A DNA stretch of 64,000 nucleotides. Origin: Halovenus aranensis (GTDB lineage Archaea; Halobacteriota; Halobacteria; Halobacteriales; Haloarculaceae). A program made the position numbers and the translations under genes. The notes under the pieces are model-generated. The model saw only the letters and a program-made list of their open reading frames with translations. It was not told the origin of the DNA and made no database searches. Each line of letters starts with the position of its first letter. The stretch's first letter is position 1. Below are positions 1 to 64,000 of this stretch, one piece after another. The DNA lies in contig NZ_FNFC01000012.1 of NCBI RefSeq assembly GCF_900100385.1, positions 62,001 to 126,000 on the forward strand. The letters are read 5' to 3'.

Positions 1-93
1 CAGGAGGGCCGCACCGACCTGATACTCTGAGTAGGGTGCATACGCCGCCGCGAGCGCGTCGCGCGCCTCGGCGATGAGTTGGTCGGCGTCCAT
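1..93 (-). CDS. cdd: Cytidine deaminase, N-terminal part (runs off the window)
   Basis: The reverse strand encodes a 31-residue N-terminus that continues past the left edge. It contains AYAPYSEYQVGAALL, the N-terminal signature of cytidine deaminases, zinc enzymes that convert (deoxy)cytidine to (deoxy)uridine in cytoplasmic pyrimidine salvage. The zinc ligands (HxE and PCxxC motifs) lie outside the window, so activity cannot be judged. The start is the ATG at 91-93. The gene is divergent from the coiled-coil protein that starts at 184, and the two share a short promoter region. Confidence 0.85.
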   Translation of the reverse strand, partial: MDADQLIAEARDALAAAYAPYSEYQVGAALL

Positions 94-148
94 GTCACGG
101 GGGTGGAGTCGCGGGGGCAAATACTCTCCGACAGCGAATCGGGGCCGC

Positions 149-160
149 AAAGTATATAGT
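149..160 (+). promoter_or_regulatory. TATA-like box of the 184-2406 gene
   Basis: The AT-rich run aagtatatagtt sits in GC-rich DNA about 28 bases before the ATG at 184. That is the usual haloarchaeal spacing for a leaderless transcript, and it supports the ATG at 184 over the upstream in-frame TTG at 172. Confidence 0.55.
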
Positions 161-183
161 TCGCTTGGGGCTTGTCACACACA

Positions 184-2406
184 ATGAGCACACGCGTGGT
201 CGACCGCGTCGACGAGTGGCGCGAGCGGCCGTTTTCAGACGGCTACCGCTCGTTACACGAGTTGGCAGACGAGGGGTTCTCGGGAGCCGTCCGGGCCGGC
301 GGAGCGGAACTCTACATGACCAAAGGAGCCGTCGTTGGCATCCACCACGGTGATATCGACGACTTCGATGGCAGCGGGACGGCGTACGAAGCCCCCTCCC
401 CCGCACTCCCGTTGCTCGCGGTCATGCAGGAGGCCAACGACGAGGTGCGCGCGGAGTACTACAGCGAGAAGACGGCTATCGCCGAGGTCGACAGCACGCT
501 CAGCGACGGCGGCTTCACCGGCTACGTCGAACTCGCTGACAACGTCCTGAGCGGCGACTACTACCAGGTGTATCACGCCGGCCAGTCGATGAGCGTCGGC
601 TTCATCGGCGAATCCTCGCGGCTGGTCGACGGCGATGAGGCCTTCGAGACCGCAAACGACGAAGTCGGCATCTATCAGGTCCGTCCGGCAGACATCGACG
701 TTATCGAGCTCCCCGAAGTCGACGAGCCCGAAGACGACTCCACAGATGCGTCGGTCCCCGGAGAGACCGACGAGACCATCGAGGAAGACGACGCCAAAGA
801 GGCCGGCGAGGACGACAGTCAGACCACCTCGACCGACGAGCGCGAGGCCGACGACCACAAGCCCGACGAGACAGTCGAGGAAGACGAGGCCGACGAGGAA
901 CCCGAGAGTGACTCCGGTGAGAGCGACGACCCACTCGGCGGTGACGAGTCGGCAGAGACGCCACAGCCGTCGGCCACGCAGGACAACACAGCGACTCGGA
1001 CCGCCGGACAGCAGGCCGCTACAGCGGCGAGCAGGACCTCAGCCACACAGAGCGCCGCGCAGACAGCAGAGACGAAACAACGTGGGACCGACCAGCAATC
1101 CGAGCAGTCACGGAGCCGTCAGCGCTCGCGGTCGACGAACGAACAGCCGAATCTCGCCCTCGAAACGAGGGCGATTCCGTCACTCGACCCGAAAAAGACC
1201 GCCGAGCCGGACGAGAACGGCAACAGCGCCCGTGCGGACACGTTCGAGCACACCGCAGACGCCGAGCAGGGCCGCTCACAGGGGTCCACCGAACCGGTCG
1301 AAACGAACACCACACCCGAGCAGACCGCCCCAGAGCCGGTACAGTCCAAGACAGAGCCCGAGACACAGAGTCAGCCTGACAGGGACCCATCCGCCACGGA
1401 AAACGAGAAGTCGGCCGAGGACGACCAGGCTACAGAGCCAACACAGACAGTCGACCCGGACCGAATCGACGAACTCGAATCGGAGATAGCAGACCGGGAC
1501 GACGAAATCGAGCGTCTGGAGTCCGAACTCGACCGAAAGACGACAGAGTACGAAGACGCGAAATCACAGCTCGAAACCGTCCGCGAGGAACGCGACGAAC
1601 TCGCGACGGAGGCCGAGGAACTCCGGCAAGAACTCGAACAATTGGAGACCGAACTGGGGGCGGCCACAGACGCCGAGCGTCGGATAACCCCAGCGGAGGC
1701 GCTGGCGGGGACTGACATCTTCCCGCGGTACAAATCCAAAGGCGACGCGACTTTAGAAAAGGCACACGGCGGAAGCCACCGCCGGGAAGACGTTCTCGAC
1801 AACCTCCGGCTCGAACAGAACACACAGTTCGACGCCGATACAGTTGCGGTCGGCGGACAGGAGTACGGCGAATTCCTCGAAGCGACACTCGAATATCGCT
1901 TTGTCAACTGGGTCGTCGGGAATCTCCTGTTCGAGGTGCGCGAAACCGGCCACGAGAAGGCGCTCAAAGACCTCTACGACGCGTTGCCGGTTATCGACTG
2001 GGCGGACCTGAAAGGGACCGTCGACGTGGTCTACAAGGAAGACGGCCAAGAGACCCGCTCCGAGGAGTCGTTCGACATCGTTCTCCGGAACCGGATGGGC
2101 GAGCCGTTACTCGTCGCAAACGTCAACGACTCCCGAGAGGGGGCGACCCAGTCGATGATGGAAAACCTCGTGCGGGCCGCCGAGCGCGTCGGCCAGACCA
2201 GCGACGCCTTCGCCGGGGCCTTCCTCGTCACACGGAGCTTCTTCGAGCCACCTGCCCTCGAAACGGCCGACGACGCGACGAAAAGCGGCCTCCTCAGCCG
2301 GAGCAAGCGCAAAAGCTTCGTCAACCTCTCCCGGAAGCGTGGCTATCACCTCTGTCTGGTGGAAGCGCGCAACGAGAACTTCACGATGCTCGTGCCCGAG
2401 CTGTAG
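184..2406 (+). CDS. Acidic coiled-coil protein, conserved haloarchaeal hypothetical
   Basis: A protein of 740 residues that I do not recognise as a named enzyme. Residues 1 to about 175 form a folded mixed domain. Residues about 180-420 are a low-complexity linker rich in Glu, Asp, Thr, Ser and Gln. Residues about 425-492 are a strong heptad coiled coil (DRIDELESEIADRDDEIERL and onward). Residues about 500-740 form a second folded domain whose closing part (FDIVLRNRMGEPLLVANVND) has a beta-strand pattern reminiscent of restriction-endonuclease-like folds, which is inference only. No signal peptide or membrane segment is visible, so it is probably cytoplasmic. The coiled coil suggests oligomerisation or scaffolding. 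The ATG at 184 is preferred because of the TATA-like box. Confidence 0.8.
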   Translation: MSTRVVDRVDEWRERPFSDGYRSLHELADEGFSGAVRAGGAELYMTKGAVVGIHHGDIDDFDGSGTAYEAPSPALPLLAVMQEANDEVRAEYYSEKTAIAEVDSTLSDGGFTGYVELADNVLSGDYYQVYHAGQSMSVGFIGESSRLVDGDEAFETANDEVGIYQVRPADIDVIELPEVDEPEDDSTDASVPGETDETIEEDDAKEAGEDDSQTTSTDEREADDHKPDETVEEDEADEEPESDSGESDDPLGGDESAETPQPSATQDNTATRTAGQQAATAASRTSATQSAAQTAETKQRGTDQQSEQSRSRQRSRSTNEQPNLALETRAIPSLDPKKTAEPDENGNSARADTFEHTADAEQGRSQGSTEPVETNTTPEQTAPEPVQSKTEPETQSQPDRDPSATENEKSAEDDQATEPTQTVDPDRIDELESEIADRDDEIERLESELDRKTTEYEDAKSQLETVREERDELATEAEELRQELEQLETELGAATDAERRITPAEALAGTDIFPRYKSKGDATLEKAHGGSHRREDVLDNLRLEQNTQFDADTVAVGGQEYGEFLEATLEYRFVNWVVGNLLFEVRETGHEKALKDLYDALPVIDWADLKGTVDVVYKEDGQETRSEESFDIVLRNRMGEPLLVANVNDSREGATQSMMENLVRAAERVGQTSDAFAGAFLVTRSFFEPPALETADDATKSGLLSRSKRKSFVNLSRKRGYHLCLVEARNENFTMLVPEL

Positions 2407-2447
2407 CTATCGGACCGGCGGGTCAAAAACGAGACAACACTCGGCAG

Positions 2448-2753
2448 TCAGTTCTCGGCTTCCGGAGCGCTCTCGATTTTCATCCCGTCGAGCTTCTCGA
2501 CGATGTGGTCGATTTTGCCGTCGAGTTCCTCGACGAAGTCGTGGGTGTCCTCAGTCGTGATTGCCCCCTGGCTCGACGGCTCGATGAGGTTTTCTTCTTC
2601 GAGAACCCGAAGCGAGTATCGAACCTTGTGGTGTGGGTAACCGGTCTCGTTGGACATCTTCACGATTCCGATGGGTTCGTTCTCGATGACCATTCGCAAG
2701 ACCTGCAAGTGACGCTCCAGCATATCGACTTCTTTCTCAAGCCTGTCTATCAT
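2448..2753 (-). CDS. Small winged-helix transcriptional regulator
   Basis: A 101-residue protein. An N-terminal helix (IDRLEKEVDMLERHLQVLR) leads into a winged-helix fold at about residues 20-65, in which ETGYPHHKVRYSLRVLEEE reads as the recognition helix. The C-terminal helix (DFVEELDGKIDHIVEKLDGM) looks suited to dimerisation. The architecture matches small haloarchaeal predicted regulators of unknown regulon. It converges with the preceding gene and has its own TATA-like TTTTAAAT (reverse strand, about 2781-2788) some 30 bases before its ATG. Confidence 0.75.
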   Translation of the reverse strand: MIDRLEKEVDMLERHLQVLRMVIENEPIGIVKMSNETGYPHHKVRYSLRVLEEENLIEPSSQGAITTEDTHDFVEELDGKIDHIVEKLDGMKIESAPEAEN

Positions 2754-2904
2754 GGCACTTGTTAACTAGTATTGCGGTCATTTAAAAGTTATTGTCGCAT
2801 GAGCGAGTTACCGGTAACAGCCACCATTCATCGGTAACTGATGCCGGTAGACACCAGTAGAGGGGGCATTACAAAGGGCTGTGAAGCGGTACCCTAGACT
2901 TGGC

Positions 2905-2920
2905 GAAACGGGTATAAAAA
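2905..2920 (+). promoter_or_regulatory. Strong TATA-like box with no obvious gene; intergenic 2754-3059
   Basis: In the 306-base gap between the winged-helix gene and the GTPase gene, cgggtataaaaacg is a good haloarchaeal TATA box. It would start RNA near 2940, about 120 bases before the GTPase ATG. A separate TATA-like ccttttag near 3027-3034 is correctly placed for the leaderless GTPase transcript. The first box may therefore drive a small RNA or a longer leader. The only reading frames here are very short, such as a 14-codon frame from 2969. Inverted copies of accggtaac occur around 2808-2840. Confidence 0.4.
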
Positions 2921-3059
2921 CGCTTGGGAATAGTTGACCTGGCTGGAAGTCACGGACGCGTGACAGGATGGGGATACGTACTCCTCGAAACGGGGTGGTA
3001 TGCACACCGTGAGTCCGGACGAAAGCCCTTTTAGCCGTCGACAGTCTGACCTTCTGGTA

Positions 3060-4172
3060 ATGGGGCTCGAAGAGGAGATAGCCGAAATCGAGCAGGAGAT
3101 TCAGGAAACCCCGTACAACAAGTCGACGGAGGCCCACATCGGACGGCTCAAATCCAAGCTCGCCGAAAAAAAGGAGGAGCTCGCCAGACGCCAGTCCTCT
3201 TCGAGCGGCGGTCCGGGATACGCCGTCGAGAAACACGGCGACGCAACGGTCGCACTCGTCGGGTTTCCCAGCGTCGGCAAGTCGACGATGCTCAATGCGA
3301 TGACAAACGCCGACAGCAAGACGGGGTCCTACGAGTTCACGACGCTCGACGTGAACCCCGGTATGTTGCAGTTCCGTGGCGCGAACATCCAGATGCTCGA
3401 CGTACCCGGTCTCATCGAGGGAGCCGCTGGTGGCCGTGGCGACGGCCAAGAAGTGCTCTCGGTCGTCCGCACCGCCGACCTCGTCGTCTTCGTCCTCTCG
3501 GTGTTCGAAATCGACCAGTACGAACGTTTGCACACCGAACTCTACAAAAACGGCATCCGCCTCGACACCGGACCCCCACGCATCTCCGTTCGCCCCAAAG
3601 GCAAGGACGGTATCTCGATTAACGCGAGTGTCGACCTCGACCTCGACGAGGGGACGATTACCGAAATCATCCGCGAACACGGCTACGCGAACGCCGACGT
3701 GACCATCGGCGAACAGGTCGACATCGACGAACTCATCGACGGTATCCGCGATAACCGTGTCTACCTCCCCTCGCTCGTGAGCGTCAACAAGGCCGACCTC
3801 ATCGAGCCCGACTACAAGGAGACCGTCGACGACCAGCTTCGCGAACACGACATCGACCCGGAGGAGGCTATCTTCATCAGCGCCGAGAAGGAGAAGGGCC
3901 TCGACGCGCTCAAAGAGCGCATCTGGGAGGAACTCGGTCTCATCCGCATCTACATGGACAAGCCGGGCCGTGGTATCGACTACGACGAACCGCTCATGTT
4001 GTTCGAGGGCGACACCGTCGAAGATGCCTGTACGAAACTCGGCGGGAGTTTCGACGAGCGCTTCCGGTTTGCCCGTGTCTCCGGTCCGAGCGCGAAACAC
4101 GACGAACAACAGGTGGGGACCGACCACGAACTCGCCGACGAAGACGTGTTGCGGATCGTGACAAGTAAATAA
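3060..4172 (+). CDS. DRG-type GTP-binding protein (OBG/HflX superfamily, TGS domain)
   Basis: A 370-residue GTPase of the developmentally regulated GTP-binding (DRG) family, conserved in archaea and eukaryotes and linked there to ribosomes and translation. A charged helical N-terminus (residues 1-45) is followed by the G domain: G1 GFPSVGKST (68-76), the switch threonines near EFTTLDV, G3 DVPGLIEGA and G4 NKAD. The DRG-specific S5D2L-type insertion lies between G3 and G4, and the C-terminal TGS domain begins near IRIYMDKPGRGIDYDEP. The length is typical of the family. I chose the ATG at 3060 because the 20-residue extension from 3000 lacks family character and a TATA-like box precedes 3060 by about 29 bases. 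Confidence 0.95.
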   Translation: MGLEEEIAEIEQEIQETPYNKSTEAHIGRLKSKLAEKKEELARRQSSSSGGPGYAVEKHGDATVALVGFPSVGKSTMLNAMTNADSKTGSYEFTTLDVNPGMLQFRGANIQMLDVPGLIEGAAGGRGDGQEVLSVVRTADLVVFVLSVFEIDQYERLHTELYKNGIRLDTGPPRISVRPKGKDGISINASVDLDLDEGTITEIIREHGYANADVTIGEQVDIDELIDGIRDNRVYLPSLVSVNKADLIEPDYKETVDDQLREHDIDPEEAIFISAEKEKGLDALKERIWEELGLIRIYMDKPGRGIDYDEPLMLFEGDTVEDACTKLGGSFDERFRFARVSGPSAKHDEQQVGTDHELADEDVLRIVTSK

Positions 4173-4191
4173 CAGCCCTCTTTTCGGGTAT

Positions 4192-5481
4192 CTACTTCCG
4201 TCGGGTGAGCCGTCGCCGTAACGCGTACCCCAGCCCGCCGAGTGCGGCGAGTGAACCGGTGACCCCGAACCCGGGACCGTCGCCGTCTGCGGTTTCGGTC
4301 GTCGTCCCGGTCGGCTGTGGTGACCGTCGGGGCGTAGCAGTCGGCGTGTCGGGCGTCGCGGGCGTCTGTGTCGGTGTCACCGTCCGTGTCGGTGTTGTCG
4401 TTGCTGTCGGCGTGGGTGTTCCGTCCGTCTGGAAGGTAGCGACGACGCCGGCGTGGTCCGAGGGCCACAGCTCGACCGGGCCGCTGTCGGCATCGAAGCT
4501 GATGCGGTCGTCGGGCTCGTGGCCGACGCGGCTGGCCGCTGTCGGGGTTAGTCCCCGGCCGAGGACTGCGTCGACGCGCTTTTCGAGCTGTGACTCCTCG
4601 TTGGTGAGGTCGGCCGCCTGACAGCAGGTGAAACCATCCGAATCGGGGTGCTGTGTCGCGTAGGCGTCGGTGAACTCGTCGGTGAGCAGGTCGTAGGCGT
4701 CGGTCGACGTGCCGGGGCCGCTGTTGAAATCGCCCGCCAGCACCGCCGGACCCTCTGCCGGAACCACCTCGAGCAACTCCTCGGCCTGCTCGCGGCGGGT
4801 CGATTGCGACGAGGATTCGAGGTGTGTTCCGACGGCAGTGAACTCGACGCCCCTGACAGTCACGTCGGCCAGACAGTACCCCCGGCGGATTGCCAGCTCC
4901 TCGTCGCCGCCGGGGACCGTGACAGTCTCGGCCGCGTCGTAGCGGTCGGTCACCGTGTTCGTGGTCTCGTGGTCGGCGTGGACGAGCAACACGTCTCTGT
5001 TCGCGACCCGGAGCCCGGACTCGTCGCCGGCACCCGGCAGTTCGATGTCTGCCGTTGTCGTCTTTGCGACGGCCTCGTAGGAGAGTTCCGCGGCGTCGAG
5101 TGTGGCTTCGAGGGTCGCGAGCACGTCGATAATGGGCTCGTCCTCGCCGACGCGCTCGACCAGCCCGACCTCCTGTAAGGCGAGGACATCCGGCTCGGCG
5201 GCGGCGATGGCGTCGGCGATGCCCCGGGCGCGTGCCGCGTAGCGGTCCGGGTCGAGCGTTCCCAGGGCCTCGCTAATCAGTAGCAGCAACTCGCCAAGCG
5301 AGTCGGCTCCGGCCAGTTCGAAGAGGTCGACGCCGACGTAGACGTTCTGTGTCATCACCGTCGGCGTGGCGGCGCTCTGTCCTGTAGCGATACCGGGAAT
5401 GGCGGCTCCTGTGGCTCCTGTGACGACGCTGCCGAGGAGCTGTCGGCGGGTGACTCGCGACCGGCGTTGCCCGTCTGTCAT
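4192..5481 (-). CDS. Exported endonuclease/exonuclease/phosphatase-family protein with PGF-CTERM
   Basis: A 429-residue secreted protein. A twin-arginine signal (SRVTRRQLLGSVVTG) is followed by an exonuclease-endonuclease-phosphatase fold: TQNVYVGVDL, the metal-binding Glu in LALQEVGL, LAGDFNSGPG and the closing SDHAGVVATF. This fold covers metal-dependent DNases and phosphodiesterases, so the exact substrate is unknown. A Thr/Pro-rich spacer leads to GPGFGVTGSLAALGGLGYAL plus an Arg cluster, a PGF-CTERM signal. The protein is therefore likely processed by the archaeosortase encoded at 27548-28549 and anchored to a lipid outside the cell. The start at 5481 follows a TATA-like TTTTTATG by about 27 bases; an upstream extension has no signal character. 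Confidence 0.88.
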   Translation of the reverse strand: MTDGQRRSRVTRRQLLGSVVTGATGAAIPGIATGQSAATPTVMTQNVYVGVDLFELAGADSLGELLLLISEALGTLDPDRYAARARGIADAIAAAEPDVLALQEVGLVERVGEDEPIIDVLATLEATLDAAELSYEAVAKTTTADIELPGAGDESGLRVANRDVLLVHADHETTNTVTDRYDAAETVTVPGGDEELAIRRGYCLADVTVRGVEFTAVGTHLESSSQSTRREQAEELLEVVPAEGPAVLAGDFNSGPGTSTDAYDLLTDEFTDAYATQHPDSDGFTCCQAADLTNEESQLEKRVDAVLGRGLTPTAASRVGHEPDDRISFDADSGPVELWPSDHAGVVATFQTDGTPTPTATTTPTRTVTPTQTPATPDTPTATPRRSPQPTGTTTETADGDGPGFGVTGSLAALGGLGYALRRRLTRRK

Positions 5482-5531
5482 GGCCCGAATGTAAGACAAC
5501 CAAACATAAAAACGCGACCCCGACCGTGCGG

Positions 5532-6233
5532 TCACTCCCGCAGTCGCTGCAGGATGGGGATGGCGTCGACTTTTTCCTCGGGAAGGGCCGCCCAGTCGAT
5601 GCCGGCGGGCTTCTGGCCGGCGGCCGTCCGGATACGTCGGTCAGGCGTCACCAGCACGTCCATCGGCACGTCGTGGGCCCTCGTCTCGATTGGCTCGTCG
5701 CGGAGCTGTATCTCGTGGACCGTCGAAACGGTTGTCGTCGCCTCGTCGACGCGGTCGAACGCCCGGAGGATAGCGAACTCGAGGTCGCTGTACCCCTCGC
5801 CTTTGCCGACCCGCGCACCCTCGGTGTTGACCGCGACGCTCCCCGAAACGACGAGGTCGATGTTCTCGACCTCGGACGGCACGACCTGTACGCCGGCCGC
5901 CGCGGAGCCGCCGATCGTCGCCGCGTCGTCGAGGTCGTCTATCTCTGTGGGGTCGAGCCGGAGAAAGCAGTCCGCATCGCGCAGTCGCGGGACAGCCATG
6001 TAGACCGTCTTGCCTGCCTTGAGTGCGCGTCTGCGGACTGGTAACTGCGGCGCGTCGGGATTCGCCTTGATTGCGGTTGCGTCCTGCCAGGCCGGCAACT
6101 CAGCGAGGCGGTCAGCGGCCGCCTCCGCGCCTGCGAAGTTCGGAATGCGGTCGTGTGGCGGGTACGGAAACCGTGCTTCCCCGCGCTCTTCGAGGGTATC
6201 CCAGACGCGCTCGCGCAGGTCCTGTTTTGACAT
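5532..6233 (-). CDS. 5-formyltetrahydrofolate cyclo-ligase family protein
   Basis: A 233-residue protein of the methenyltetrahydrofolate synthetase (5-FTHF cyclo-ligase) family, which uses ATP to turn 5-formyl-THF into 5,10-methenyl-THF. The N-terminal helix (DLRERVWDTLEERGEARFP) and the phosphate-binding loop GKGEGYSDLEFAILRA are family hallmarks. The middle region KANPDAPQLPVRRRALKAGK provides the basic ATP-binding residues. The protein is slightly longer than bacterial homologues, as usual for the archaeal branch, whose substrate is less well tested. It lies 50 bases upstream of the exported nuclease-family gene on the same strand, and that gene has its own TATA-like box. Confidence 0.87.
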   Translation of the reverse strand: MSKQDLRERVWDTLEERGEARFPYPPHDRIPNFAGAEAAADRLAELPAWQDATAIKANPDAPQLPVRRRALKAGKTVYMAVPRLRDADCFLRLDPTEIDDLDDAATIGGSAAAGVQVVPSEVENIDLVVSGSVAVNTEGARVGKGEGYSDLEFAILRAFDRVDEATTTVSTVHEIQLRDEPIETRAHDVPMDVLVTPDRRIRTAAGQKPAGIDWAALPEEKVDAIPILQRLRE

Positions 6234-6437
6234 GGTCGGAGGTCGGTCGCCGGCGAGAAGTATGCGTTGACTTTGTGGGAATGGGTCGAAGGTATTAACA
6301 CCATTCTGGCAGTCACAGACGAATATGCAGACACCGTCAGCGCAAGCGCTCCCATCTGGCCTGCGTTGACATTCGGCTCCTACTGATAAGACAATGATAC
6401 GTCATACAACACCTGTCCACCGTGGAGGCGGTATCGG

Positions 6438-8687
6438 ATGAGCGACGAGGAACTCGCAAAAGACCTCGGGCCACTCGCCGCGTTGACCATCGGCGTCGGG
6501 ACGATGATTGGTGCGGGGATTTTCGTCCTGCCGGGCGATGCGGTCACGACTGCGGGGTCACTAGCGGTGGCCGCGTTCGTCATCGGCGGTGCAATCGCCC
6601 TGTTGACGGCGCTGTCGGCAAGCGAACTCGGGACTGCGATGCCGAAGTCGGGCGGCGCGTACTTCTATGTCAACCACGCTCTCGGGCCGCTGTTTGGGTC
6701 GATTGCTGGCTGGGCGAACTGGCTGGGGCTTGCCTTCGCCTCGGCGTTTTACATGGTTGGGTTCGGTGAGTATGTCCAGTTGATTGTCGGTGTGTCCGGT
6801 ACGGTCGGTCTCGGCCCGGTCTCGCTGAACGTTGCAACGCTCATCGCGCTGGTCGGGGGAGCGTTCTTCGTCGGCGTTAATTACATCGGCGCGAAGGAAA
6901 CGGGCGTACTCCAGAACGTCATCGTCATCATCCTCGTGGCAATTCTAGCGGTGTTCACGTTCGTCGGCGGGCTGCAGGCCGATATCTCGAATCTGCCGGC
7001 CAACGAGGGATTCGGCCCGATGTTTACCGCAACCGGGTTCATTTTCGTCTCGTATCTCGGGTTTGTCCAGATTACGAGCGTCGCCGAGGAAATCAAGGAA
7101 CCGGGTAAAAACCTGCCGCGGGCAGTCATCGGGAGTGTCGTGCTTGTAACCGCCATTTACGCGCTCGTGTTGTTCGTGATGAGCGCCTCGCTGGAACCCG
7201 GATTCATCGCAGGTGTTGGTGACAACGAGATTGCCGTCGTGGAGGTCGCAGATGTGTTGCTGGGCCCGGTCGGGGCAGTCGCGATGCTGTTCGGCGGGCT
7301 GCTGGCAACGGCCTCCTCGGCGAACGCCTCGATTCTCGCGTCCTCGCGCATCAACTTCGCGATGGGCCGCGACGAAATTGTCAGTCAAAGCCTCAACGAG
7401 ATTCATCCACGGTTTGCGACCCCGTACAAGTCAATCGCCATCACCGGCGGGATGATTCTGGCCTTTATTCTCGCCGGCGACCTCGTCGGTGGGAACGCCA
7501 TTCTGACGCTTTCGGGCGCTGCGAGTTTCCTCCATCTGGTCATCTACGGGCTGCTCAACGTCGCGCTCGTCGTGATGCGGACCGCCGACCCCGAGGACTA
7601 CCAGCCAGACTTTCGCGTGCCGCTGTACCCGATAACGCCGATTGTGGGCTCTGTCGCCTCCTTTGCGCTCATCGCGTATATCGAGCCTGGCGTCCGGCTG
7701 TTCGGCACGGCAATTATCGCGGCGTCGGCGCTGTGGTATGTCCTCTATGCCCGGACGCGGACGACCAAACAGGGCATTCTCTCGGAGTACATTCTCGATA
7801 GGTCCGAGTCGATGCCAAGCGCAGCCGTCTCGGCCGCAGAGACGGTCAAGCCAGATGGCGGCGAACACCGCGTCATGGTCGCGCTCGCGAACCCGAAACA
7901 CGAGAAGCACCTCGTGACACTCGCAAGCGGTGTCGCCAACCAGCACGACGGCGTCGTCGACGCCGTCCACATCGTGACCGTCCCCGACCAGACCTCGCTC
8001 GAATACGCGGCCGACAACGCCGAGGAGTACGCGCCAGACCACCACGCGGTCCTCGACGACGCAAAAGACCACGCCGAGACCTTCGGCGTCGATATCGAGA
8101 CGCATACGATTTTCTCCCACCGCGGGTTCGAGGAGATATTCGACGCGGCACAGACACACGACGCCGACACCGTCGTGATGGGGTGGGGGCCCGACTCCCA
8201 CGGGTCGCCGGGCCGGGCCGAGAGCGCCCTCGACGACCTCACGTCGAGTCTCTCTGCGGATTTCCTCGTCGTGCGCGACCGCGACCTCGAACCGGACAAC
8301 ATCGTCGTACCGACCCGCGGCGGCCCAGGGTCGGCGTACGCCGCGCAGGTAGGGTCACTCATCCAAGACGAGTACGACTCTGAATTGACGCTCTTACACG
8401 TCGCCGACTCGGAGGCCAAAGACGCGGACTTCCTCGAAGAGTGGGCCACAGAGCAGGGGCTCTCGGACGCGACACTCCGCGTTGAGTACGGCGATACCGG
8501 CGAGGAAATCGTCCGGGCCGCCGAGGACGCCTCGCTGTTGATTCTGGGGGCCTCAGAGCGCGGACTGCTGGTGCGACTGGTCAGTGGGTCACCGGTCCAG
8601 GATGTCGTCGACGAGGTCGACTGCTCGGTGATTCTGGCCGAACAGGCAAACGAGCGGTCGCTCCTCCAGCGGCTGCTGGGTCGCTAG
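6438..8687 (+). CDS. APC-family amino acid transporter fused to two universal stress protein domains
   Basis: A 749-residue fusion. Residues 1 to about 445 form an APC-superfamily amino acid/cation transporter with about 12 membrane helices, opening with LAALTIGVGTMIGAGIFVLP, the substrate-binding loop of the family. Two UspA-like domains follow. The first starts near residue 470 (HRVMVALANPKHEKHLVTLA). The second starts near 617 (NIVVPTRGGPGSAYAAQVGS) and keeps the ATP-binding pattern GASERGLLVRLVSGSP; the first has a poorer pattern. Known haloarchaeal transporters of this layout are thought to sense nucleotide through the cytoplasmic domains, which is inference here. The ribosome-binding-like ggagg at about 6424-6428 lies nine bases before the ATG, so this gene is probably not leaderless. 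Confidence 0.93.
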   Translation: MSDEELAKDLGPLAALTIGVGTMIGAGIFVLPGDAVTTAGSLAVAAFVIGGAIALLTALSASELGTAMPKSGGAYFYVNHALGPLFGSIAGWANWLGLAFASAFYMVGFGEYVQLIVGVSGTVGLGPVSLNVATLIALVGGAFFVGVNYIGAKETGVLQNVIVIILVAILAVFTFVGGLQADISNLPANEGFGPMFTATGFIFVSYLGFVQITSVAEEIKEPGKNLPRAVIGSVVLVTAIYALVLFVMSASLEPGFIAGVGDNEIAVVEVADVLLGPVGAVAMLFGGLLATASSANASILASSRINFAMGRDEIVSQSLNEIHPRFATPYKSIAITGGMILAFILAGDLVGGNAILTLSGAASFLHLVIYGLLNVALVVMRTADPEDYQPDFRVPLYPITPIVGSVASFALIAYIEPGVRLFGTAIIAASALWYVLYARTRTTKQGILSEYILDRSESMPSAAVSAAETVKPDGGEHRVMVALANPKHEKHLVTLASGVANQHDGVVDAVHIVTVPDQTSLEYAADNAEEYAPDHHAVLDDAKDHAETFGVDIETHTIFSHRGFEEIFDAAQTHDADTVVMGWGPDSHGSPGRAESALDDLTSSLSADFLVVRDRDLEPDNIVVPTRGGPGSAYAAQVGSLIQDEYDSELTLLHVADSEAKDADFLEEWATEQGLSDATLRVEYGDTGEEIVRAAEDASLLILGASERGLLVRLVSGSPVQDVVDEVDCSVILAEQANERSLLQRLLGR

Positions 8688-8695
8688 TCGCGTGC

Positions 8696-9046
8696 TCACT
8701 CGTCGACCGGGCCCAGATAGTGCCAGTGGAGCTTCGTGTCGCCGTCCGGACGCGTCTCCTCGCGAACGTGATAGAGGAAGGGGCCGTGGGGGCAGTCATC
8801 GCACGACTCGCCACAGGGCTCGCGCTTGATGACCTCCGTGTAGCCGGCCCGTTCGTCGATACTGACGATTTCTTCCCCCGGCGCGGGCTCGATGTTGTCC
8901 GCGACGCCCGTGTGCAGGAACTCCTGTCGGTCGTGGGCATAATCGATGACGGCCCGTAGTTCGGCCTCGCTCAGGTCGTCGAGCATCTCGATAACAGTCG
9001 GAGACAAAAGCGTCGGCGGCTCCGGCTCGGCGTTGTCGTCTGGCAT
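8696..9046 (-). CDS. Small Cys-motif protein, DUF6788-like
   Basis: A 116-residue conserved hypothetical protein. Residues 12-45 form helices (LSPTVIEMLDDLSEAELRAV). The C-terminal half carries EPCGESCDDCPHGPFLYHVR followed by LHWHYLG. This Cys-x3-Cys-x2-Cys plus HGP-x-x-Y pattern resembles DUF6788-type proteins, whose function is unknown. Metal binding is plausible. Its 3' end lies nine bases from the end of the transporter gene, tail to tail. A TATA-like ACTTATAT (reverse strand, about 9070-9077) sits some 27 bases before the start, suggesting a leaderless transcript. Confidence 0.75.
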   Translation of the reverse strand: MPDDNAEPEPPTLLSPTVIEMLDDLSEAELRAVIDYAHDRQEFLHTGVADNIEPAPGEEIVSIDERAGYTEVIKREPCGESCDDCPHGPFLYHVREETRPDGDTKLHWHYLGPVDE

Positions 9047-9135
9047 ATGTCGACGTTGCCAGGGGACCGATATAAGTCGTCCCCCTGCGCGGCCATCGAT
9101 AGATTTTCACCGGTTTGCAGAGAACTCCGACCAAG

Positions 9136-9822
9136 ATGTATCTCATTATCGTCGGTGCGGGTGATATCGGGACACCCCTCATCGAGATTGCCACCAGTGC
9201 CGGAAACGACGTGGTCGTCATCGAGCGAGACGAGACACGCGCCGACAGCATCGCCAGCGAACACGACTGTCTGGTGCTCAACGCCGACGCGACGACCAAA
9301 GACACATTGCAGGACGCCGGTGCCGACCAGGCCGATGCGATTATCTCGACGACCGCACAGGATGCGACGAATATTATGATTAGCCTCCTCGCCAAGGAGC
9401 TCGAGATTCCGTCCGTGGTCGCGGTCGTCCACAACCCCGAACACATGGGGCTGTACGAGCAGATTGGCGTCCACACGATGGAGAACCCACAGGAACTCAT
9501 CGCCCAGTATCTCTATCGCTCGGTCGCGCGCCCGGCCATCGTCGACTACATGCAAATCGGCGAGGAAGCAGAGGTCTTCGAGATAACGGTCACGAAAAGC
9601 GCCCCGATTGCTGGGCTGACGATTCAGGAGGCCGCCGAGCAGAGCATCGTCCCCGAAGACGTGCTCGTCGTCGCAATCGAACGCAAGAGTCAAGAGTCGC
9701 CGATTACGCCCCGCGGAAACGTCGAAATCAAGCCCGGCGACCTGCTGACGGTGTACTCCGGGTTCGGCGCCGACCCCGAGCTAACGGACCTGTTCGGCCA
9801 CTTCGAAGACGACCCGCAATGA
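9136..9822 (+). CDS. trkA: TrkA-type potassium uptake regulatory subunit
   Basis: A 228-residue cytoplasmic regulator of a Trk/Ktr potassium channel. An N-terminal RCK/TrkA-N Rossmann domain opens with MYLIIVGAGDIGTPL (glycine-rich NAD(H)/nucleotide loop) and has the acidic strand end VVVIERDE. A TrkA-C domain follows from about residue 145 (EVFEITVTKSAPIAGLTIQE). It has a single RCK unit, half the length of the double-unit bacterial TrkA. The stop overlaps the start of trkH by four bases (ATGA), so the two are translationally coupled. The ATG at 9136 begins exactly at the Rossmann strand; a TATA-like box lies near 9097-9105. Confidence 0.93.
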   Translation: MYLIIVGAGDIGTPLIEIATSAGNDVVVIERDETRADSIASEHDCLVLNADATTKDTLQDAGADQADAIISTTAQDATNIMISLLAKELEIPSVVAVVHNPEHMGLYEQIGVHTMENPQELIAQYLYRSVARPAIVDYMQIGEEAEVFEITVTKSAPIAGLTIQEAAEQSIVPEDVLVVAIERKSQESPITPRGNVEIKPGDLLTVYSGFGADPELTDLFGHFEDDPQ

Positions 9823-11366
9823 GAGTCACGAGCCGAACTGTCGGACGCGACGTTGGCCGAATCCTGCGTGTGGTCGCGCTCATGCCCGTAGCGTCGATGG
9901 TGGTCGCGGCCCTGAACGGCGAGTTCTTCGCGATTCCCGCATTTGCCGTTACGGCGCTGGTGATTGCCGGCGTCGGGACCGCACTCGCCCGCTGGTACCG
10001 CGACGCCGACCCGCCGGGCAAGCTCGAAGCGATGGTCACCGCGGCCCTGTCGTGGGCGGCCACCGGCCTGCTCGGCGCGCTCCCCTTTCTCCTCATCGCG
10101 TGGACGATTCACGTCGACCCGTATCCGGGCTGGACCAACACACCGGCGATGACCGAGACGGTCGCGGTCTTCAAGCGGCCGCTCGATTCAGTCTTCGAGA
10201 GCATGAGTGGGTTCACTGGGACGGGGCTGACGATGGCCACGATCGAGGAAGACCTGCCCCGCTCGCTGCACTGGTGGCGGTCGTTCATCGAGTGGGTCGG
10301 CGGCGTCGGTGTCATCGTCCTGACAGTCGCGATTCTCGCCAGGCCCGGCAGTGGCTCGCTCACCCTCTACGAGAGCGAAGCCCGCTCGGAGAAGATTCAC
10401 CCGAGCGTCGTCTCGACGGTCCAGGAAATCTGGAAGATATACGCCGGCCTCACGGGCGCGTCGATTTGCCTCTTTCTTGTCGTCGGGATGCCGCTGTGGG
10501 ACGCCATCAACCACGCGATGACTGGCATCGCGACCGGCGGATTCTCCGTTCACGCCGACTCCATCGGCCACTACGGCGAGCCAATTATCGAGTACGCCGT
10601 CGTCCCGGTGATGCTCGCGGGCAGTATCGCCTTCCCGGTTCATTATCTCATCGTCAAAGGCGAACTGGAGAACGTCTACCGCGACCTGCAGACACGCTGG
10701 GTGTTCATCTGGTTTGGCGCTGGCTCCCTGCTGTTGACCGGGCTGTTGGTGCGTGCGGGCCAGTACGAGACCCTCGAAGAGAACTTCAGAATCGGCCTCT
10801 TCCAGTTCGTCTCGGCCACCTCGAACGCCGGCTTCGGGACGGCGACAATCGGCGACGGGACCGAACAGGTCTGGAACGCGAGTCCGGTGTTACTGGCCTG
10901 TCTCGGGATGCTCACGGGAGCCGCGGCGGGGTCGACCGTCAGCGGCCTCAAGCTCATCCGTGTCATCACGCTCGTCAAGGGAACCGTCTGGCAGATACGC
11001 GGCGTCTTCGTCCCCGACTCGGCGGTGCGCTATCTCCGGATTGGCGAGCGCCGCCTCAGCGAAGACCAGTTCCAGCGCGAGTACACCGAGGCGACGGTCG
11101 TGTTGGTGCTGTGGCTCGCGTTTCTCGCGGTCGGCGTAGCGGTCCTCCTGCAGGTGCTCTCGCCGGAGCACCCGCTCGAATACGTCGTCTTCGAGGTGAT
11201 GAGCGCACAGAGCAACGTCGGCCTCGACTCGGGCATCACCGGCCCGACGATGCCGGCCCTCTCGAAGGCGATGTTGATTCTCAACATGTGGGTCGGGCGA
11301 CTGGAAATCATCCCGGTGGCGGTCCTCCTGAGCTCGGTCTTCAGCCGGCTCGACCTCTACCGGTAA
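9819..11366 (+). CDS. trkH: TrkH-family potassium transporter, membrane subunit
   Basis: A 515-residue multi-pass membrane protein of the TrkH/KtrB superfamily that forms the potassium pore in complex with the upstream TrkA. The four-fold pore-loop repeats are visible: ESMSGFTGTGLTMATIEE, MTGIATGGFSVHADS, VSATSNAGFGTATIGDG and MSAQSNVGLDSGITGP, each with the selectivity glycine. The length is normal. It overlaps trkA by four bases, forming a two-gene operon. Its 3' end overlaps the tail of the convergent gene at 11341 by 26 bases. In salt-in haloarchaea potassium is the main osmolyte, so this pair probably supports osmotic balance. Confidence 0.94.
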   Translation: MRVTSRTVGRDVGRILRVVALMPVASMVVAALNGEFFAIPAFAVTALVIAGVGTALARWYRDADPPGKLEAMVTAALSWAATGLLGALPFLLIAWTIHVDPYPGWTNTPAMTETVAVFKRPLDSVFESMSGFTGTGLTMATIEEDLPRSLHWWRSFIEWVGGVGVIVLTVAILARPGSGSLTLYESEARSEKIHPSVVSTVQEIWKIYAGLTGASICLFLVVGMPLWDAINHAMTGIATGGFSVHADSIGHYGEPIIEYAVVPVMLAGSIAFPVHYLIVKGELENVYRDLQTRWVFIWFGAGSLLLTGLLVRAGQYETLEENFRIGLFQFVSATSNAGFGTATIGDGTEQVWNASPVLLACLGMLTGAAAGSTVSGLKLIRVITLVKGTVWQIRGVFVPDSAVRYLRIGERRLSEDQFQREYTEATVVLVLWLAFLAVGVAVLLQVLSPEHPLEYVVFEVMSAQSNVGLDSGITGPTMPALSKAMLILNMWVGRLEIIPVAVLLSSVFSRLDLYR

Positions 11367-11778
11367 CGGCGTCGTCGACCCACGCGCCGAGACGACCACA
11401 CGCCAGTCCGAACAGCGGGGCGAGACAGACGACGACCACGCCCGCAAACAACAGTGAGACGACGCTTGACTGTGTGCCTGTCGGCGCGGTGACTGCCGTC
11501 ACGAGCGAAGTGATGACGCCAACCACGCCGCCGAGAGCGCCGGCCCGCGCGCCGGCGGCGTCCGGGTCTGTCGAGTACCGGGCGGCGAGCGCACCGGCGA
11601 CGGCCGCGCCGAATATCATGACACTCCCGGCGAGTGTTGTTGCCGAATACGGTAACAGTTCGAGGACGATACCGACGGGCACAGACACGAGTGCGCCGAC
11701 GACGGCGAACCGCCAGGCCGCGGACAGCCGACGGAGGGCAACCGGCATGTGCGGGTGAGATGTGCGCGAACGGCTCAT
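11341..11778 (-). CDS. Small membrane protein, DUF5518-like
   Basis: A 145-residue protein with four likely membrane helices: FAVVGALVSVPVGIVLELL, SVMIFGAAVAGALAARY, GALGGVVGVITSLVTAVTA and SVVSLLFAGVVVVCLAPLFG. The conserved RYSTDPDAAGARAGALGGV loop resembles haloarchaeal DUF5518 proteins of unknown function. I start it at the ATG ending at 11778, because the sequence upstream in this frame is Arg/Pro-rich and not protein-like. A second possible start lies ten codons later. It ends inside the last codons of trkH, tail to tail. Confidence 0.72.
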   Translation of the reverse strand: MSRSRTSHPHMPVALRRLSAAWRFAVVGALVSVPVGIVLELLPYSATTLAGSVMIFGAAVAGALAARYSTDPDAAGARAGALGGVVGVITSLVTAVTAPTGTQSSVVSLLFAGVVVVCLAPLFGLACGRLGAWVDDAVTGRGRAG

Positions 11779-11843
11779 AGCTTCGTCGAGCAGCGCGAAC
11801 AGTTCGAACGGTCTTCTTAAAGCCAGTGAGGCCAAGGTTCGGT

Positions 11844-13463
11844 ATGGACGACAGCGCGGACGAGACACACGTCGAGTGGCGCGAGTGGGGCGAAGACGCC
11901 TTCGAGGCAGCCGGGGACGCGGGCAAGCCCGTGTTGCTCGCGCTCGTGACCGAGTGGTCGGAGGAATGTCACAACATGGACCGGGCGACCTACGCCGAGC
12001 CGCGCATCGCGGCAAACATCAACGACGGGTTCGTCCCGATTCGGGTCGACGCCGACCGCAACCCACACATCCGCGAGCGGTACAACATGGGCGGATTCCC
12101 CTCGACTGTCTTCTGTACGCCCGAGGGGACGATTCTCACCGGCGCGACCGTGCTGGGTATCGACGGCTTTCGCGAGATTCTCGACAGCGTCAGACACACC
12201 TGGGACCAGCGCGGCGAGGACGCGGGCTCGTTGCCCCGGGCGCTCCAGGAGGACCCGCCGGCCGGCGAGGTGACCGCGCGAATCGAGGAACACATGGTCG
12301 AGCAACTGCTGGCGACGTTCGACGACGAGTTCGGCGGCTGGGGGACCGACGTGAAGTTCCCACTCCCCCGGACCGTCGAGTTCGCCCTCGTCCGGGCGCG
12401 CGACCAGGCGACGCGCACCCTCGATGCGATTCAGACACACCTGCTCGACACTTACGACGGCGGCTTCTATCGCTTTAGCCGCAATCGAAACTGGGGGGCG
12501 GCCCGCTGTGAGAAGCTCACCGACGAGAACGCCGCCGTCGTGCGAGCGCTCGCACACGGCTACCGCTACACGGGCGAACAGAGCTACCGCGAGTCAGCAG
12601 AACGCGGCGTCGAGTTCCTGACGACGACGCTGTGGACCGGCGACGCCTTCGGTGCCAGTCAGGGCGGCGACGAGGAGTACTTCCGACTCGAACCGAGCGA
12701 GCGCGCAGACGCCGAGGCACCTGCCGTCGACGAGACGGTCTTTGCCGGTCACAACGGCCTCGCCATCGACGCCTTGCTCCGGTATCACGCCTACACAGAC
12801 GACGAGACGGCGAGCCAGTACGCCCGGCAGGCCCGAGAGACGCTGACTGAAACCCTCGTCGACGACGGCCGCGTCCAGCGATACGCCGACGCAGATGCCC
12901 CGCGAGGACTGCTCGTCGACCAGGCACGGACGCTGCGCGGACTCACGACCTCGTGGTCGGTGCTCGGCGAGCCAGGCCCGGCCGTCGACGTTGCGGAGTG
13001 GACGCTGTCGCATCTCAGAGACGACGACGGCTCGTTCCGGGACGCCCCGACCGGCGGTGCCGGACTGCTCTCGGAGCCGCTGTATCCGCTGGATACGACG
13101 GTCGAACTCGCCGACTCGTTGCTCGACCTCGCAGGCCTCACCGGCGACAGGCGGTACAGTGAGGCGGCACACGACGCCGTCGCGGCATTCGCCGGAGCGG
13201 GTGAACGGATGGGCGTCGAAGTCGCACACTACGCGACAGTCGCCTCGCGGCTGGGCGACCTGCAGGTCATCGCGGTCGGGACAGACGCGGGGAGCGACCT
13301 CCACCGGGCCGCGTTGCGCCTGGCCGACCACGAGGCGGTCGTGGCCCCGACAGCCACGGGGAGCCGGACGCTGCCGGAAAACGAGGCACGGCTCGTCGTC
13401 GACGGCGAAAAACAGGGGACAGCGGCCACGCCCGAGGCACTCGAAGACCTGCTGACGACGTAG
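11844..13463 (+). CDS. DUF255 thioredoxin-like protein with helical toroid domain, shortened
   Basis: A 539-residue member of the DUF255 family (bacterial YyaL, animal SPATA20). Residues 1 to about 130 are a thioredoxin-like domain (KPVLLALVTEWSEECHNMDR, FVPIRVDADRNPHIRERYNM, GGFPSTVFCTPEGTIL). The rest resembles an alpha/alpha toroid related to N-acylglucosamine epimerases (DEFGGWGTDVKFP, DGGFYRFSRNRNWG, VFAGHNGLAIDALLRY). Typical relatives have about 680-700 residues and a CHWC-type motif; here the equivalent is SEECHN with one Cys, so thiol redox chemistry is doubtful. Function in the family is uncertain. A TATA-like tcttaaag at 11812-11819 fits the ATG at 11844. Confidence 0.87.
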   Translation: MDDSADETHVEWREWGEDAFEAAGDAGKPVLLALVTEWSEECHNMDRATYAEPRIAANINDGFVPIRVDADRNPHIRERYNMGGFPSTVFCTPEGTILTGATVLGIDGFREILDSVRHTWDQRGEDAGSLPRALQEDPPAGEVTARIEEHMVEQLLATFDDEFGGWGTDVKFPLPRTVEFALVRARDQATRTLDAIQTHLLDTYDGGFYRFSRNRNWGAARCEKLTDENAAVVRALAHGYRYTGEQSYRESAERGVEFLTTTLWTGDAFGASQGGDEEYFRLEPSERADAEAPAVDETVFAGHNGLAIDALLRYHAYTDDETASQYARQARETLTETLVDDGRVQRYADADAPRGLLVDQARTLRGLTTSWSVLGEPGPAVDVAEWTLSHLRDDDGSFRDAPTGGAGLLSEPLYPLDTTVELADSLLDLAGLTGDRRYSEAAHDAVAAFAGAGERMGVEVAHYATVASRLGDLQVIAVGTDAGSDLHRAALRLADHEAVVAPTATGSRTLPENEARLVVDGEKQGTAATPEALEDLLTT

Positions 13464-13467
13464 CCGG

Positions 13468-14550
13468 TCAGTTCGTCGGCGCCTGTGTCAGTTCGTCAGC
13501 CAGCGGTGACTCGCTGGCCACACCGGCGTCGCTGTACAGTGAGAGAAGTTCGTCGATGGCGTTGTCGATGTCGTACTGCGCGACGGCACCTCTGGTGTCG
13601 CGGTTGCCGTCGAGACAGTGCTCGATTGCTGTGACCATCGCCTCGATATCGCCGTAGGCGAACCGCTCGCCGTTTTCGGGCTGGATCGTCTCGTCGAAGG
13701 GAGCAGCGTCAGTCGCCGCGACTGGCGTCCCGCAGGCGTTTGCTTCGAGCGTCGAGAGTCCGAGCGTATCGGCTGTCGAGGCCGTGACGAACGTATCGAT
13801 AGACGAGTAGAAGATAGGGAGTTCTTCACGGGGGAGGAACTCACTGAACTGGACGTTCGCGGGCGGGTCGCGCTTGAGAACGTCGGCGTGGGGCCCTTCG
13901 CCGACGATAACGAAGTCGTATTCGGGGAGGTGGCGGGCGACCCGGAGAATCTCGTCGACGTTTTTCTCCTTGCTGAGCCGGCCGCTGTATCCGATGACGG
14001 TGCGGTTCTCGTACCACCGCTCCTGTGTCGGCTCGAAGAACTCCAGGTCGATACCGACCGGGAGCTGGACGTGGTCGACGTTGCGGTCGATGCGCTCGGT
14101 CGAGGCCGTCACGGCGTCGAAACTCCCCAGATACGTCTCCTCCATCGGGAGATACAGCCGGGCGAGTGCGTCGGCGACGGACTCGAATTTCACGCCCTGG
14201 TCGAAGTACTCCTCGACTGGCGTGTGATGAGTGTACACCGTTGGCAGGTCGTCTCTCCGGGCGTAGTAGCGGCCGAGTAGGCCGACCGGCCCGGGGCCGT
14301 GACAGTGGACCACATCGAGCGCCGGAAGCGTCGACGGCCGCCTGAACAGCGGAATCCGGTACCCCTGATAGAAGGGGTTCGGAAGTGAGGATACCGGAAG
14401 TTCGCGGTCCCGCGGGTCGTAGTCGCCGTCCGGGTAGACCACGTACACCTCGTGGCCGCGGCGTTCGAGCTCTTCGCGCCAGAGCTTTATCGTGTAGGTG
14501 ACGCCGTCAATTTCGGGGAAGTAGCTATCGGTGAAAAAACCGATTTTCAT
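13468..14550 (-). CDS. Glycosyltransferase family 4 protein
   Basis: A 360-residue GT-B glycosyltransferase that transfers a sugar from a nucleotide-sugar to an acceptor at the inner membrane face. The N-terminal Rossmann domain starts MKIGFFTDSYFPEIDGVTY, with the glycine-containing acceptor loop, and has VVHCHGPGPVGLLGRYYA and VYTHHTPVEEYFDQG. The C-terminal donor domain has VIGYSGRLSKEKNVDEILRV and DTLGLSTLEANACGTPVAA. The second Glu of the EX7E motif is present, but the first is replaced by Asp. Relatives act on diacylglycerol and polysaccharides. It sits with a sulfatase-like gene and two more envelope genes. Confidence 0.9.
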   Translation of the reverse strand: MKIGFFTDSYFPEIDGVTYTIKLWREELERRGHEVYVVYPDGDYDPRDRELPVSSLPNPFYQGYRIPLFRRPSTLPALDVVHCHGPGPVGLLGRYYARRDDLPTVYTHHTPVEEYFDQGVKFESVADALARLYLPMEETYLGSFDAVTASTERIDRNVDHVQLPVGIDLEFFEPTQERWYENRTVIGYSGRLSKEKNVDEILRVARHLPEYDFVIVGEGPHADVLKRDPPANVQFSEFLPREELPIFYSSIDTFVTASTADTLGLSTLEANACGTPVAATDAAPFDETIQPENGERFAYGDIEAMVTAIEHCLDGNRDTRGAVAQYDIDNAIDELLSLYSDAGVASESPLADELTQAPTN

Positions 14551-14578
14551 CGTATCATCTCCGTCGTGTCCGGTATCG

Positions 14579-15433
14579 TTACTCGATTTCGAGCCACGGT
14601 ACCTCCATCAGCGGGGGAATGTACGTCTCGATGTGGTGCTCCCAGACGCCTTCCTCGCCGAAGGCCTCACCGTGGTCGGCGGTGACGACGACATCGCCGT
14701 CGAGTTTCGGTATCAGCTCGGCAATCGCTTCGAGCGCGATGCGCAGGTTCTCCTCGTATAGCGCCATCGCCGCGCCACGGGTGCCGTTTTTGACCACGTC
14801 TGTCGGGTCGAGTTCGAGCCAGAGGCCGGCTTTCTGAGCGAGTGCGCTCCCGTCGAGTTTGTCCTCGACTTTGGGACGGATAGCGTCACTCAGCGAGGAA
14901 AGTGCGCCGCCGTCGGCGACCTCTTCGGCGTCTTCCTGGCTCCGGATGCCCTTCTGAATCTGCTTGAGCTTGCGGCCTTTGCCACGCGAGAGATACGGCG
15001 CGTGGGGCTGCATGTAGTGCAGGACTGTCCGGTCGGCCTGCTCGACGGCGTCTTGGTGGTCCCACAGCGACTCGGCGAGGTTCTCGGGGGGAACCGTCGC
15101 TAGGTCGTCGTCCCAGCCGTGTTTCCAAACGTCGATAACCTCGGCGAGGTGTTCGGTCGCCGTCCACTCGTAGTCACAGCTGGCGCCCCACTTGAGTTCG
15201 TTCAGCGGGATACCGAGGCTGTTGATGAACGGATTGCCCGAGAAGTAGGCGATATCGTGGTCCTCCGTGAGCGTCCGGTAGGCCCATTCCGGGGTCGAAG
15301 AGCCCAGGCTCCGGCGCTTTTCCAGCGTCCCGTCGAGATACTCGTCGTAGACATCACTGAACACGTCGTAGCGACACGCGTCGAGAACCAGACAGTAATC
15401 CCACTCAGACTCCAGAAACTGCTGGTCTTCCAT
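14579..15433 (-). CDS. Alkaline-phosphatase/sulfatase-superfamily protein
   Basis: A 284-residue protein of the alkaline phosphatase superfamily. The N-terminus has the first metal site (WDYCLVLDACRYDVF). The C-terminal part has DGDVVVTADHGEAFGEEGVW and a following EHH, the second metal site typical of sulfatases and phosphoglycerol transferases. No formylglycine motif (CxPxR) and no signal peptide are visible, so it may be a cytoplasmic phosphodiesterase or transferase rather than a true sulfatase. I use the ATG ending at 15433; the frame stays open far upstream but that part is low-complexity and overlaps the divergent gene. It is 28 bases upstream of the glycosyltransferase gene, probably in one operon. 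Confidence 0.85.
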   Translation of the reverse strand: MEDQQFLESEWDYCLVLDACRYDVFSDVYDEYLDGTLEKRRSLGSSTPEWAYRTLTEDHDIAYFSGNPFINSLGIPLNELKWGASCDYEWTATEHLAEVIDVWKHGWDDDLATVPPENLAESLWDHQDAVEQADRTVLHYMQPHAPYLSRGKGRKLKQIQKGIRSQEDAEEVADGGALSSLSDAIRPKVEDKLDGSALAQKAGLWLELDPTDVVKNGTRGAAMALYEENLRIALEAIAELIPKLDGDVVVTADHGEAFGEEGVWEHHIETYIPPLMEVPWLEIE

Positions 15434-15553
15434 CGTATTCCGTGGTTTTCGTGGAGCTTGTATAATGCTGTTGGTTGGTACGCGAGGCAGGCCACACAGC
15501 ACAAAATCGGCAGTCGAAACGTTGATTGCCGACCCGCGGAAGGCACGGACAAG

Positions 15554-16822
15554 ATGGGGAGCGTCGAGAGAGTCCGCTCGTTGCTGTCGGCCCAGCGGCC
15601 CGAGCGAGTCACGCTCGTCTTTGGGTTGTTCACTGGTGCCCTCGGTGTTGTCCTCGCCGCAATCGAGTTCATCGAGGGTCAAGAAATCGACTATCAGGCC
15701 TACTATTTTGCCGGGCGGGCGGTCATCGAAGGCGAGCCTTTCGTCGGCTGGGCTATCACTGACGGCTCCTTTCTCACCGAGAAAGCCTACGTCTATACGC
15801 CGGTGACGGCGCCTGTCTTCTCGGTCTACGGGGCGTTCCCGAAATGGCAGTTCGGGTACGTGCTCAACGTCTTGCTCTTGTTGGGTGTCTTCTATCTCAT
15901 CGGCAAACTCGTGTTGCAGTTTCTCGACCGCCACGGGGTCGAACTCGAACGCGTCGACCGACTCCTGATTCTCGGCTTTTGTCTGTTCTCGGGCCACAGC
16001 ATCCTCGGCATCTACCGGGGAAACGTCGACCCGATTGTGCTTCTGGCACTCGGCGTTGGCCTGCTCGCAATCGAGCGCGGCGAGGAGTGGAAAGGCGGCA
16101 CCCTCTGGGCGGCGACCGCACACTTCAAACTCTTTCCGGCCTTCCTCGGCGTCTGGCTCCTCTACCGTCGCGCTTACCGGGCCATCGGGGCGGCTATCGT
16201 CACCGGACTGGGCCTCATTGTGCTCGGGGTTGCCCTCTTTGGTGTCGACGCGCACATCGATTTCGTCGAGTTCATCGTCAACGAGCGAAGCCGAGAAGGC
16301 TACTTCCAGGGCGGCCTCGACCCGGAAATTCAGTGGATTACGCTCCGGCGACCGTTCTCACAGTTTGTCTCCCTGTCGGGCAATCAGCTGTTTGCCGTCA
16401 CGACGACGCTCGTCGCCCCCTTCGTCTATCTCGTCTACCGGGACGCCGACTCGGAACTCGACCGGACCGTCGCGTTTTTCGCGACGATGGTCGCGATGCT
16501 CATCACCATCGTCCCCTCGACGCTCAACTACGTCGTCTACCTCTATTTCCCGCTGCTCGGGCTGGTGTACATGACCGAGGACCCAACCGCAAAGCGGCTG
16601 TTTCTCGCCGGGCTGGTGTTGGTCAATCTACCGCTGTATCCTCAGCACATCGAGCTGATTGTCGACGCCCTCCCGCTGGGGGTCGTCGGTGACGCCGCCG
16701 TCGCCGGGTCACGAGCCGTCTTGACCTACGTCTCGATTCCACTCGTTGGCTTCCTGTGTCTTCTGGCTGGCTGTATCAGGTTCGTCCGGGTGCCGAATGT
16801 CACCGGGCAGCCCACAGAGTGA
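15554..16822 (+). CDS. Polytopic membrane protein, GT87/DUF2029-type mannosyltransferase-like
   Basis: A 422-residue protein with about 10-11 membrane helices. It resembles GT-C glycosyltransferases of the GT87 (DUF2029) family, which use polyprenyl-phosphate sugars on the outer face. Visible signals are an acidic residue pair after the first helix (EFIEGQEIDYQAYYFAGRAV), ILGIYRGNVDPIVLLALGVG and LWAATAHFKLFPAFLGVWLL, which match the conserved GN and K-x-P-P-like loops of the family. The ATG at 15554 is chosen because the first helix starts about 20 residues later; the long upstream extension is the shadow of the opposite gene. It is divergent from the sulfatase-like gene and probably shares its regulation. 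Confidence 0.82.
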   Translation: MGSVERVRSLLSAQRPERVTLVFGLFTGALGVVLAAIEFIEGQEIDYQAYYFAGRAVIEGEPFVGWAITDGSFLTEKAYVYTPVTAPVFSVYGAFPKWQFGYVLNVLLLLGVFYLIGKLVLQFLDRHGVELERVDRLLILGFCLFSGHSILGIYRGNVDPIVLLALGVGLLAIERGEEWKGGTLWAATAHFKLFPAFLGVWLLYRRAYRAIGAAIVTGLGLIVLGVALFGVDAHIDFVEFIVNERSREGYFQGGLDPEIQWITLRRPFSQFVSLSGNQLFAVTTTLVAPFVYLVYRDADSELDRTVAFFATMVAMLITIVPSTLNYVVYLYFPLLGLVYMTEDPTAKRLFLAGLVLVNLPLYPQHIELIVDALPLGVVGDAAVAGSRAVLTYVSIPLVGFLCLLAGCIRFVRVPNVTGQPTE

Positions 16823-16825
16823 CTG

Positions 16826-17716
16826 TCACAGAAGACCTCGGAGGTGGCGACGAAGCTGTGCCCGTCCACGACTCGACAGCGTGTGCCGGCCCAGGCGCTC
16901 GACTGACTGCCCGAGCCAGAGGAGCTTGTAGGCCGTCGCGAGCGTCTCGTAATCCGGTGGGAGAGACCGATACTGTCGGTAGCCCTCGTGGAGTTCCCGG
17001 CGGAGTTGCTCTCGTGTCGCTCCCGAGAACGCCCGCCAGAACCAGTCGACAAAGCGCATCTCGGCGCGAGCGAGCGCGTACCCTGCCGTGGTGACGTGGG
17101 CGTTCCCCCAGTCCAGAAACGCCGTCACGTCGCCGTCCGTGGCGAGTAGATTCCCCGGAAAGAGGTCCCCGTGTGTGAGAACCGGCTGCCAGTCGCCGGG
17201 GTCACAGCCGGTGCGGTCGGCGAGTCGTCGGCCCTGTTCTGGAATCCAGAGGCCGTCCGGCCGCTCGACGGCCAGCTCGTCGCCGTCACGGACGAGGCCG
17301 CCTGTCTGGTCGAACTGGTGGGTCGCGTGAACTTCGCCGAGCATCGCGCCAATCTGGCGAACAATTGTGAAGCGACCCTCCCCGAAGGCCGGAAACGGCG
17401 TCGGCAGCGAGCCGTCCCGGAACTCGTACAGCGCCCACCGGGTGGTCGGCTCGGTCTGGATGTGACCGGACGCCAGGACAGAGGGCGCGGGGACCGTGGT
17501 TGTCTCGGTCACTAACTCGAGTACCAGCGGTTCGATAACGTCGCCGGTCCGGACGCTCGGACCGCCGAGCTTGCAGACTGCCCGGCCGGGGTCACCGTCG
17601 AGGTCGAGCAGATACGTCTCCGCGACTCGACCGCCGGTCGGTTGCTCACAGTCCCGGACAGAACACGACAGCGCCCTCTCGACGATGCGTTCGACTCGCT
17701 GGGGTGGACCGGCCAT
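16826..17716 (-). CDS. Aminoglycoside phosphotransferase-like (APH) kinase
   Basis: A 296-residue APH-family small-molecule kinase. The catalytic loop is LTHGDLFPGNLLATDG (H-G-D-x4-N) and the metal-binding motif is VTAFLDWGNAHV. The nucleotide-binding N-lobe starts near GGRVAETYLLDLDGDPGRAV with a lysine in VCKLGG. The substrate is not predictable; archaeal relatives are usually housekeeping small-molecule kinases rather than resistance factors. It ends three bases after the convergent GT87-like gene. The ATG ending at 17716 is preferred because the upstream extension in this frame overlaps the promoter and start of the divergent flippase-like gene. Confidence 0.85.
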   Translation of the reverse strand: MAGPPQRVERIVERALSCSVRDCEQPTGGRVAETYLLDLDGDPGRAVCKLGGPSVRTGDVIEPLVLELVTETTTVPAPSVLASGHIQTEPTTRWALYEFRDGSLPTPFPAFGEGRFTIVRQIGAMLGEVHATHQFDQTGGLVRDGDELAVERPDGLWIPEQGRRLADRTGCDPGDWQPVLTHGDLFPGNLLATDGDVTAFLDWGNAHVTTAGYALARAEMRFVDWFWRAFSGATREQLRRELHEGYRQYRSLPPDYETLATAYKLLWLGQSVERLGRHTLSSRGRAQLRRHLRGLL

Positions 17717-17825
17717 CGTAAGATGATAGACCACGGCAAGGATTTGTCTCCGTCGGTCGGCGGATTTCGATACCCTCAAACCGCCGGTGCTCGAACGGCC
17801 GACGAGAACTGCGAGTAATAAATCT

Positions 17826-18845
17826 ATGCTAGACAAAAAGCAGGCGCTGACCGGAATTATCCTCTGGGCGCTGGTGGCCGTCGCCTTTGCGACACTCGCT
17901 GGCGTCGGCGACTTCGTCGACCGCCTCAGCGGGATTACAGCGCCCGAGTTCGCGGTCATGCTCGTGGCAGTCACCGTCGGTGTCGTCGCGATGGGGTCGT
18001 GTCTCTACGTTATCGCCCGCAATCTCGGCCTCGGTGGCTCGCTCATCGAGACCATCTTTCTCAACACGAGTGTGAGTCTCGCACACAACCTCACCCCCTT
18101 CGGGCAGGCAAGTGGCGTCCCAATCGGCGCGGCAATCCTCTCGAAGCGATTCGAGGGCAACTACGAGGAGTCACTCGCCGCGCTGTCGATGAAAGACATC
18201 GTCAGCTTCGCTCCCGCGATCGTCGTGTTCATCTTTGGCGGTGGCTATCTCGCGCTCTACGAGCAGTCAATTCCAGACCGGATTCGGCCACTCGTGGCCG
18301 CCTTCGCCGGGTTCGTCTTTCTCCTCTGTGCCGTGGCGCTCGCGGTCTACCGGTACCCGGAGTATATGCGTGCAGTCATTCGCCGACTTGTCGCGGGTAC
18401 TAACCGACTCGCCAGCCGACTCCCGTTCGTGCCGAGTCTCTCGCCCGAGGAGGTCGACAGCCGCATCACGAACTTCCTCGACTCTATCGCACAGATCGCC
18501 GGCAACAGACGGACCCTCGCGCTCGCAAGCCTCTTTGCAACGTCGTCGTTTGTCGCACAGGGAACACTTCTGTGGCTGACGCTCGCTGCGGTGGGTGTCG
18601 AAGTCTCTGTCGTCTTCGCCATTTTCACCGTTCAGGCCTCGCTGCTTGCTTCCGGGCTTCCCTTGCCGGGTGGAAGCGGCGGCGTCGAAGGCGTTCAAGT
18701 GCTCATGTTGATTGCCACCGTGGGCGTCTCCAGAGAGGCCGTCATCCCTGCGGTCATCCTCAGCCGTGGCCTCGTCTTCTGGACGCCTATCGTCCTCGGG
18801 TCGATTACCCTGCTTGTACTCCAGTTACAGGGCACCTTCGACTGA
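17826..18845 (+). CDS. Flippase-like membrane protein (UPF0104 / LPG synthase TM region)
   Basis: A 339-residue integral membrane protein with about eight helices. It belongs to the flippase-like family (UPF0104, related to the membrane part of lysylphosphatidylglycerol synthase and AglD-associated proteins). Family signals are LAHNLTPFGQASGVPIGAAIL, read as NxxxPxGxxxG, and GLPLPGGSGGVEGVQVLML near the C-terminus. Such proteins are associated with lipid or lipid-linked sugar movement. It is divergent from the APH-like gene and follows the envelope genes, so a role in envelope glycolipids is reasonable but inferred. The ATG at 17826 begins a short basic segment before the first helix. Confidence 0.85.
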   Translation: MLDKKQALTGIILWALVAVAFATLAGVGDFVDRLSGITAPEFAVMLVAVTVGVVAMGSCLYVIARNLGLGGSLIETIFLNTSVSLAHNLTPFGQASGVPIGAAILSKRFEGNYEESLAALSMKDIVSFAPAIVVFIFGGGYLALYEQSIPDRIRPLVAAFAGFVFLLCAVALAVYRYPEYMRAVIRRLVAGTNRLASRLPFVPSLSPEEVDSRITNFLDSIAQIAGNRRTLALASLFATSSFVAQGTLLWLTLAAVGVEVSVVFAIFTVQASLLASGLPLPGGSGGVEGVQVLMLIATVGVSREAVIPAVILSRGLVFWTPIVLGSITLLVLQLQGTFD

Positions 18846-18930
18846 CCGCCCGCGCGGACAAGTCTCTCGGTATGGGCAACAACTGGAAACAGACAGTGAG
18901 TTTATGTCTGTCGGCACGAAGACAGATGTA

Positions 18931-19737
18931 ATGGCAAGCCTCAGGGACCTCGGGTTATCGGAGTACGAATCCCGAGCCTACCGGTCGTTACTCGACACGG
19001 GGCCGACAACGGCAAAAGAGTTGTCGCGCACCAGCGACGTGCCGATGGGACGGATATACGACGTGTTGAACAGCCTGGAGACACAGAATCTGGCCCGGAG
19101 CCAGGCCGCAAGCCGGCCGAAAAAGTACGTCGCCGTCGAGCCCGAAGCGGCGCTCGACCGACTGCTCGAAGACAAAGAACAGGAACTCGAAGAGCAACTC
19201 TCACAGTTCGAGAGCATCGCGAGCGAGCTAGAGACACAGCTCGAAGCGAGTGACCCGGTTGACGAGCAGTTCTGGACGGCGGCGCTGGGCGCAGAAGAGA
19301 CGATTGACCTGCTCGTTGAACGCCTCGCCGCCGCCGACGAGCGCATCATCTTCGTCGCAGCCACCCCCACCTCACGGTTCGACGTAGACGCCGTCGGCGA
19401 ACGCATCACCGACGAACTCGAGCGTGTACTGGAGCGTGGTATCCCCGTCTCGCTGCTCGAACATCCCGCAGTCGTCGAGACGCTCCCGACGGAGGTAGGC
19501 GAGCGATACCGCGAACACCTCCAGGACTACGACCACTTCGAGGTCCGAGTGGTCGAGGATATCGGGAGTACCTTCGCTATCATCGACCACGTGGAAATCT
19601 GTATCGAGGTGCCACATCCGCTGAACCGGAAAGAGGCCTTCGCACTCATCAACCTCAAAGACGCCGAGTTCGCCGCCGACGTCGAGTCCACCTTCGAGAC
19701 GCGGTGGGAACAGGCCCGAGATTTCTCGCTGAGCTAG
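18931..19737 (+). CDS. TrmB-family transcriptional regulator
   Basis: A 268-residue regulator. The N-terminal winged helix (residues 1-75) reads LRDLGLSEYESRAYRSLLDT, then TTAKELSRTSDVPMGRIYDV, the signature of TrmB-type regulators. A coiled-coil helix follows (DRLLEDKEQELEEQLSQFES). The C-terminal domain (residues about 110-268) has the PLD-like TrmB_C layout (EETIDLLVERLAAADERIIFVAA). Haloarchaeal relatives control sugar and central carbon genes; the ligand here is unknown. The ATG at 18931 is favoured over 18904 because tttatg at 18901-18906 acts as a TATA-like box 28 bases before it. It overlaps the convergent PhzF gene by four bases. Confidence 0.9.
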   Translation: MASLRDLGLSEYESRAYRSLLDTGPTTAKELSRTSDVPMGRIYDVLNSLETQNLARSQAASRPKKYVAVEPEAALDRLLEDKEQELEEQLSQFESIASELETQLEASDPVDEQFWTAALGAEETIDLLVERLAAADERIIFVAATPTSRFDVDAVGERITDELERVLERGIPVSLLEHPAVVETLPTEVGERYREHLQDYDHFEVRVVEDIGSTFAIIDHVEICIEVPHPLNRKEAFALINLKDAEFAADVESTFETRWEQARDFSLS

Positions 19738-20612
19738 AGCAGGTCTCCGCGGGCGACGGGAACGACACGGCCGCCGACCCGGACCGCGATTTCCTCGCCG
19801 TCGGGCTCGCTGTGTAGCAACAGCAGCGACGGCCGCCCCATCTCGTACCCCTGCTCGACGCGGGCGTCGACCGACGGCGAACCGAAGTACTCCACGTCCG
19901 AGAGGTAGGCGGCGAGACAGCCGTTTGCCGACCCCGTGGCCGGGTCCTCGGGGACGCCGTAGTACGGCGAGAACATTCGGACCGCGAGGTCGTTGTCGTC
20001 GTCTCGCGGCTCCGGACAGACGGCGTGGACGAGCTTCGCGTCGCGGTCAGCGACTAGTTCGTCGTATGCCTGCCGGTCGAGGTCGATGTCCTCCAGTGCC
20101 GCCCGGTCTTCCAGTGGGACAACGATAGTCGGGAGCCCGGTCGAGACGACCCGGACCGGCCAGGCGTCGTCGACCTGTGTGGCCTCGAGGCCGAGGACCG
20201 CCGCCAGCTCCCCGTGGTCGAGTTCGTCGCCGAACTCCGGGGGCTGCTGGCTCATCCAGAGGAAGGACTCGTCGCCGTCGCGTCCCACCGTGACCGGAAC
20301 CGACCCCACCTTCAGGTCGAGGGTGACCGACTCGGGCGTGTCGTCGGCGAGTTTCTGTCGGATGACCGATGCGGTGCCGAGCGTGGGATGGCCGGCGAAA
20401 GGGACCTCTTCCTCGGGTGTGAAGATGCGGACAGGCCACCCGCGTTCGGTCGGTTCGCCGGTGACAAACGTCGTCTCGGAGTAATCCATCTCGGCGGCGA
20501 TTGCCTGCATCTCCTCACCAGAGAGGTCTCCGGCATCGGTGACGACAGCGAGCTGGTTGCCGGCGTATTTCTCCCGTGCGAAGACGTCGACGATGTGGAA
20601 CGGATGCGTCAT
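19734..20612 (-). CDS. PhzF-family isomerase-like protein
   Basis: A 292-residue PhzF-fold protein. The opening FHIVDVFAREKYAGNQLAVV, the catalytic Glu in MDYSETTFV, the loop EVPFAGHPTLGTASVI and RMFSPYYGVPEDPATGSANG are all diagnostic. The family includes isomerases such as PhzF and many untested homologues; the substrate is unknown. The length is typical. The ATG ending at 20612 begins exactly at the family N-terminus; the longer reading upstream is Arg/Ser-rich and overlaps the divergent promoter. It is tail to tail with the TrmB-like gene. Confidence 0.9.
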   Translation of the reverse strand: MTHPFHIVDVFAREKYAGNQLAVVTDAGDLSGEEMQAIAAEMDYSETTFVTGEPTERGWPVRIFTPEEEVPFAGHPTLGTASVIRQKLADDTPESVTLDLKVGSVPVTVGRDGDESFLWMSQQPPEFGDELDHGELAAVLGLEATQVDDAWPVRVVSTGLPTIVVPLEDRAALEDIDLDRQAYDELVADRDAKLVHAVCPEPRDDDNDLAVRMFSPYYGVPEDPATGSANGCLAAYLSDVEYFGSPSVDARVEQGYEMGRPSLLLLHSEPDGEEIAVRVGGRVVPVARGDLL

Positions 20613-20694
20613 ACGTCTCCATCGAGGACGGCAACTCTCAAAAGCGGCCGGGACTGGCCGCCAAGGTAAAACCGAGACAGACCGAGAGCTAGCT

Positions 20695-20937
20695 ATGGAG
20701 CAACTGGACATCGCCGACGGGTTCGACGTTCACGAGTACCGCCATGGCCTGAAGCTGCTGAGCGAGGACCGTCAAACGATGCACCTCGAAAACCGGGAGG
20801 AGTTTACCTGCCCGGCCTGTGACGAGCCTTTCGAGCGGCTGTTTGTCACCGAAAAGCCGACCAACACGTTCGGTAACCCGGGGTCGCCGTTCTGTATCGC
20901 ACGCACCGACGAGACCGTGTTGCTGTTGACACACTGA
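20695..20937 (+). CDS. Small zinc-finger protein, DUF7385-like
   Basis: An 80-residue haloarchaeal protein. A Cys pair in EFTCPACDEPFERLFVTEK and a single Cys in GSPFCIARTDETVLLLTH make a partial zinc-ribbon. Homologues are short and have sometimes been labelled as flagella-cluster proteins; I see no flagellar gene here, so I treat the function as unknown. The ATG at 20695 lies in the 82-base gap after the divergent PhzF gene. It is followed by a membrane Cys-motif gene on the same strand. Confidence 0.75.
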   Translation: MEQLDIADGFDVHEYRHGLKLLSEDRQTMHLENREEFTCPACDEPFERLFVTEKPTNTFGNPGSPFCIARTDETVLLLTH

Positions 20938-20995
20938 CGCCGCCACAGCGGGAGTGACCGTGGCTCCTTTTATCCTGCCGACCGATATACGAGTA

Positions 20996-21592
20996 ATGCG
21001 AACGTCCCGAAACGCCGTCGTCGGCCTCCTCTTCGTCTGCTTTCTCGGTGCGGTACTGCTCCGGCCGCTCGTTGCGATGCCGGGCGCGGCGGCCGTGCTC
21101 TCGGGCGAGTCGGGACTGGTGTTCTGGCTCCCGCTCGCGACAGTCGGGCTCCTCGTTGGCTGGCTGCGAATTCGTTCGGCCGACGACGGTGACAGCCAGC
21201 CACGGCGACAACCGGCTGGCAACCACTGGGGGGAGAAACGAGACGGCACAGAGCGCGATTCGACAGACCCCTCGGAGCGAGTGCTAGGCGGCCAGGGTGG
21301 TGCCAGAGACCGCTCGTTCGACATCGAAACCAAACCGCCAGCGGCCGAGTTGAGCGACCACCTCGACCACCTCAGGGCGGAACTCGACGGCGAGGAGACA
21401 GAACTACGAACGCTCGAAACGGTCGTCGAGGAAGCCGAGAACGAGGAGACAGTTCCCGACCGCTGTCCGGGAGCCCACTGCGACGCGCTGTGGGAGGCAC
21501 GGACGGTGACGGGCGCCACTGCCGGCCGGTACGAACGGCTCGACGACACGACGGTCTGTTGTCTGGAGTGCGAGGAAACCTTCGAGCTGTAG
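20996..21592 (+). CDS. Membrane-anchored protein with C-terminal Cys motif
   Basis: A 198-residue protein I do not recognise by name. Two N-terminal membrane helices (NAVVGLLFVCFLGAVLLRPL and GLVFWLPLATVGLLVGWLRI) are followed by a charged linker and a helical, likely coiled-coil region (LSDHLDHLRAELDGEETELR). The C-terminus has Cys residues at RCPGAHCDAL and TVCCLECEETFEL, suggesting a zinc-binding knuckle on the cytoplasmic side. A TATA-like ccttttatcc at 20964-20973 sits about 28 bases before the ATG, supporting a leaderless transcript from 20996. Confidence 0.7.
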   Translation: MRTSRNAVVGLLFVCFLGAVLLRPLVAMPGAAAVLSGESGLVFWLPLATVGLLVGWLRIRSADDGDSQPRRQPAGNHWGEKRDGTERDSTDPSERVLGGQGGARDRSFDIETKPPAAELSDHLDHLRAELDGEETELRTLETVVEEAENEETVPDRCPGAHCDALWEARTVTGATAGRYERLDDTTVCCLECEETFEL

Positions 21593-21634
21593 CGGGTCGT
21601 CAGACTTACCCTCGCTACCCACCGAACGGGAGAT

Positions 21635-22621
21635 ATGACAGTGCCGTGCGTGCGTGTCGACCGCGAGTCCGGCGAGGAGACGAGACAACGCCTCGCCGAG
21701 TCAGACCTCGTGGACCAGGGACGCGAAATCGTCGGCGAAAACGGCTGGCTCTACATCCCAGTGACCGACCCGACGGCCGTCTCCGACGAGGACACCGTCG
21801 TCGAGCGCTCGGTCCCGGAACGCGAGACCCAGACGATGCCCGACGACCTAGTCGCGTTCGACGCCTCCTACGAGCGGCTCGGCGAAGTCGTCTTAATCGA
21901 CGAGGACGACCCCGACCGGGCGCGGGCGTTGGCCGACGCTATCGTCGAGTCGGATATTCCGACGAAGACAGTACTGAACCGCGCCTCGAAGATTCGCGGC
22001 GAACAGCGAGTCCGCGACTGGGAGGTACTGGCGGGCGAGGACACCGAGGCCGTCCACCGCGAGTACGGCTGTGCGTTCGCGCTCGACCTCGCGGCAGTGT
22101 ATTTCTCGCCGCGCCTGGCGACCGAGCGTCACCGCGTCACCGGGCGGGTGGCCGCCGACGAGCAGGCCGTCGACATGTTCGCCGGTGTCGGGCCCTTCGC
22201 CGTCCCCTTCGCGAAACGGGGCGCAACTGTCGTCGGAACAGATATCAACGAGACCGCAATCGAGTACCTTCGAGCGAACGCCCAGCGCAACGGCGTCGCC
22301 GACCGCGTGACTGCAATCCACGGCGACGTGCGCGCGGTCGCTGCGGACCAGTACGAGGGTTGGGCCGACCGGCTCGTGATGAATCTCCCTCACTCGGCCG
22401 ACGAGTTTCTCGACACCGCACGGCGACTCGCGAGCGACGAGTGTGTGCTTCACTACTACGACATCCAGCACGAGGACGACCCCTTCGGGCCGGGGATTCG
22501 AGCGATACAAGAGGCGATGGAGCCCGAATACGCCGTCGAGGTCGAGACCGAACACGTCGTCAGGTCGTACGCGCCACACGAGGACAACGTGGTACTCGAC
22601 GTGCGGCTCCTGCGAGAGTGA
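21635..22621 (+). CDS. Trm5/TYW2-family tRNA (guanine-37) methyltransferase-type protein
   Basis: A 328-residue class I SAM-dependent methyltransferase of the archaeal Trm5/TYW2 group, which modifies guanosine 37 next to the tRNA anticodon. The SAM site reads VDMFAGVGPFAVPFAKRGA followed by VVGTDINETAIEYLRANA. The NLPHSADEFLD motif matches the family N-L-P-x-x-(A/S) catalytic motif. The N-terminal region (VPCVRVDRESGEETRQRLAE) corresponds to the D1/D2 domains of this family. Archaea carry several paralogues (Trm5a, Trm5b, Taw2), which I cannot separate here. It lies 64 bases upstream of tRNA-Thr on the same strand. Confidence 0.88.
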   Translation: MTVPCVRVDRESGEETRQRLAESDLVDQGREIVGENGWLYIPVTDPTAVSDEDTVVERSVPERETQTMPDDLVAFDASYERLGEVVLIDEDDPDRARALADAIVESDIPTKTVLNRASKIRGEQRVRDWEVLAGEDTEAVHREYGCAFALDLAAVYFSPRLATERHRVTGRVAADEQAVDMFAGVGPFAVPFAKRGATVVGTDINETAIEYLRANAQRNGVADRVTAIHGDVRAVAADQYEGWADRLVMNLPHSADEFLDTARRLASDECVLHYYDIQHEDDPFGPGIRAIQEAMEPEYAVEVETEHVVRSYAPHEDNVVLDVRLLRE

Positions 22622-22684
22622 GTGTCAGTCCTCGGGCGGATTCGCAACGCTTATTGGATGCATCGACACTACATTGAGGTGCGT

Positions 22685-22759
22685 GCCGGTGTAGCTCAGA
22701 CTGGCTAGAGCGATTCCTTCGTAAGGAATAGGCCGAGGGTTCAAATCCCTCCACCGGCT
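22685..22759 (+). tRNA. tRNA-Thr (anticodon CGU)
   Basis: A complete cloverleaf. The acceptor stem GCCGGTG pairs with CACCGGC, the anticodon stem ATTCC/GGAAT encloses the loop TTCGTAA with anticodon CGT, and the T arm is GAGGG-TTCAAAT-CCCTC. The discriminator base is T, as expected for archaeal tRNA-Thr. No intron is visible and no CCA is encoded. A TATA-like gcttattgg (22649-22657) lies some 30 bases upstream, and a run of six T follows at 22761-22766 as terminator. Confidence 0.96.
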
Positions 22760-22786
22760 CTTTTTTCGAGACAGCAACCGGCCAGC

Positions 22787-22996
22787 TTACGCTCGGCGTT
22801 CGTCGACCGTACCGCAGGCGCTGCATTTCGGAGCACCCGCTTCGTCGTCGTACTGCATCGTTCCCTCGCCACACTCGGGGCAGGGCATGAAGTTCACTGA
22901 TTCGCCGTACTGCGGTACCTCCGTTGGGTTCATCTCGGCGTTACTCTTGTGGGTTCGCCAGCGACCACGGAGGTAGTTCAACAGCTTCGACAGCAT
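22787..22996 (-). CDS. Small zinc-ribbon protein
   Basis: A 69-residue protein. A basic N-terminal helix (MLSKLLNYLRGRWRTHKS) precedes a zinc ribbon with two knuckles, FMPCPECGEGTMQ and PKCSACGTVDERRA. Proteins of this size and pattern are common and functionally unassigned in haloarchaea; nucleic-acid or protein binding is likely. The ATG ending at 22996 is preferred to the TTG one codon earlier. It is convergent with tRNA-Thr. The 132 bases between it and the next gene (22997-23128) hold nothing I can identify. Confidence 0.7.
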   Translation of the reverse strand: MLSKLLNYLRGRWRTHKSNAEMNPTEVPQYGESVNFMPCPECGEGTMQYDDEAGAPKCSACGTVDERRA

Positions 22997-23128
22997 CAAT
23001 CGACACTATGGCTGGGAGCCACATGTGTCTGTCCCGAAGCACACGACCGGTGGCCTCACACACGAGAGAAACGGACTGGAGCCGTCACGACACTCGGCCA
23101 CCTGAGAGCCAAAACGTGGGGGCGAGCG

Positions 23129-25138
23129 TCAACAGAGAGCCTCCTCGTCTGCGTCGCCGTCGTCCCACATCGTTTCGAGTGTGCTCCGGTCCTGGAAGCG
23201 ACTGCCGAAGGTCTGGTTTGCCATCTGTTCGTAGTCGTTAAACGGCTCACCGGTCGAGAACGTGAGGTCTTCGAGCGGGTAGTTGTAGTTCATGATGCTC
23301 TGGTATCGCTCGGCCGAGACTTCGAAGGAGTCGACCCCCAGATACGCGTCGCCGCCGATACCGAGTGAGTGTCCGAGTTCGTGAGCAATCGTGCCCGCCT
23401 GATACACCTCGCTGTTGGTCCGCCAGAGCGTCCCGTCGACGACCATCCAGCTCGTGAGGTCGTCGTACTGCGCGTCGTCGACTGGCAGAGTGAGGGTCGC
23501 GCCCTGAGTCGCTCCCGCGACGAGGCCGTCGGCCAGCAGGAGATAATGGAATCCAAGGCCCGTGATGTTGCGGTCTTCGAGTGTGTCCCCAATCATGTCC
23601 TCAGGCTCTGCAATGTCTGCCTGCTCCGTGTGACAGACGCGGAACTGGACGTTTATCTCCCCGATGTTGTCAGGAGCGCTCTCGAAGAGACTCTGTACGG
23701 CCTGCTTTTGCTCTTCACTCGGCGCAGCGACGCCCTCGGCGGTGTCGACCTCGACGAAGACGTTCGGCGAGTCCGGCGACACGTCGAGCCCGAGGTCCTG
23801 CATCGGGCCCCAGAGGAGGTGGTCAAGGAATCCGTCGCCGCTGGTATCAGCGACGTTTGGGTCAGTGCCGAACTCGGTTTCTATCCCGTTCAACAGCTTG
23901 TCGGTGTCGTTGTTGCCAAGCGCCTGGAGCTGGCTGTCGGTAACGGTACCGTTGGCGAGTTCCTCGCCGAGCAGACCGAGCGCCGTCGCCTGCGACCACC
24001 GTTCGTAGTCGTTGCCCCGGTATTCGCGGAGGTCGACGACGCGTTCGACGTACTGGCGCTCTGTCTCGCCGTAGTCGCCGTCGACGAGACGAGTGACGAC
24101 CCGAGCGATGGCAGGGTCTGCTTTCGCGGCGTCGAGACCGAGTTCGGCCTCCATCGCGTTAATCAGGCCGTCGCCGTCGTCGTCAGCGAGCGCGGCCACG
24201 TCGTCCTGTGAGAGTGTCGCCGGCTCGACTGGTTCGAGACGGTCGAGGGCTGCTGCCTGCTGGCGGGCCGCGTCGTCGTCGAGAACGGTCGCGTACTGTT
24301 CGAGGTACCGAATCCCAAGCAGCGAGAACGCCTCCTGTCCGAGTGTCTCGGTGGCCGTTGCAAGGCGCTCTCGGCTCGGTGCCGGGTCGAGGCCGAGTTC
24401 GGCGACGGTCCCGTCTAGCAACCCGTCGCCGGACGTGTCGTTGAGCAGGTCGAGGTCGTTTGCGGTCACGTCGCCATCAGCGACGTTGTTGACGAGGCCA
24501 AACGCCTCGGCCTGTCTCCAGGCAAACGCGTCGAAGTCTGCGAGGCGCTGGATTGCAGTAATCTCGCGCTCCCCGTACCCGTCCTCGCGTGCCCGGCGCG
24601 CGATGTCGACCGTGCGGTTGTCAACGTCGGCCGAGTCCAGCCCGAGCGCTGTCGCCTCGCCGTCGAGAATGCCGTCGCCGTTGCTGTCGTCCAGACCAGC
24701 GGCGAGTGCTTCGGCCGCGAACGCGTCCGGTGTGGCAAGGAGCGTATCGAGTGTCTCGACGACGCTGCCGATATCTTCTCTGTCGACAACAGACTTGACA
24801 ACGGCATCGCGCTGTGTGGCCCCCAGTTCGGCGGTAGCGTCGAGCCTGTCGAGCAGACGTTCTCCCTCGTCGGTGAGTTCGCCGTCTTCGTCGGTGACGA
24901 GTCGCTCGAAGGTCGCGGCGGTCTCGGCATCAAGGTCGTCGGTCACCGTGCGCACCGCTTGGGGCGTGTCCGGTGTCTGCTCTCCTGTGGTGGTCGGCGT
25001 CGCCGCCCCGGCTGTTGGAGAGTCCGTCTCGCCATCGCCGCCGAGGCTGGAACACCCCGCAGTCACGAGTAACACGGCCAAGCCGATAACCACAAGGAAG
25101 GTTCGCGCGTCGACCACCACTGCACCCTCGCGTTTCAT
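23129..25138 (-). CDS. Exported lipoprotein with calcium-type DxDxDG repeats and zincin motif
   Basis: A 669-residue secreted protein. The signal peptide ends in a lipobox (VLLVTAGCSS), so it is probably lipid-anchored outside the cell. Acidic Thr-rich spacer follows, then at least five EF-hand-like or dockerin-like calcium loops: DSNGDGILDGE, DTSGDGLLDGT, DDDGDGLINAM, NDTDKLLNGIE and DTSGDGFLDH. The C-terminal quarter contains IAHELGHSLGIGGDAY, a gluzincin/metzincin HExxH-type site with a following Gly-rich turn, indicating a metalloprotease-like domain. The combination is likely a calcium-stabilised extracellular hydrolase; the substrate is unknown. The start at 25138 precedes the basic n-region KREGAVVVDAR; a longer upstream reading is less plausible. 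Confidence 0.85.
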   Translation of the reverse strand: MKREGAVVVDARTFLVVIGLAVLLVTAGCSSLGGDGETDSPTAGAATPTTTGEQTPDTPQAVRTVTDDLDAETAATFERLVTDEDGELTDEGERLLDRLDATAELGATQRDAVVKSVVDREDIGSVVETLDTLLATPDAFAAEALAAGLDDSNGDGILDGEATALGLDSADVDNRTVDIARRAREDGYGEREITAIQRLADFDAFAWRQAEAFGLVNNVADGDVTANDLDLLNDTSGDGLLDGTVAELGLDPAPSRERLATATETLGQEAFSLLGIRYLEQYATVLDDDAARQQAAALDRLEPVEPATLSQDDVAALADDDGDGLINAMEAELGLDAAKADPAIARVVTRLVDGDYGETERQYVERVVDLREYRGNDYERWSQATALGLLGEELANGTVTDSQLQALGNNDTDKLLNGIETEFGTDPNVADTSGDGFLDHLLWGPMQDLGLDVSPDSPNVFVEVDTAEGVAAPSEEQKQAVQSLFESAPDNIGEINVQFRVCHTEQADIAEPEDMIGDTLEDRNITGLGFHYLLLADGLVAGATQGATLTLPVDDAQYDDLTSWMVVDGTLWRTNSEVYQAGTIAHELGHSLGIGGDAYLGVDSFEVSAERYQSIMNYNYPLEDLTFSTGEPFNDYEQMANQTFGSRFQDRSTLETMWDDGDADEEALC

Positions 25139-25222
25139 TAGACAACAGTTGGGAGCTATCGGACTTAAGCTGTCGGCCGCGGGACGAAAACTGATTGTAC
25201 CCCCGCGAACAACAGGCGGGTA

Positions 25223-25774
25223 ATGTGGCCGATAGGACACGTCGCTGTCGCGTATCTGGTCTCCGCCGGGACACGTCGAATTCGCTCGGCACAGCCCCCA
25301 CAGGTGGGAGTCGTCGTTGCGGCCTGTGTTGCCGGCCTAGTTCCGGACCTAATCGACAAGCCCCTCTCGTGGCAGGCCGGCGTCCTCCCGACCGGGCGGT
25401 CGCTCGCTCATTCGCTGCTCGTCCTCGGGCCGTGTTGTCTGCTGGCCTATCTGATTGCACGGCGGCGTGGCCGTGGCGAACTCGGGATTACCGTCGCGGC
25501 CGGGGCCGTCTCTCATCCCCTTGTCGATGCCCTTCCGAGCCTGTGGCAGTCTGGCCCCGCGTCGTTTCTGCTGTGGCCGGTCACCTCGGTCGACCCCTAC
25601 GAGGGGGCGCCGCCAGGTCTCTTCGAGCTGTTAAGCTCGGCAGCGGCTGAGCCTTACTTCGTGAGCGAGTTTGTCCTGTTTGCACTCGCCGTGTGGGTCT
25701 GGCAACGGGAAGGAGCACCGGGTCTCCCCGAACGCGTGGCTGACTGGACAGCATCTATATATCCCTATAGTTGA
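25223..25774 (+). CDS. Membrane-bound metal-dependent hydrolase-like protein (YdjM/DUF457)
   Basis: A 183-residue membrane protein of the YdjM/DUF457 group. Signature pieces are MWPIGHVAVAYLVSAG at the start, ACVAGLVPDLIDKPLSW with metal-ligand Asp residues, SLAHSLLVLGPCCLL with the His, and AVSHPLVDALPSLW. These are membrane proteins with phospholipase-D/PAP2-like metal residues; their biological role is uncertain. About five helices are predicted. It is divergent from the lipoprotein gene, with an 84-base gap between the starts. Confidence 0.82.
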   Translation: MWPIGHVAVAYLVSAGTRRIRSAQPPQVGVVVAACVAGLVPDLIDKPLSWQAGVLPTGRSLAHSLLVLGPCCLLAYLIARRRGRGELGITVAAGAVSHPLVDALPSLWQSGPASFLLWPVTSVDPYEGAPPGLFELLSSAAAEPYFVSEFVLFALAVWVWQREGAPGLPERVADWTASIYPYS

Positions 25775-25805
25775 CTCGATTGGGGTACATAGCATCAATA
25801 GTATA

Positions 25806-25873
25806 GTATTTATAGGGGAGCACAAAACAGGGAAATGACAGACGAGTCTGCTCCCCACCGGGAAGCGTGGTGA
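25806..25873 (+). promoter_or_regulatory. TATA-like box and 12-codon minicistron upstream of pstB
   Basis: gtatttatag at 25806-25815 is a good TATA box that would place the transcript start close to the ATG at 25835. That ATG opens a 12-codon frame ([12 protein letters not shown]) ending at 25873, which overlaps a GTG (25867-25869) in the PstB frame. So the leaderless start does not lead directly into PstB. Translation coupling, or a frameshift in the N-terminal coding region, would explain it. Confidence 0.45.
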
Positions 25874-25917
25874 GTACTGCAGGCGACGTGACGGGGGAAC
25901 GGTCACAACTGAATACC

Positions 25918-26754
25918 ATGAGCCTCGAAGACACACAGGCGAGCGAGATGGAATCGACAATCGACACCGCCAGCGTGACGAGCGAGAGCACCGGAGGAAC
26001 CGGTGAGAGCGTCATCGAGACCGAGAACGTTGATGTCTGGTACAGCGACACCCAGGCGCTCGACGACATCACGATGGAGATTCCCGAGCAGCAAGTGACA
26101 GCGCTTATCGGCCCCTCGGGCTGTGGGAAGTCGACATTTCTGCGCTGTATCAACCGGATGAACGACCTCATCGAGAGTGCCCGCATCGAGGGCGAGATTC
26201 GCCTGCGCGGCAAGAACGTCTACGACGACGACGTCGACCCTGTCGCACTCCGGCGGTCAGTCGGGATGGTGTTTCAGGAACCCAATCCCTTCCCCAAGAC
26301 CATCTACGACAACGTAGCCTACGGACTGCGCGTTCAGGGGAAAGACGACAACCTCGACGAGAAAGTCGAGGACGCCCTCCGGCGCGCCGCGCTGTGGGAA
26401 GAGGTTAACGACCAGCTCGACTCCTCTGGTCTCGACCTCTCTGGCGGGCAACAACAGCGGCTCTGTATCGCGCGGGCAATCGCGCCCGACCCAGACGTGA
26501 TTTTGATGGACGAGCCGGCCTCGGCGCTCGACCCGGTGGCAACCTCGAAAATCGAAGACCTCATCGAGGACCTGGCATCGGAATACACGGTCGCGATTGT
26601 CACCCACAACATGCAACAGGCCGCCCGCATCTCTGACAAGACGGCGGTATTTCTCACCGGCGGCAAGTTGGTCGAGTTCGGTGATACGGAGAAGATTTTC
26701 GAGAACCCCGAACACCAGCGCGTCGAGGACTACATCACCGGCAAATTCGGGTAG
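25918..26754 (+). CDS. pstB: Phosphate ABC transporter ATP-binding protein
   Basis: A protein of 278 residues from the ATG at 25918 (295 from a GTG at 25867). It is the ATPase of the high-affinity phosphate importer. Walker [20 protein letters not shown] is the exact PstB form; the Q-loop is [20 protein letters not shown]; the signature is [15 protein letters not shown]; Walker B is [13 protein letters not shown]; and the PstB-specific [13 protein letters not shown] is present. A Ser/Thr/Glu-rich tail precedes the ATPase domain. No pstS, pstC, pstA or phoU lies in the window, so its membrane partners are elsewhere. DphB follows 30 bases downstream, probably independently. Confidence 0.92.
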
Positions 26755-26784
26755 CATTTACACCGGCCGGCCCGAACGGCAGAT

Positions 26785-27546
26785 ATGCTCTCGTTTATTG
26801 GCCTTGGCCTCTATGACGAACGCTCGATAACGCTCCGTGGACGCGACGTGCTCGCGGATGCAGACACGGCGTTCGCTGAGTTTTATACCAGCCAGCTCGT
26901 CGGCACGACCGTCGACCAGGTTGAATCGACCCACGGAATCGATATCGAGGTCCGAGACCGTGCGGGTATCGAGCGAGACCCCGAGCCGATTCTGACGGCC
27001 GCCAACGGAGGCCACGCAGCGATGCTCACAGCCGGCGATACGATGATTTCGACGACACACGTCGACCTCAGAAATCGCGCTCGGGACCGAGGCATCGAGA
27101 CGCAGGTAATCCACGGGACGACCGCACAGACAGCCGCCAGTTCGCTCACTGGCCTCCAGAACTACCGCTTTGGCAAGGCGACGACACTCCCCTTCGAGGA
27201 GACCCACGGCGGTGTCCCCGACAGCGTTATCGAGACGATTCGCGCCAACCGCGAGCGAGACCTGCACACGCTGGTCTACCTGGACATCGACGCCGCGAAC
27301 GAGCGGTTCATGACCGGCGACACCGCAGCGTCGCTGCTCGCCGAGGAGCTCGATGACCCACTGGGCGTCGTCGTGACACAGGCCGGCAGCGACGACCCAG
27401 CGGTTCGGGCGGACAGGCTCTCTGTACTTGCCGAGGAGTCATTTGGGTCGCCACTGCACTTGCTCGTGATGCCAGCGACGTGCCATCCGCTAGAAGAGGA
27501 GAGTCTCAAGACACTCGGCGATGCACCCGCCACAGCCTTCAAGTGA
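26785..27546 (+). CDS. dphB: Diphthine synthase
   Basis: A 253-residue SAM-dependent methyltransferase that methylates the modified histidine of elongation factor 2 on the way to diphthamide. The opening MLSFIGLGLYDERSITLRGR, the AGDTMISTTHVDLRNRARDR segment (methylase GD loop) and LQNYRFGKATTLPFEE are typical of archaeal DphB (tetrapyrrole-methylase fold). The length matches the family. It lies 30 bases after pstB and is tail to tail with artA, with one base between the two stops. Confidence 0.94.
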   Translation: MLSFIGLGLYDERSITLRGRDVLADADTAFAEFYTSQLVGTTVDQVESTHGIDIEVRDRAGIERDPEPILTAANGGHAAMLTAGDTMISTTHVDLRNRARDRGIETQVIHGTTAQTAASSLTGLQNYRFGKATTLPFEETHGGVPDSVIETIRANRERDLHTLVYLDIDAANERFMTGDTAASLLAEELDDPLGVVVTQAGSDDPAVRADRLSVLAEESFGSPLHLLVMPATCHPLEEESLKTLGDAPATAFK

Positions 27547-27547
27547 G

Positions 27548-28549
27548 TTACCCTGGCGGTTCGCGGTCGACGTTGAGCGCTTCTGCAAGGTCGAGTTCCT
27601 CGCCGAGCAGCAGGTAAAGCACCTCTTCGACGGGTTCTAACACCTCTGGTACCACGCGGACGACCAGCCAGAAGATGGCGACCATCGCGATGACCGACGC
27701 AGACTGTGCCATGATGCGGTCTGCCCAGATGTACGACACCCGGAGCGGCGTTTCCAGTGCGAACAGTGTCACCGTCACATCGGGGAAAAAGTGCGCGTAC
27801 TGGTGACCGAAGCTGATGCCGATGAAGACGTTCCGAACGATATTCAGAACGTAGATAATCGGCAACGCGAGTCCGAGGGCGCGGAGTTTCCGCCGGGCAG
27901 GGGCACGGACCGCCAACACGAGCCCGCCGATAACGGCCATGCTGCCGATGCCCGTACACGCGAGGATAATCGTGTAGGTGACTGTGCCGCCTGCGTCGGT
28001 GAAGAAGACGAACGTGTTCTCGAAGGCGAGTTCCTTCCCACCGATTTCCCGGTTGAGCCGTGCCGTATCGAACCACGATGGTGCGGCTGACGCGGCTTCG
28101 GGAAGCTCTGTTACGACCGGCGGATGGTAGCCGATAAGATTCATCGCCCACTCCGTGTGGTTGGTCACGAGAATTACAAGCTCCTCTGTGAGCGTTTCCG
28201 AGGCGAGGAACGGCACGTAGAACAGCCCCATCAGCGGAATCGCCCGCGAAAGCGTGAACAGCCGGTCCTGGCCCGAATAGATGACTCTGGCGACGGCGAC
28301 CGACAACGGTGTGGCGACGACTGCCCCGACACCGCGGATGATGCTCTGGTCTGTGACGAAAAACGGGTAGATGAGCGCGAACCAGAACGCTCCGAAACAC
28401 ACCCACGCGACGGCAAACACCGGCCTGGCGGTCTCGCGGTCGCGCGTGTCAAGCGCAACTGCGACCAGGAACACGGCGAGCGCAACCCAACCAATGGGAC
28501 GGGCAACGCCACCAAGGGCGGTGAATATGGCTTCGACCTGGCCAAGCAT
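27548..28549 (-). CDS. artA: Archaeosortase A
   Basis: A 333-residue polytopic membrane protease/transpeptidase-like enzyme. It recognises the C-terminal PGF-CTERM tripartite signal and exchanges it for a lipid anchor. The catalytic set is clear: Cys198 in LACTGIGSMAV, Arg239 in LNIVRNVFIG and Arg278 in SYIWADRIMAQ. Their spacing equals that of Haloferax volcanii ArtA (C173, R214, R253, each offset by 25). About eight to nine membrane helices are predicted. In the window, four candidate substrates occur (4192-5481, 28691-32272, 35828-38704 and 38890-39873). The S-layer gene lies upstream on the same strand 141 bases away, separated by a terminator, so co-transcription is unlikely. Confidence 0.93.
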   Translation of the reverse strand: MLGQVEAIFTALGGVARPIGWVALAVFLVAVALDTRDRETARPVFAVAWVCFGAFWFALIYPFFVTDQSIIRGVGAVVATPLSVAVARVIYSGQDRLFTLSRAIPLMGLFYVPFLASETLTEELVILVTNHTEWAMNLIGYHPPVVTELPEAASAAPSWFDTARLNREIGGKELAFENTFVFFTDAGGTVTYTIILACTGIGSMAVIGGLVLAVRAPARRKLRALGLALPIIYVLNIVRNVFIGISFGHQYAHFFPDVTVTLFALETPLRVSYIWADRIMAQSASVIAMVAIFWLVVRVVPEVLEPVEEVLYLLLGEELDLAEALNVDREPPG

Positions 28550-28640
28550 ATCCCAGTGTATCCGACCGGGACCTATAGGCTTTGTCAGTTTGTGCCCACG
28601 GCGAGCATCAGCGAGAGCGTTGTCACTCGCCAGGCAGCAT

Positions 28641-28681
28641 CAAAAAAAGGAGTGTGTCGACAGACCGGATGAAATCCGGTG
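28641..28681 (-). terminator. Terminator of the S-layer gene
   Basis: Reading on the minus strand after the S-layer stop codon, ACCGGAT-TTC-ATCCGGT makes a 7-bp hairpin (28664-28680). A run of seven T follows (28642-28648). The hairpin plus T-run between the S-layer gene and artA is good evidence for transcription termination. Confidence 0.7.
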
Positions 28682-28690
28682 GTTAGTTAG

Positions 28691-31600
28691 TTATTCGCGC
28701 GTCTGGCGGCGGACTGCCAGAAGCGCAGCACCGAGGAACGCCAGCAGTGCCACGACGACACCGAAGCCAGCACCGTCACCGTCGCTGTCTTCAGGCGTGG
28801 ACGTCGCCGTCTCGTCGGGCGTGTCCGTGGCCGTTTCCGTCGGCGTCGGCTCAGGCGTGGCCGTCGGCGTCGGCTCAGGCGTGGCCGTCGGCGTCGGCTC
28901 AGGCGTCGGCTCCGGACCGATCGTCAGCTTGCTGGCAGCGTCGCCATCCTCGCTCGCGATGCTGTGGATGTACGTCGTGCCGAACTCGAGTGCGCTGGTG
29001 TCGGCCTCGAAGGTCACCGTCGTCGAATCGCCGCCCGCCAGGGTGACGGACTGCGTGTCGAGCGTCTGACCGTCGATGCGGAGTTCGACGTCCTGAGTTG
29101 CCTCTTCGCCACCCTCGTTGGTGATGGTCGCGCTAACCTCGATGACTGCACCGGGCTCATCGAGTTCAGCGTTCTGGGGCGCGAGGTCGCTGACAACGAA
29201 GTCAGCGGGCTCGGTATCCTCGACCGTCACCATCGCGGTGCGCGTGATGGCATCGCCGTTATCGTCGGTGTACGGCGCGCCTTCAGCGCGGTAGGCAACT
29301 GCGGTCAGTTCCTGGTTCTCCTCGAGGTCTTCGTCGAGGGAGACTGCGATGCGGGTCTGTTCGCCGGTACCGAGCATGCTGCTGGTACCGAGGCGCTCGC
29401 CGTCAGCGTTCTCGATGGCGATGAAGCCACCCTGCGTGGTGTTGAACGTGTCAACGACCACGGAAGCGCCGGGCGAGTCCTGATCTTCGAAGGTGAACTC
29501 ATCGACAGCAGGCGGTGCGGTGACGACACCAGGCACCGTCTCCTCGTTAGCCGTCAGGATGGTGCTGCTGTCTGTCCGCGTAACGCTGATGTCGAATTCA
29601 GTTCCAGCCGTCTCGTTACTGAAGTCGAGTGTCACGGACCAAGTGTTGTCGCCACCTTCGACGTACTCGACGGTCGTGGTCGGAGTCTTGACGAAGGCGT
29701 CGTCTTCACCGGAGGCCGTGACGAGGTCGAGGCCCAGTTCCGTTCCAGCAGCGAGCGTCGTCGTCCCGCTGATTTCGACGTTGTTCTCCTGCGGAACAGA
29801 CACTTCGTCACCCTCGAAGTCGATAGTTGCTGCTGCTTCCTGGAAGGTGAATCCAGAGGTTGTTCCCTCAGTAGGATCGAACACTTGCGTGTTGTCACCG
29901 TTGTCATCGACGATGTACTCGTACTCACCGGCGATGAAGTCGGTGTTCGTACCGAGCGACGTCTCTTCGGTCATCGTCTGGACCTGGTAGAGAGCGGTGT
30001 ACTCGGTCTCAGTTTCGAAGTTGCTGCCAGTGTCGTCCATTACGAGGTAGAACGTATCGAGGTTGCCGTCCTCATCAGTACCGGCGAGGACGGTGTCCGG
30101 ACTCGTCTCGAGGACGGCTCCGGACCCGGCAGTGTTCACATCCGAGTCGCCAGCCACGAAGAGCTGGACGAGAAGCGGCGTGATGCCGGTGTTAACGAGC
30201 GATGGGTGCTCCGGTGCGTTCTGGCGGGCAGCGACCTGAGATGCCGCATCGAATGCAGTCGAGACATCGTGGTCATCTTCCCGGTCGAACAGGAGCGTCT
30301 CGGCTGCGCTGAAGAAGTCGCCCTGGTCGGCATTGCCGAAGGAGCCCTCGCCATCCGTAACGAGAGCCTCGTGGAGCAGACCTTCAAGACCGGACGATTC
30401 CATCTCGAGAACGAAGAGGTCGCCGTCGGCGACAGTGCCGTCAGCAGGCGTGACAAGGTTGTCCTCGACTGCTTCGGAAATGTCGTCGACGGTTTCGAGA
30501 TCATCTGCGACAGAGCCGGGAGCCGTCCACTGCTGGAAGGACTCCGTGTTCCGTTCGTTGAGACGCACCTTCGTACGTGCGTCCAGTCTGTTTGCCTGTT
30601 CGTACGTCTGGTCACCGGTAACGACCGTCAGGTCGTAGCTACCGGCTGCGATGACAGCACCACCCGAGGTGCTGCTGTCGCTTGCGTCAGTGGCACCGCC
30701 GAGCGCTGCGTCGGTGGTGTTCGTGACGGCACCCTGTAGTCCAGTGTTCTCACCGGTAACGATCCCGTGATCGCGCTCCGGCGTTCCAATCTGGAACGTG
30801 TTCAGGTAGACCGTTGCGGTTCCGTCACCGTCTTCGTCGACAACGGTGGCGTTGACTTCGACGTTCTGACCGGTGCCGCTGTCACCGAAGGTCAGCGTCG
30901 CCGTGTCAGCGCCGCCCGTAAGGTCGATTTCGATCGGGACAATGTCGCCACGGACGTACTCGTCAGCCGTCGTCGGCGTGTTGATCGTCGCGCCCGTGTC
31001 GAGTGCGTCACCGACCTGCAGCGTGCCGGTCACGGCGAACACTGCGGACGGGTCGTGTCTGATGGCGACCTGGTAGTCACCGTCGTCGGGGATGGCTTCG
31101 CCATCGCCCGACGCGAAGTCGATTGCAGCCTGGCCGGAACCGTTCAGGTTCGCGGTCGCAGTCGCAATCGGACTGTCGTTCGTGAAGTCGACAGCGTCCT
31201 CGAAGAGGAACGCCGTGACGCTGCTACCCGTGAGGTCGTCAGTGTCGACGTTCACGGTGGCGTCCTGGTTGAGGTTGATTTCGCTGTCGGCGAACTCGGT
31301 GCTGAGACCGAGTGGCTGAATGTCCACGACGGTGAGCGAACTGCTGTCGTCACCGTACTGGATGACGTGCAGACCGGAGTCGACACCGCTGGTGTCGAGG
31401 TTCGCAGCCTGACCGGGCGTGGTACCAGTACTCGAGACAGTGTCGCCGAGACTAATCGGGTCACTGCTCGCTTCGCCCTGAGTGAATTCGCGAAGTTTGA
31501 TGACCTCGCGGTCGTTGTTTGCGTCAACCGTCAGCGTCTCGCCTTCGTAGACGCGGAGGTACTCGTCACCCGAGCTTGGGTTGAAGCTATCGACAATGGT

Positions 31601-32272
31601 TGACGTGTCTCGGTCGGCAGTGGTGGACGACTGAGAGGCAGCCGACGTGCCAACCTCGACAGCGCGGTAGCTGGTTGACTCAGAGTTGTCGAACTCGTCG
31701 GAGGCAACGTGGTCGATGCTCGACGTTCCGTCGAAGTCGACATCCTCGTCGATGGTGGCCCAGTTAGACGCGGTAACGCCCGTGTCGAGCGTCACGTCGA
31801 ACGTGACGGTCGCCGTGGTGCCGTTGTCAGCGTCGCTGACGGAGCCAGCCCAGTCAACGTTCAGGACAGCATCGCCGTCCGATTCGGTGACGGAGACGCT
31901 GTTAACGCCGGACGCGAACCCAGTACCTGAGTCACTTCCGGAAACGTAACTGACGCTCACACCGCTTTCGAGCGAGTCCTGAATGTTGATGGTGAAGTCA
32001 TTACTCTCGTCGAAGACGCCGTTCTCGGCAGTAAGCTCTACATCCACCGTCTGGGTAACAGGTGCGATGTTGTCGCTCTGGAGAACGCCATCGACGTTCT
32101 CATCAATTATCGTACGATCCCCGTCGTCGATCGAGATGTCACTGACACCTTGATCGATACTCGAATTCTGCGCAGCGACTGCCCCGCTAAAGGAAGCGGT
32201 CATGGCGACTACGGACAGCACCATGATCGCAGCGAGGAATACTGCGCGTAATTTCTCTGTTGTGTCTGTCAT
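28691..32272 (-). CDS. csg: S-layer (surface) glycoprotein, ArtA-type C-terminal anchor
   Basis: A 1,193-residue secreted glycoprotein that should form the cell-surface lattice. The signal peptide TTEKLRAVFLAAIMVLSVVA ends in AVAA, giving a mature QNSSID N-terminus. The body is beta-rich and acidic with many N-glycosylation sequons (NSS, NGT, NAT, NTT, NET). The C-terminus has a Thr/Pro-rich O-glycosylation stretch with repeated PEPTPTAT, a GDGAGFG tripeptide region, one hydrophobic helix (VVVALLAFLGAALLAV) and RRQTRE. It fits the haloarchaeal csg family processed by archaeosortase A, but has AGF where the family motif is PGF. I use the ATG ending at 32272 because MTDTTEK is the usual family start; 32293 is seven codons upstream. 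Confidence 0.92.
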   Translation of the reverse strand: MTDTTEKLRAVFLAAIMVLSVVAMTASFSGAVAAQNSSIDQGVSDISIDDGDRTIIDENVDGVLQSDNIAPVTQTVDVELTAENGVFDESNDFTINIQDSLESGVSVSYVSGSDSGTGFASGVNSVSVTESDGDAVLNVDWAGSVSDADNGTTATVTFDVTLDTGVTASNWATIDEDVDFDGTSSIDHVASDEFDNSESTSYRAVEVGTSAASQSSTTADRDTSTIVDSFNPSSGDEYLRVYEGETLTVDANNDREVIKLREFTQGEASSDPISLGDTVSSTGTTPGQAANLDTSGVDSGLHVIQYGDDSSSLTVVDIQPLGLSTEFADSEINLNQDATVNVDTDDLTGSSVTAFLFEDAVDFTNDSPIATATANLNGSGQAAIDFASGDGEAIPDDGDYQVAIRHDPSAVFAVTGTLQVGDALDTGATINTPTTADEYVRGDIVPIEIDLTGGADTATLTFGDSGTGQNVEVNATVVDEDGDGTATVYLNTFQIGTPERDHGIVTGENTGLQGAVTNTTDAALGGATDASDSSTSGGAVIAAGSYDLTVVTGDQTYEQANRLDARTKVRLNERNTESFQQWTAPGSVADDLETVDDISEAVEDNLVTPADGTVADGDLFVLEMESSGLEGLLHEALVTDGEGSFGNADQGDFFSAAETLLFDREDDHDVSTAFDAASQVAARQNAPEHPSLVNTGITPLLVQLFVAGDSDVNTAGSGAVLETSPDTVLAGTDEDGNLDTFYLVMDDTGSNFETETEYTALYQVQTMTEETSLGTNTDFIAGEYEYIVDDNGDNTQVFDPTEGTTSGFTFQEAAATIDFEGDEVSVPQENNVEISGTTTLAAGTELGLDLVTASGEDDAFVKTPTTTVEYVEGGDNTWSVTLDFSNETAGTEFDISVTRTDSSTILTANEETVPGVVTAPPAVDEFTFEDQDSPGASVVVDTFNTTQGGFIAIENADGERLGTSSMLGTGEQTRIAVSLDEDLEENQELTAVAYRAEGAPYTDDNGDAITRTAMVTVEDTEPADFVVSDLAPQNAELDEPGAVIEVSATITNEGGEEATQDVELRIDGQTLDTQSVTLAGGDSTTVTFEADTSALEFGTTYIHSIASEDGDAASKLTIGPEPTPEPTPTATPEPTPTATPEPTPTETATDTPDETATSTPEDSDGDGAGFGVVVALLAFLGAALLAVRRQTRE
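28839..28909. repeat. 24-bp tandem repeat encoding PEPTPTAT units of the S-layer protein
   Basis: Three consecutive near-identical copies of a 24-base unit (gtcggcgtcggctcaggcgt plus four bases) encode the Thr/Pro spacer before the membrane anchor. Such tandem repeats change copy number easily, which would alter the length of the O-glycosylated stalk. The third copy is one base short of the full unit. Confidence 0.75.
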
Positions 32273-32408
32273 GTTTTGTTGTGTTGTTTGCATCCGGCGA
32301 GTCCAGTTTTCGACCGGGAATCGTCGTCACCGACCTGCGTGCCAGGTTCCAACGCCGGGTTACTCGCTGCACTCACCATGGGCAGGGGTACAACGGAATG
32401 CAACATCG

Positions 32409-32422
32409 GCTGTTATAAATGT
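32409..32422 (-). promoter_or_regulatory. S-layer gene promoter with a leader of about 117 bases; gap 32273-32650
   Basis: On the minus strand, CATTTATAAC is a strong TATA box. A transcript start near 32389 would give an untranslated leader of about 117 bases to the ATG at 32272. Long leaders are known for other haloarchaeal S-layer genes. The rest of the 378-base gap (32423-32650) contains an orphan insertion-element hairpin at 32627-32646 and an AT-rich tract near 32545 (ctatataataagc) with no gene. Confidence 0.6.
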
Positions 32423-32626
32423 TTTGTGGTCCGGTACGCAGGATGATATACATACACATGGCCAAATTCGGCATCCTCACGTCCGCTACGGAGAGAAATA
32501 GAGACTCGCATCAATTGTCTGACGCGTGACTTCCGGGAGGTTGACACTATATAATAAGCTTTGTGGTGCAACAGAGGCGGGTCGGCTCGCGCGCACCAGC
32601 AATCTACAGGCGGAACAGGCCGAGTG

Positions 32627-32646
32627 CCTCGGGGCTGACCCCGAGG
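32627..32646. repeat. Orphan insertion-element end hairpin after uppP
   Basis: A perfect 8-bp hairpin CCTCGGGG-CTGA-CCCCGAGG starts four bases after the uppP stop codon (stop 32651-32653 on the minus strand). The same stem with almost the same flanks (gcggt/g...gttgac) occurs at 41679-41699, and a larger version at 52607-52680. It matches the right-end hairpins of tnpB elements in this window, but no tnpB is near. It may now serve as a uppP terminator. Confidence 0.6.
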
Positions 32647-32650
32647 CGGT

Positions 32651-33475
32651 TCACGCGGCAAGTGCGAGCACGCCACCGAGGATAGCGACTCCGCCGAGCC
32701 CGAAACAGACCGTCCAGAACGGGACCCGGTCAACGACGCGCATGATGGCGTCGATAGCCAGATAGCCGACGAAGCCGCTCACGACCAGCGCGGCCGCTGC
32801 GGCGGTCGGACTGATACCGGGGAGCCCGCCGGCACCGGCAACGGTCAGGACAGCGGCACCCAACGCCGCGGGAATCGACAGCAGAAAGGAGAGCCGGAAC
32901 GCCTCGGGCGGGTCGTAGTGCCGGAACAGTAACACGCTACTGGTCATCCCGGACCGTGAAATGCCCGGCAGGATAGCCAGCCCCTGGGCTGCACCGACCA
33001 GCACCGAATCCCGCACTGTCGGTTCTTCCCGGGATACCCCGTCTGTCGACTCCGCGCGTAGTTGAAAGACTCCGGTGGCGACGAGCAACACGCCGATGAC
33101 GGCGACGAACGCGCCGCCGGCGAGTTCGCTCGCTACGTCCACGGCGAAGATGTACAACGGGATTCCGACGATGCCTGTCATCGCGCACGCGGTGACAAGG
33201 TAAATAATGAGTGCAGACTGCGCCGTCTCGTCCGAGTCGTCCCGCCACCCCCGAAGCGTCTGGACCACGTCGGCGATGTCCGACCGGAAGTAGGTGGCCG
33301 CAGAGAGCGTGGTCCCGACCTGGAGGAACAGCGCCAGCTGTAACGCGATATCGGGGTCAGTGCCGACGGTAGTCAGAAAGAGCGCGAGGTTACCCTGGCT
33401 CGAGATGGGGAGCCACTCGACGACACCCTGGACGACGCCAGCGAGAATCGCGATTACCAGGTCCACCCAGTTCAT
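32651..33475 (-). CDS. uppP: Undecaprenyl-diphosphatase-like phosphatase (UppP/BacA family)
   Basis: A 274-residue membrane phosphatase of the UppP/BacA family that dephosphorylates polyprenyl diphosphates to recycle lipid carriers. Motif 1 is VQGVVEWLPISSQGNLALF (the E-x3-S-S core) and motif 2 is PGISRSGMTSSVLLF (active-site G-I-S-R-S-G). About eight helices. In archaea the carrier is dolichol-type, used for N-glycosylation, so a role in supplying the glycosylated S-layer is a reasonable inference from position and family. The start codon ATG at 33475 precedes the first helix (LVIAILAGVVQGVVEW). Confidence 0.92.
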   Translation of the reverse strand: MNWVDLVIAILAGVVQGVVEWLPISSQGNLALFLTTVGTDPDIALQLALFLQVGTTLSAATYFRSDIADVVQTLRGWRDDSDETAQSALIIYLVTACAMTGIVGIPLYIFAVDVASELAGGAFVAVIGVLLVATGVFQLRAESTDGVSREEPTVRDSVLVGAAQGLAILPGISRSGMTSSVLLFRHYDPPEAFRLSFLLSIPAALGAAVLTVAGAGGLPGISPTAAAAALVVSGFVGYLAIDAIMRVVDRVPFWTVCFGLGGVAILGGVLALAA

Positions 33476-33533
33476 TCGAACTGACGGTCTGTGGCCCGAC
33501 GTTAACTAGCTTACGAGTCGGAAACGGTCGACC

Positions 33534-33737
33534 TCACTCGGCGGGTGGATGGACGAACAGCCCATCGGCAACGATGAGACAACAGATCACTGCTGCGACC
33601 GCCAGCGCGTGTGTACCCGTCTCGACGAAGGCCCGAATCGTCCCGTAGATCCCGAAAAACAACACCGGCAGCGAGAGGAGAATGTAATCTGCCCGCGAGA
33701 GCGAAGACAGCACACCCAGTGAATTGTCGGTACTCAT
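33534..33737 (-). CDS. Small two-helix membrane protein
   Basis: A 67-residue protein with two membrane helices (ILLSLPVLFFGIYGTIRAF and ALAVAAVICCLIVADGLFV). No family recognised. Its ATG (ending 33737) is four bases after the stop of the ribbon-helix-helix gene on the same strand, so the two are very likely one operon and the small membrane protein may be under that regulator's control. A longer reading from 33779 overlaps the regulator and is not preferred. Confidence 0.65.
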   Translation of the reverse strand: MSTDNSLGVLSSLSRADYILLSLPVLFFGIYGTIRAFVETGTHALAVAAVICCLIVADGLFVHPPAE

Positions 33738-33741
33738 TGGC

Positions 33742-33942
33742 TTACTCCATATACCCCAGATCTCGGAGTTTCTGTGCAATCTGGCGTGCCTCGGCCGTCG
33801 AGATCTCCTCGTCTGACTCTATCTCCCGGATGACCAGATGTTTCATGAACTCTTTGACGGAATCGAAGGGCTCGTCCTCGAGATAGGCCTCGACGTCCGC
33901 CACGAACTCCTTGCGTAACGAAATCGTCGTATACTCGCTCAT
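33742..33942 (-). CDS. Ribbon-helix-helix (CopG/Arc-like) regulator
   Basis: A 66-residue protein. The N-terminal strand MSEYTTISLRKEFVADVEAY and the two following helices are typical of ribbon-helix-helix DNA-binding proteins, which bind palindromes as dimers of dimers. The C-terminal helix (STAEARQIAQKLRDLGYME) is extra. Upstream on the minus strand, TTTTATAC (33966-33973) is a TATA box about 28 bases before the ATG, and an 18-bp perfect palindrome abuts it. This suggests autoregulation and control of the downstream membrane gene. Confidence 0.8.
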   Translation of the reverse strand: MSEYTTISLRKEFVADVEAYLEDEPFDSVKEFMKHLVIREIESDEEISTAEARQIAQKLRDLGYME

Positions 33943-33974
33943 ATCTACGCTGTGTGCCCGCGCCCGTATAAAAT

Positions 33975-33992
33975 CTAATTATATATAATTAG
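33975..33992. promoter_or_regulatory. 18-bp perfect palindrome, candidate operator
   Basis: CTAATTATATATAATTAG is identical to its reverse complement. It lies directly upstream of the TATA box of the ribbon-helix-helix gene and about 70 bases before the divergent gene at 34062. It is AT-only except for the end bases in a GC-rich area, so chance is unlikely. It could be the operator of the adjacent regulator, controlling one or both directions. Confidence 0.6.
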
Positions 33993-34061
33993 GCGCTGGC
34001 AAAGAGAGAATCCAGCACAGCTCTGGACAACGCGGCGAAGAAAAAAGTTAACACTGCAGCA

Positions 34062-35144
34062 ATGAAATGCCCGGACGTGTCCGACGGGCGACAGTCGAGT
34101 GAGCTGTGGCTGCTTGTGCCAGCGCAACTACGGCAGTTGCCTGCTGACCTCGCGGCGGTGCTTATTCTGGTCGTCGCGACCTGCCTGAGCGTGCTGGTTC
34201 CAGTGCTCAACGAGACACCACTCCGGGCGCCGCTGGGACTGGCGTTCGTGCTGTTCTTGCCGGGGTACGCGTTTATCGCCGCACTCTTTCCCGAGTCCGG
34301 AATGCCCCCAACTGCAACGGAGTCAGGTGACGACGATGAGAGAGACACAGCCGAGGAGATGACAGGGTCCACGACTGGGGACGACCGGGGTATCGACGGG
34401 ATCGAACGAGTTGCACTCTCGTTTGGCTTGAGCATCGCTATCGTCCCACTTATCGGGCTCATATTGAACTTCACACCGTGGGGGATTCGGCTCATTCCGG
34501 TCTTGCTGAGTGTGGCCGGTTTTACCCTCATCGCGACAGCTATCGCGACGCTGCGCCGTCGATCACTGCCCGCCGACGAGCGGTTTCGGGTTCCGTACAG
34601 ACAGTGGTTGGCGGCGGGACAGGAGGAGTTGTTCGACCCCGAGACACGGCTCGACGGCGCGCTCAACGTGTTGCTCGTGGCTAGCATCCTGCTCGCCGTC
34701 GGTGCCGTCGGGTACGCCGTGGTCGTACCACCGGCGGGCGAGCAGTTTACAGAGCTCTATCTGCTCACCGAGGACGACGAAAACGAGCTGGTCGCTGCCG
34801 AGTATCCGACCGAATTCGTCCGCGGTGAGGCACAGCCCGTCGTCGTCGGGGTTGGAAATCACGAGAACGAGCAGCTCAGCTACACTGTGGTGGTCCAGTT
34901 GCAGTCCGTCGAGACGAGCGGTAACGAAACCATTGTTCGGGAGCGAACGGAGCTCGACCGGCTCAGCTCACCTCCAATCGTCGACAACGAAACCTGGCAG
35001 ACGACCCACAATATCGTGCCGACGCGGACGGGCGAACGCCTGCGCGTCCAGTATCTCCTCTACACCGAACCGCCACCGGCCGAGCCGACCCGGGAGAATG
35101 CCCATCGGAGCGTCCATCTCTGGATAAACGTGACCGAATCCTGA
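34062..35144 (+). CDS. DUF1616 membrane protein
   Basis: A 360-residue membrane protein of the DUF1616 type, found in haloarchaea and methanogens. Two N-terminal helices (AAVLILVVATCLSVLVPVL, LGLAFVLFLPGYAFIAALF) precede a charged loop, then two more (RVALSFGLSIAIVPLIGLIL, LIPVLLSVAGFTLIATAIAT). One more helix near residue 210 leads to an extracellular beta-domain of about 130 residues (ELYLLTEDDENELVAAEYPT) with an N-glycosylation sequon NETI and NVT near the end. Function unknown; in haloarchaea such genes often sit among surface glycosylation loci. It is divergent from the ribbon-helix-helix operon. Confidence 0.82.
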   Translation: MKCPDVSDGRQSSELWLLVPAQLRQLPADLAAVLILVVATCLSVLVPVLNETPLRAPLGLAFVLFLPGYAFIAALFPESGMPPTATESGDDDERDTAEEMTGSTTGDDRGIDGIERVALSFGLSIAIVPLIGLILNFTPWGIRLIPVLLSVAGFTLIATAIATLRRRSLPADERFRVPYRQWLAAGQEELFDPETRLDGALNVLLVASILLAVGAVGYAVVVPPAGEQFTELYLLTEDDENELVAAEYPTEFVRGEAQPVVVGVGNHENEQLSYTVVVQLQSVETSGNETIVRERTELDRLSSPPIVDNETWQTTHNIVPTRTGERLRVQYLLYTEPPPAEPTRENAHRSVHLWINVTES

Positions 35145-35174
35145 CCGCCCCACAGGAGAGAACTCCCAGAGCCC

Positions 35175-35330
35175 TCAGCACTCCTCTGCCTGGCCGAGTT
35201 CGTCTTCTGCATCCTCCCAGGCACTCTCGGCTTCCGAGCGGTTTTTGTCTCTCGCCACCTCGCAGTCTCGTAGTGGTCTGTAGCAGCCTGCAGGTGGCTG
35301 GTCTGACAGCGTGCCCGGTTGAGTTCGGTG
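35175..35330 (-). pseudogene. Possible coding relic, C-terminus of an unknown acidic protein
   Basis: The minus strand between about 35330 and the stop at 35175 reads in one frame as RDKNRSEAESAWEDAEDELG and ends in QAEEC. This composition is typical of haloarchaeal proteins, unlike the other frames. There is no start or recognised domain, and it meets an insertion-element remnant on its upstream side, so it is most likely a truncated gene tail. Low confidence. Confidence 0.3.
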
Positions 35331-35491
35331 GTAAAATACCAACTCGATTTACTGAAATGCTTCTCTCTGGCTGGCTCTAACAATCGTGCACCGAGTGCAC
35401 AGAGTTTTGACGCGTTACGTCTTGAAATGCTAGAGAGAGTGACTAAACCATGGGACGCTTTGTATGACACACTCTGTAACGGTGTGGGTTC

Positions 35492-35588
35492 AGAAGTGTT
35501 GGAGAATAGGGTGAGCGTTTGCCGGTAGATTGACTCAATAGCGTACGGATTCATCTAACCCAAGGGATTGGTTTTCTCCTGTATTTCT
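35492..35588 (-). mobile_element. Solo left end of an IS1341-type element
   Basis: About 97 bases closely match, in reverse orientation, the left end of the tnpB element at 53755-53850: both share gcgtttgccggtagattg, ctcaatagc, acggattcatc and ggttttctcctg. No tnpB remains here. The palindrome of the intact left end is degenerate here (aacccaagggattggtt). It is a relic of an excision or deletion. The bases between it and the previous gene (35331-35491) show nothing I can identify. Confidence 0.7.
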
Positions 35589-35593
35589 AAAAA

Positions 35594-35722
35594 GTGCTGT
35601 GTTGAATAGCGGTCTCTGAGCCAAGGTGAAGTCACCTCGGTTCTGAGACTACGGGAGTCAACTCCCAACAAGCCGACTCAAATTCTGACTGATCCCGAAA
35701 ACACCGCTATTCAACAGAGCAC
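35594..35722. mobile_element. 129-bp MITE with 20-bp terminal inverted repeats
   Basis: The ends are 20-base inverted repeats (GTGCTGTGTTGAATAGCGGT at 35594-35613 and the complement at 35703-35722) with one mismatch. They are flanked by an identical hexanucleotide TAAAAA at 35588-35593 and 35723-35728, a probable target duplication. The interior has no reading frame. These features define a non-autonomous miniature element. The source transposase is not in the window. It sits about 100 bases upstream of the surface-protein gene at 35828. Confidence 0.8.
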
Positions 35723-35827
35723 TAAAAAGATGATGAGGGTGACTGTATCGTGTGAAGACTTCTATGACAGGCTGCCAGCCTTAGTAATAAAAAATAAGAT
35801 GATTCGGTATGAAAACGGAGAGTATAG

Positions 35828-38704
35828 ATGTTTAATCAAAGAACGTTGGCCGTCCTGCTAACTAGCCTGATGGTGTTTGCACCGCTGGCAGGTGCAGCAA
35901 CAGCCGGCACTCCACAGGATGTAGCCGATCAGTTACAGAGCAACACAACAACTATAACCGCCGCACAAAGCAGCGTTCCTGGTACATTCCTTAGTGTAAA
36001 TGATAACGTTGATGTTTGGGATGAGGCCGCTTTGCCCCTCCGGGTGGATCGGTCAAGTGGCGTTGCGACGTCCGTAAAAAATCTGATTACACTAGCAGGC
36101 ACGCCCAACCAAGGAACGACTGACCTCGGAATTAATGACCTCGTCACATATCAAAATGGCGAAACAATTGATCTGACATTCGACACGGACAGAACAAGAG
36201 CAGGGCTGGAGTTTGACGGGACTAACTTAGAGTTACTCGCAGTCAAAGCGATATCTTCTGATGGGCCGGAAGTACCTCGAACGCTAGATATTGACGAATT
36301 ACGAACATTCTTTGAAGAAGAGAACGACAGTCCAAACCTTATATTTGAATCTGTGGACACGAAACAGGTTTCCGGGCAAACAGTGTCATTTAGCTTTGAT
36401 ACGTCTGACAGCGATCGAGGACCAGGCGCCTACACGTTCATTGCCGTTAACACGACAAGTGGGCAGGGCCCTGTGATTAACAACGATAACCTCACCCGAA
36501 TAGACGGACATATCGAGATTCTTGGAACAGACGCCGCACACGTCCAACAGTCCGATTCTAGCGTGTCGGTTGACGGTACACACAAACCTGGCGACACAAT
36601 TGAATTCGATGTTAACCCCGGCGTATCAACGTCCAGTAGCCAGGTTGAACACGTCGTCGCACTGTGGAACGAATCTGCGGTAAGTCAGGAAACGATGGAG
36701 ATTCTGGCTCCAAATTCTGACGAGATTGACAGGGATACGACCCTCAGTGATTTCACAATCGAGCACTCGATTCAGACTGTTGAGGGTGTTGCAGACATGG
36801 AAGACGGCGTTACGGCATTCGGCAGAACGCTCACCGAAAACAAGGCGTCAGGAGTATTCGAACTTGCGAATATTGTCTCGTTCCTCGCCAACAATGGCAA
36901 TTTCGAGGAACCAACCACACAAAAGACAGGCAGTACCACAGTCTACGCCTCTGCTACGTCACTGCAAGTCTCAGACGGTAGTACAACGACCGTGTCAGTC
37001 GACACCACTGGTAATTTCGACGCAGGTGACTATGTCGCAGTCCATATGGCAATGGCCGATGGTGACCTTACTAAGACATCCTCAGAACGAGTTGATCTGA
37101 CGCTACGTACTCTCAACTCAGTTGAGGTCACACTGTCTGATTCGACAATTAACAGTGGAGATACAACAACCGCAACAGTCAATGCAAATTTCAATCAGCT
37201 ATCAAGTGAGGAAGTCACAAACGAAGCGATAATCACAAGTCGTGATTCCAGTGTCGCAACCGTGAGTGGATCAACAATCACTGCTCAGAGTGAAGGAACA
37301 GTGACTATTGAGGCAACGTACACAGAAAATGGCGTCACCAAGACCGACACGTTCGATTTGACGATTGAAGCGAGCGACGATGGTGACGATAGTAGTGGTG
37401 GCGGCGTCGGCGGCGGCGGTGATGGTGACGGCGATGACGGCGATGATGGCGATGATGGCGATGATGGCGACGACGATAATCAACAAGATGAGGACTCGCC
37501 CAACGTTGAGATATTCGAAGGAGACGAAATTGCTGAAGAACTTGACGGTGACATTCAGATCCCGGAAGGTTCGACCCCTACGCGCGCTGAGCGAACACAG
37601 ACACAAGTTGATGAGGAGTCAGGAACGAGTCGTGCAACGTTCACCGAAGAGTCGACCGTTGAACAAGTCGAGATAGAATCCCAAACTGAGGGGTCCGTCA
37701 CTGTTGTGGAGTATGAGAATGAGCCAGCCGAAACGGGCGACACGCCCGGACAAGTCGTCTCTGTGACACAAATAGAGGTTCCTGATAATGCTGTGGATTC
37801 GGCAGGAACTATAACAAAACGGGTCTCAGACCAGCGGCTTAGCGAGATGGACGCCACTGCTGAGGACCTGCAGGTCTTCCGCTTTGCAGAGGGCGAATGG
37901 CAGAGTTTGCCAACGGAGGCCGAAGAAATCGAGAACGGCGTTCGCTTAGTCGCAGAAACGCCCGGGTTCTCGTTCTTCGCAGTGAGTGCGCTTGATGACC
38001 CCACATTCGAGGTTATGCCTAGTGAGCCAACTGTTGGAGAGGACGTCACACTTGACGCAAGTAGCTCCGAAGCCAGCGTTGGAGAGATTGTCTCCTACGA
38101 GTGGTCAATTGATGGTGAAACACAAACCGGTGAAGTCATCACGACCTCGTTTGACACAGCCGGCAGCATTGATGTCACCCTGACCGTCGAAAACGAAGGT
38201 GGCAACACGCGCAGCGTGACCGAAACGGTCACGATCACTGAGCGCCCGGCGGCATTTGAGGTTTCCAACCTTGATGTTCCGGCCGAGGCGATGAGCGGCG
38301 ACACACTTGAGGTTACCGTTGAAATATCGAACACCGGTGGTGCTGGTGAGACGACTGTAACCTACGAGTTCGGTGATGCTGTCGAAGACGAACAGACTGT
38401 CCAGTTGGACGGGTCCGACTCAACGACACTTACGTTCACCGCAACAGCACCAGAAGAAGGCGGTTCTTATGAGCACACCGTCAGTGTTGGCGAAGATAGT
38501 GCAACTGGCGTAACAGACGTGGAAATCAGTGCTCAGACACCGACGGCGACGCCTGAGCCGACGGCCACGTCTGAACCGACACCGACAGCCACGGACACGC
38601 CCGATGACGGCGACAGCGATGATGGGTTTGCGCCAGGCTTCAGTCCCGTTATCGCTCTGCTCGCTGTGATTGGTGTTGCTCTGATAGCTCGTCGTCGAAG
38701 CTAA
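35828..38704 (+). CDS. Large modular surface protein with PGF-CTERM anchor
   Basis: A 958-residue exported protein. The signal peptide is MFNQRTLAVLLTSLMVFAPL ending near AATA. An N-terminal region of about 420 residues has no family I can name. Then a bacterial Ig-like domain (about 427-510, VSGSTITAQSEGTVTIEATY), a Gly/Asp linker (515-555), a PGF-pre-PGF-like domain (about 595-715, ending GVRLVAETPGFSFFAVSAL), a PKD domain (721-800, DASSSEASVGEIVSYEWSID), a CARDB-like domain (805-890), a Thr/Pro spacer and APGFSPVIALLAVIGVALIA plus RRRS. It should be an ArtA substrate. The DNA is AT-richer than the core, suggesting acquisition. The start at 35828 is the first ATG before the signal peptide. 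Confidence 0.87.
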   Translation: MFNQRTLAVLLTSLMVFAPLAGAATAGTPQDVADQLQSNTTTITAAQSSVPGTFLSVNDNVDVWDEAALPLRVDRSSGVATSVKNLITLAGTPNQGTTDLGINDLVTYQNGETIDLTFDTDRTRAGLEFDGTNLELLAVKAISSDGPEVPRTLDIDELRTFFEEENDSPNLIFESVDTKQVSGQTVSFSFDTSDSDRGPGAYTFIAVNTTSGQGPVINNDNLTRIDGHIEILGTDAAHVQQSDSSVSVDGTHKPGDTIEFDVNPGVSTSSSQVEHVVALWNESAVSQETMEILAPNSDEIDRDTTLSDFTIEHSIQTVEGVADMEDGVTAFGRTLTENKASGVFELANIVSFLANNGNFEEPTTQKTGSTTVYASATSLQVSDGSTTTVSVDTTGNFDAGDYVAVHMAMADGDLTKTSSERVDLTLRTLNSVEVTLSDSTINSGDTTTATVNANFNQLSSEEVTNEAIITSRDSSVATVSGSTITAQSEGTVTIEATYTENGVTKTDTFDLTIEASDDGDDSSGGGVGGGGDGDGDDGDDGDDGDDGDDDNQQDEDSPNVEIFEGDEIAEELDGDIQIPEGSTPTRAERTQTQVDEESGTSRATFTEESTVEQVEIESQTEGSVTVVEYENEPAETGDTPGQVVSVTQIEVPDNAVDSAGTITKRVSDQRLSEMDATAEDLQVFRFAEGEWQSLPTEAEEIENGVRLVAETPGFSFFAVSALDDPTFEVMPSEPTVGEDVTLDASSSEASVGEIVSYEWSIDGETQTGEVITTSFDTAGSIDVTLTVENEGGNTRSVTETVTITERPAAFEVSNLDVPAEAMSGDTLEVTVEISNTGGAGETTVTYEFGDAVEDEQTVQLDGSDSTTLTFTATAPEEGGSYEHTVSVGEDSATGVTDVEISAQTPTATPEPTATSEPTPTATDTPDDGDSDDGFAPGFSPVIALLAVIGVALIARRRS
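37429..37481. repeat. Short tandem repeat coding the Gly/Asp linker
   Basis: Repeated 9-base units close to ggcgatgat encode GDDGDDGDDGDD inside the linker of the surface protein. The units are almost identical, so the number may vary between strains. Acidic DG-rich linkers may bind calcium loosely; that is inference. Confidence 0.6.
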
Positions 38705-38757
38705 AGACGACGAGCCGCAGACAGCTCCTCCCAGGGGGCTGAAGTGGTCTGTTCCTG

Positions 38758-38795
38758 GTTACAGCGGTAGCGAGGCGAAAGCCCATCGGCTTTAC
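38758..38795 (+). mobile_element. Fragment of an IS200/IS605 left end
   Basis: ttacagcggtagcgaggcga plus the following aaagcccatcggcttta is identical to the left end of the IS200/IS605 element at 47381-49086 (reverse strand, 49050-49086). The rest of that end, including the closing arm of its hairpin, is absent. This is a partial end left in the gap between two surface-protein genes. Confidence 0.65.
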
Positions 38796-38889
38796 AGTAG
38801 TTGCTGATTTGGACGAGTCGAGAAATTACCTTACGTATCGAAACTAACTATACGGTGCCAGACGGCAGTACATATAATTGCTTCAGTAT

Positions 38890-39873
38890 ATGAACGTACC
38901 CATACGGTGGATAGTACTGCTGGGTTGTGTGCCGGTGTTGTTAGGAAGTGGTGTGATTGCGCTCGACTCACCGAGTCTTCAGGTTGAGAATTCACACGAC
39001 GTACCTGAACGGACCGTTACGATTGGTGGGGATAAGGTGACGATTGACGCAATTAGCCGTTATAACCGTGGAGAGACAATCAGTGTCACTGTAAGCGGGC
39101 CTGAGGATGCACTTGTGCAGTTACGGAACAAGGATCGGCAGCTTGAGGATGTGGTCCGGTTGTCAAACGATGGGACACGGCATGTAACGTTCTCTACAGA
39201 GTATCTCGAGCCGGGGACATATGCAGTCGCGCTTGAGATTAATGGTGCGTATGAGGAGGCTGTCCCAGTTGTCGTCTCTGGATACGACCTCAATGTAACG
39301 GCACCAAGCACAGTTGCGACTGATGAGCAGTTCGTTGTTACAACAGAACTTGATTATCGAAACCGTACATCACCGCCAGAAGCCGTAGAGATTGCTGTCT
39401 GGAACGGTGACACAGTATTCAATGCAACAGCAGAGCAGACAGCCGCGACGACCTACAGGGCGGATTTCAGCCTTCGTGACGCCAGTCCAGGTAATTTCCA
39501 AGTATACGTCGCAGCGATCAGTGACGAGCAGGTTGAAGGATTTCCCAATGCGCTTGCTATCGACAGCGATACCGCAGTCACCGTGACAGAGGGAGCTGGT
39601 AACCAAAACAACAGCGCTACTGAGACACCGACTGATAATAGAACACCAACCGAAAGCGGAGATGGAACGGGAACACCGCAACGTAGGACGCAGACAGAGA
39701 GCAATAGAGACGGTACCACACCTGATGACTCGGTGATTGAGCCAAATGGTACTAGGACACGGACAGGGGTAAATTCGGATGGCAATGGTCCGGGCTTTGG
39801 TGTCAGTTCGCTACTTTCTGGTTCGGTGCTTGGTATTGTATTATCTCTCGCGTATGCTCGCCGTTACCGGTAA
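38890..39873 (+). CDS. PGF-CTERM surface protein
   Basis: A 327-residue exported protein. A signal peptide (WIVLLGCVPVLLGSGVIAL) is followed by beta-sandwich-like repeats (EDALVQLRNKDRQLEDVVRL, PSTVATDEQFVVTTELDYRN) similar to haloarchaeal surface proteins with Ig-like folds. A Thr/Asn-rich spacer with several N-glycosylation sequons leads to NGPGFGVSSLLSGSVLGIVL and a C-terminal Arg cluster, a PGF-CTERM signal. It should be an ArtA substrate. AT-rich DNA and a position between insertion remnants suggest transfer. I start at the ATG at 38890; the upstream TTG adds only four residues. An IS1341-type element abuts its stop codon. Confidence 0.78.
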   Translation: MNVPIRWIVLLGCVPVLLGSGVIALDSPSLQVENSHDVPERTVTIGGDKVTIDAISRYNRGETISVTVSGPEDALVQLRNKDRQLEDVVRLSNDGTRHVTFSTEYLEPGTYAVALEINGAYEEAVPVVVSGYDLNVTAPSTVATDEQFVVTTELDYRNRTSPPEAVEIAVWNGDTVFNATAEQTAATTYRADFSLRDASPGNFQVYVAAISDEQVEGFPNALAIDSDTAVTVTEGAGNQNNSATETPTDNRTPTESGDGTGTPQRRTQTESNRDGTTPDDSVIEPNGTRTRTGVNSDGNGPGFGVSSLLSGSVLGIVLSLAYARRYR

Positions 39874-39874
39874 A

Positions 39875-41260
39875 CTACCCCACCCTACTTCGCTCACCGC
39901 ATAGGCGGTTCGCTCGTTGAGGGTGGAGCTTTGATGTGGACTCCCGGCGATCAACTGTCGGCGGTTGGCCGATAGCCGTCGCCGTTCAACATCCCACCAT
40001 TCAGACGCACGTCTACTGGTGCGTCTGCGCTCCCCGACGTGGGCGAGGAACGCAGTCTGTGTTGTCGCTCCCGCATATACCGCAGGCCGACGTTTTTCGC
40101 GCCGTTGTAGTCAGCGTTGATCTCGTACCCGCATTTGAGACACTGGAACTGCTCGCCGTCGCGGTTATCCTCGTGAGTGAAGCCACAGTCAGTGTGTGAA
40201 CACCGCTGGCTCGTGTGATCTGGCTCGACCTGTTCAACCGCGACACCGCAGTCTGGCGCTTTGTACTCAACGTACTCGACAAGACGACGGAACGCCCAGA
40301 TGTGATGCCAGTCAGCGTGAGGCAGTCGCTCACGGATATCAGTCAAGTCCTCGAACACGATCACGTCGCACTCGTGGTCAACCGCTTCCGCAACAATCTC
40401 GTTGGCGACTGTGTGGATATACTGTTTGCGCCATGCTCGCTCTCGCTTTCCAAGCCGCAACAAGGCGTTGTGAGCGGCTTGTGTCCCACGCTGTTGCATC
40501 TCTGCTCGGCGTTTTTCAAACTCCTGTATCCAGTGGTCGTACTCGTCACCACTCCAGAACGTGCCGGTTGACGCGACGGCAAGACTGTTCACGCCGAGGT
40601 CGATTCCGAGGACGGTCTGGTGCCCGGTATCGTCCGAACCCTCAACTTCAACAGCCTCGCCTTCGTCGTCCACTTTCCGCGTTTTGACGTGGAAGTAGAA
40701 CTCGTCAGTCGCTTGGTCGTACTGGAGTGTACTCGTCCGAAACTCGTACTCTTCCGAGAGAACGTATTCCTCGTATGGTGTTGGACTATCTGCTGGCAAC
40801 TCGAATTCACACTCGATTCGTCCGTTCACCGTCGAAAGTGAGATTTTGTTCCGGTAGAACGTCGCGCTCCGCTTGTCGTAGACCATGCTCCAGGAGGTGA
40901 ACTCTGGTTTGTTCGTCCGTTTGCCTTTCTTCCAGCGGTCAACACCGCTATCGACGGCGTGGACGGCACGCCGGATGGATTCTTGGACGAGGTTTGCCGT
41001 GAGGTCAGTTTCCTCGCGGAGACGATCGTACAGCGCATCTCTAGCTTTCACGTTCGAGGTGACGCAGCCTTCGTAGTCAGTGTTGTCCCAGCAGTAGTCA
41101 CTGGCCTCGTTCGCACAGTACAAGAATTGGTCGGCGGTTTCGTGGAGGTCGTCGTGATACTCGTCGGGAACGACGAGTTTGACCGGCGCGGTACGTCTGA
41201 CCTCTATGTTCCAGGTGTGTTTTCGACGGTACTTAATTATTGGGAGTCGGTCGGCTACTG
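39875..41260 (-). mobile_element. IS1341-type (tnpB-only IS200/IS605-family) element
   Basis: The right end on the minus strand has a long imperfect hairpin (CCACCCT ... AGGGTGG) followed by GGTAGTTTACC, a terminus shared with other elements here. It ends one base after the stop codon of the PGF-CTERM gene. The element carries one gene, tnpB. The left end is not clearly defined; it lies upstream of the tnpB core near 41207-41260. No tnpA is present, as usual for IS1341-type elements. Confidence 0.75.
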
Positions 41261-41351
41261 TCTTGTGGTATGCGTCACTCTGTGTCGGCTTCCTCCCCGG
41301 CCTACTCGCGTCGTGCTTCCGACCAGTCGGAAGCCCTCGCTCTCTCCTCAC
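39951..41351 (-). CDS. tnpB: TnpB-type RNA-guided nuclease, IS1341 group
   Basis: A RuvC-type nuclease of the TnpB family, ancestor of Cas12, guided by an RNA made from the element's right end. Catalytic residues are present: Asp in VLGIDLGVNSLAVAS, Glu in VIVFEDLTDIRERL and Asp in NADYNGAKNVG. Zinc knuckles are CSHTDCGFTH and CLKCGYE. The family N-terminus (VRRTAPVKL) normally follows an ATG, but here the codon is ATA (41205-41207). The only open start upstream is a GTG at 41351, inside a hairpin, giving 466 residues. Translation may therefore be lost or inefficient. Homologous to the tnpB at 53878. Confidence 0.82.
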   Translation of the reverse strand: MRRERGLPTGRKHDASRPGRKPTQSDAYHKTVADRLPIIKYRRKHTWNIEVRRTAPVKLVVPDEYHDDLHETADQFLYCANEASDYCWDNTDYEGCVTSNVKARDALYDRLREETDLTANLVQESIRRAVHAVDSGVDRWKKGKRTNKPEFTSWSMVYDKRSATFYRNKISLSTVNGRIECEFELPADSPTPYEEYVLSEEYEFRTSTLQYDQATDEFYFHVKTRKVDDEGEAVEVEGSDDTGHQTVLGIDLGVNSLAVASTGTFWSGDEYDHWIQEFEKRRAEMQQRGTQAAHNALLRLGKRERAWRKQYIHTVANEIVAEAVDHECDVIVFEDLTDIRERLPHADWHHIWAFRRLVEYVEYKAPDCGVAVEQVEPDHTSQRCSHTDCGFTHEDNRDGEQFQCLKCGYEINADYNGAKNVGLRYMRERQHRLRSSPTSGSADAPVDVRLNGGMLNGDGYRPTADS

Positions 41352-41470
41352 GGGCCGCGGGCCCGTTCGGATGGTCAGCGGGACCTTCGGTCCCGCACGA
41401 CTTGAGGCCGGGGGCTCCGCCTCGAAACTGCTGAACGGTTGTCAACCACCCCGCGCACGGTGGCGCGGGG
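41315..41470. repeat. Array of five strong hairpins
   Basis: Five GC-rich inverted repeats in 156 bases: GCTTCCGAC-CA-GTCGGAAGC (41315-41334), ACGGGCC-GCG-GGCCCGT (41350-41366), GCGGGACC-TTC-GGTCCCGC (41378-41396), an imperfect GAGGC/GCCTC stem (41404-41423) and CCCCGCGC-ACGGTG-GCGCGGGG (41449-41470). The order resembles the structured right ends of tnpB elements, but no plus-strand tnpB precedes it. The remaining bases to 41680 hold only weak traces of element sequence (ttcctgacttcagggcga). Confidence 0.65.
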
Positions 41471-41678
41471 CTTGTCAGTCAATCGGTCGGATGGGACGAA
41501 TCCCCAATTCGGCGTCACTGTTCCTGACTTCAGGGCGAGTTGACTGTCGTCCGTCTGCCGTGACGACTGTAGGCCACGACGGACGTACCGCCACCCAAGA
41601 GAAATTGAAGAAGGGCGAGAAAACGAGTTAGCCAGAATTTGACTCGTGGAGCGTTGTCTACCAAGATCAAGGCGGATA

Positions 41679-41699
41679 CCTCGGGGCTTGACCCCGAGG
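41679..41699. repeat. Orphan insertion-element end hairpin after the ABC permease gene
   Basis: A perfect 8-bp hairpin CCTCGGGG-CTTGA-CCCCGAGG, followed by ccgttgacagg. It is nearly identical to the hairpin at 32627-32646 and to the outer stem at 52607-52680. It lies 23 bases beyond the stop of the convergent permease gene at 41723, so it may also end that transcript. Confidence 0.6.
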
Positions 41700-41722
41700 C
41701 CGTTGACAGGGCTACAGAGTGG

Positions 41723-42955
41723 TCAATTTGTAAGAGCCGTCACCGAACTGTGACGTGTGACCTGCCACGTAGCAAGGACGGTACCGACGACCCCGAACAC
41801 CAGTGCAATGCCGGCGCCAATCGCGTACGCAAACGGTGGTACCTGTACGAGCCCCTCGAAACCAGTAACCGCTGTCGCGGCCCGGTCTAAAGCCCAAGCA
41901 AGTGGCGGGGTAATGACCAACCCGAGAAGACATCCCACTGTGGCGATCGTTAGTGCTTGGACAAGTGCCAGGACCAATACGGACTCCCGAGACCCACCAA
42001 TTGCCCGGTATGTCGCCATCTCCAAGCGCTGTTGATAAATAAGAGACAGAAAGAGATTCAACGACAGAGCCATACCAGCAAGGACAGCAAAGGCGACAAG
42101 CCCGAGGCCGCCAGCGATAACCAGTGCTTGCCGTTCAAGAATCGCTGTAATTTGTTCCTGATTTGTCCGGACGTCGAACTCAGGAAACGTGGTCGTGAGA
42201 CGCTGTTTGACGGCGCTCTGGTCAGCATCATCAGCAAGACGAACGGAGATCAGTGTCGCGCGGTCATTGGCTGCCGAGCCGGTGAGCGTCTGTAACTCGC
42301 TTAATAGAAGGGCAACTGTGTTTGTCCCATGAAAGCGCCGAAATGTCGGTGAGATACCAATCACCTGGAATGTCGTCTCTCGTGCAAGGCTGATCGTCCC
42401 GCCAACATGCAGCGTATCGCCAACTGATAGGTTATACTTCGCTGCTGTCCCCGGGTCGATGATAGCCTCGCTAGTCAGTTCACCATCGTACTCCCCGTCA
42501 GCATAATGTGTGTCAGCAGCAGTAAAGCCGGTCCCTGCCTGTAATTCAATAAGCGGGCCGCTCCCCCCTACGCCAGTCCCCATTACCGTCTCGAAATCCT
42601 GACCGTCAGTGCTGACGTAGATTGCCTGAAACGCCATTGGCACCGCGACATCAACCCCCTGTTGTGATTCAATTGCTGCCGCCATCTCATGGGCGTCAGT
42701 GACCGGGTTTCGGAATCCACCGATCGACGTCGGACTGAGCTCAACTGGTCCACCGGTCATCCAGAGATCAAACTCACTTTGCTCTGTCAGATCGGCGCCA
42801 GTCTCGACAACGCCAGCACCAACCCCAAACAGAAGCGTGATTGCGAGGACGGCAGCAGCGACGCCAGTCACGGCAAATGCCAGCCGCGCAGGGTCTCCAA
42901 CCAGCTGTCGCACACCGACACCGACGAGACCGGTAACGCGCGCACGTCTGCTCAT
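41723..42955 (-). CDS. MacB/FtsX-type ABC transporter permease, second subunit
   Basis: A 410-residue FtsX-like permease. An N-terminal helix (LAFAVTGVAAAVLAITLLFG) is followed by an extracellular MacB-type periplasmic-core domain of about 200 residues. Three C-terminal helices follow: LVAFAVLAGMALSLNLFLSL, VLALVQALTIATVGCLLGLV and IGAGIALVFGVVGTVLATWQ. The cytoplasmic coupling motif RLEMATYRAIGGSRESV is typical. It overlaps the upstream permease by four bases (ATGA), so it is the third gene of an ATPase-permease-permease operon. Such systems export lipids, peptides or lipoproteins; the cargo is unknown. Codon usage is AT-richer than in the core. Confidence 0.88.
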   Translation of the reverse strand: MSRRARVTGLVGVGVRQLVGDPARLAFAVTGVAAAVLAITLLFGVGAGVVETGADLTEQSEFDLWMTGGPVELSPTSIGGFRNPVTDAHEMAAAIESQQGVDVAVPMAFQAIYVSTDGQDFETVMGTGVGGSGPLIELQAGTGFTAADTHYADGEYDGELTSEAIIDPGTAAKYNLSVGDTLHVGGTISLARETTFQVIGISPTFRRFHGTNTVALLLSELQTLTGSAANDRATLISVRLADDADQSAVKQRLTTTFPEFDVRTNQEQITAILERQALVIAGGLGLVAFAVLAGMALSLNLFLSLIYQQRLEMATYRAIGGSRESVLVLALVQALTIATVGCLLGLVITPPLAWALDRAATAVTGFEGLVQVPPFAYAIGAGIALVFGVVGTVLATWQVTRHSSVTALTN

Positions 42956-44178
42956 TGTGTTAGTTCCTCCAAGACAGTGGTTCGACGAGCGATATAGAGC
43001 GGATAGCCTGTTGCAAGCAGGCCAACCACAGCTGCGGTTACAATTCCATACACCACCAGTACCGAATCAAGCACAGCGACTGCCGGGAGGCCAATCATCT
43101 CAGCGAGCCCAGCATTGAGTCCGACCACACAGCCCAATCCGAGCCCAGTTCCAATTACACCACCAAGCACTGCTACTGTCACGGTCTCGGCGACAAGGAC
43201 GAGACTGATCGACAAACGGCTAAATCCGATTGCTGAAAGGACTGCAAGGCGCTGTCGCGACGCGTTCAGTTCCAGCCCCATCATCGTCGCAACGAACAGC
43301 GCACCGATGCCAAGTGACGTTATGCCAGCCGTTAAGGCCATCGCAAATGGGAGACTCGTCGGCGTCGGATCAATCTGACCGAGTCCAGCCCGTGTGACAA
43401 CCTCAGTGTTCGGATAAACGCCTGTCAGTGTCTCCCGCACCGTGTCATCATTGGTTGCAACCAGAATCTGGTCGGCTAAATCGCCATCAGCGAGCCCAGC
43501 CAGTGTTTGTAACTCCGCAAGATGTGTAATCACAACTGGTACCTGACTCACACCGACTGTAACCTCGCTATCAGTAACGTCTTGCACGGTGAATGACTGA
43601 TTCGCCTGGCCAGTCCTGAGGGTCTCGCCAGCATCGACATCAAGCTGGGCTGCTGCGGCCGGTGAGGCGAGTAACTCCCCCGTCCATACGCCATTGTAGC
43701 TTCCGTTTGCATAATGTGGATATGTCGCGTTGAGCTGGCTGACATCAGCACCGACAACAGATTGCTGTTGGTCGGCTGGAAGCACACCAAGAGCCAGCAC
43801 ATACGTTTCATTCCCACTAGTCGCCGATGTGAGTTGGATTGGCTCGATTGCAACGGGCGTTATATACGCGATACGGTCGTTACGCTGTAGTTCGAACGCG
43901 ATATCGTGGGTCGAGCCAAGACGCGGCCCTTCTGAGGGCAGCGGTGTCGACGCAACATCACCAGTCTCAGGGACAATCCAGTAATCGACGTTATCTCCCT
44001 CAACAGTCGCTGTGCTTGACAAACCGAGTGCAAGCGCTGTTACAACAACCAGGACGGCGATAGCAGCCGCAATCCCACAAAGTGAGACGACCATTCGACC
44101 GGGTGCGGGGCCTCGTAACCGAGCGAATACGCGTCTGATGCCAAGCCCGATAAGCCCAGCAACTGAGCGGCGAGTCAT
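42952..44178 (-). CDS. MacB/FtsX-type ABC transporter permease, first subunit
   Basis: A 408-residue FtsX-like permease paralogous to the next gene. An N-terminal helix (MVVSLCGIAAAIAVLVVVTA), a large extracellular domain (LAELQTLAGLADGDLADQIL), and three C-terminal helices (ALTAGITSLGIGALFVATMM, LVLVAETVTVAVLGGVIGTG, VYGIVTAAVVGLLATGYPLY). The coupling motif is RQRLAVLSAIGFSRLSISL. Its start overlaps the ATPase gene by four bases and its stop overlaps the second permease by four bases. Heterodimeric permeases with one ATPase are normal for this class. Confidence 0.88.
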   Translation of the reverse strand: MTRRSVAGLIGLGIRRVFARLRGPAPGRMVVSLCGIAAAIAVLVVVTALALGLSSTATVEGDNVDYWIVPETGDVASTPLPSEGPRLGSTHDIAFELQRNDRIAYITPVAIEPIQLTSATSGNETYVLALGVLPADQQQSVVGADVSQLNATYPHYANGSYNGVWTGELLASPAAAAQLDVDAGETLRTGQANQSFTVQDVTDSEVTVGVSQVPVVITHLAELQTLAGLADGDLADQILVATNDDTVRETLTGVYPNTEVVTRAGLGQIDPTPTSLPFAMALTAGITSLGIGALFVATMMGLELNASRQRLAVLSAIGFSRLSISLVLVAETVTVAVLGGVIGTGLGLGCVVGLNAGLAEMIGLPAVAVLDSVLVVYGIVTAAVVGLLATGYPLYIARRTTVLEELTQ

Positions 44179-44891
44179 TCTCTTCGGCCACCATCAAGCA
44201 GTTCGATAACGCGATCAGTTCGGTCAAGAGCACGACGGTCATGTGATGCGATCACAACAGCCCGATCCTCAGTTGTCTCGATGAGCGCATCGAGAACTCG
44301 CTTGCCTGTCTCGGTATCTAATTCACCAGTCGGTTCGTCTGCAACGATGAGTGCTGGATCTGTAACCAGTGCTCTTGCAACCGCAACACGCTGTTGTTCT
44401 CCACCGCTGAGTGAACGCGGTCGGTGATCCACACGGTCATCGAGACCCACTCGTTCAAGCATTGTCTCAGCGCGTTGGCGCCGCTCACGCCGGCTAACAC
44501 CACGTTCAACGAGCGGCAGGGCGACGTTTCCTCGTGCTGAGAGGGACTGAAGCAGATAAAACCGCTGAAACACTAATCCGACAGTCTCCATTCGAAATTT
44601 AGTCCGCTCTCGATCAGACAGTGCTGCGATATCAGTCCCGCCAAACTCGATTGTTCCAGATGTCGGCGTATCCAGAGCTGCCAATATGTGCATGAGCGTT
44701 GATTTTCCACTGCCACTCGGACCCGCAATTCCAACCACCTCTGCTGTATCAATAGAAAGTGAAATATCTTCAATGGCTGTAACCGTGTTTCCGCCACCAC
44801 GCGAAAACCGAGATTCATTCTGTTGATACATTCTTGTGATATCGTCGCACGTGACGAGAGACCGTTCTGACCTGTCGGCGGCAGCACCCAT
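44175..44891 (-). CDS. MacB/LolD-type ABC transporter ATP-binding protein
   Basis: A 238-residue ATPase that powers the two downstream permeases. Walker A GPSGSGKSTLMHILAALD, Q-loop GLVFQRFYLLQSLSARGNVA, signature LSGGEQQRVAVARALV, Walker B ALIVADEPTGELD and H-loop VVIASHDRRALD are all intact. The LolD/MacB subtype is clear from the GTI-EFGGTDIAALSDRERTK segment. It heads a three-gene operon with four-base overlaps. A TATA-like TAGATAAG lies on the minus strand about 24 bases before the ATG (44891), consistent with a leaderless transcript. Confidence 0.92.
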   Translation of the reverse strand: MGAAADRSERSLVTCDDITRMYQQNESRFSRGGGNTVTAIEDISLSIDTAEVVGIAGPSGSGKSTLMHILAALDTPTSGTIEFGGTDIAALSDRERTKFRMETVGLVFQRFYLLQSLSARGNVALPLVERGVSRRERRQRAETMLERVGLDDRVDHRPRSLSGGEQQRVAVARALVTDPALIVADEPTGELDTETGKRVLDALIETTEDRAVVIASHDRRALDRTDRVIELLDGGRRE

Positions 44892-44941
44892 ATGCGGACT
44901 TATCTAATCAACATCAAATAGCTTGCGCACTTGTGAGTGTC

Positions 44942-45050
44942 CTCGCCCTTCCGCGAAGGCGAGTGTTCTGACACTTGTCGTCTGGACCGCGGGCCGATCG
45001 AGAGGGCGAGGGTATGCACTCATATCTCCATCATACCCTCTCAAAACGAC
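44942..45050 (-). repeat. Hairpins downstream of the IS607-type tnpB; gap 44892-45134
   Basis: Two inverted repeats lie just beyond the tnpB stop: an imperfect CTCGCC(C)TTC-CGC-GAAGGCGAG stem at 44942-44963, and GAGGGTAT ... ATACCCTC with arms around 45007-45048. By analogy with other tnpB elements this may be the structured right end and guide-RNA scaffold of the IS607-type element. The exact boundary is not visible. Confidence 0.45.
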
Positions 45051-45134
45051 TTGTCGAGTACGCCAGTCAATTCACCAATCCAAGTCATCAAGCTCGAAGA
45101 CTTGGAAAGTATCCGTCAGCTACCGTTCCAATTT

Positions 45135-46856
45135 TCAGTACCTTTCAGTTGTACACCGTATAAAACGGGTACACTGTTGGACGACTGGGCCACGTCCATC
45201 ACTACCATCCGCATTCGACTCGGGCACGGCGACAGCGGGTGCTATGACAGCCGACCCACCACCAGCGGTCGCCGCTGCTTGGCCGGGTTCGTAGGCGACG
45301 ATGCCAGACCCGAATGTGAGCCGCGTGCCAGCGGAACGGCCAGCTAGCACGGTTTCACAGTCCCCCGTGTAGGAGGAGGTAAAACCGTGGTCTAGCTCGT
45401 CCGTGCCGCTGAAGAACACACGGGCGACGTTCAGCGCCCCGATGTAATCCCGGTCGCTCTCGAACCCACACCGGGCGTTGTCACACCGGAAATGCCCGCC
45501 CCACCAGTGTTCTTGCTGGTGGTCGGGCGATTTGCAGGTGTGGCCGGTTGAGCCACACCGGGGACACGACCGGCTCGTCCCCTGTGGATAGACTCGTTCA
45601 ACAGCTACTCCAGCGCAGTCTGCTCGGTATTCGATGTTCTCGATGATCTCACGCCGCGCCCACGACGACAATTCCCACGACAACGTGCCTTCGTCACTCG
45701 GTGGGGAGAGCGACCGCAAATCTTCGTGGACAATCGCGTCCACGTCGTAGGTGAGCGCAAGTGCGAGAACCTGGTTGGCTACGTCGTGTGTCAGTTGCTC
45801 GCGCTTGTGCCGAATCTTGCTGTTTACCCGCTCGTATTCGCTCTGGATGTGCGCGAACTCGTCAGTATGCGAGCGACCATCACGGCACAACGCGGCAAGG
45901 CGGTCGTTCAGTCGAGTTCGTTCCCGGTGGAGTCGTCGCATCCCGTCACGGTCAGTGAACTGGATGAAATGTGGCGTAGACAGTTGTTCGCCGTCGTCAG
46001 TGACCACCACGGCAGTCATATCTTTCCGCATCCCAGCATCGAGGGCCAGCACGCAATCAACATCGTCGTTCATCTCTGTCTGATCGACTTCGACGGGAAA
46101 GGACAGTTCGTAATAGGCGTCACCGGTCTTTCGCCGGGAAGGTTGGAACTCAGGAGCCGAGAGATCACCGTAGGACAGTAGGTCGTGAAACGCTTCGTAG
46201 CCGCCGCGCTCGTACTCCGTCCACGACCAGTCTCCCCGTGTCTCCGGCGACGGCGTGTCTGGCGTCTTGAGCCGGATGATCAACATCCCACTGTCGGCGT
46301 CGTACTGGTATTTGACGGCTTGGCCGCTGGTTGGGCCGTCGTCTGCAGAGAACGGCAAGACGCCGCTATCGTACTCTGGACAGTCCTGCATTTCGAAATA
46401 CGTGGCTGGATACGCCCCGTGACGGTCGTAGTAGCTGTTGAGTTGGTCGATGAGGATGTCAACGTAGCCTGACGAGAGGTAGTCGCCGTCGTCCCAGAGC
46501 TGTTCTTTGATTTGTCGGCGGTGGATGCGTCGGATTTTGTGGTCGGGCAACACGCTCTGGATAGACTGGAAGGCGTCTCGGCGGTCGGCGTGACTCCGAA
46601 GCGTTTCACCGACTTTCTGCAAGATGCACCGTCGAAACCGCGAGGGAAGGTACAGGTCGAGTTCTTCGAACGGGTCGTGTTCATCGAAGTATTTCCACGC
46701 CTGATGGGATGTGTCGTCAACGCCGTCTAGATGGACTGGCGTCCAATAGTCTTTGAGGACATGGTTGGCGACACGACGGGAGAGTGTTGCCAGTCGCTCG
46801 AATCGTTGGTCGTCTTCATCTGGGAGACAAATTGGGAGCGAAAGGTGGTCACTCAT
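45135..46856 (-). CDS. tnpB: TnpB-type RNA-guided nuclease of an IS607-type element
   Basis: A 573-residue TnpB, larger than the IS1341-group ones here. Catalytic triad: Asp273 in VLALDAGMRKDMTAVV, Glu378 in AIVHEDLRSL and Asp470 in ESDRDYIGALNVAR. The zinc knuckles are CPRCGSTGHTC and CDNARCGFE. The N-terminal WED/REC-like part (1-260) is intact. The C-terminal tail (about 490-573) is Ala/Gly-rich and probably overlaps the guide-RNA coding region. Its start overlaps the end of the upstream serine recombinase by eight bases, the usual tnpA-tnpB arrangement of IS607. All three catalytic residues are present, so it may be active. Confidence 0.87.
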   Translation of the reverse strand: MSDHLSLPICLPDEDDQRFERLATLSRRVANHVLKDYWTPVHLDGVDDTSHQAWKYFDEHDPFEELDLYLPSRFRRCILQKVGETLRSHADRRDAFQSIQSVLPDHKIRRIHRRQIKEQLWDDGDYLSSGYVDILIDQLNSYYDRHGAYPATYFEMQDCPEYDSGVLPFSADDGPTSGQAVKYQYDADSGMLIIRLKTPDTPSPETRGDWSWTEYERGGYEAFHDLLSYGDLSAPEFQPSRRKTGDAYYELSFPVEVDQTEMNDDVDCVLALDAGMRKDMTAVVVTDDGEQLSTPHFIQFTDRDGMRRLHRERTRLNDRLAALCRDGRSHTDEFAHIQSEYERVNSKIRHKREQLTHDVANQVLALALTYDVDAIVHEDLRSLSPPSDEGTLSWELSSWARREIIENIEYRADCAGVAVERVYPQGTSRSCPRCGSTGHTCKSPDHQQEHWWGGHFRCDNARCGFESDRDYIGALNVARVFFSGTDELDHGFTSSYTGDCETVLAGRSAGTRLTFGSGIVAYEPGQAAATAGGGSAVIAPAVAVPESNADGSDGRGPVVQQCTRFIRCTTERY

Positions 46857-47397
46857 CGGGTTTCACCTCTGATTCAACGGTGTTGACGACCTGTTGTTTT
46901 TTCGAGGAGCGCATACCGTAGAGTTTGCCGCTGAAGCTGGCGACGAGTTTGATGAGGTCATCAACGAGTTCTTCCTGTGCTGATTTGTCCGTCTCGTCTT
47001 CGATGACGGTAATGGTGACACCGTAGCAGTCGAAATACCGTTCAAGATATGAGAAGCCAAAGCGAGTGAGTCGATCTTCGTAGGTCACGAGAATGCGTCC
47101 ATAGTCGGCTTCTTGTACGTCATCAAGGAGCGAGTCGAGTCCACGACGGTCTTCGTTGAGACCACTACCAACGTCGGTGTGCGTATTTTCGACGCTCCAG
47201 CCGTGGTCGTGGGCGTACTCTGTGAGTCGGTCAAGTTGGCGGTCGAGGTCGCCGTTGTCTTTCTGGCCGTGGCTTGAGACGCGAGCGTAGAGTACAACAC
47301 GGTCTGTTGGCCGAGTATCGCCAGCGAGTCGGCGGAGTTCCCGATGTGGAATCCGTCGTTCACCGCCCGGTGTGCGGGTCTGACATCCTCCACACGG
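46849..47397 (-). pseudogene. tnpA: IS607-type serine recombinase, N-terminus lost
   Basis: The frame reads TPGGERRIPHRELRRLAGD, then VVLYARVSSHGQ with the catalytic serine, and ends with EDRLTRFGFSYLERYF and SFSGKLYGMRSSKKQQ, the IS607 resolvase core. The MerR-like DNA-binding domain that normally comes first is missing: an in-frame TAG at 47398-47400 and the right end of an IS200/IS605 element replace it. Only a GTG at 47088 could restart, giving 79 residues without the active site. The recombinase is therefore probably dead. Confidence 0.82.
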
Positions 47398-48552
47398 CTA
47401 AAGCCGTGGGGTTCCCCCACTGGGGGTTGAATCCACGAGTAGCGGGAGGTTCGCAGGTTCGTCGTCGCGTTGGACGATGACCTGCGTTTCGGGCTGTGCC
47501 AGTACAGCCCCCGCCTCGGACAGCGGTTTCGAGAACTTGCCCAAGGCTCGTTTGCCGATATTCAGCGCACCGTTCTTGTCTGCGTTGTCATCAAGCCCAC
47601 ATTCGGGACACTCGAAACGTCCCTGCGTTGCTCGGACACCTTCGCAGGCACAGCGGTTGCACGTCTGCGACGTGTCGTATTCTTCGACCAGTTGCACGTC
47701 GATACCCGCGTCGTGGGCTTTGTACTCGATGTAGTTGAGCAGGCGAGCGAACGGCATCTTGTGGGTCTTGTCGTTGACGTACCGCCCTTTATCGTTGTCC
47801 TTGCGAATCCCGCCGAGGTCGCCCACGACGATGATTGCGTTCCGTTCTTCGGCATCCTCCACGATTTGCCGAGCAATTTTGTGGAGGCGGTCGTCCACCT
47901 TCCGCGCTTCCGCGTCACCGATACGCTCGACCACCTGCTGTCCTTGTCGGGGTTTCGCTTTCCCGATGGACTTGCGGAGTTGCTTGTAGTGTTCGCGGAT
48001 ATGACGCACTTCCTCGCCGTAGAACGTGGTTTTGCGGTCAGAGAGGAACGCGCAGGTAGCGACCCAGCGTGCGCCCATGTCGATAGCCAGCACGTCGTCG
48101 TACTCGTCTTGGACGGTCACAGACCGCTTGACGACGAGATGCACGTACCAGTCACCGTCACGGCGCACCAGTTCGCTGTCTCGAAGATTCCCCTCATGGA
48201 CGAGCTGTTCGTCCTTTCGTGGGACGTGGGCGGGACACCAGATGGAGTTGCCTTGTCCTTTGTCAGGGTCATAGACGGGGACTTTCACCCACCACGACGA
48301 GAGAACGGTGTCTTCGTCGTAGGCCACGTCGAACACGTCGTTGCGAAGGACGACAGGTTGTTCCGTACCGGGATTTGGGTCTTTCTGCCGTTGTACTTTC
48401 GACGCCTGCTGGTCGGTTGCAGAGTACAGGTCAGCGTCTCCACCGTGTACCTCAGTCTGGAACGCCTCGTACTCACGGGCGAGCAGGTCGGCTTTCCTGT
48501 TGGTCAGCGAGTGGAGTTTGACCCGCACCGTGGTTGAGACGTTCCGTTGCAT
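47398..48552 (-). CDS. tnpB: TnpB-type protein with altered RuvC-II motif
   Basis: A 384-residue TnpB of an IS200/IS605 element. RuvC-I Asp158 (VLAIDMGARWVATC) and RuvC-III Asp325 (DDNADKNGALNIGK) are present, as are zinc knuckles CNRCACEG and CPECGLD. At RuvC-II the usual Glu-Asp-Leu reads IIVVGDLGGIR, so the catalytic Glu is Gly244. A Glu (Glu291) occurs in VEEYDTSQTC, where the other TnpBs here have Pro (for example VEPDHTSQRC). This may be a relocated catalytic residue, as described for some TnpB lineages, or a nuclease-dead protein. It lies two bases after tnpA. Confidence 0.87.
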   Translation of the reverse strand: MQRNVSTTVRVKLHSLTNRKADLLAREYEAFQTEVHGGDADLYSATDQQASKVQRQKDPNPGTEQPVVLRNDVFDVAYDEDTVLSSWWVKVPVYDPDKGQGNSIWCPAHVPRKDEQLVHEGNLRDSELVRRDGDWYVHLVVKRSVTVQDEYDDVLAIDMGARWVATCAFLSDRKTTFYGEEVRHIREHYKQLRKSIGKAKPRQGQQVVERIGDAEARKVDDRLHKIARQIVEDAEERNAIIVVGDLGGIRKDNDKGRYVNDKTHKMPFARLLNYIEYKAHDAGIDVQLVEEYDTSQTCNRCACEGVRATQGRFECPECGLDDNADKNGALNIGKRALGKFSKPLSEAGAVLAQPETQVIVQRDDEPANLPLLVDSTPSGGTPRL

Positions 48553-48554
48553 GA

Positions 48555-48944
48555 CTACTCACCTGCTTGGGCGTCGATGTACTCCTCGATTACTCCGCTG
48601 GATACGTCGCCCGCACTTGAGACGAAGTACGAGCGCGTCCACAGCGACGGCAAACCGAAGTCAAACTCGTCGCGGAGGTGGCGCGAGGAGTAGCCTTTGA
48701 CCTGTTGCATTATCTTGTTCGGGGCGAGCGTCGGGTCGCCCGTGATGAACAGGTGTACGTGGTCGGGGCGAATCGCCAACTCCAAGATTTCGAGGTCAAG
48801 TTCGTCGGCTTTCACCTCGATGAGTTCTTCGAGACGGGTGCGTACCTCGCCCTCAAGTACCGATTTACGGTATTTCGGACACCAGATGAAGTGGTACTGG
48901 AGTTTGTGGACGCTGGTACGTTCCCTGTCAAACCCACGAGGCAT
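48555..48944 (-). CDS. tnpA: IS200/IS605-family Y1 transposase TnpA
   Basis: A 129-residue HUH single-strand transposase. The core is HFIWCPKYRKSVLEGEV, the metal-binding HUH motif is RPDHVHLFITG, and the catalytic Tyr is expected in GVIEEYIDAQ at the C-terminus. It cuts and joins the hairpin-bearing element ends as a dimer. The length is normal. I choose the ATG ending at 48944 (MPRGFDRERTSVHKLQ); an upstream ATG adds eight residues. Together with the adjacent tnpB it makes an apparently complete element. Confidence 0.9.
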   Translation of the reverse strand: MPRGFDRERTSVHKLQYHFIWCPKYRKSVLEGEVRTRLEELIEVKADELDLEILELAIRPDHVHLFITGDPTLAPNKIMQQVKGYSSRHLRDEFDFGLPSLWTRSYFVSSAGDVSSGVIEEYIDAQAGE

Positions 48945-49234
48945 CGTCAGTATATAGATATTACTCACCTAAAGATGTTACGTAAGCATCCAACCCCAGC
49001 CGTGGCTACGAGCGTGGAGAGATTCCCAGTTGTCGGCTTCATCCCACGGCTAAAGCCGATGGGCTTTCGCCTCGCTACCGCTGTAAATTCAACCAAATCA
49101 GGTATGAGAAGAAGAACCAATCAAATCTCCATCAGTATCTGCCCAAGATTAGAGAAGTCTCGATGAAGTCGCTTGAAAAGCTCCGTTGAACTCGTTATTT
49201 CGGCCGGTTCTGCTGAATGAGCCGCGAAGCGCGC

Positions 49235-50036
49235 TCATTCAGCACCGAGTTCGTATCCTTCAGCCCACATGCGTAGCTTTTGGAGCCCTTTCCACATCGT
49301 CTCCCAACCTGGTGGCGGATCTGAACCACGATCAAGATAACCGCCGAGTTTAGCGACGCTCACTGCGTATGATTTCCCATCTTGGTCGCTCAATTCTGGA
49401 AATTTCGTTTCCAGAATTGTGCGCTCTGCCTCACTCAGCAGGACCGCCGGAGATACTGAACTATCACCACGAGCAAGTTCTCGTAGCTCCAGAACTTTCC
49501 ACGCGATCACTGAATACATGCTCAACAAAACTTCCATCCACTCCCAAGTCTGCAGTTGCCGTTCTTCGATGTTACAGCCACTCTTGAGTGCTTTATCCCA
49601 GTCTTCAATTCGCTAGCAGAGGCCGTAATAGTCAATGAGTGTCAGCGTCTCCTCCAACTCTTCGACCGATTCAGTGGTGAGCAACACCCACTGAATCGGG
49701 TCGTCATTTTCATAGACCTCGTCGACTCTCACGACATTCACCTCAATTGAACCGTCTTGATCAGGATTATTCCTTGGCGCGCGCAACTCACACGTTCCAG
49801 TGGCTATCGACAACTCCGCTGTTCTCGCTTCGCGCCCACCTCCCTGTTGAATCTCGATTGTTTTGCGACCTTGAACTGCCGAGTTCATCCCCAAGTTGAA
49901 CCAATCGGTCAGTCAGGCGCTTGTCGCCAAACTCAGCTGACCGAAACTCCGTTCGAATCCACCCGGAAACATCCATGTCACACAGCTGTCCATCCTCATC
50001 GAGTTCTGGCTTCCAACTCCGTAAGCGGCGTCCCAT
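49235..50036 (-). pseudogene. IS4-family transposase, degraded
   Basis: Pieces of one IS4-type transposase remain. The N-terminal part reads WIRTEFRSAEFGDKRLTDRL up to about 49877. A large deletion and frame change at about 49875 then joins VQGRKTIEIQQGGGREARTA. An in-frame TAG at 49613-49615 precedes the C-terminal part ending in LGGYLDRGSDPPPGWETMW. Most of the catalytic DDE domain is lost. A 10-bp hairpin (CTGAATGAGC/GCTCATTCAG) lies at its 3' end near 49214-49244. No function can remain. The bases 49087-49234 hold only this hairpin. Confidence 0.8.
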
Positions 50037-50089
50037 CTACCTGTCTTGGTTCATCAGCTCTTCGATTAGGACTTGTGGGTAAGAGACAG

Positions 50090-50112
50090 GGCTGAAGCCG
50101 TGTGGAGGATGT
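50090..50112 (+). mobile_element. Fragment of an IS200/IS605 right end
   Basis: gggctgaagccgtgtggagg plus atgtca matches the right end of the element at 47381-49086 (which reads GGCTTTAGCCGTGTGGAGG and then ATGTCA). It is in the opposite orientation and without genes. It lies about 70 bases upstream of the pseudokinase gene. Confidence 0.55.
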
Positions 50113-50179
50113 CAAAATGTCTGGATGAGCGAACAATTAAATAGTTGAGAGAAGCTAATAATTTATACGCAAAGTTTCA

Positions 50180-51526
50180 ATGCTCCCAGCGGTGCCTAAA
50201 CGTCCTCCAATAGAAGTCGTTAATCAGGGCCAACTTTGGGTGATAGAAGAATATCGACGTACCGGCAACACGTATTCAACACACGATAGCCAGATGGAGG
50301 CCGTCCGCGCAGCGAAATCGAAGATGGACGAAGAGAATCATCCCTGCCTTCTCCATTGGGGGACACCAAACAGTGTCCGAAATGTGTTCTGGAACCCACT
50401 GTTTGAGTGTCTACATGTTAAATATGATGAACTTGCTGATACATGGGCGATTGTGCCCGCGAAGACACCGTGTGCGATCGCAGTCAATCAATCAAAAAAA
50501 GAGGCATACAAGCAAGCCAAACGGATCCAGCGCGACTACAATTTCAAAGAACTGTGCGCGTTTACCCGTGAAGGAACGAGCAAGGAGACACGCGACCATC
50601 GCTTTCTGCGATACGATATTACACAATCCGGCGTCCGGTTCGATAGAGCAGCGACAAAATCGTCCGACTCAACGAACGCTGCCACTGCAGACACAGACAC
50701 TGGCACCGAACCGAGCCTCTCATACACTGAGCCAGCAAGTCTAACGCAACTTGATCTTTCGATACCAGACATCACGAAAGTTGAACTCATCAACACAAGT
50801 GACGTAGTTCTCCGCTATCGAACACCATGGGGTGACGGGACACACGCAGAGGTACTGCTGATCTCACAGAAACATGCTTCCAATGGAGCGGTTCAGAACA
50901 GGTTCAACACCGCTGTCAATGCGTGGGAACAGAGCGACCAGTCAGCATATGTCGCTCCGATATACGACTCGGGAAGTGAGCCAACACCGTGGGTCGCTTA
51001 TCGATCCGGGAAACAGACACTCGCAGATGTCGGGCTAGATTTGCCTCTTGATACCAGATTCGAACTTCTTGATCAATTGTTGCGCGGGGCAATGACAGTG
51101 ACAGCCGAACACGACCAAGTGTGTGGGATTCTGCCTGCAAATATCGGTCTCCAGACACAGGATGGAGGATGGCGGGCGTTGATGGCAAACTGGGGGATTA
51201 AATGGAGGACCACCACCGCAGTTGGCCAAGGATACACGTCGCCGTTTACTGCGCCTGAGCAGCTTCGCGGAACACTAACCGCTACGACCTGTGTCTACCA
51301 ACTCGGCGCCGTCGCGTACTGGCTGCTCTGTGAACAGCCCCCAGTCGATGCAACTGCACCCGAGCAAGCACTTCGGGAGGGCGACATTCAGTCCCCAGAG
51401 ACAATTTCGGGAGTCTCAGCAGAGCTTGACCGTGTAGTAGAGAAAGCGATCACCAGAGCGCCCGCACAACGCTATCAAACAATTGAACAGTTCCGGGCCG
51501 ATTTGATCGCCTCTTCGACCAATTGA
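50180..51526 (+). CDS. DUF2188-like repeats fused to a degenerate protein kinase domain
   Basis: A 448-residue protein. Residues about 10-60 (LWVIEEYRRTGNTYSTHDSQ) and 85-140 (TWAIVPAKTPCAIAVNQSKK) look like two DUF2188-type modules. A Thr/Asp linker follows. Residues about 200-448 resemble a eukaryote-like protein kinase: VCGILPANIGL at the catalytic-loop position lacks the HRD aspartate, NWG replaces DFG, TAPEQLRGT keeps the APE motif and CVYQLGAVAYWLL replaces DVYSLG. The final part (LDRVVEKAITRAPAQRYQTI) is a typical kinase C-lobe. It is therefore probably a pseudokinase that binds or senses rather than phosphorylates. A TATA-like aatttatac lies only about 17 bases before the ATG, so the start is not certain. 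Confidence 0.72.
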   Translation: MLPAVPKRPPIEVVNQGQLWVIEEYRRTGNTYSTHDSQMEAVRAAKSKMDEENHPCLLHWGTPNSVRNVFWNPLFECLHVKYDELADTWAIVPAKTPCAIAVNQSKKEAYKQAKRIQRDYNFKELCAFTREGTSKETRDHRFLRYDITQSGVRFDRAATKSSDSTNAATADTDTGTEPSLSYTEPASLTQLDLSIPDITKVELINTSDVVLRYRTPWGDGTHAEVLLISQKHASNGAVQNRFNTAVNAWEQSDQSAYVAPIYDSGSEPTPWVAYRSGKQTLADVGLDLPLDTRFELLDQLLRGAMTVTAEHDQVCGILPANIGLQTQDGGWRALMANWGIKWRTTTAVGQGYTSPFTAPEQLRGTLTATTCVYQLGAVAYWLLCEQPPVDATAPEQALREGDIQSPETISGVSAELDRVVEKAITRAPAQRYQTIEQFRADLIASSTN

Positions 51527-51648
51527 CATCCAGTTGCCTTCTCAGAGTGATTTTGAACAAGCATATTATCATACATCATAACAATATTATATTGACTAAA
51601 ATTATATCGTAATGGTGAAGTTGTAGGCTATATCAACATAGTAGTATA

Positions 51649-52545
51649 ATGAGTTCGGGGGAAGACGACCAACATCCACGGTCGATGCGCCACAAACAGG
51701 TCCTCGATGTCGCCGCAGAGAATCCAGACGCCTCCATGGACGAACTTGCTTCGATGGTGCCGAGTGCGACGACCGAACTCGTTGAACGGACTCTCGACGA
51801 GTACGGCGACCCAGCGGCCGAAAACGACCAAGCGACTGCCGACGAGACAGGCGCTGACGAGTCTTCGCCAGCCGACACACCAGACGAGCGCACAACGGCT
51901 GAGACAGCTGTCACCGGCACAGCGATGACTGATGGCTCGACAGCCACAGCCTCACAGTCTGAAACGAGTACAGAGACTGAGGCAGCCACAACCGACGCTC
52001 CCGAAAGTGAAGCGACCACTACGGAGGAGTCAGCGGACGGCAATGGAGACGACAAACCAAGCCGGGACGACCTCTCGGCGAAAGAGATTGACGTGCTCAG
52101 GGTTATCGCCGACAAGCCGACTGCGACACAGCGTGAAATTGGTGACGAGCTCGGCGTATCGAGCGCAACGGTCAACAACCGTGTTAACGATATTAAGGGG
52201 TTCGAATGGAGCGATCGCGTGGCATTTACTGAAACTGTTCTCGAGACAGACGTCACAGAGGGCGACTCCGACGATCAGTCCGCGTCACCCACAGCGACGG
52301 CCCTTGAGCCGATGCTTGCGGACGTACTGACACAACTCGAAACGCTTGAGGATCGGATCGAGGCTGTCGAAGGGTGTCTCGAAACTGTTGAGCCATGCGC
52401 AGCGGAGGCGACTGGTGCGGACGGTGGGGCGCTGACGGCTGTCGACGAACCGGAACTAGTTCACAAGGCTCTCTGTGCGTGTCTGGAGTCGGACCGCTTC
52501 TCCGAAGCCGAAGAACTACAATTGGTCCGAGAAATGGTAAACTGA
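51649..52545 (+). CDS. Double-HTH regulator, copy 1
   Basis: A 298-residue putative DNA-binding protein. Residues 8-50 form a helical motif (RHKQVLDVAAENPDASMDEL, MVPSATTELVERTLDEYGDP). A Thr/Ala/Ser-rich linker follows (50-145). Residues about 148-195 are a winged helix of the MarR/Lrp type (TATQREIGDELGVSSATVNN). A coiled coil follows (VLTQLETLEDRIEAVEGCLE), and the C-terminus ends in ELVHKALCACLESDRFSEAE. A paralogue is at 58871-59818. It lies 122 bases after the pseudokinase gene, with a very AT-rich promoter between them. Targets unknown. Confidence 0.78.
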   Translation: MSSGEDDQHPRSMRHKQVLDVAAENPDASMDELASMVPSATTELVERTLDEYGDPAAENDQATADETGADESSPADTPDERTTAETAVTGTAMTDGSTATASQSETSTETEAATTDAPESEATTTEESADGNGDDKPSRDDLSAKEIDVLRVIADKPTATQREIGDELGVSSATVNNRVNDIKGFEWSDRVAFTETVLETDVTEGDSDDQSASPTATALEPMLADVLTQLETLEDRIEAVEGCLETVEPCAAEATGADGGALTAVDEPELVHKALCACLESDRFSEAEELQLVREMVN

Positions 52546-52600
52546 ACTGCACAGGCGGCATACCAGTTGTTGGCAATGTGATCTACAGAGAAAGCAGGCA

Positions 52601-52690
52601 GAGTGCCTCGGGGTCGTACGGAAGACGCCGTCTTCCGTGATGACGAGAGACGAAGTCTCTCGAACCACTTGACCCCGGAGCAGTTGACAA
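52601..52690. repeat. Orphan three-way-junction hairpin, omega-RNA-like
   Basis: An outer stem CTCGGGGTC/GACCCCGGAG (52607-52615 with 52671-52680, one bulge) encloses two perfect hairpins: ACGGAAGAC-GCC-GTCTTCCGT and CGAGAGAC-GAA-GTCTCTCG. It ends in cagttgacaac, close to the flanks of hairpins at 32627 and 41679. The fold looks like the structured right end of a tnpB element, but no tnpB is attached: the upstream gene is the double-HTH regulator. Confidence 0.65.
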
Positions 52691-52740
52691 CAGGGGCGAA
52701 CTGCGTGCGGTGACGAACTAGAGTGGCAAAGTTGGTGACA

Positions 52741-52757
52741 AAAAATATTTATAAATG
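52741..52757 (+). promoter_or_regulatory. Strong TATA box before the candidate small RNA
   Basis: aaaaatatttataaatg is one of the best TATA-like sequences in the window. It would start transcription near 52776, where a hairpin begins. No protein start codon is well placed behind it. Confidence 0.5.
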
Positions 52758-52775
52758 TCGTACAAACTATTAATG

Positions 52776-52892
52776 CCGCTGTGACAGCGGTAGCGAATCC
52801 AAATCCCCTGTGGGCTAGATTCCGAGTCGCCTCACTTGCCAGACCCGTCCGGATGTAGCCCAGATCCCCCCTCACTTGGATTCGCTTTTTTT
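52776..52892 (+). ncRNA. Candidate structured small RNA
   Basis: A short hairpin CCGCTG-TGA-CAGCGG (52776-52790) is followed by an 11-bp perfect terminal stem: AGCGAATCCAA (52792-52802) with TTGGATTCGCT (52876-52886). An inner stem GGGCTA/TAGCCC with AT(T)CCG/CGGAT lies inside. A run of seven T (52886-52892) ends it. With the TATA box this looks like a complete RNA gene. Against this, acagcggtagcga also occurs in the IS200/IS605 left end, so it may be a decayed element end. Family unknown. Confidence 0.4.
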
Positions 52893-52999
52893 GTTGGCCC
52901 CAAACAGTCAATTGAGTGAGACGCCAACGACAGGTATGCCCGACCTTCGAGGGGTACGGTCGGCCTGCTCGTCGGCGGCCTCGCGCTGGCGCTGCTGTT

Positions 53000-53041
53000 C
53001 GCCGGACAGGTCCTGGGCTTCGCCGGACAGGTCCTGGGCTT
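53000..53041. repeat. 21-bp perfect tandem duplication
   Basis: cgccggacaggtcctgggct plus t is repeated twice in direct succession. In one plus-strand frame it encodes FAGQVLG twice within a hydrophobic segment (LLVGGLALALLFAGQVLGFA). The GC-rich piece 52930-53055 has no start codon and looks like a fragment of a membrane-protein gene joined to the tnpB fragment that follows. Confidence 0.65.
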
Positions 53042-53058
53042 CGCCGCATTTTGGCTTG

Positions 53059-53578
53059 GAAGAGCAATCACAAGCGCCGTGAATACGAACGTCAACGTGC
53101 TCGCCTCCAACAAAAAGGTACTCGAAGCGCACACCTCACCATCCAATCCATCGGTGACACCTTCGCCAACTGGTCAGAGGACTTCTTACATCACGCCTCG
53201 AAGGAACTGGTTACGGAAGCCGTCTCTCACGGGTGTACGACTATTGTCTTCGAGGACTTGGAAAACATCCGTGAACGCATCTCGGACGCCTCGAAATTCC
53301 AGCAGTGGGCGTTCAACGAACTGAAACGCCAAGTCGAATACAAGGCCAAACAAGAAGGTATTCTCGTTGAAACTGTCCATCCAGCATATACTAGTCAACG
53401 GTGTTCTGAGACTGGTTGCGGTTTCACTCACGAGGATAACCGGGATGGGGACGTGTTCGTGTGCCAGAAATGCAGCAAAGAGCTACACAGCGACTACAAT
53501 GCGGCGCGAAACATTGCACACAAATTCATCCAGAATCGGCGCAAGTCTGGTTCTGGAGGGGTAACCTATCATCTGTAA
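53059..53578 (+). pseudogene. tnpB: Truncated tnpB (IS1341-type), C-terminal part
   Basis: The frame reads KSNHKRREYERQRARLQQKG, with RuvC-II Glu in TIVFEDLENIRERI, zinc knuckles CSETGCGFTH and CQKCSKE, and RuvC-III Asp in HSDYNAARNIAHK, then a stop at 53578. The N-terminal half including the RuvC-I Asp is missing, replaced by an unrelated GC-rich fragment. The right end survives: hairpin CCTCGGC-GTTT-GCCGAGG (53674-53691) followed by GTAGTTGATAG. The nuclease is dead, but the right-end RNA region may persist. Confidence 0.8.
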
Positions 53579-53754
53579 CCTATCATCTTGCCCTGAAGTC
53601 GGGAACAGTGAACGGGAACGGCGAGTACTCGCCTTCCACGGTCTAGTGGACAGACCGGGAGTTCACCGACAAACCTCGGCGTTTGCCGAGGTAGTTGATA
53701 GACTGGACACGTCATATGTGTCACCTACTTGCGTGATGTGTACTTATTTATACG

Positions 53755-55141
53755 AAATGCAGGAGAAAACCAACCCCTTCAGGGGTTGGATGAATCCGTA
53801 AGCTATTGAGCCAATCTACCGGCAAACGCTCGGCCTACTCCCCAATACTTTTGAATCTATGACGTTACATATAACATATGGAGGTGCGGCGTACTGTCCC
53901 GGTAAAACTCGATGTGGACAGTGACGACGCCGTACTCCTTGAAGACACCGTAGACACGTTCCTGTGGTGCGCTCAGTACGTCACAGACCATGCGTTCGAG
54001 GGCGAATACGTCACGACGAGCAAGACCACACTTGACGACGAAACCTACGACGACGTGCGAGAAGCCACAGACGGTTTCAACGGTGGACTGGTACAAGCTG
54101 CCCGCAACAAGGCCGCCGAAGCCTGCAAAAGCGTCGTCGCCAAGTGGAAACAGGGCAAGAAGGCATCGAAACCCTCCTTCACGACTCCACACGTCGTCTA
54201 CGACCACCGCACGGCGACGTTTCACGACGACTACGTGAGTCTCGCCACCACAGACGGTCGCATCGAAGCCGACTACGTGCTGCCAGATGAGGACAGCGAC
54301 ACGCCCCACGCAAAATATCTATTCTCCGACGAGTACGAGACGACAGGGGCAGAGCTACACCACAAACACGGCAAATGGCAACTTCACATCCACTGCAAAA
54401 AGGACGTGGAGTCTGACACGCCGGAACAGGCAACGACCACGCACGGAACGGTGCTTGGCGTTGACCTCGGCGTGAACAACCTCGCCGTTACCTCGACTGG
54501 TACGTTCTGGACTGGCGACGAATTCGACCACTGGCGACGAGAATATGAGAAGCGGCGTGGAAACTTGCAAGAACACGGCACACGATGGGCACACGAGAAT
54601 ATGCAGGCGGTCGGACGCAAAGAGGATGGTCGGTTCAAGATGACGCTTCACCGCATATCGAACGAGTTGGTAGCTGAAGCCCGTAACCACGATTGTTCGG
54701 TGATAGCGTTCGAGGATTTGAGCGACATTCGTGACCGCACTGGCGCGTCGTGGGGGCACAAGTGGGCATTCAACCGGCTCTACGAATACGTCGACTACAA
54801 AGCTGAAAAATACGGTATCACGGTTGAGCAAGTTGACCCGGAGAACACCTCTCGACGGTGTTCACATTGTGGGTTCACACACCCAGACAACCGCGACGGT
54901 GAGAACTTTGAGTGTCTGAAATGCGGCTACGAGAACCACGCCGACTACAACGCGGCGAAGAACATCGGTCTGCGGTATCTCCGTCGGAACCAAACTGGCG
55001 ACGACGGAGGCGCACCCTTGGGCGTGCGCTTGAACAGCGGGATGGTGAACGTGAATGGAGAGTATGAACCTCCTGCCGATGATTCGGCCAGAACGGGAGT
55101 CCACGCTGAATCCCACCCGTTCACGGGTGGGTAGCTCAAAC
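53755..55141 (+). mobile_element. Complete-looking IS1341-type element
   Basis: The left end starts near 53755 with gcaggagaaaacc, then the hairpin CCAACCCC-TTCA-GGGGTTGG (53771-53790). The right end has CCCACCCG-TTCA-CGGGTGGG (about 55115-55134) followed by TAGCTCAAACC. A decayed copy of the left end is at 35492-35588. The only gene is tnpB (53878-55134), whose 3' end overlaps the right-end hairpin. Bases 53692-53754 hold nothing else. Confidence 0.8.
53878..55134 (+). CDS. tnpB: TnpB-type RNA-guided nuclease, IS1341 group
   Basis: A 418-residue TnpB with all catalytic residues: Asp in [15 protein letters not shown], Glu in [13 protein letters not shown] and Asp in [14 protein letters not shown]. 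The zinc knuckles are CSHCGFTH and CLKCGYE. The N-terminus [13 protein letters not shown] is the standard family start, and cttacatataac just before the ATG is AT-rich. The C-terminal residues and stop lie inside the right-end hairpin, so the guide RNA can come from the 3' part of the message. It is the best candidate for an active TnpB in this window. Confidence 0.92.
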
Positions 55142-55223
55142 CGTCGGGTGGCTACTCTTTGCACCTCTCGTGTGCAAAACAATACTTTTAATTTAATGAA
55201 ATGCAGACACTACCAGATACTTG

Positions 55224-55685
55224 ATGAGTGACGCTCGGGGGAGACGCTCCACAGTGGGGGCAGAGACACCGGCCCGTCTCAGGGAGGGAGTGAAAGCACT
55301 CGCCTCGACTGGGACGAGTGTCCTCCTGGTCAAAGAGCGCCACAGCGACGGCGACGTGTTCTGGACACTGCCCGGTGGCGGACTCAGGGCTGGCGAATCT
55401 CGCATCGAGGGACTCCAGCGGGAGTTACGCGAGGAACTGGGCTGTGACATCGTCGCTACCGACCGTGCGACAACGATGGTATATGCGCATCACTCGCAGG
55501 ATGTGGTTTCCCTGTACCATACCTTTCAGTGTTTGCTTCTGTCGGAAGTCACACCGGCCCGGAGCCACGGGATTCTGGAGTGTCGCTGGGTGTCCCCGAC
55601 TGACCTACCGCCAGCGACGCTGCCGCAAGTCCGGACAGCGGTGCACTCGGTTCTTGGAGGGCCTTCGGAGCAATCCACGCACTGA
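55224..55685 (+). CDS. NUDIX hydrolase
   Basis: A 153-residue NUDIX protein that hydrolyses nucleoside-diphosphate-linked compounds; the substrate cannot be predicted. The Nudix box is complete: GGGLRAGESRIEGLQRELRE followed by ELGCD, matching G-x5-E-x7-R-E-U-x-E-E-x-G-U. A beta strand before it (SVLLVKERHSDGDVFWTLPG) is typical. TTTTAAT at about 55188-55194 is a TATA-like box 30 bases before the ATG, favouring a leaderless start at 55224. A hairpin GTGTAC-AGG-GTACAC (55693-55707) follows the stop. The rest of 55708-55881 is empty. Confidence 0.88.
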   Translation: MSDARGRRSTVGAETPARLREGVKALASTGTSVLLVKERHSDGDVFWTLPGGGLRAGESRIEGLQRELREELGCDIVATDRATTMVYAHHSQDVVSLYHTFQCLLLSEVTPARSHGILECRWVSPTDLPPATLPQVRTAVHSVLGGPSEQSTH

Positions 55686-55881
55686 TACTAGTGTGTACAG
55701 GGTACACACATACCGCAACGAGTGGGAAATCTCTGAAATCCATCAGAAACCCAGTGCAACATTCAGCGGGTGAAGTCAGCAATCGGTCATCGTTGGCTTC
55801 ACACTGATCCCGATGAATCGACCGGTCGGTAGAACTGCGTAAGTATAGATTGCCACAGAGGGCGTATCAATACCTTCGGTG

Positions 55882-56355
55882 CTACGGCAAGCCACTCTGC
55901 GCGTTCACCAAGCTCTCATCATGATTCTTGACCGCTGTCCACCACGTCTTCAGCACAGCAATCGTAACGCGTTTTGGTGGTTGTTCAGCCCCGATACAGG
56001 ATTGCTTGTGTGCGTCAAGATTAGTAGGTGGGTGAAAATGCCGTATTGGTTTCGTGGTGGTCTTATTCGCTGCCTCGCGTCCGAATCTAAACTCTAGTCC
56101 TTCTTCCCGATAGTGGTATTTGTAGTCTCCATTTTCCAACCACTGGATATCGAAATACCCAGCCTGCTTATGGATTCCAGGCGTAATCGTGACTCGTGCT
56201 GTTCTCACGTCTTTTCCGTCACGCGGTTTGAACGGTTGCCCTTTCTGGTATCGGAATCGCACGTTGACAACTCCTCTCCCGAGTTGTTGGTGCATCTGAT
56301 TCACGCTCTCATCAATCGCTGCTGAATCGATTGGAGAGCCGTTCCCCAGTCCCAT
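55882..56355 (-). CDS. Conserved hypothetical protein, partner of the upstream HTH gene
   Basis: A 157-residue soluble protein with no family I can name safely. It has a basic, beta-rich middle (VVNVRFRYQKGQPFKPRDGK, YFDIQWLENGDYKYHYREEG), a His/Pro motif (KPIRHFHPPTNLDAHK) and a C-terminal helix (VTIAVLKTWWTAVKNHDESL). The pattern recalls short haloarchaeal proteins found next to MarR-like HTH genes (DUF6516-like), sometimes proposed as toxin-antitoxin pairs. Its start codon overlaps the stop of the upstream gene by one base (TAATG), so they are translationally coupled. Confidence 0.62.
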   Translation of the reverse strand: MGLGNGSPIDSAAIDESVNQMHQQLGRGVVNVRFRYQKGQPFKPRDGKDVRTARVTITPGIHKQAGYFDIQWLENGDYKYHYREEGLEFRFGREAANKTTTKPIRHFHPPTNLDAHKQSCIGAEQPPKRVTIAVLKTWWTAVKNHDESLVNAQSGLP

Positions 56356-57032
56356 TATTCGAGTGGGGCCTGATTGTTCCTGGGTGCTGTTGTTTGATTC
56401 CCCGTGCGCCTCTCTTCCGGTTCACCTACGATTGACGCCTGCTCCTTTGCTTCTTTGAGGCGGTATGCCGCTCTGAGGTGGCTTAATTCTCGTTCTGCTG
56501 TCCGCCAGTGAGAGATGTCGTCGAGTTCAGTCTGGTCGAGTTCCTTGTCTGAAATCAGAAGTTCCTCCGGGCCATTCACGTCATATTTGGATTTGTACTC
56601 TGTGAGTTCCTGTTGTATTCGCTGGATTTGAGTGACAAGCGTTTCGCTGCTGGCGAGTTTCCTGATCTGTTTGAGAAGATGCCACTCTGGGTCTCGGCTG
56701 TATAGTTTTCCAGAGTCGGTCTGCTGACTTCTCACGATGCCTTCTTCAGCAAGCTTGTTGAGTGTCGTTCTGGCTTTTGTTTCTGAGACGAGAGCTGTGT
56801 CTGAGATGTCGGACGCCGATTTCGGAGTCGTCGTTCTGTTGATCACCGTGCGAATTCGTTCGTCCGCAGTGCTCTGGTTTGTCCACTCTGCGGCGGCGAA
56901 GTCATCGATGTCTTCAACGTCGTCGTCATCAACACTGAATGGATCAATATCAGCCACGGTCACCGGTTCGTCCGGGAGTTCCTCTCCAGAGGGGAACTCG
57001 TCAGGGCCGTCGGGAGATGGGTCGCCAGTCAT
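56355..57032 (-). CDS. HTH protein (DUF7342-like) with coiled coil
   Basis: A 225-residue protein. An acidic N-terminus (DDDDVEDIDDFAAAEWTNQS) leads to a winged-helix segment (ISDTALVSETKARTTLNKLA, EEGIVRSQQTDSGKLYSRDP), then a long helical region (LVTQIQRIQQELTEYKSKYD and HWRTAERELSHLRAAYRLKE). It resembles haloarchaeal DUF7342-type regulators. The ATG ending at 57032 has the TATA-like AAATATATATG about 27 bases before it on the minus strand, so the gene heads the two-gene operon. It may repress its own promoter; this is inference. Confidence 0.72.
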   Translation of the reverse strand: MTGDPSPDGPDEFPSGEELPDEPVTVADIDPFSVDDDDVEDIDDFAAAEWTNQSTADERIRTVINRTTTPKSASDISDTALVSETKARTTLNKLAEEGIVRSQQTDSGKLYSRDPEWHLLKQIRKLASSETLVTQIQRIQQELTEYKSKYDVNGPEELLISDKELDQTELDDISHWRTAERELSHLRAAYRLKEAKEQASIVGEPEERRTGNQTTAPRNNQAPLE

Positions 57033-57181
57033 ACAATACACTATGCCGCAGACACATATATATTTTTCTGACTTACATATATGTTTCACAGGATTTTGAT
57101 ATCGATGGCCTTGAGAATGAGAGTGGTAGGTCAACCACCTGTACTGAGCGGTGGAACCTTCCACGAGGGCGTCTTGGGCGT

Positions 57182-57529
57182 GGTCACGCCGCTGTCGTGA
57201 CGGGTGTGCTGTTCGGGTTGACGCACTTCTCTCGGGTCATTCTCAGTGCCTCGGTTGCGGAGTGGCTTCTCGGCGTGCTCCTGATGCTCCCGATAGCGAT
57301 TGGACTTGCGGCAGTCACGTTCCGACTCGACAGTCTCTGGCCGCTGATCGTGTGGCACTTCATAGCCGACGTTCCCCTCATCATGATGCTCGGGACAGAA
57401 TCGGCAACGTACGTCCTCGCGTACCTCGGACTCACTCTCGTCATCGGTGCAATGGGTCTGTGGCTTCTCTTGCAGGATCAGCGCGCAGGTCGCCGGGCTG
57501 ACCAGCAGCGTGTGCCCGGCGGAGCGTAG
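57182..57529 (+). pseudogene. CPBP-family intramembrane protease, 5'-truncated
   Basis: The frame reads AAVVTGVLFGLTHFSRVILS, two more helices (LLGVLLMLPIAIGLAAVTFR) and LWPLIVWHFIADVPLIMMLG, matching CPBP (Abi) motifs 2 to 4: F-x3-H, and H-x3-D. Motif 1 (E-E-x3-R) and the N-terminal helices are missing, and the upstream bases 57105-57180 read as unrelated. The gene lost its 5' part, probably by the rearrangement that placed the HTH operon beside it. No promoter is seen. A member of this family can act in bacteriocin self-immunity or protein processing. Confidence 0.68.
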
Positions 57530-57996
57530 TGAACAACGCTCTCTGATAACTATCACTCGTCTGTATATCCATCTCAAAGTTGTTCAATCCACAGCTATAG
57601 TGAGAGGCTATTCAGCGATTTAATCTGTGAAATAAAGGCACGCATCAAATCCATCCTTCGAGGTTGTGGACGACCAGTAGTTTTACGAGAGAACCGGTAT
57701 CCAAAATCGTCGAAAACAGCAAAACAGCGGACCGATTTAGCTGAATGCAGGCGCTAAGCCCCCCTGCCTCAAGGAGCCGCCGGAGGCGGCGAGTAGGCAG
57801 GGGTAGTTCACCACAATTCGTAGTTGGACGAAAAATAGCTACGTTGAGCGTGCTCGTTCGCTTTTCGAACAGCTCTGAGTCTGTCATATTTCATCGGCAG
57901 ACACGCGACTGCTCTTGAGCAGCTGGCTTGCCCCTGTGGCTCTGGCTGGTGTCCAACCCAAGCACTGATACGCCCACCCCTCGAACGGTCCCGCCA
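57530..57996. other. Long gap with an orphan tnpB-element right end
   Basis: No gene is found. At 57761-57803 an outer stem CCCCTGCC/GGCAGGGG surrounds a perfect inner hairpin GCCGCC-GGA-GGCGGC (57776-57790), followed by GTAGTTCACC, the same terminus as the element at 39875. Its tnpB is gone. The minus strand at 57887 opens MTDSELFEKRTSTLNVAIF, which soon runs into the hairpin and may be the start of an interrupted gene. Inverted hits gaacaac/gttgttc occur at 57531 and 57582. Confidence 0.55.
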
Positions 57997-58653
57997 GTGA
58001 GCGAGCCGGTTCTGGCGGCCGAGTCGGTTTCGGTCGAGCGCGGCGGGATGACGCTCCTCGAAGACGTGTCGCTCTCGGTCTCCGCAGGGGACCGGCTGCT
58101 CGTCCGCGGGCCGAGCGGTGCCGGCAAGACCACGCTGTTTACGATGCTGGGGCTGCTCGACGAACCCGAGGCGGGGCAGGTGCTGGTCGCTGGGACGGAC
58201 GCGACGGCGCTGTCCGAACGGGAGCGCGCCCGCCTGCGGCGTGAGACGCTCGGGTTCGTCTTCCAGGACTTCCAGCTGGTGCCCGATTTGACCGCCCGCG
58301 AGAACGCCGTGCTCCCCCAGACTCACGGGGGTGAGCGCGACGAGGCGTGGGTCGACGACCTGCTGTCGACACTCGGTGTCGCAGACAGAGGGGACCACTA
58401 CCCGGCGACGCTGAGCGGCGGAGAGAAACAGCGCGTCGCCATCGCGCGGGCGCTGGCGAACCGGCCGGACGTGATTCTCGCGGACGAGCCGACCGGCCAG
58501 CTCGACCCCGAGACGACCGAGCAGGTGGCCTCGCTGTTGCTCGACGTACAGGCGTCGATCGGGACCGCGCTGGTGACGATCAGCCACGACCCGGCACTCG
58601 ACCCGTACTTCGACCGGACGGAGACGCTGCGCGATGGCCGGATTGTCGAGTGA
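57997..58653 (+). CDS. Orphan LolD/MacB-type ABC ATPase
   Basis: A 218-residue ATPase from the GTG at 57997; longer starts exist (57928, 57949). Walker A RGPSGAGKTTLFTMLGLLD, Q-loop FVFQDFQLVPDLTARENAVL, signature LSGGEKQRVAIARALA, Walker B VILADEPTGQLDP and H-loop VTISHDPALD are intact. It belongs to the same class as the operon at 41723-44891, but no permease follows, and the upstream DNA is an insertion-element end. It is GC-rich, unlike the surrounding DNA, so it may be the remains of a core operon cut by rearrangement. It could pair with permeases elsewhere. Confidence 0.85.
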   Translation: MSEPVLAAESVSVERGGMTLLEDVSLSVSAGDRLLVRGPSGAGKTTLFTMLGLLDEPEAGQVLVAGTDATALSERERARLRRETLGFVFQDFQLVPDLTARENAVLPQTHGGERDEAWVDDLLSTLGVADRGDHYPATLSGGEKQRVAIARALANRPDVILADEPTGQLDPETTEQVASLLLDVQASIGTALVTISHDPALDPYFDRTETLRDGRIVE

Positions 58654-58870
58654 ACACGGGGGGTGTCGGACTCTTGTGAGAGAAACGTCGTTGCTGAAAC
58701 CAACTCGTGAGTCCGATTCGATATTGTTTATTTCTGTTTAGATCTATTGTCTCAGTTGTTGCTATATCATAACATTTTAATTACATTAAATGGAGATAAA
58801 CGGACAGTATTTGCTATGAAAATATCATCATAATTCTTAAATATAATACAATCAGTCCATTTAATGAGCG
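58654..58870. other. AT-rich gap before the second double-HTH gene
   Basis: A 217-base stretch, far richer in AT than the neighbouring genes. It contains several TATA-like tracts (cataacattttaattac near 58768, cttaaatataatac near 58837). The latter is about 28 bases before the ATG at 58871 and is the likely promoter. A similarly AT-rich gap precedes the paralogue at 51649. AT-rich DNA of this kind often attracts nucleoid proteins or marks foreign DNA. Confidence 0.5.
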
Positions 58871-59818
58871 ATGAGCACAGATGACGAGGACAGCCCGTAC
58901 CCTCGGTCGGTGCGCCACAAGCAGATCCTCGATAAAGCCGCGGCTCACCCCGACGCCTCGATGGACGAGTTCGCGTCGATGGTGCCGAGCGCGACGACCG
59001 AGCTGGTTGAGCGGACGCTCGACGAGTACGGGGACCCGGCGACTGCCGGGGAGTCGGATGCGTCCGACGGGGGGGACGAACAGGGCGTAGCTTCGGGGGA
59101 AGCTACGGAAACGGAGCCGACTGACGGGGACGGAACTGAAATGACAGAGACAGCCGACGACTCGACCGAGGCACCAGCAACGCCGGAATCCGGCGAACCA
59201 GGCGATGTCGATGGCGGGGAGGACTCTGCGGTCGCGTCGTCCGTCGACCCTGCACGCGACGGCGACGAGCACACCGAGTCCGCTGGGGAGACTGACGCTG
59301 CGAGTGGAGACAGCGATAGCACGCACGCTGGAGACGACGAAGACACCGTGCCGCGAGCGGACGAGTTCTCGCCGAAACAGCGGGAGGTTCTCGACGTTAT
59401 CGCCGCCAATCCGACAGCGACACAGCGGGAGATCGGCGAGGCACTCGGCGTCTCGAGCGCGACGGTCAACAACCGCGTCAACAGCATCGACGGTTTCGAG
59501 TGGGCGGATCGTGCCTCGTTTGTTGACGAAGTTTTCGAACTGGACGCGACTCTCGAATCTGAAACGACAGCGGGGAATCCAGTGGCACCCGGGGAGGTCG
59601 AATCGGCGCTGGCCGATATCGAGAGCCACCTGACGGCGCTCGACGAGCGCATCGAGCGCCTGGAAGCGGGCCTCGACCAGGACGAGGGGCCGTCTGAAAG
59701 CGTTGCGTCGGGACTCGACGACCCCGAACTGGTCCACAAAGTCGTCCACGCGTGTCTCGAATCCGAGCGGATTACCGAAGACGAGGAGCTACGGTTGTTG
59801 CAGCAGATTCTGTGTTGA
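58871..59818 (+). CDS. Double-HTH regulator, copy 2
   Basis: A 315-residue paralogue of the protein at 51649-52545. The N-terminal motif (SVRHKQILDKAAAHPDASMD, MVPSATTELVERTLDEYGDP) is nearly identical to copy 1. The linker (about 55-160) differs in sequence but keeps the acidic Thr/Ser/Asp composition. The winged helix (TATQREIGEALGVSSATVNN) and the coiled coil (ALADIESHLTALDERIERLE) match. The C-terminus (DPELVHKVVHACLESERITE) matches too. This is a GC-richer version than copy 1. Targets unknown; both copies flank the transposon-rich zone. Confidence 0.8.
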   Translation: MSTDDEDSPYPRSVRHKQILDKAAAHPDASMDEFASMVPSATTELVERTLDEYGDPATAGESDASDGGDEQGVASGEATETEPTDGDGTEMTETADDSTEAPATPESGEPGDVDGGEDSAVASSVDPARDGDEHTESAGETDAASGDSDSTHAGDDEDTVPRADEFSPKQREVLDVIAANPTATQREIGEALGVSSATVNNRVNSIDGFEWADRASFVDEVFELDATLESETTAGNPVAPGEVESALADIESHLTALDERIERLEAGLDQDEGPSESVASGLDDPELVHKVVHACLESERITEDEELRLLQQILC

Positions 59819-59829
59819 TTCCGGGTTGC

Positions 59830-59976
59830 TCACTCGAACCATTCCGAGTAGTCGCCACAGTTCGTACACTCCGCGCGTGTATACCACGAATCACCCCGCT
59901 CGTGTTCGGAGGGCGGTACTTCTGCGACCTCGACGGAGATTGCGCCGCACTGGGGACACTGCGATGGTATCGTCAC
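59830..59976 (-). CDS. Small zinc-ribbon protein (48 residues)
   Basis: The minus strand has a 48-residue frame MTIPSQCPQCGAISVEVAEV ... ECTNCGDYSEWFE with two CxxC knuckles 29 residues apart, a zinc ribbon. It starts with GTG at 59976, since an in-frame stop lies five codons upstream. CTTATGTA on the minus strand (about 60001-60008) is a TATA-like box about 28 bases before the GTG. Small proteins of this sort are common in haloarchaea and act in regulation. It converges with copy 2 of the double-HTH regulator. Confidence 0.65.
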   Translation of the reverse strand: MTIPSQCPQCGAISVEVAEVPPSEHERGDSWYTRAECTNCGDYSEWFE

Positions 59977-60009
59977 ATCGGTAAAAGTCTACAAACCGAT
60001 GCTACATAA

Positions 60010-60299
60010 GATTTATCTAGTCCTTGGTATGTATTCTTGCAATTCGCGCTGATAGCTCTTGTCGGGTGATTAATCACGGTAGTACCTCTCTATTTTCAAT
60101 ATCTGTGTCTGGTAGCCGCCCCTCATCAGGGGGATATTGTCTCCAATTATCAGATTAAAAAATATTACATTCAAACTCGCTGAATCAGTCTGCTATTTGT
60201 GGGGTGGGGCCAGCGTATTGCGTTACGTAGGCGCATTTTTCGGAAGCGGTCTTGACTAGTCGTTGATTTCGATTACGGTAATACTGCGTAGTATCGGGG
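60010..60299. other. Gap with no recognisable gene
   Basis: A 290-base AT-rich region between the small zinc-ribbon gene and the convergent nucleotidyltransferase gene. Only weak features are seen: a small hairpin CCCCT-CATC-AGGGG near 60119-60132, and a poly-A/T tract (attaaaaaatattacat near 60152). I see no gene. Confidence 0.4.
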
Positions 60300-61268
60300 T
60301 CAGTCACCATTCAACTGGGTATGAGCGCCGATGACTGCCCCGGAGAGATCGAGCGATGTGACCTGTGTCTGTTCGTCGATGAGTGAGTTGCGGATCTCGC
60401 TGTCAGTGATACTCGCATTCGGGAAGACAATAGTATTGCTGAGTGTGCTCTCTCTCACGGTTGCACCGGCCATGACCTGCACGTTTTCTTGTAGGTCGCA
60501 ATTTTCGACTGTGGCCTCACGATGGATGGCATTCTCGCCATCGAGATACCATGCGATTGCATCGAGGTAACTCTCCGGCGTCCCGATATCGAACCACGGT
60601 TCGTCGAAGGTGAAGGCATGGACCTGCTCACGGTTCTGGAGCCACTGAATGAACCACCCGGGTTCGTCCGGGTTGTTGTCGCCGGCGAGGTACCCCTCAA
60701 AGAGTGAGAGCGTGTCTGCAGTGAATGCATAACAGGCGATGGAGACCAATGTGCTGTTCGGATCGTCTGGCTTCTCCTGGAACTCGGTTACGACGCCGTC
60801 GTTGTTGAGATCAACTAGTCCGTAGGAGGTCGCGCGTTCGTACGAGCCGACATCGTAGGCTGCAATTGTCGGGGCTGCGTTGGCCTCGAACGTATCGAGG
60901 AAGTCACTCACGTCAAAGCAGATGAGATTGTCGCCGGCAATGACGAGTGTATCGTCGGTCAGGTTTTCGCGGTCGACGAGCTGGCCGAGCGCGCCGACGA
61001 CGCCGAACTTCTCGGCCTCGGCGGTCGTGTCTTCGATGGAGAGTTGCGGCTTGTCGTAGGGTGAGTTTGCTAGATATTCCTCGAACTCGGCGGCGAACTT
61101 CTCGTTCGTCGAAACGTAGACGTCGTCGATGCGGTCGTCGGCTTCGAGTTCCTCGAAGACAGTCCCGATGACGGTTTGCTCGCCAATCGGGAGGAGCATT
61201 TTCGGCCGGCTCTTGGTAATCGGCCAGAGCCGCGTCGCGTACCCACCTGCCAGTACGATTGCATCCAT
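60300..61268 (-). CDS. Sugar nucleotidyltransferase (glucose-1-phosphate thymidylyl/uridylyltransferase type)
   Basis: A 322-residue NDP-sugar pyrophosphorylase that makes an activated sugar from a sugar-1-phosphate and NTP. The N-terminal catalytic domain has the signature MDAIVLAGGYATRLWPITKS (G-x-G-T/A-R-L-x-P), the metal-binding DTLVIAGDNLICFD and TEFQEKPDDPNSTLVSIACY. The C-terminus has a left-handed beta-helix start (NCDLQENVQVMAGATVREST). The exact base and sugar are not predictable. Its partner genes in this region are an epimerase/dehydratase and a membrane protein, so it probably supplies surface glycan. The ATG ending at 61268 is the family start. Confidence 0.9.
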   Translation of the reverse strand: MDAIVLAGGYATRLWPITKSRPKMLLPIGEQTVIGTVFEELEADDRIDDVYVSTNEKFAAEFEEYLANSPYDKPQLSIEDTTAEAEKFGVVGALGQLVDRENLTDDTLVIAGDNLICFDVSDFLDTFEANAAPTIAAYDVGSYERATSYGLVDLNNDGVVTEFQEKPDDPNSTLVSIACYAFTADTLSLFEGYLAGDNNPDEPGWFIQWLQNREQVHAFTFDEPWFDIGTPESYLDAIAWYLDGENAIHREATVENCDLQENVQVMAGATVRESTLSNTIVFPNASITDSEIRNSLIDEQTQVTSLDLSGAVIGAHTQLNGD

Positions 61269-61387
61269 ACGTACCAATATAGAAATAGGAGATACCTCTT
61301 AGTTGCATTGGTTTTCGCTATCACTGAACATTTCTCACATATGAATCAAACCGTTTTTCACGTAGTCGAGTGACTGCGTAGCCACAC

Positions 61388-62305
61388 ATGGAGGGACAGC
61401 GAATTCTCGTCACTGGTGGGGCCGGCTTCGTCGGCTCGAACCTGGCAAACGAGCTGGCAGTGAATAACGACGTGGTCGTGGTCGACGACTGTTATCTCGG
61501 GACGCCGGACAACCTTGACGACGCGGTTACGTTCTACGAGCAGAGTGTCCTCGCTGAGGACCTACCGACGGACGTCGATGTCGTGTTCCACCTGGCCGCG
61601 CTCTCGTCGTACGCGATGCACGAAGACGACCCCTGTCAGGGCGCGCGGGTGAACGTGGAGGGCTTTGTCAACGTCGTCGAGCAGGCGCGTGAGGAGGGTT
61701 GTGAGACGGTCGTCTACGCCTCGACCTCCTCGATTTACGGCAGCCGGACTGAGCCCTCGCCAGAGGACATGGACGTGACGGTCAACACCGGCTACGAGGC
61801 CTCGAAGATGGCCCGGGAACGGTACGCCGAGTACTTCGCCAACCACTACGACATGACGATGGCTGGAATGCGGTTTTTCTCGGTGTACCAGGGCTACGGC
61901 GGCGCGGAAGGTCACAAGGGCGAGTACGCGAACGTCATCGCGCAGTTTGCTGATGATATTGCAAACGGTGAGTCGCCAGTGTTGTATGGTGACGGAACAC
62001 AGACGAGAGATTTCACGCACGTTGACGACGTGGTCCGCGGACTTGTGCTAGCCGGTGAACACGAACTAAACGGCGTGTTCAATCTCGGGACGGGAGAGAG
62101 CTACGACTTTAACACGGTCGTTAAGATGTTAAATGAGGAACTCGGTACAGATATCGAACCGGAGTACGTCGAGAATCCGATCCCTGAATCAGTGTACGTG
62201 CATGATACATGTGCGGATTACTCGAAAATGAAGGAAGCAACCGGATGGGGGCCACAGATTTCATTCGAAGAGGGGATTCGCCGCGTGTGTGCCGGGTATC
62301 CGTGA
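61388..62305 (+). CDS. NAD-dependent nucleotide-sugar epimerase/dehydratase
   Basis: A 305-residue extended SDR enzyme acting on NDP-sugars, such as a UDP-glucose epimerase or dehydratase. The N-terminal NAD loop is ILVTGGAGFVGSNLANELA (G-x2-G-x2-G). VVFHLAALSSYAMHEDDPCQ, the Ser/Thr in ASTSSIYGSRTEPSPED and the YxxxK pair in NTGYEASKMARERYAEYF form the active site. RDFTHVDDVVRGLVLA is the substrate-binding region. The exact reaction is unknown. It is divergent from the nucleotidyltransferase gene, with a 119-base gap. The gap 62306-62390 between it and the next gene is empty apart from catatataaat. Confidence 0.9.
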   Translation: MEGQRILVTGGAGFVGSNLANELAVNNDVVVVDDCYLGTPDNLDDAVTFYEQSVLAEDLPTDVDVVFHLAALSSYAMHEDDPCQGARVNVEGFVNVVEQAREEGCETVVYASTSSIYGSRTEPSPEDMDVTVNTGYEASKMARERYAEYFANHYDMTMAGMRFFSVYQGYGGAEGHKGEYANVIAQFADDIANGESPVLYGDGTQTRDFTHVDDVVRGLVLAGEHELNGVFNLGTGESYDFNTVVKMLNEELGTDIEPEYVENPIPESVYVHDTCADYSKMKEATGWGPQISFEEGIRRVCAGYP

Positions 62306-62390
62306 CTCACGGTTTGAACTCGTTTGAAACCGGTGGGTTGTAATATCATCTTCGTGGGTTTCGGGGTTAGTCCTGAGAAACATATATAAA

Positions 62391-64000
62391 TTAACATGAT
62401 CCTGATTGACTGTCACTGATCTGTACTGGGACGACGAGCGTGTGTCCGTTGCTATCCGGTCCACCGTCGTACACAGCTTGACCCCGTTTGATGAATGTCT
62501 CAAGCGTGGTCGCCTCGGCAGGGATAGGGTCTGCAGGGACTGCTACTGCGCCGACGGAGTTCCATGAGTCGCGGATAAGTATCGGGCACTTTGGGGGGGT
62601 GCCGCCCTGAAGCCACCCAAGTGTCGGACTACGTGTTGTGTCGGCGTCGTAGTAGTTACGTGCAACTCGGGTGGGGTGGTCATCACTTGTCCACGTCCCC
62701 TCAATGTGGGTTTCTGTGAACGTGATGGTCTCAAACTCGGCGTTCGTCGTTGTACTCTGGTAGGGAATTACAGGTGGACCGGCAAAAGCGAGTGGCGCGG
62801 AAACAATCACAGCGATAAGAAGAATGACCGGAATGCCGAACTTTTTAATGGCATGGCTGTCCCCACGACACGCTACGTTGCCGACCGCAAGTGCAGCCAT
62901 GATAGCGATCGAAACATGTCCGAAGGTCTGCGCTCGCCGGGCGAATAATGAGTACTCAGGACTGAGGCCAGCACTGAACGCAAAGCCAATGAATGGAATC
63001 GGAGCGAGCACGATTGCCAGGACGATTGGACTGTAATGCTGGTCAACCAGTGCCAGCGGCGCTCCCCAGACCATGAATACGGCAAGGATTATGAGCGGGC
63101 TGACATACAGAAGCAAATGTGGCTGTGTTGATGCTGTGCCGGGAAACACGTCTGTTATCGCATTGATTACCGTGATGCCGAATGCAACGCCAAGTGGGAC
63201 GGCGAACGTAAGTCGTGTCTGGGCAGGTGTGGCAGTTCGTAGGAAGACCGCCAATCCGACAAGGACGATAATCCAGGCAAAGAATAGTCCAGGTTTGGCG
63301 GCCAAATCGCCGAAGTACGGCGGTCTTGTCACAATGTAGTACCCTCCAAAGTATCCCCAAAAGAGTGCGGGAATCAAAACTATCTGCATGAGCGTTCGCC
63401 AGTTGGGCCATCTGGTGAGATGATAGATTGCGAGCGTCGTTAACGCCAGGGCTACCATAATTGTACTGAGATGGTGTGTTATTGGAGTGACGATGAGAAG
63501 CGAAAGGAGGATCCCTAACCAGCGGGGCTGACCAGACTGCAGATACTGGTGAAACGCGTACGATGTTATTAAAAAAATACGAGACCCAACACTTCGTAGT
63601 GGACCCAGACTGTTCGTCGCAAGAACAATCCTTGGAACACGAGAATGAGTCCGGCCACAAGTGTGGTAGCAAAGATGCGAGAAAAGTCCCAGTCATATCG
63701 TCGTGCCAACCGTCGTGTGACTGCAACTGCCAATAGACAGGGAACTACACCGATTACAGCAATCACTGGTTGCGTGAGCCAGAGCAGTTCCGTGCCTGTG
63801 AGCAGTTGTATTTGACTCAATAATGTCGGAAATGTATAGCCGTGTGGTCCGATAGTTTGTATCGCTAATTCGGCATTAGTGGCAATCCGTTCTGCTTGGC
63901 TCGCGAATTTGAATCCATCGGGATTGAACGGTAGCGATGTCCAGTAACGAGGCGCGATTCGCAGTGCAGTCCCGGCGGTGAACACTAGAATCGTCCCGAG
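62391..64000 (-). pseudogene. Polytopic membrane protein, GT-C-like, frameshifted in a poly-T tract
   Basis: The gene enters from the right edge and is open to 63569 in one frame, ending VWVHYEVLGLVFF, where a stop follows the run of seven T (A on the plus strand, 63567-63573). With one more T it continues LITSYAFHQYLQSGQPRWLG into the frame that begins near 63458 and ends at 62391. So it is one gene of at least 536 residues with a one-base frameshift. About ten helices are predicted, with a large soluble C-terminal part (NAEFETITFTETHIEGTWTS) containing a few sequon sites. It resembles GT-C-type glycosyltransferases, which use lipid-linked sugars; exact family unknown. It may be phase-variable, a pseudogene or a sequencing error. 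Confidence 0.72.

Follow-up and report, generated by a model that had tools for sequence, protein, structure and literature searches.

The locus described here raises the question of what a protein of the kinase fold does in a haloarchaeal cell when the residues for phosphate transfer are gone. The gene is found at positions 50180-51526 of the window, i.e. the whole stretch of 64,000 nucleotides of Halovenus aranensis DNA that was analysed. As the first-pass annotation had proposed, a protein is encoded here, by one intact open frame on the forward strand (448 codons and 448 amino acids, stop included in the coordinates). The host genome is 3.29 Mb in length, is assembled in 56 contigs and is 99.7% complete. 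The GC content of the gene is 52.7%, vs 59.4% for the window. The gene and its parts, with the evidence for each in brackets, are as follows.

50180..51526, + strand: pseudokinase gene (open frame; 13 full-length homologues in named genomes; dN/dS of relatives)
50192..50653, + strand: N-terminal tandem module, residues 5-158, DUF2188-like below the cut-off (profile A3; AF2 secondary structure)
50654..50734, + strand: variable linker, residues 159-185, probably disordered (pLDDT and low identity)
50735..51523, + strand: kinase-like domain, residues 186-448 (VIA match to PknA 4ow8; phmmer match to PknB)
50855..50872, + strand: beta3 strand, residues 226-231, LLISQK, without Lys at the VAIK position (alignment; Lys in 0 of 21 members)
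51119..51142, + strand: HRDLKPEN equivalent, residues 314-321, VCGILPAN, the catalytic Asp replaced by Gly316 (alignment)
51188..51196, + strand: DFG equivalent, residues 337-339, NWG, Asp replaced by Asn337 (alignment)
51251..51259, + strand: retained APE motif, residues 358-360 (Glu in 21 of 21 members)
51290..51307, + strand: DVYSLG equivalent, residues 371-376, CVYQLG, Asp replaced by Cys371 (alignment)

An AlphaFold2 model built from 14 aligned natural sequences shows residues 186-448 as a protein-kinase fold with an N-lobe and a C-lobe. Block pLDDT values are 70-94 across residues 201-448, but 61-64 at residues 391-410, and pLDDT is below 50 across residues 141-197. The top PDB matches of the model are of the PknA/PknB types (4ow8, 3f61); the VIA comparison with PknA 4ow8 gives a Z of 24.5 (rmsd 3.0, 252 residues aligned). 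At the sequence level, residues 322-444 match Mycobacterium PknB (phmmer, E 4e-13). The Pfam Pkinase model (PF00069) has no match to the window protein at E<=1, but of 14 members of the family it detects nine at E<=0.1. A kinase-like domain with a retained C-lobe had been read from the sequence at the outset. The structure prediction, once run, yielded a kinase fold and not a model without one, and the C-lobe is borne out by the predicted fold together with the PknB match.

The resemblance to PknA/PknB-type kinases (4ow8, 3f61) includes the predicted fold, the C-lobe sequence, the APE Glu and the C-lobe Arg (Arg431 in the family alignment). Unlike PknB, the window protein is missing the beta3 Lys, the alphaC Glu and the HRD, DFG and DxW aspartates in register; the first two absences are likewise seen in the family alignment. 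In place of the membrane and PASTA parts that PknB carries, the window protein has its N-terminal tandem module. The losses of the HRD and DVYSLG aspartates and of DFG, as well as the preservation of APE at 358-360, had been noted in the first-pass annotation, and all hold on alignment (VCGILPAN, CVYQLG and NWG). Among the intact haloarchaeal kinases gathered, the DFG site is mostly DWG. Pseudokinases are defined by loss of the beta3 Lys, the HRD Asp and/or the DFG Asp (PMC12599244). All three residues are absent from the window protein. In this protein and in its four nearest alignment rows a Lys is present slightly further on, two to three residues past the beta3 site; with the other residues absent, the displaced Lys alone would not be expected to restore catalysis by the known mechanism.

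The losses are a family property. In all, 21 distinct haloarchaeal proteins share the layout of the window protein, and among these the beta3 Lys and the alphaC Glu are each found in 0/21, the HRD Asp in 4/21, the DFG Asp in 2/21 and the DxW Asp in 4/21. The four proteins with the HRD Asp are Halorientalis members, those with the DFG Asp are two others, and in no full-layout member do any two of the three (beta3 Lys, HRD Asp, DFG Asp) occur together. In alignment A1, just two acidic positions of the kinase-like part are invariant, Asp197 and the APE Glu360.

With the window protein as query, the full layout is present in 15 of 391 haloarchaeal genomes, its own included. The named full-layout relatives are from Haloarcula, Halovenus, Halorientalis, Salinibaculum, Halorubrum and a Haloferacaceae bin, and the gene is therefore considered haloarchaeal. 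One full-layout copy is split (G332): the homologue at L044:6733-8137 is in two overlapping frames, which reflects either a disrupted allele or faulty assembly.

A total of 179 kinase-like domains was reduced to 99 before counting, by dropping repeats of identical sequence. These were gathered mainly by their likeness to the window protein, and proportions among them are not a census. Seven domain rows that read IDFN after correction of an alignment shift were classed as intact. A tree of 98 domains (rows of at least 200 residues; bootstrap not fully settled) places the 21 full-layout proteins in one clade (100/99). This clade is part of a starred clade of 42 rows, which also holds the nearest relatives of the kinase-like domain. 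The full set of three catalytic residues occurs in none of the 42, nor in any row of another starred clade, which has 17 rows (0/17). The genomes with the full layout belong to family groups f1 and f4; since these are intermixed in the tree, horizontal transfer is likely. A phage or plasmid origin was rejected: a pattern search hit 14 stretches of viral contigs, of which none encoded a relative, and of 15 matching plasmid records none covers more than 80% of the query, those listed all being in the kinase-like part.

Purifying selection acts on both parts of the gene in three lineages of relatives. This comes from a Nei-Gojobori script applied to six pairs of relatives of the window copy, where dN/dS is 0.17-0.24 over the whole gene in all six, 0.15-0.20 in the module and 0.17-0.26 in the kinase-like part. 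The linker has the lowest identity of the three regions in each pair. For the window copy itself, no close relative was present among the sequences fetched for selection analysis. The initial reading of the gene as encoding a pseudokinase thus appears well founded as far as sequences and models can indicate: motifs are lost, a kinase fold is predicted, the family has 21 members and relatives are under purifying selection.

The N-terminal module is about 150 residues long and has a predicted beta-beta-beta-alpha-beta(-beta) order of elements that occurs twice (AF2). DUF2188 (PF09954) is its one Pfam match, over residues 12-49, at 16.7 bits against a gathering score of 22; the second unit has no DUF2188 match in Pfam. 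Of 14 members of the family only two reach E<=0.1 with DUF2188 (best value 0.004), and the similarity between the two units is weak in an hhalign comparison (P 0.013 over 24 columns). Because the score is under the cut-off and the halves match weakly, the term 'DUF2188-like' is used rather than DUF2188. Thus, of the claim of two DUF2188-like modules, the repeated order of elements stands, but the Pfam resemblance is confined to a single match below the cut-off. A model of the module alone, from a Haloarcula mannanilytica sequence, has a mean pLDDT of 65.9, a modest confidence, and Foldseek finds no match to it at E<=0.001. The best VIA Z values are all below 8: 5.6 (7f45, an anti-CRISPR protein), 5.4 (6lvb) and 4.9 (2k8e, YegP). 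With a model of modest confidence and Z values under 8, no function is drawn from these matches.

The module is not confined to the pseudokinases. Its profile (A3) finds 17 of the 391 haloarchaeal genomes, and the two extra genomes, G066 and G232, encode kinases (L045, L046) with a tandem module that is 41% identical to that of the window protein. Unlike the window protein, these have intact catalytic residues (VAVK, HLDLKPEN and DWG), a kinase domain from another branch, and the module at the C-terminal side, i.e. in reverse order; the G066 copy scores 102 bits with PF00069. Placing them in one clade with the 21 proteins costs 106 log units and is rejected (AU p 1.3e-7), and for this reason two or more separate fusions of module and kinase domain, with opposite arrangements, are probable. 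That in turn suggests that there may be a working, functional link between the two. The swapped modules form one clade (99/99) with modules that stand alone; row L089_SOLO2, in a wrong frame, was disregarded. G066 and G232 each also carry a solo module plus a third module copy. In L047:5717-9658 and L048:5724-9682 there is a run of four genes: an archaeal helicase (DEAD), a solo module, an NYN-domain gene and a TGT/PUA-domain gene, where the labels are from Pfam for the G066 copies and from similarity for those of G232.

Bacterial pseudokinases that have lost all three motifs are known, i.e. ActPs1-3, GLW and CP1 (PMC12599244). In the loss of the three catalytic motifs with the fold kept they are like the window protein; they are set apart from it in that the window protein is archaeal and has an N-terminal tandem module. 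GLW pseudokinases have GLW in place of HRD (PMC12599244), and this is found in none of the 21 members; the window protein has VCG. The haloarchaea also contain degenerate kinases with other partner domains, many of which keep the HRD His and/or the DWG Asp. Two of these, L022 with a beta-propeller and L018 with a hydrophobic N-terminus (by eye), are in the same starred clade of 42 rows, and L026, with HEAT repeats, is in the second degenerate clade instead. A search of literature available outside subscription found no published description of a module-bearing pseudokinase family in the text accessible; further papers cited are PMC7226565, PMC1262709, PMC2652253 and PMC12704722. The first-pass remark that such proteins are little described in archaea is in keeping with this sparse literature, but should be qualified in view of the many degenerate kinases of haloarchaea.

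The surroundings of the gene in the window are rich in transposon sequences, as originally described:

45135-46856, 47398-48552, 52916-53578 and 53878-55134: TnpB-type ORFs (TNB domain), around the gene
48555-48968: IS200 Y1 transposase, adjoining one TnpB-type ORF
49235-49537: Tn5-type dimerisation remnant, below the Pfam cut-off
49788-50036: Tn5-type DNA-binding remnant
51649-52545: HTH gene

The HTH gene starts 122 bases past the stop of the pseudokinase gene, the distance given in the first-pass annotation. Its label as a double-HTH regulator is only partly sustained: Pfam finds one clear winged helix (141-183), but the N-terminal match is faint. A paralogue, 51% identical, is 6 kb away at 58871-59818, the two being wHTH proteins, and beyond it the host genome has no match of the HTH gene at E<=0.001. 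A tie between the two genes is not supported: the HTH gene is adjacent to the pseudokinase in 0/31 fetched loci, which include six second copies of the same contigs, four swapped or solo modules and some that end near the gene. The sole HTH relative in these loci is 7.3 kb away on the other strand (L053, Halovenus salina). The HTH gene was thus rejected as a functional partner as a general rule.

In G367, G301 and G384 the pseudokinase is in one common setting with shared neighbours; in other lineages the neighbours mostly differ. Since neighbours are mostly not conserved, gene context gives no pathway. A gene for a universal stress protein (USP) is found within about 1.3 kb of the pseudokinase in three lineages, i.e. 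L038; L039/L044; and the Halorientalis group L040, L041, L056 and L057 with second copies L058 and L060:

L038:8481-8918, L039:8514-8960, L040:4645-5076, L056:2386-2814 and L057:5733-6161: USP genes

This is more frequent than density alone would predict: at about 11.5 USP matches per Mb, and for chances per lineage of 2-4%, the probability of three or more is 0.002-0.011 if 12 independent lineages are assumed. Because the family was picked after looking, the USP as a partner of the pseudokinase is a lead only.

A common view of pseudokinases is that they assist active kinases, and the question is whether the host cell has such a kinase. In the host genome PF00069 gives two matches, both under its cut-off, which we take to be proteins of the RIO type (HGDLRGEN) and the ABC1/UbiB type. 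A profile of seven intact haloarchaeal kinases ranks the window protein at the top, followed by the RIO-type protein and a frame on contig C27. The latter frame (L147; G000:C27:33500-39500, minus strand; 690 amino acids) has a second degenerate kinase-like domain without recognisable HRD or DFG, is more degenerate than the window protein, and continues as a PQQ/BamB-like beta-propeller (by eye). By these two profiles, no intact-motif PknB-like kinase is found in the host genome, a draft in 56 contigs where one may for that reason have been missed.

The seven-kinase profile was run on ten genomes, nine with a full-layout pseudokinase and G066. Matches with intact motifs are listed for G301 and G066. 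None of those listed for the host (G000), G365, G135, G072, G165 and G180 is intact as a PknB-like kinase, and for G365 the pseudokinase is listed alone. The latter is also the case for G290, yet other PF00069 proteins are present there, presumably of a TerY-P-like kind. A cluster of this genome (L183; G290:C1:281000-288500) contains several divergent kinase-like proteins (by eye), and we take its genes to be PP2C-like, VWA-like, FtsZ-like and TerY-P-like. G168 has 11 matches, of which 10 were classed, and all three catalytic residues occur in 0/10 (C42:50751 is unclassed). Kinase-like genes also form islands of 30-35 kb: one in G168 (L121/L122; C42:49500-80000) has no intact member among those classed, and one in G037 (L133/L134; C1:1465000-1499500) is mostly intact. 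In genus group g3, seven genomes (two being Haloarcula) encode a kinase with YRDLKPEN and DFN, its open frame 411-433 amino acids long.

How, then, might the protein work? The reading that is somewhat favoured is that of an adaptor which has the protein-kinase fold but no catalytic role. In its favour are the predicted fold, the loss of catalytic residues throughout a single clade of 21, purifying selection on both parts and the second fusion of the module with a kinase domain. The tandem module would recognise a ligand, a peptide or a nucleic acid; the kinase-shaped domain, with its phosphate-transfer residues lost and its C-lobe core kept, would dock a partner protein; and binding on one side would alter what the other side can bind. 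That the pseudokinase binds partners, and what these might be, is what we infer. Counting against this reading, the sequence leaves room for ATP binding or an unusual transferase activity, four Halorientalis members have the HRD Asp and two others the DFG Asp, and the displaced Lys is shared by the window protein and its nearest rows.

The alternatives each take up a part of these data. The protein could regulate an active Hanks-type kinase of its own cell by allostery, the module being the sensor. The fusion of the module to intact-motif kinases in G066 and G232 points in this direction; so do the seven g3 genomes with a YRDLKPEN/DFN kinase, which the sister-kinase model could fit, and RIO or ABC1 kinases might still serve as the partner. 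However, within the limits of the draft assembly, the host genome does not suit a model with a sister PknB-like kinase as the target, since neither profile finds one with intact motifs there. Furthermore, G365 lists the pseudokinase alone, and the other matches in G135, G072, G165 and G180 are without the catalytic residues. The regulator is thus unlikely, and a free-standing binding switch is more likely than a regulator of a sister kinase, because no active PknB-like kinase seems to be needed in the cell. SelO and SidJ catalyse another type of transfer with the kinase fold. By analogy the window protein could be an atypical enzyme that keeps nucleotide binding and uses non-canonical residues. 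The conserved core would allow for this, and SelO and SidJ, counted among bacterial pseudokinases, are a precedent (PMC12599244). The idea looks quite improbable, however, when neither Asp position nor the beta3 position is constant within the family and, among acidic residues of the kinase-like part, Asp197 and Glu360 alone are invariant (A1).

A relic of a decaying kinase, carried along by transposons, would account for the location of the window copy amid transposon genes and remnants, for its low GC content relative to the window and for the homologue in two frames (G332). But the window ORF is full-length, relatives are under purifying selection in three lineages and G367, G301 and G384 share neighbours, so that decay is very doubtful. 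Most improbable is a component of a phage-defence system, with a kinase like that of PD-T4-6, PglW or MAD6. Kinase models of PADLOC (E down to 4e-13) and NCBIfam do match the window protein in its C-lobe. The best match for PD-T4-6, for which PADLOC gives no cut-off, has E 3.8e-13 and covers residues 287-444 only. The NCBIfam scores, over the generic C-lobe, are 32.1 bits against 460 for MAD6 and 31.7 against 990 for PglW, and membership in these two kinase families was rejected as the curated cut-offs are missed by far. The HTH gene has weak matches only to defence models, most of them in the HTH region.

The non-catalytic adaptor may be part of a larger picture. It is conceivable, and put forward tentatively, that haloarchaea evolved a pseudokinase signalling layer of their own, with the window protein as the module-bearing branch of a radiation. 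Such a radiation would comprise at least two large clades without intact motifs, with fusions to the tandem module, HEAT repeats or a beta-propeller. It would be retained in some genomes in which searches found no intact PknB-like kinase, the fold serving purely as a binding switch. Counts of archaeal kinases made by fold or family alone may overcount catalysts. With a maintained family in a cell where no intact PknB-like kinase is found, the kinase fold's own role in archaea would become addressable.
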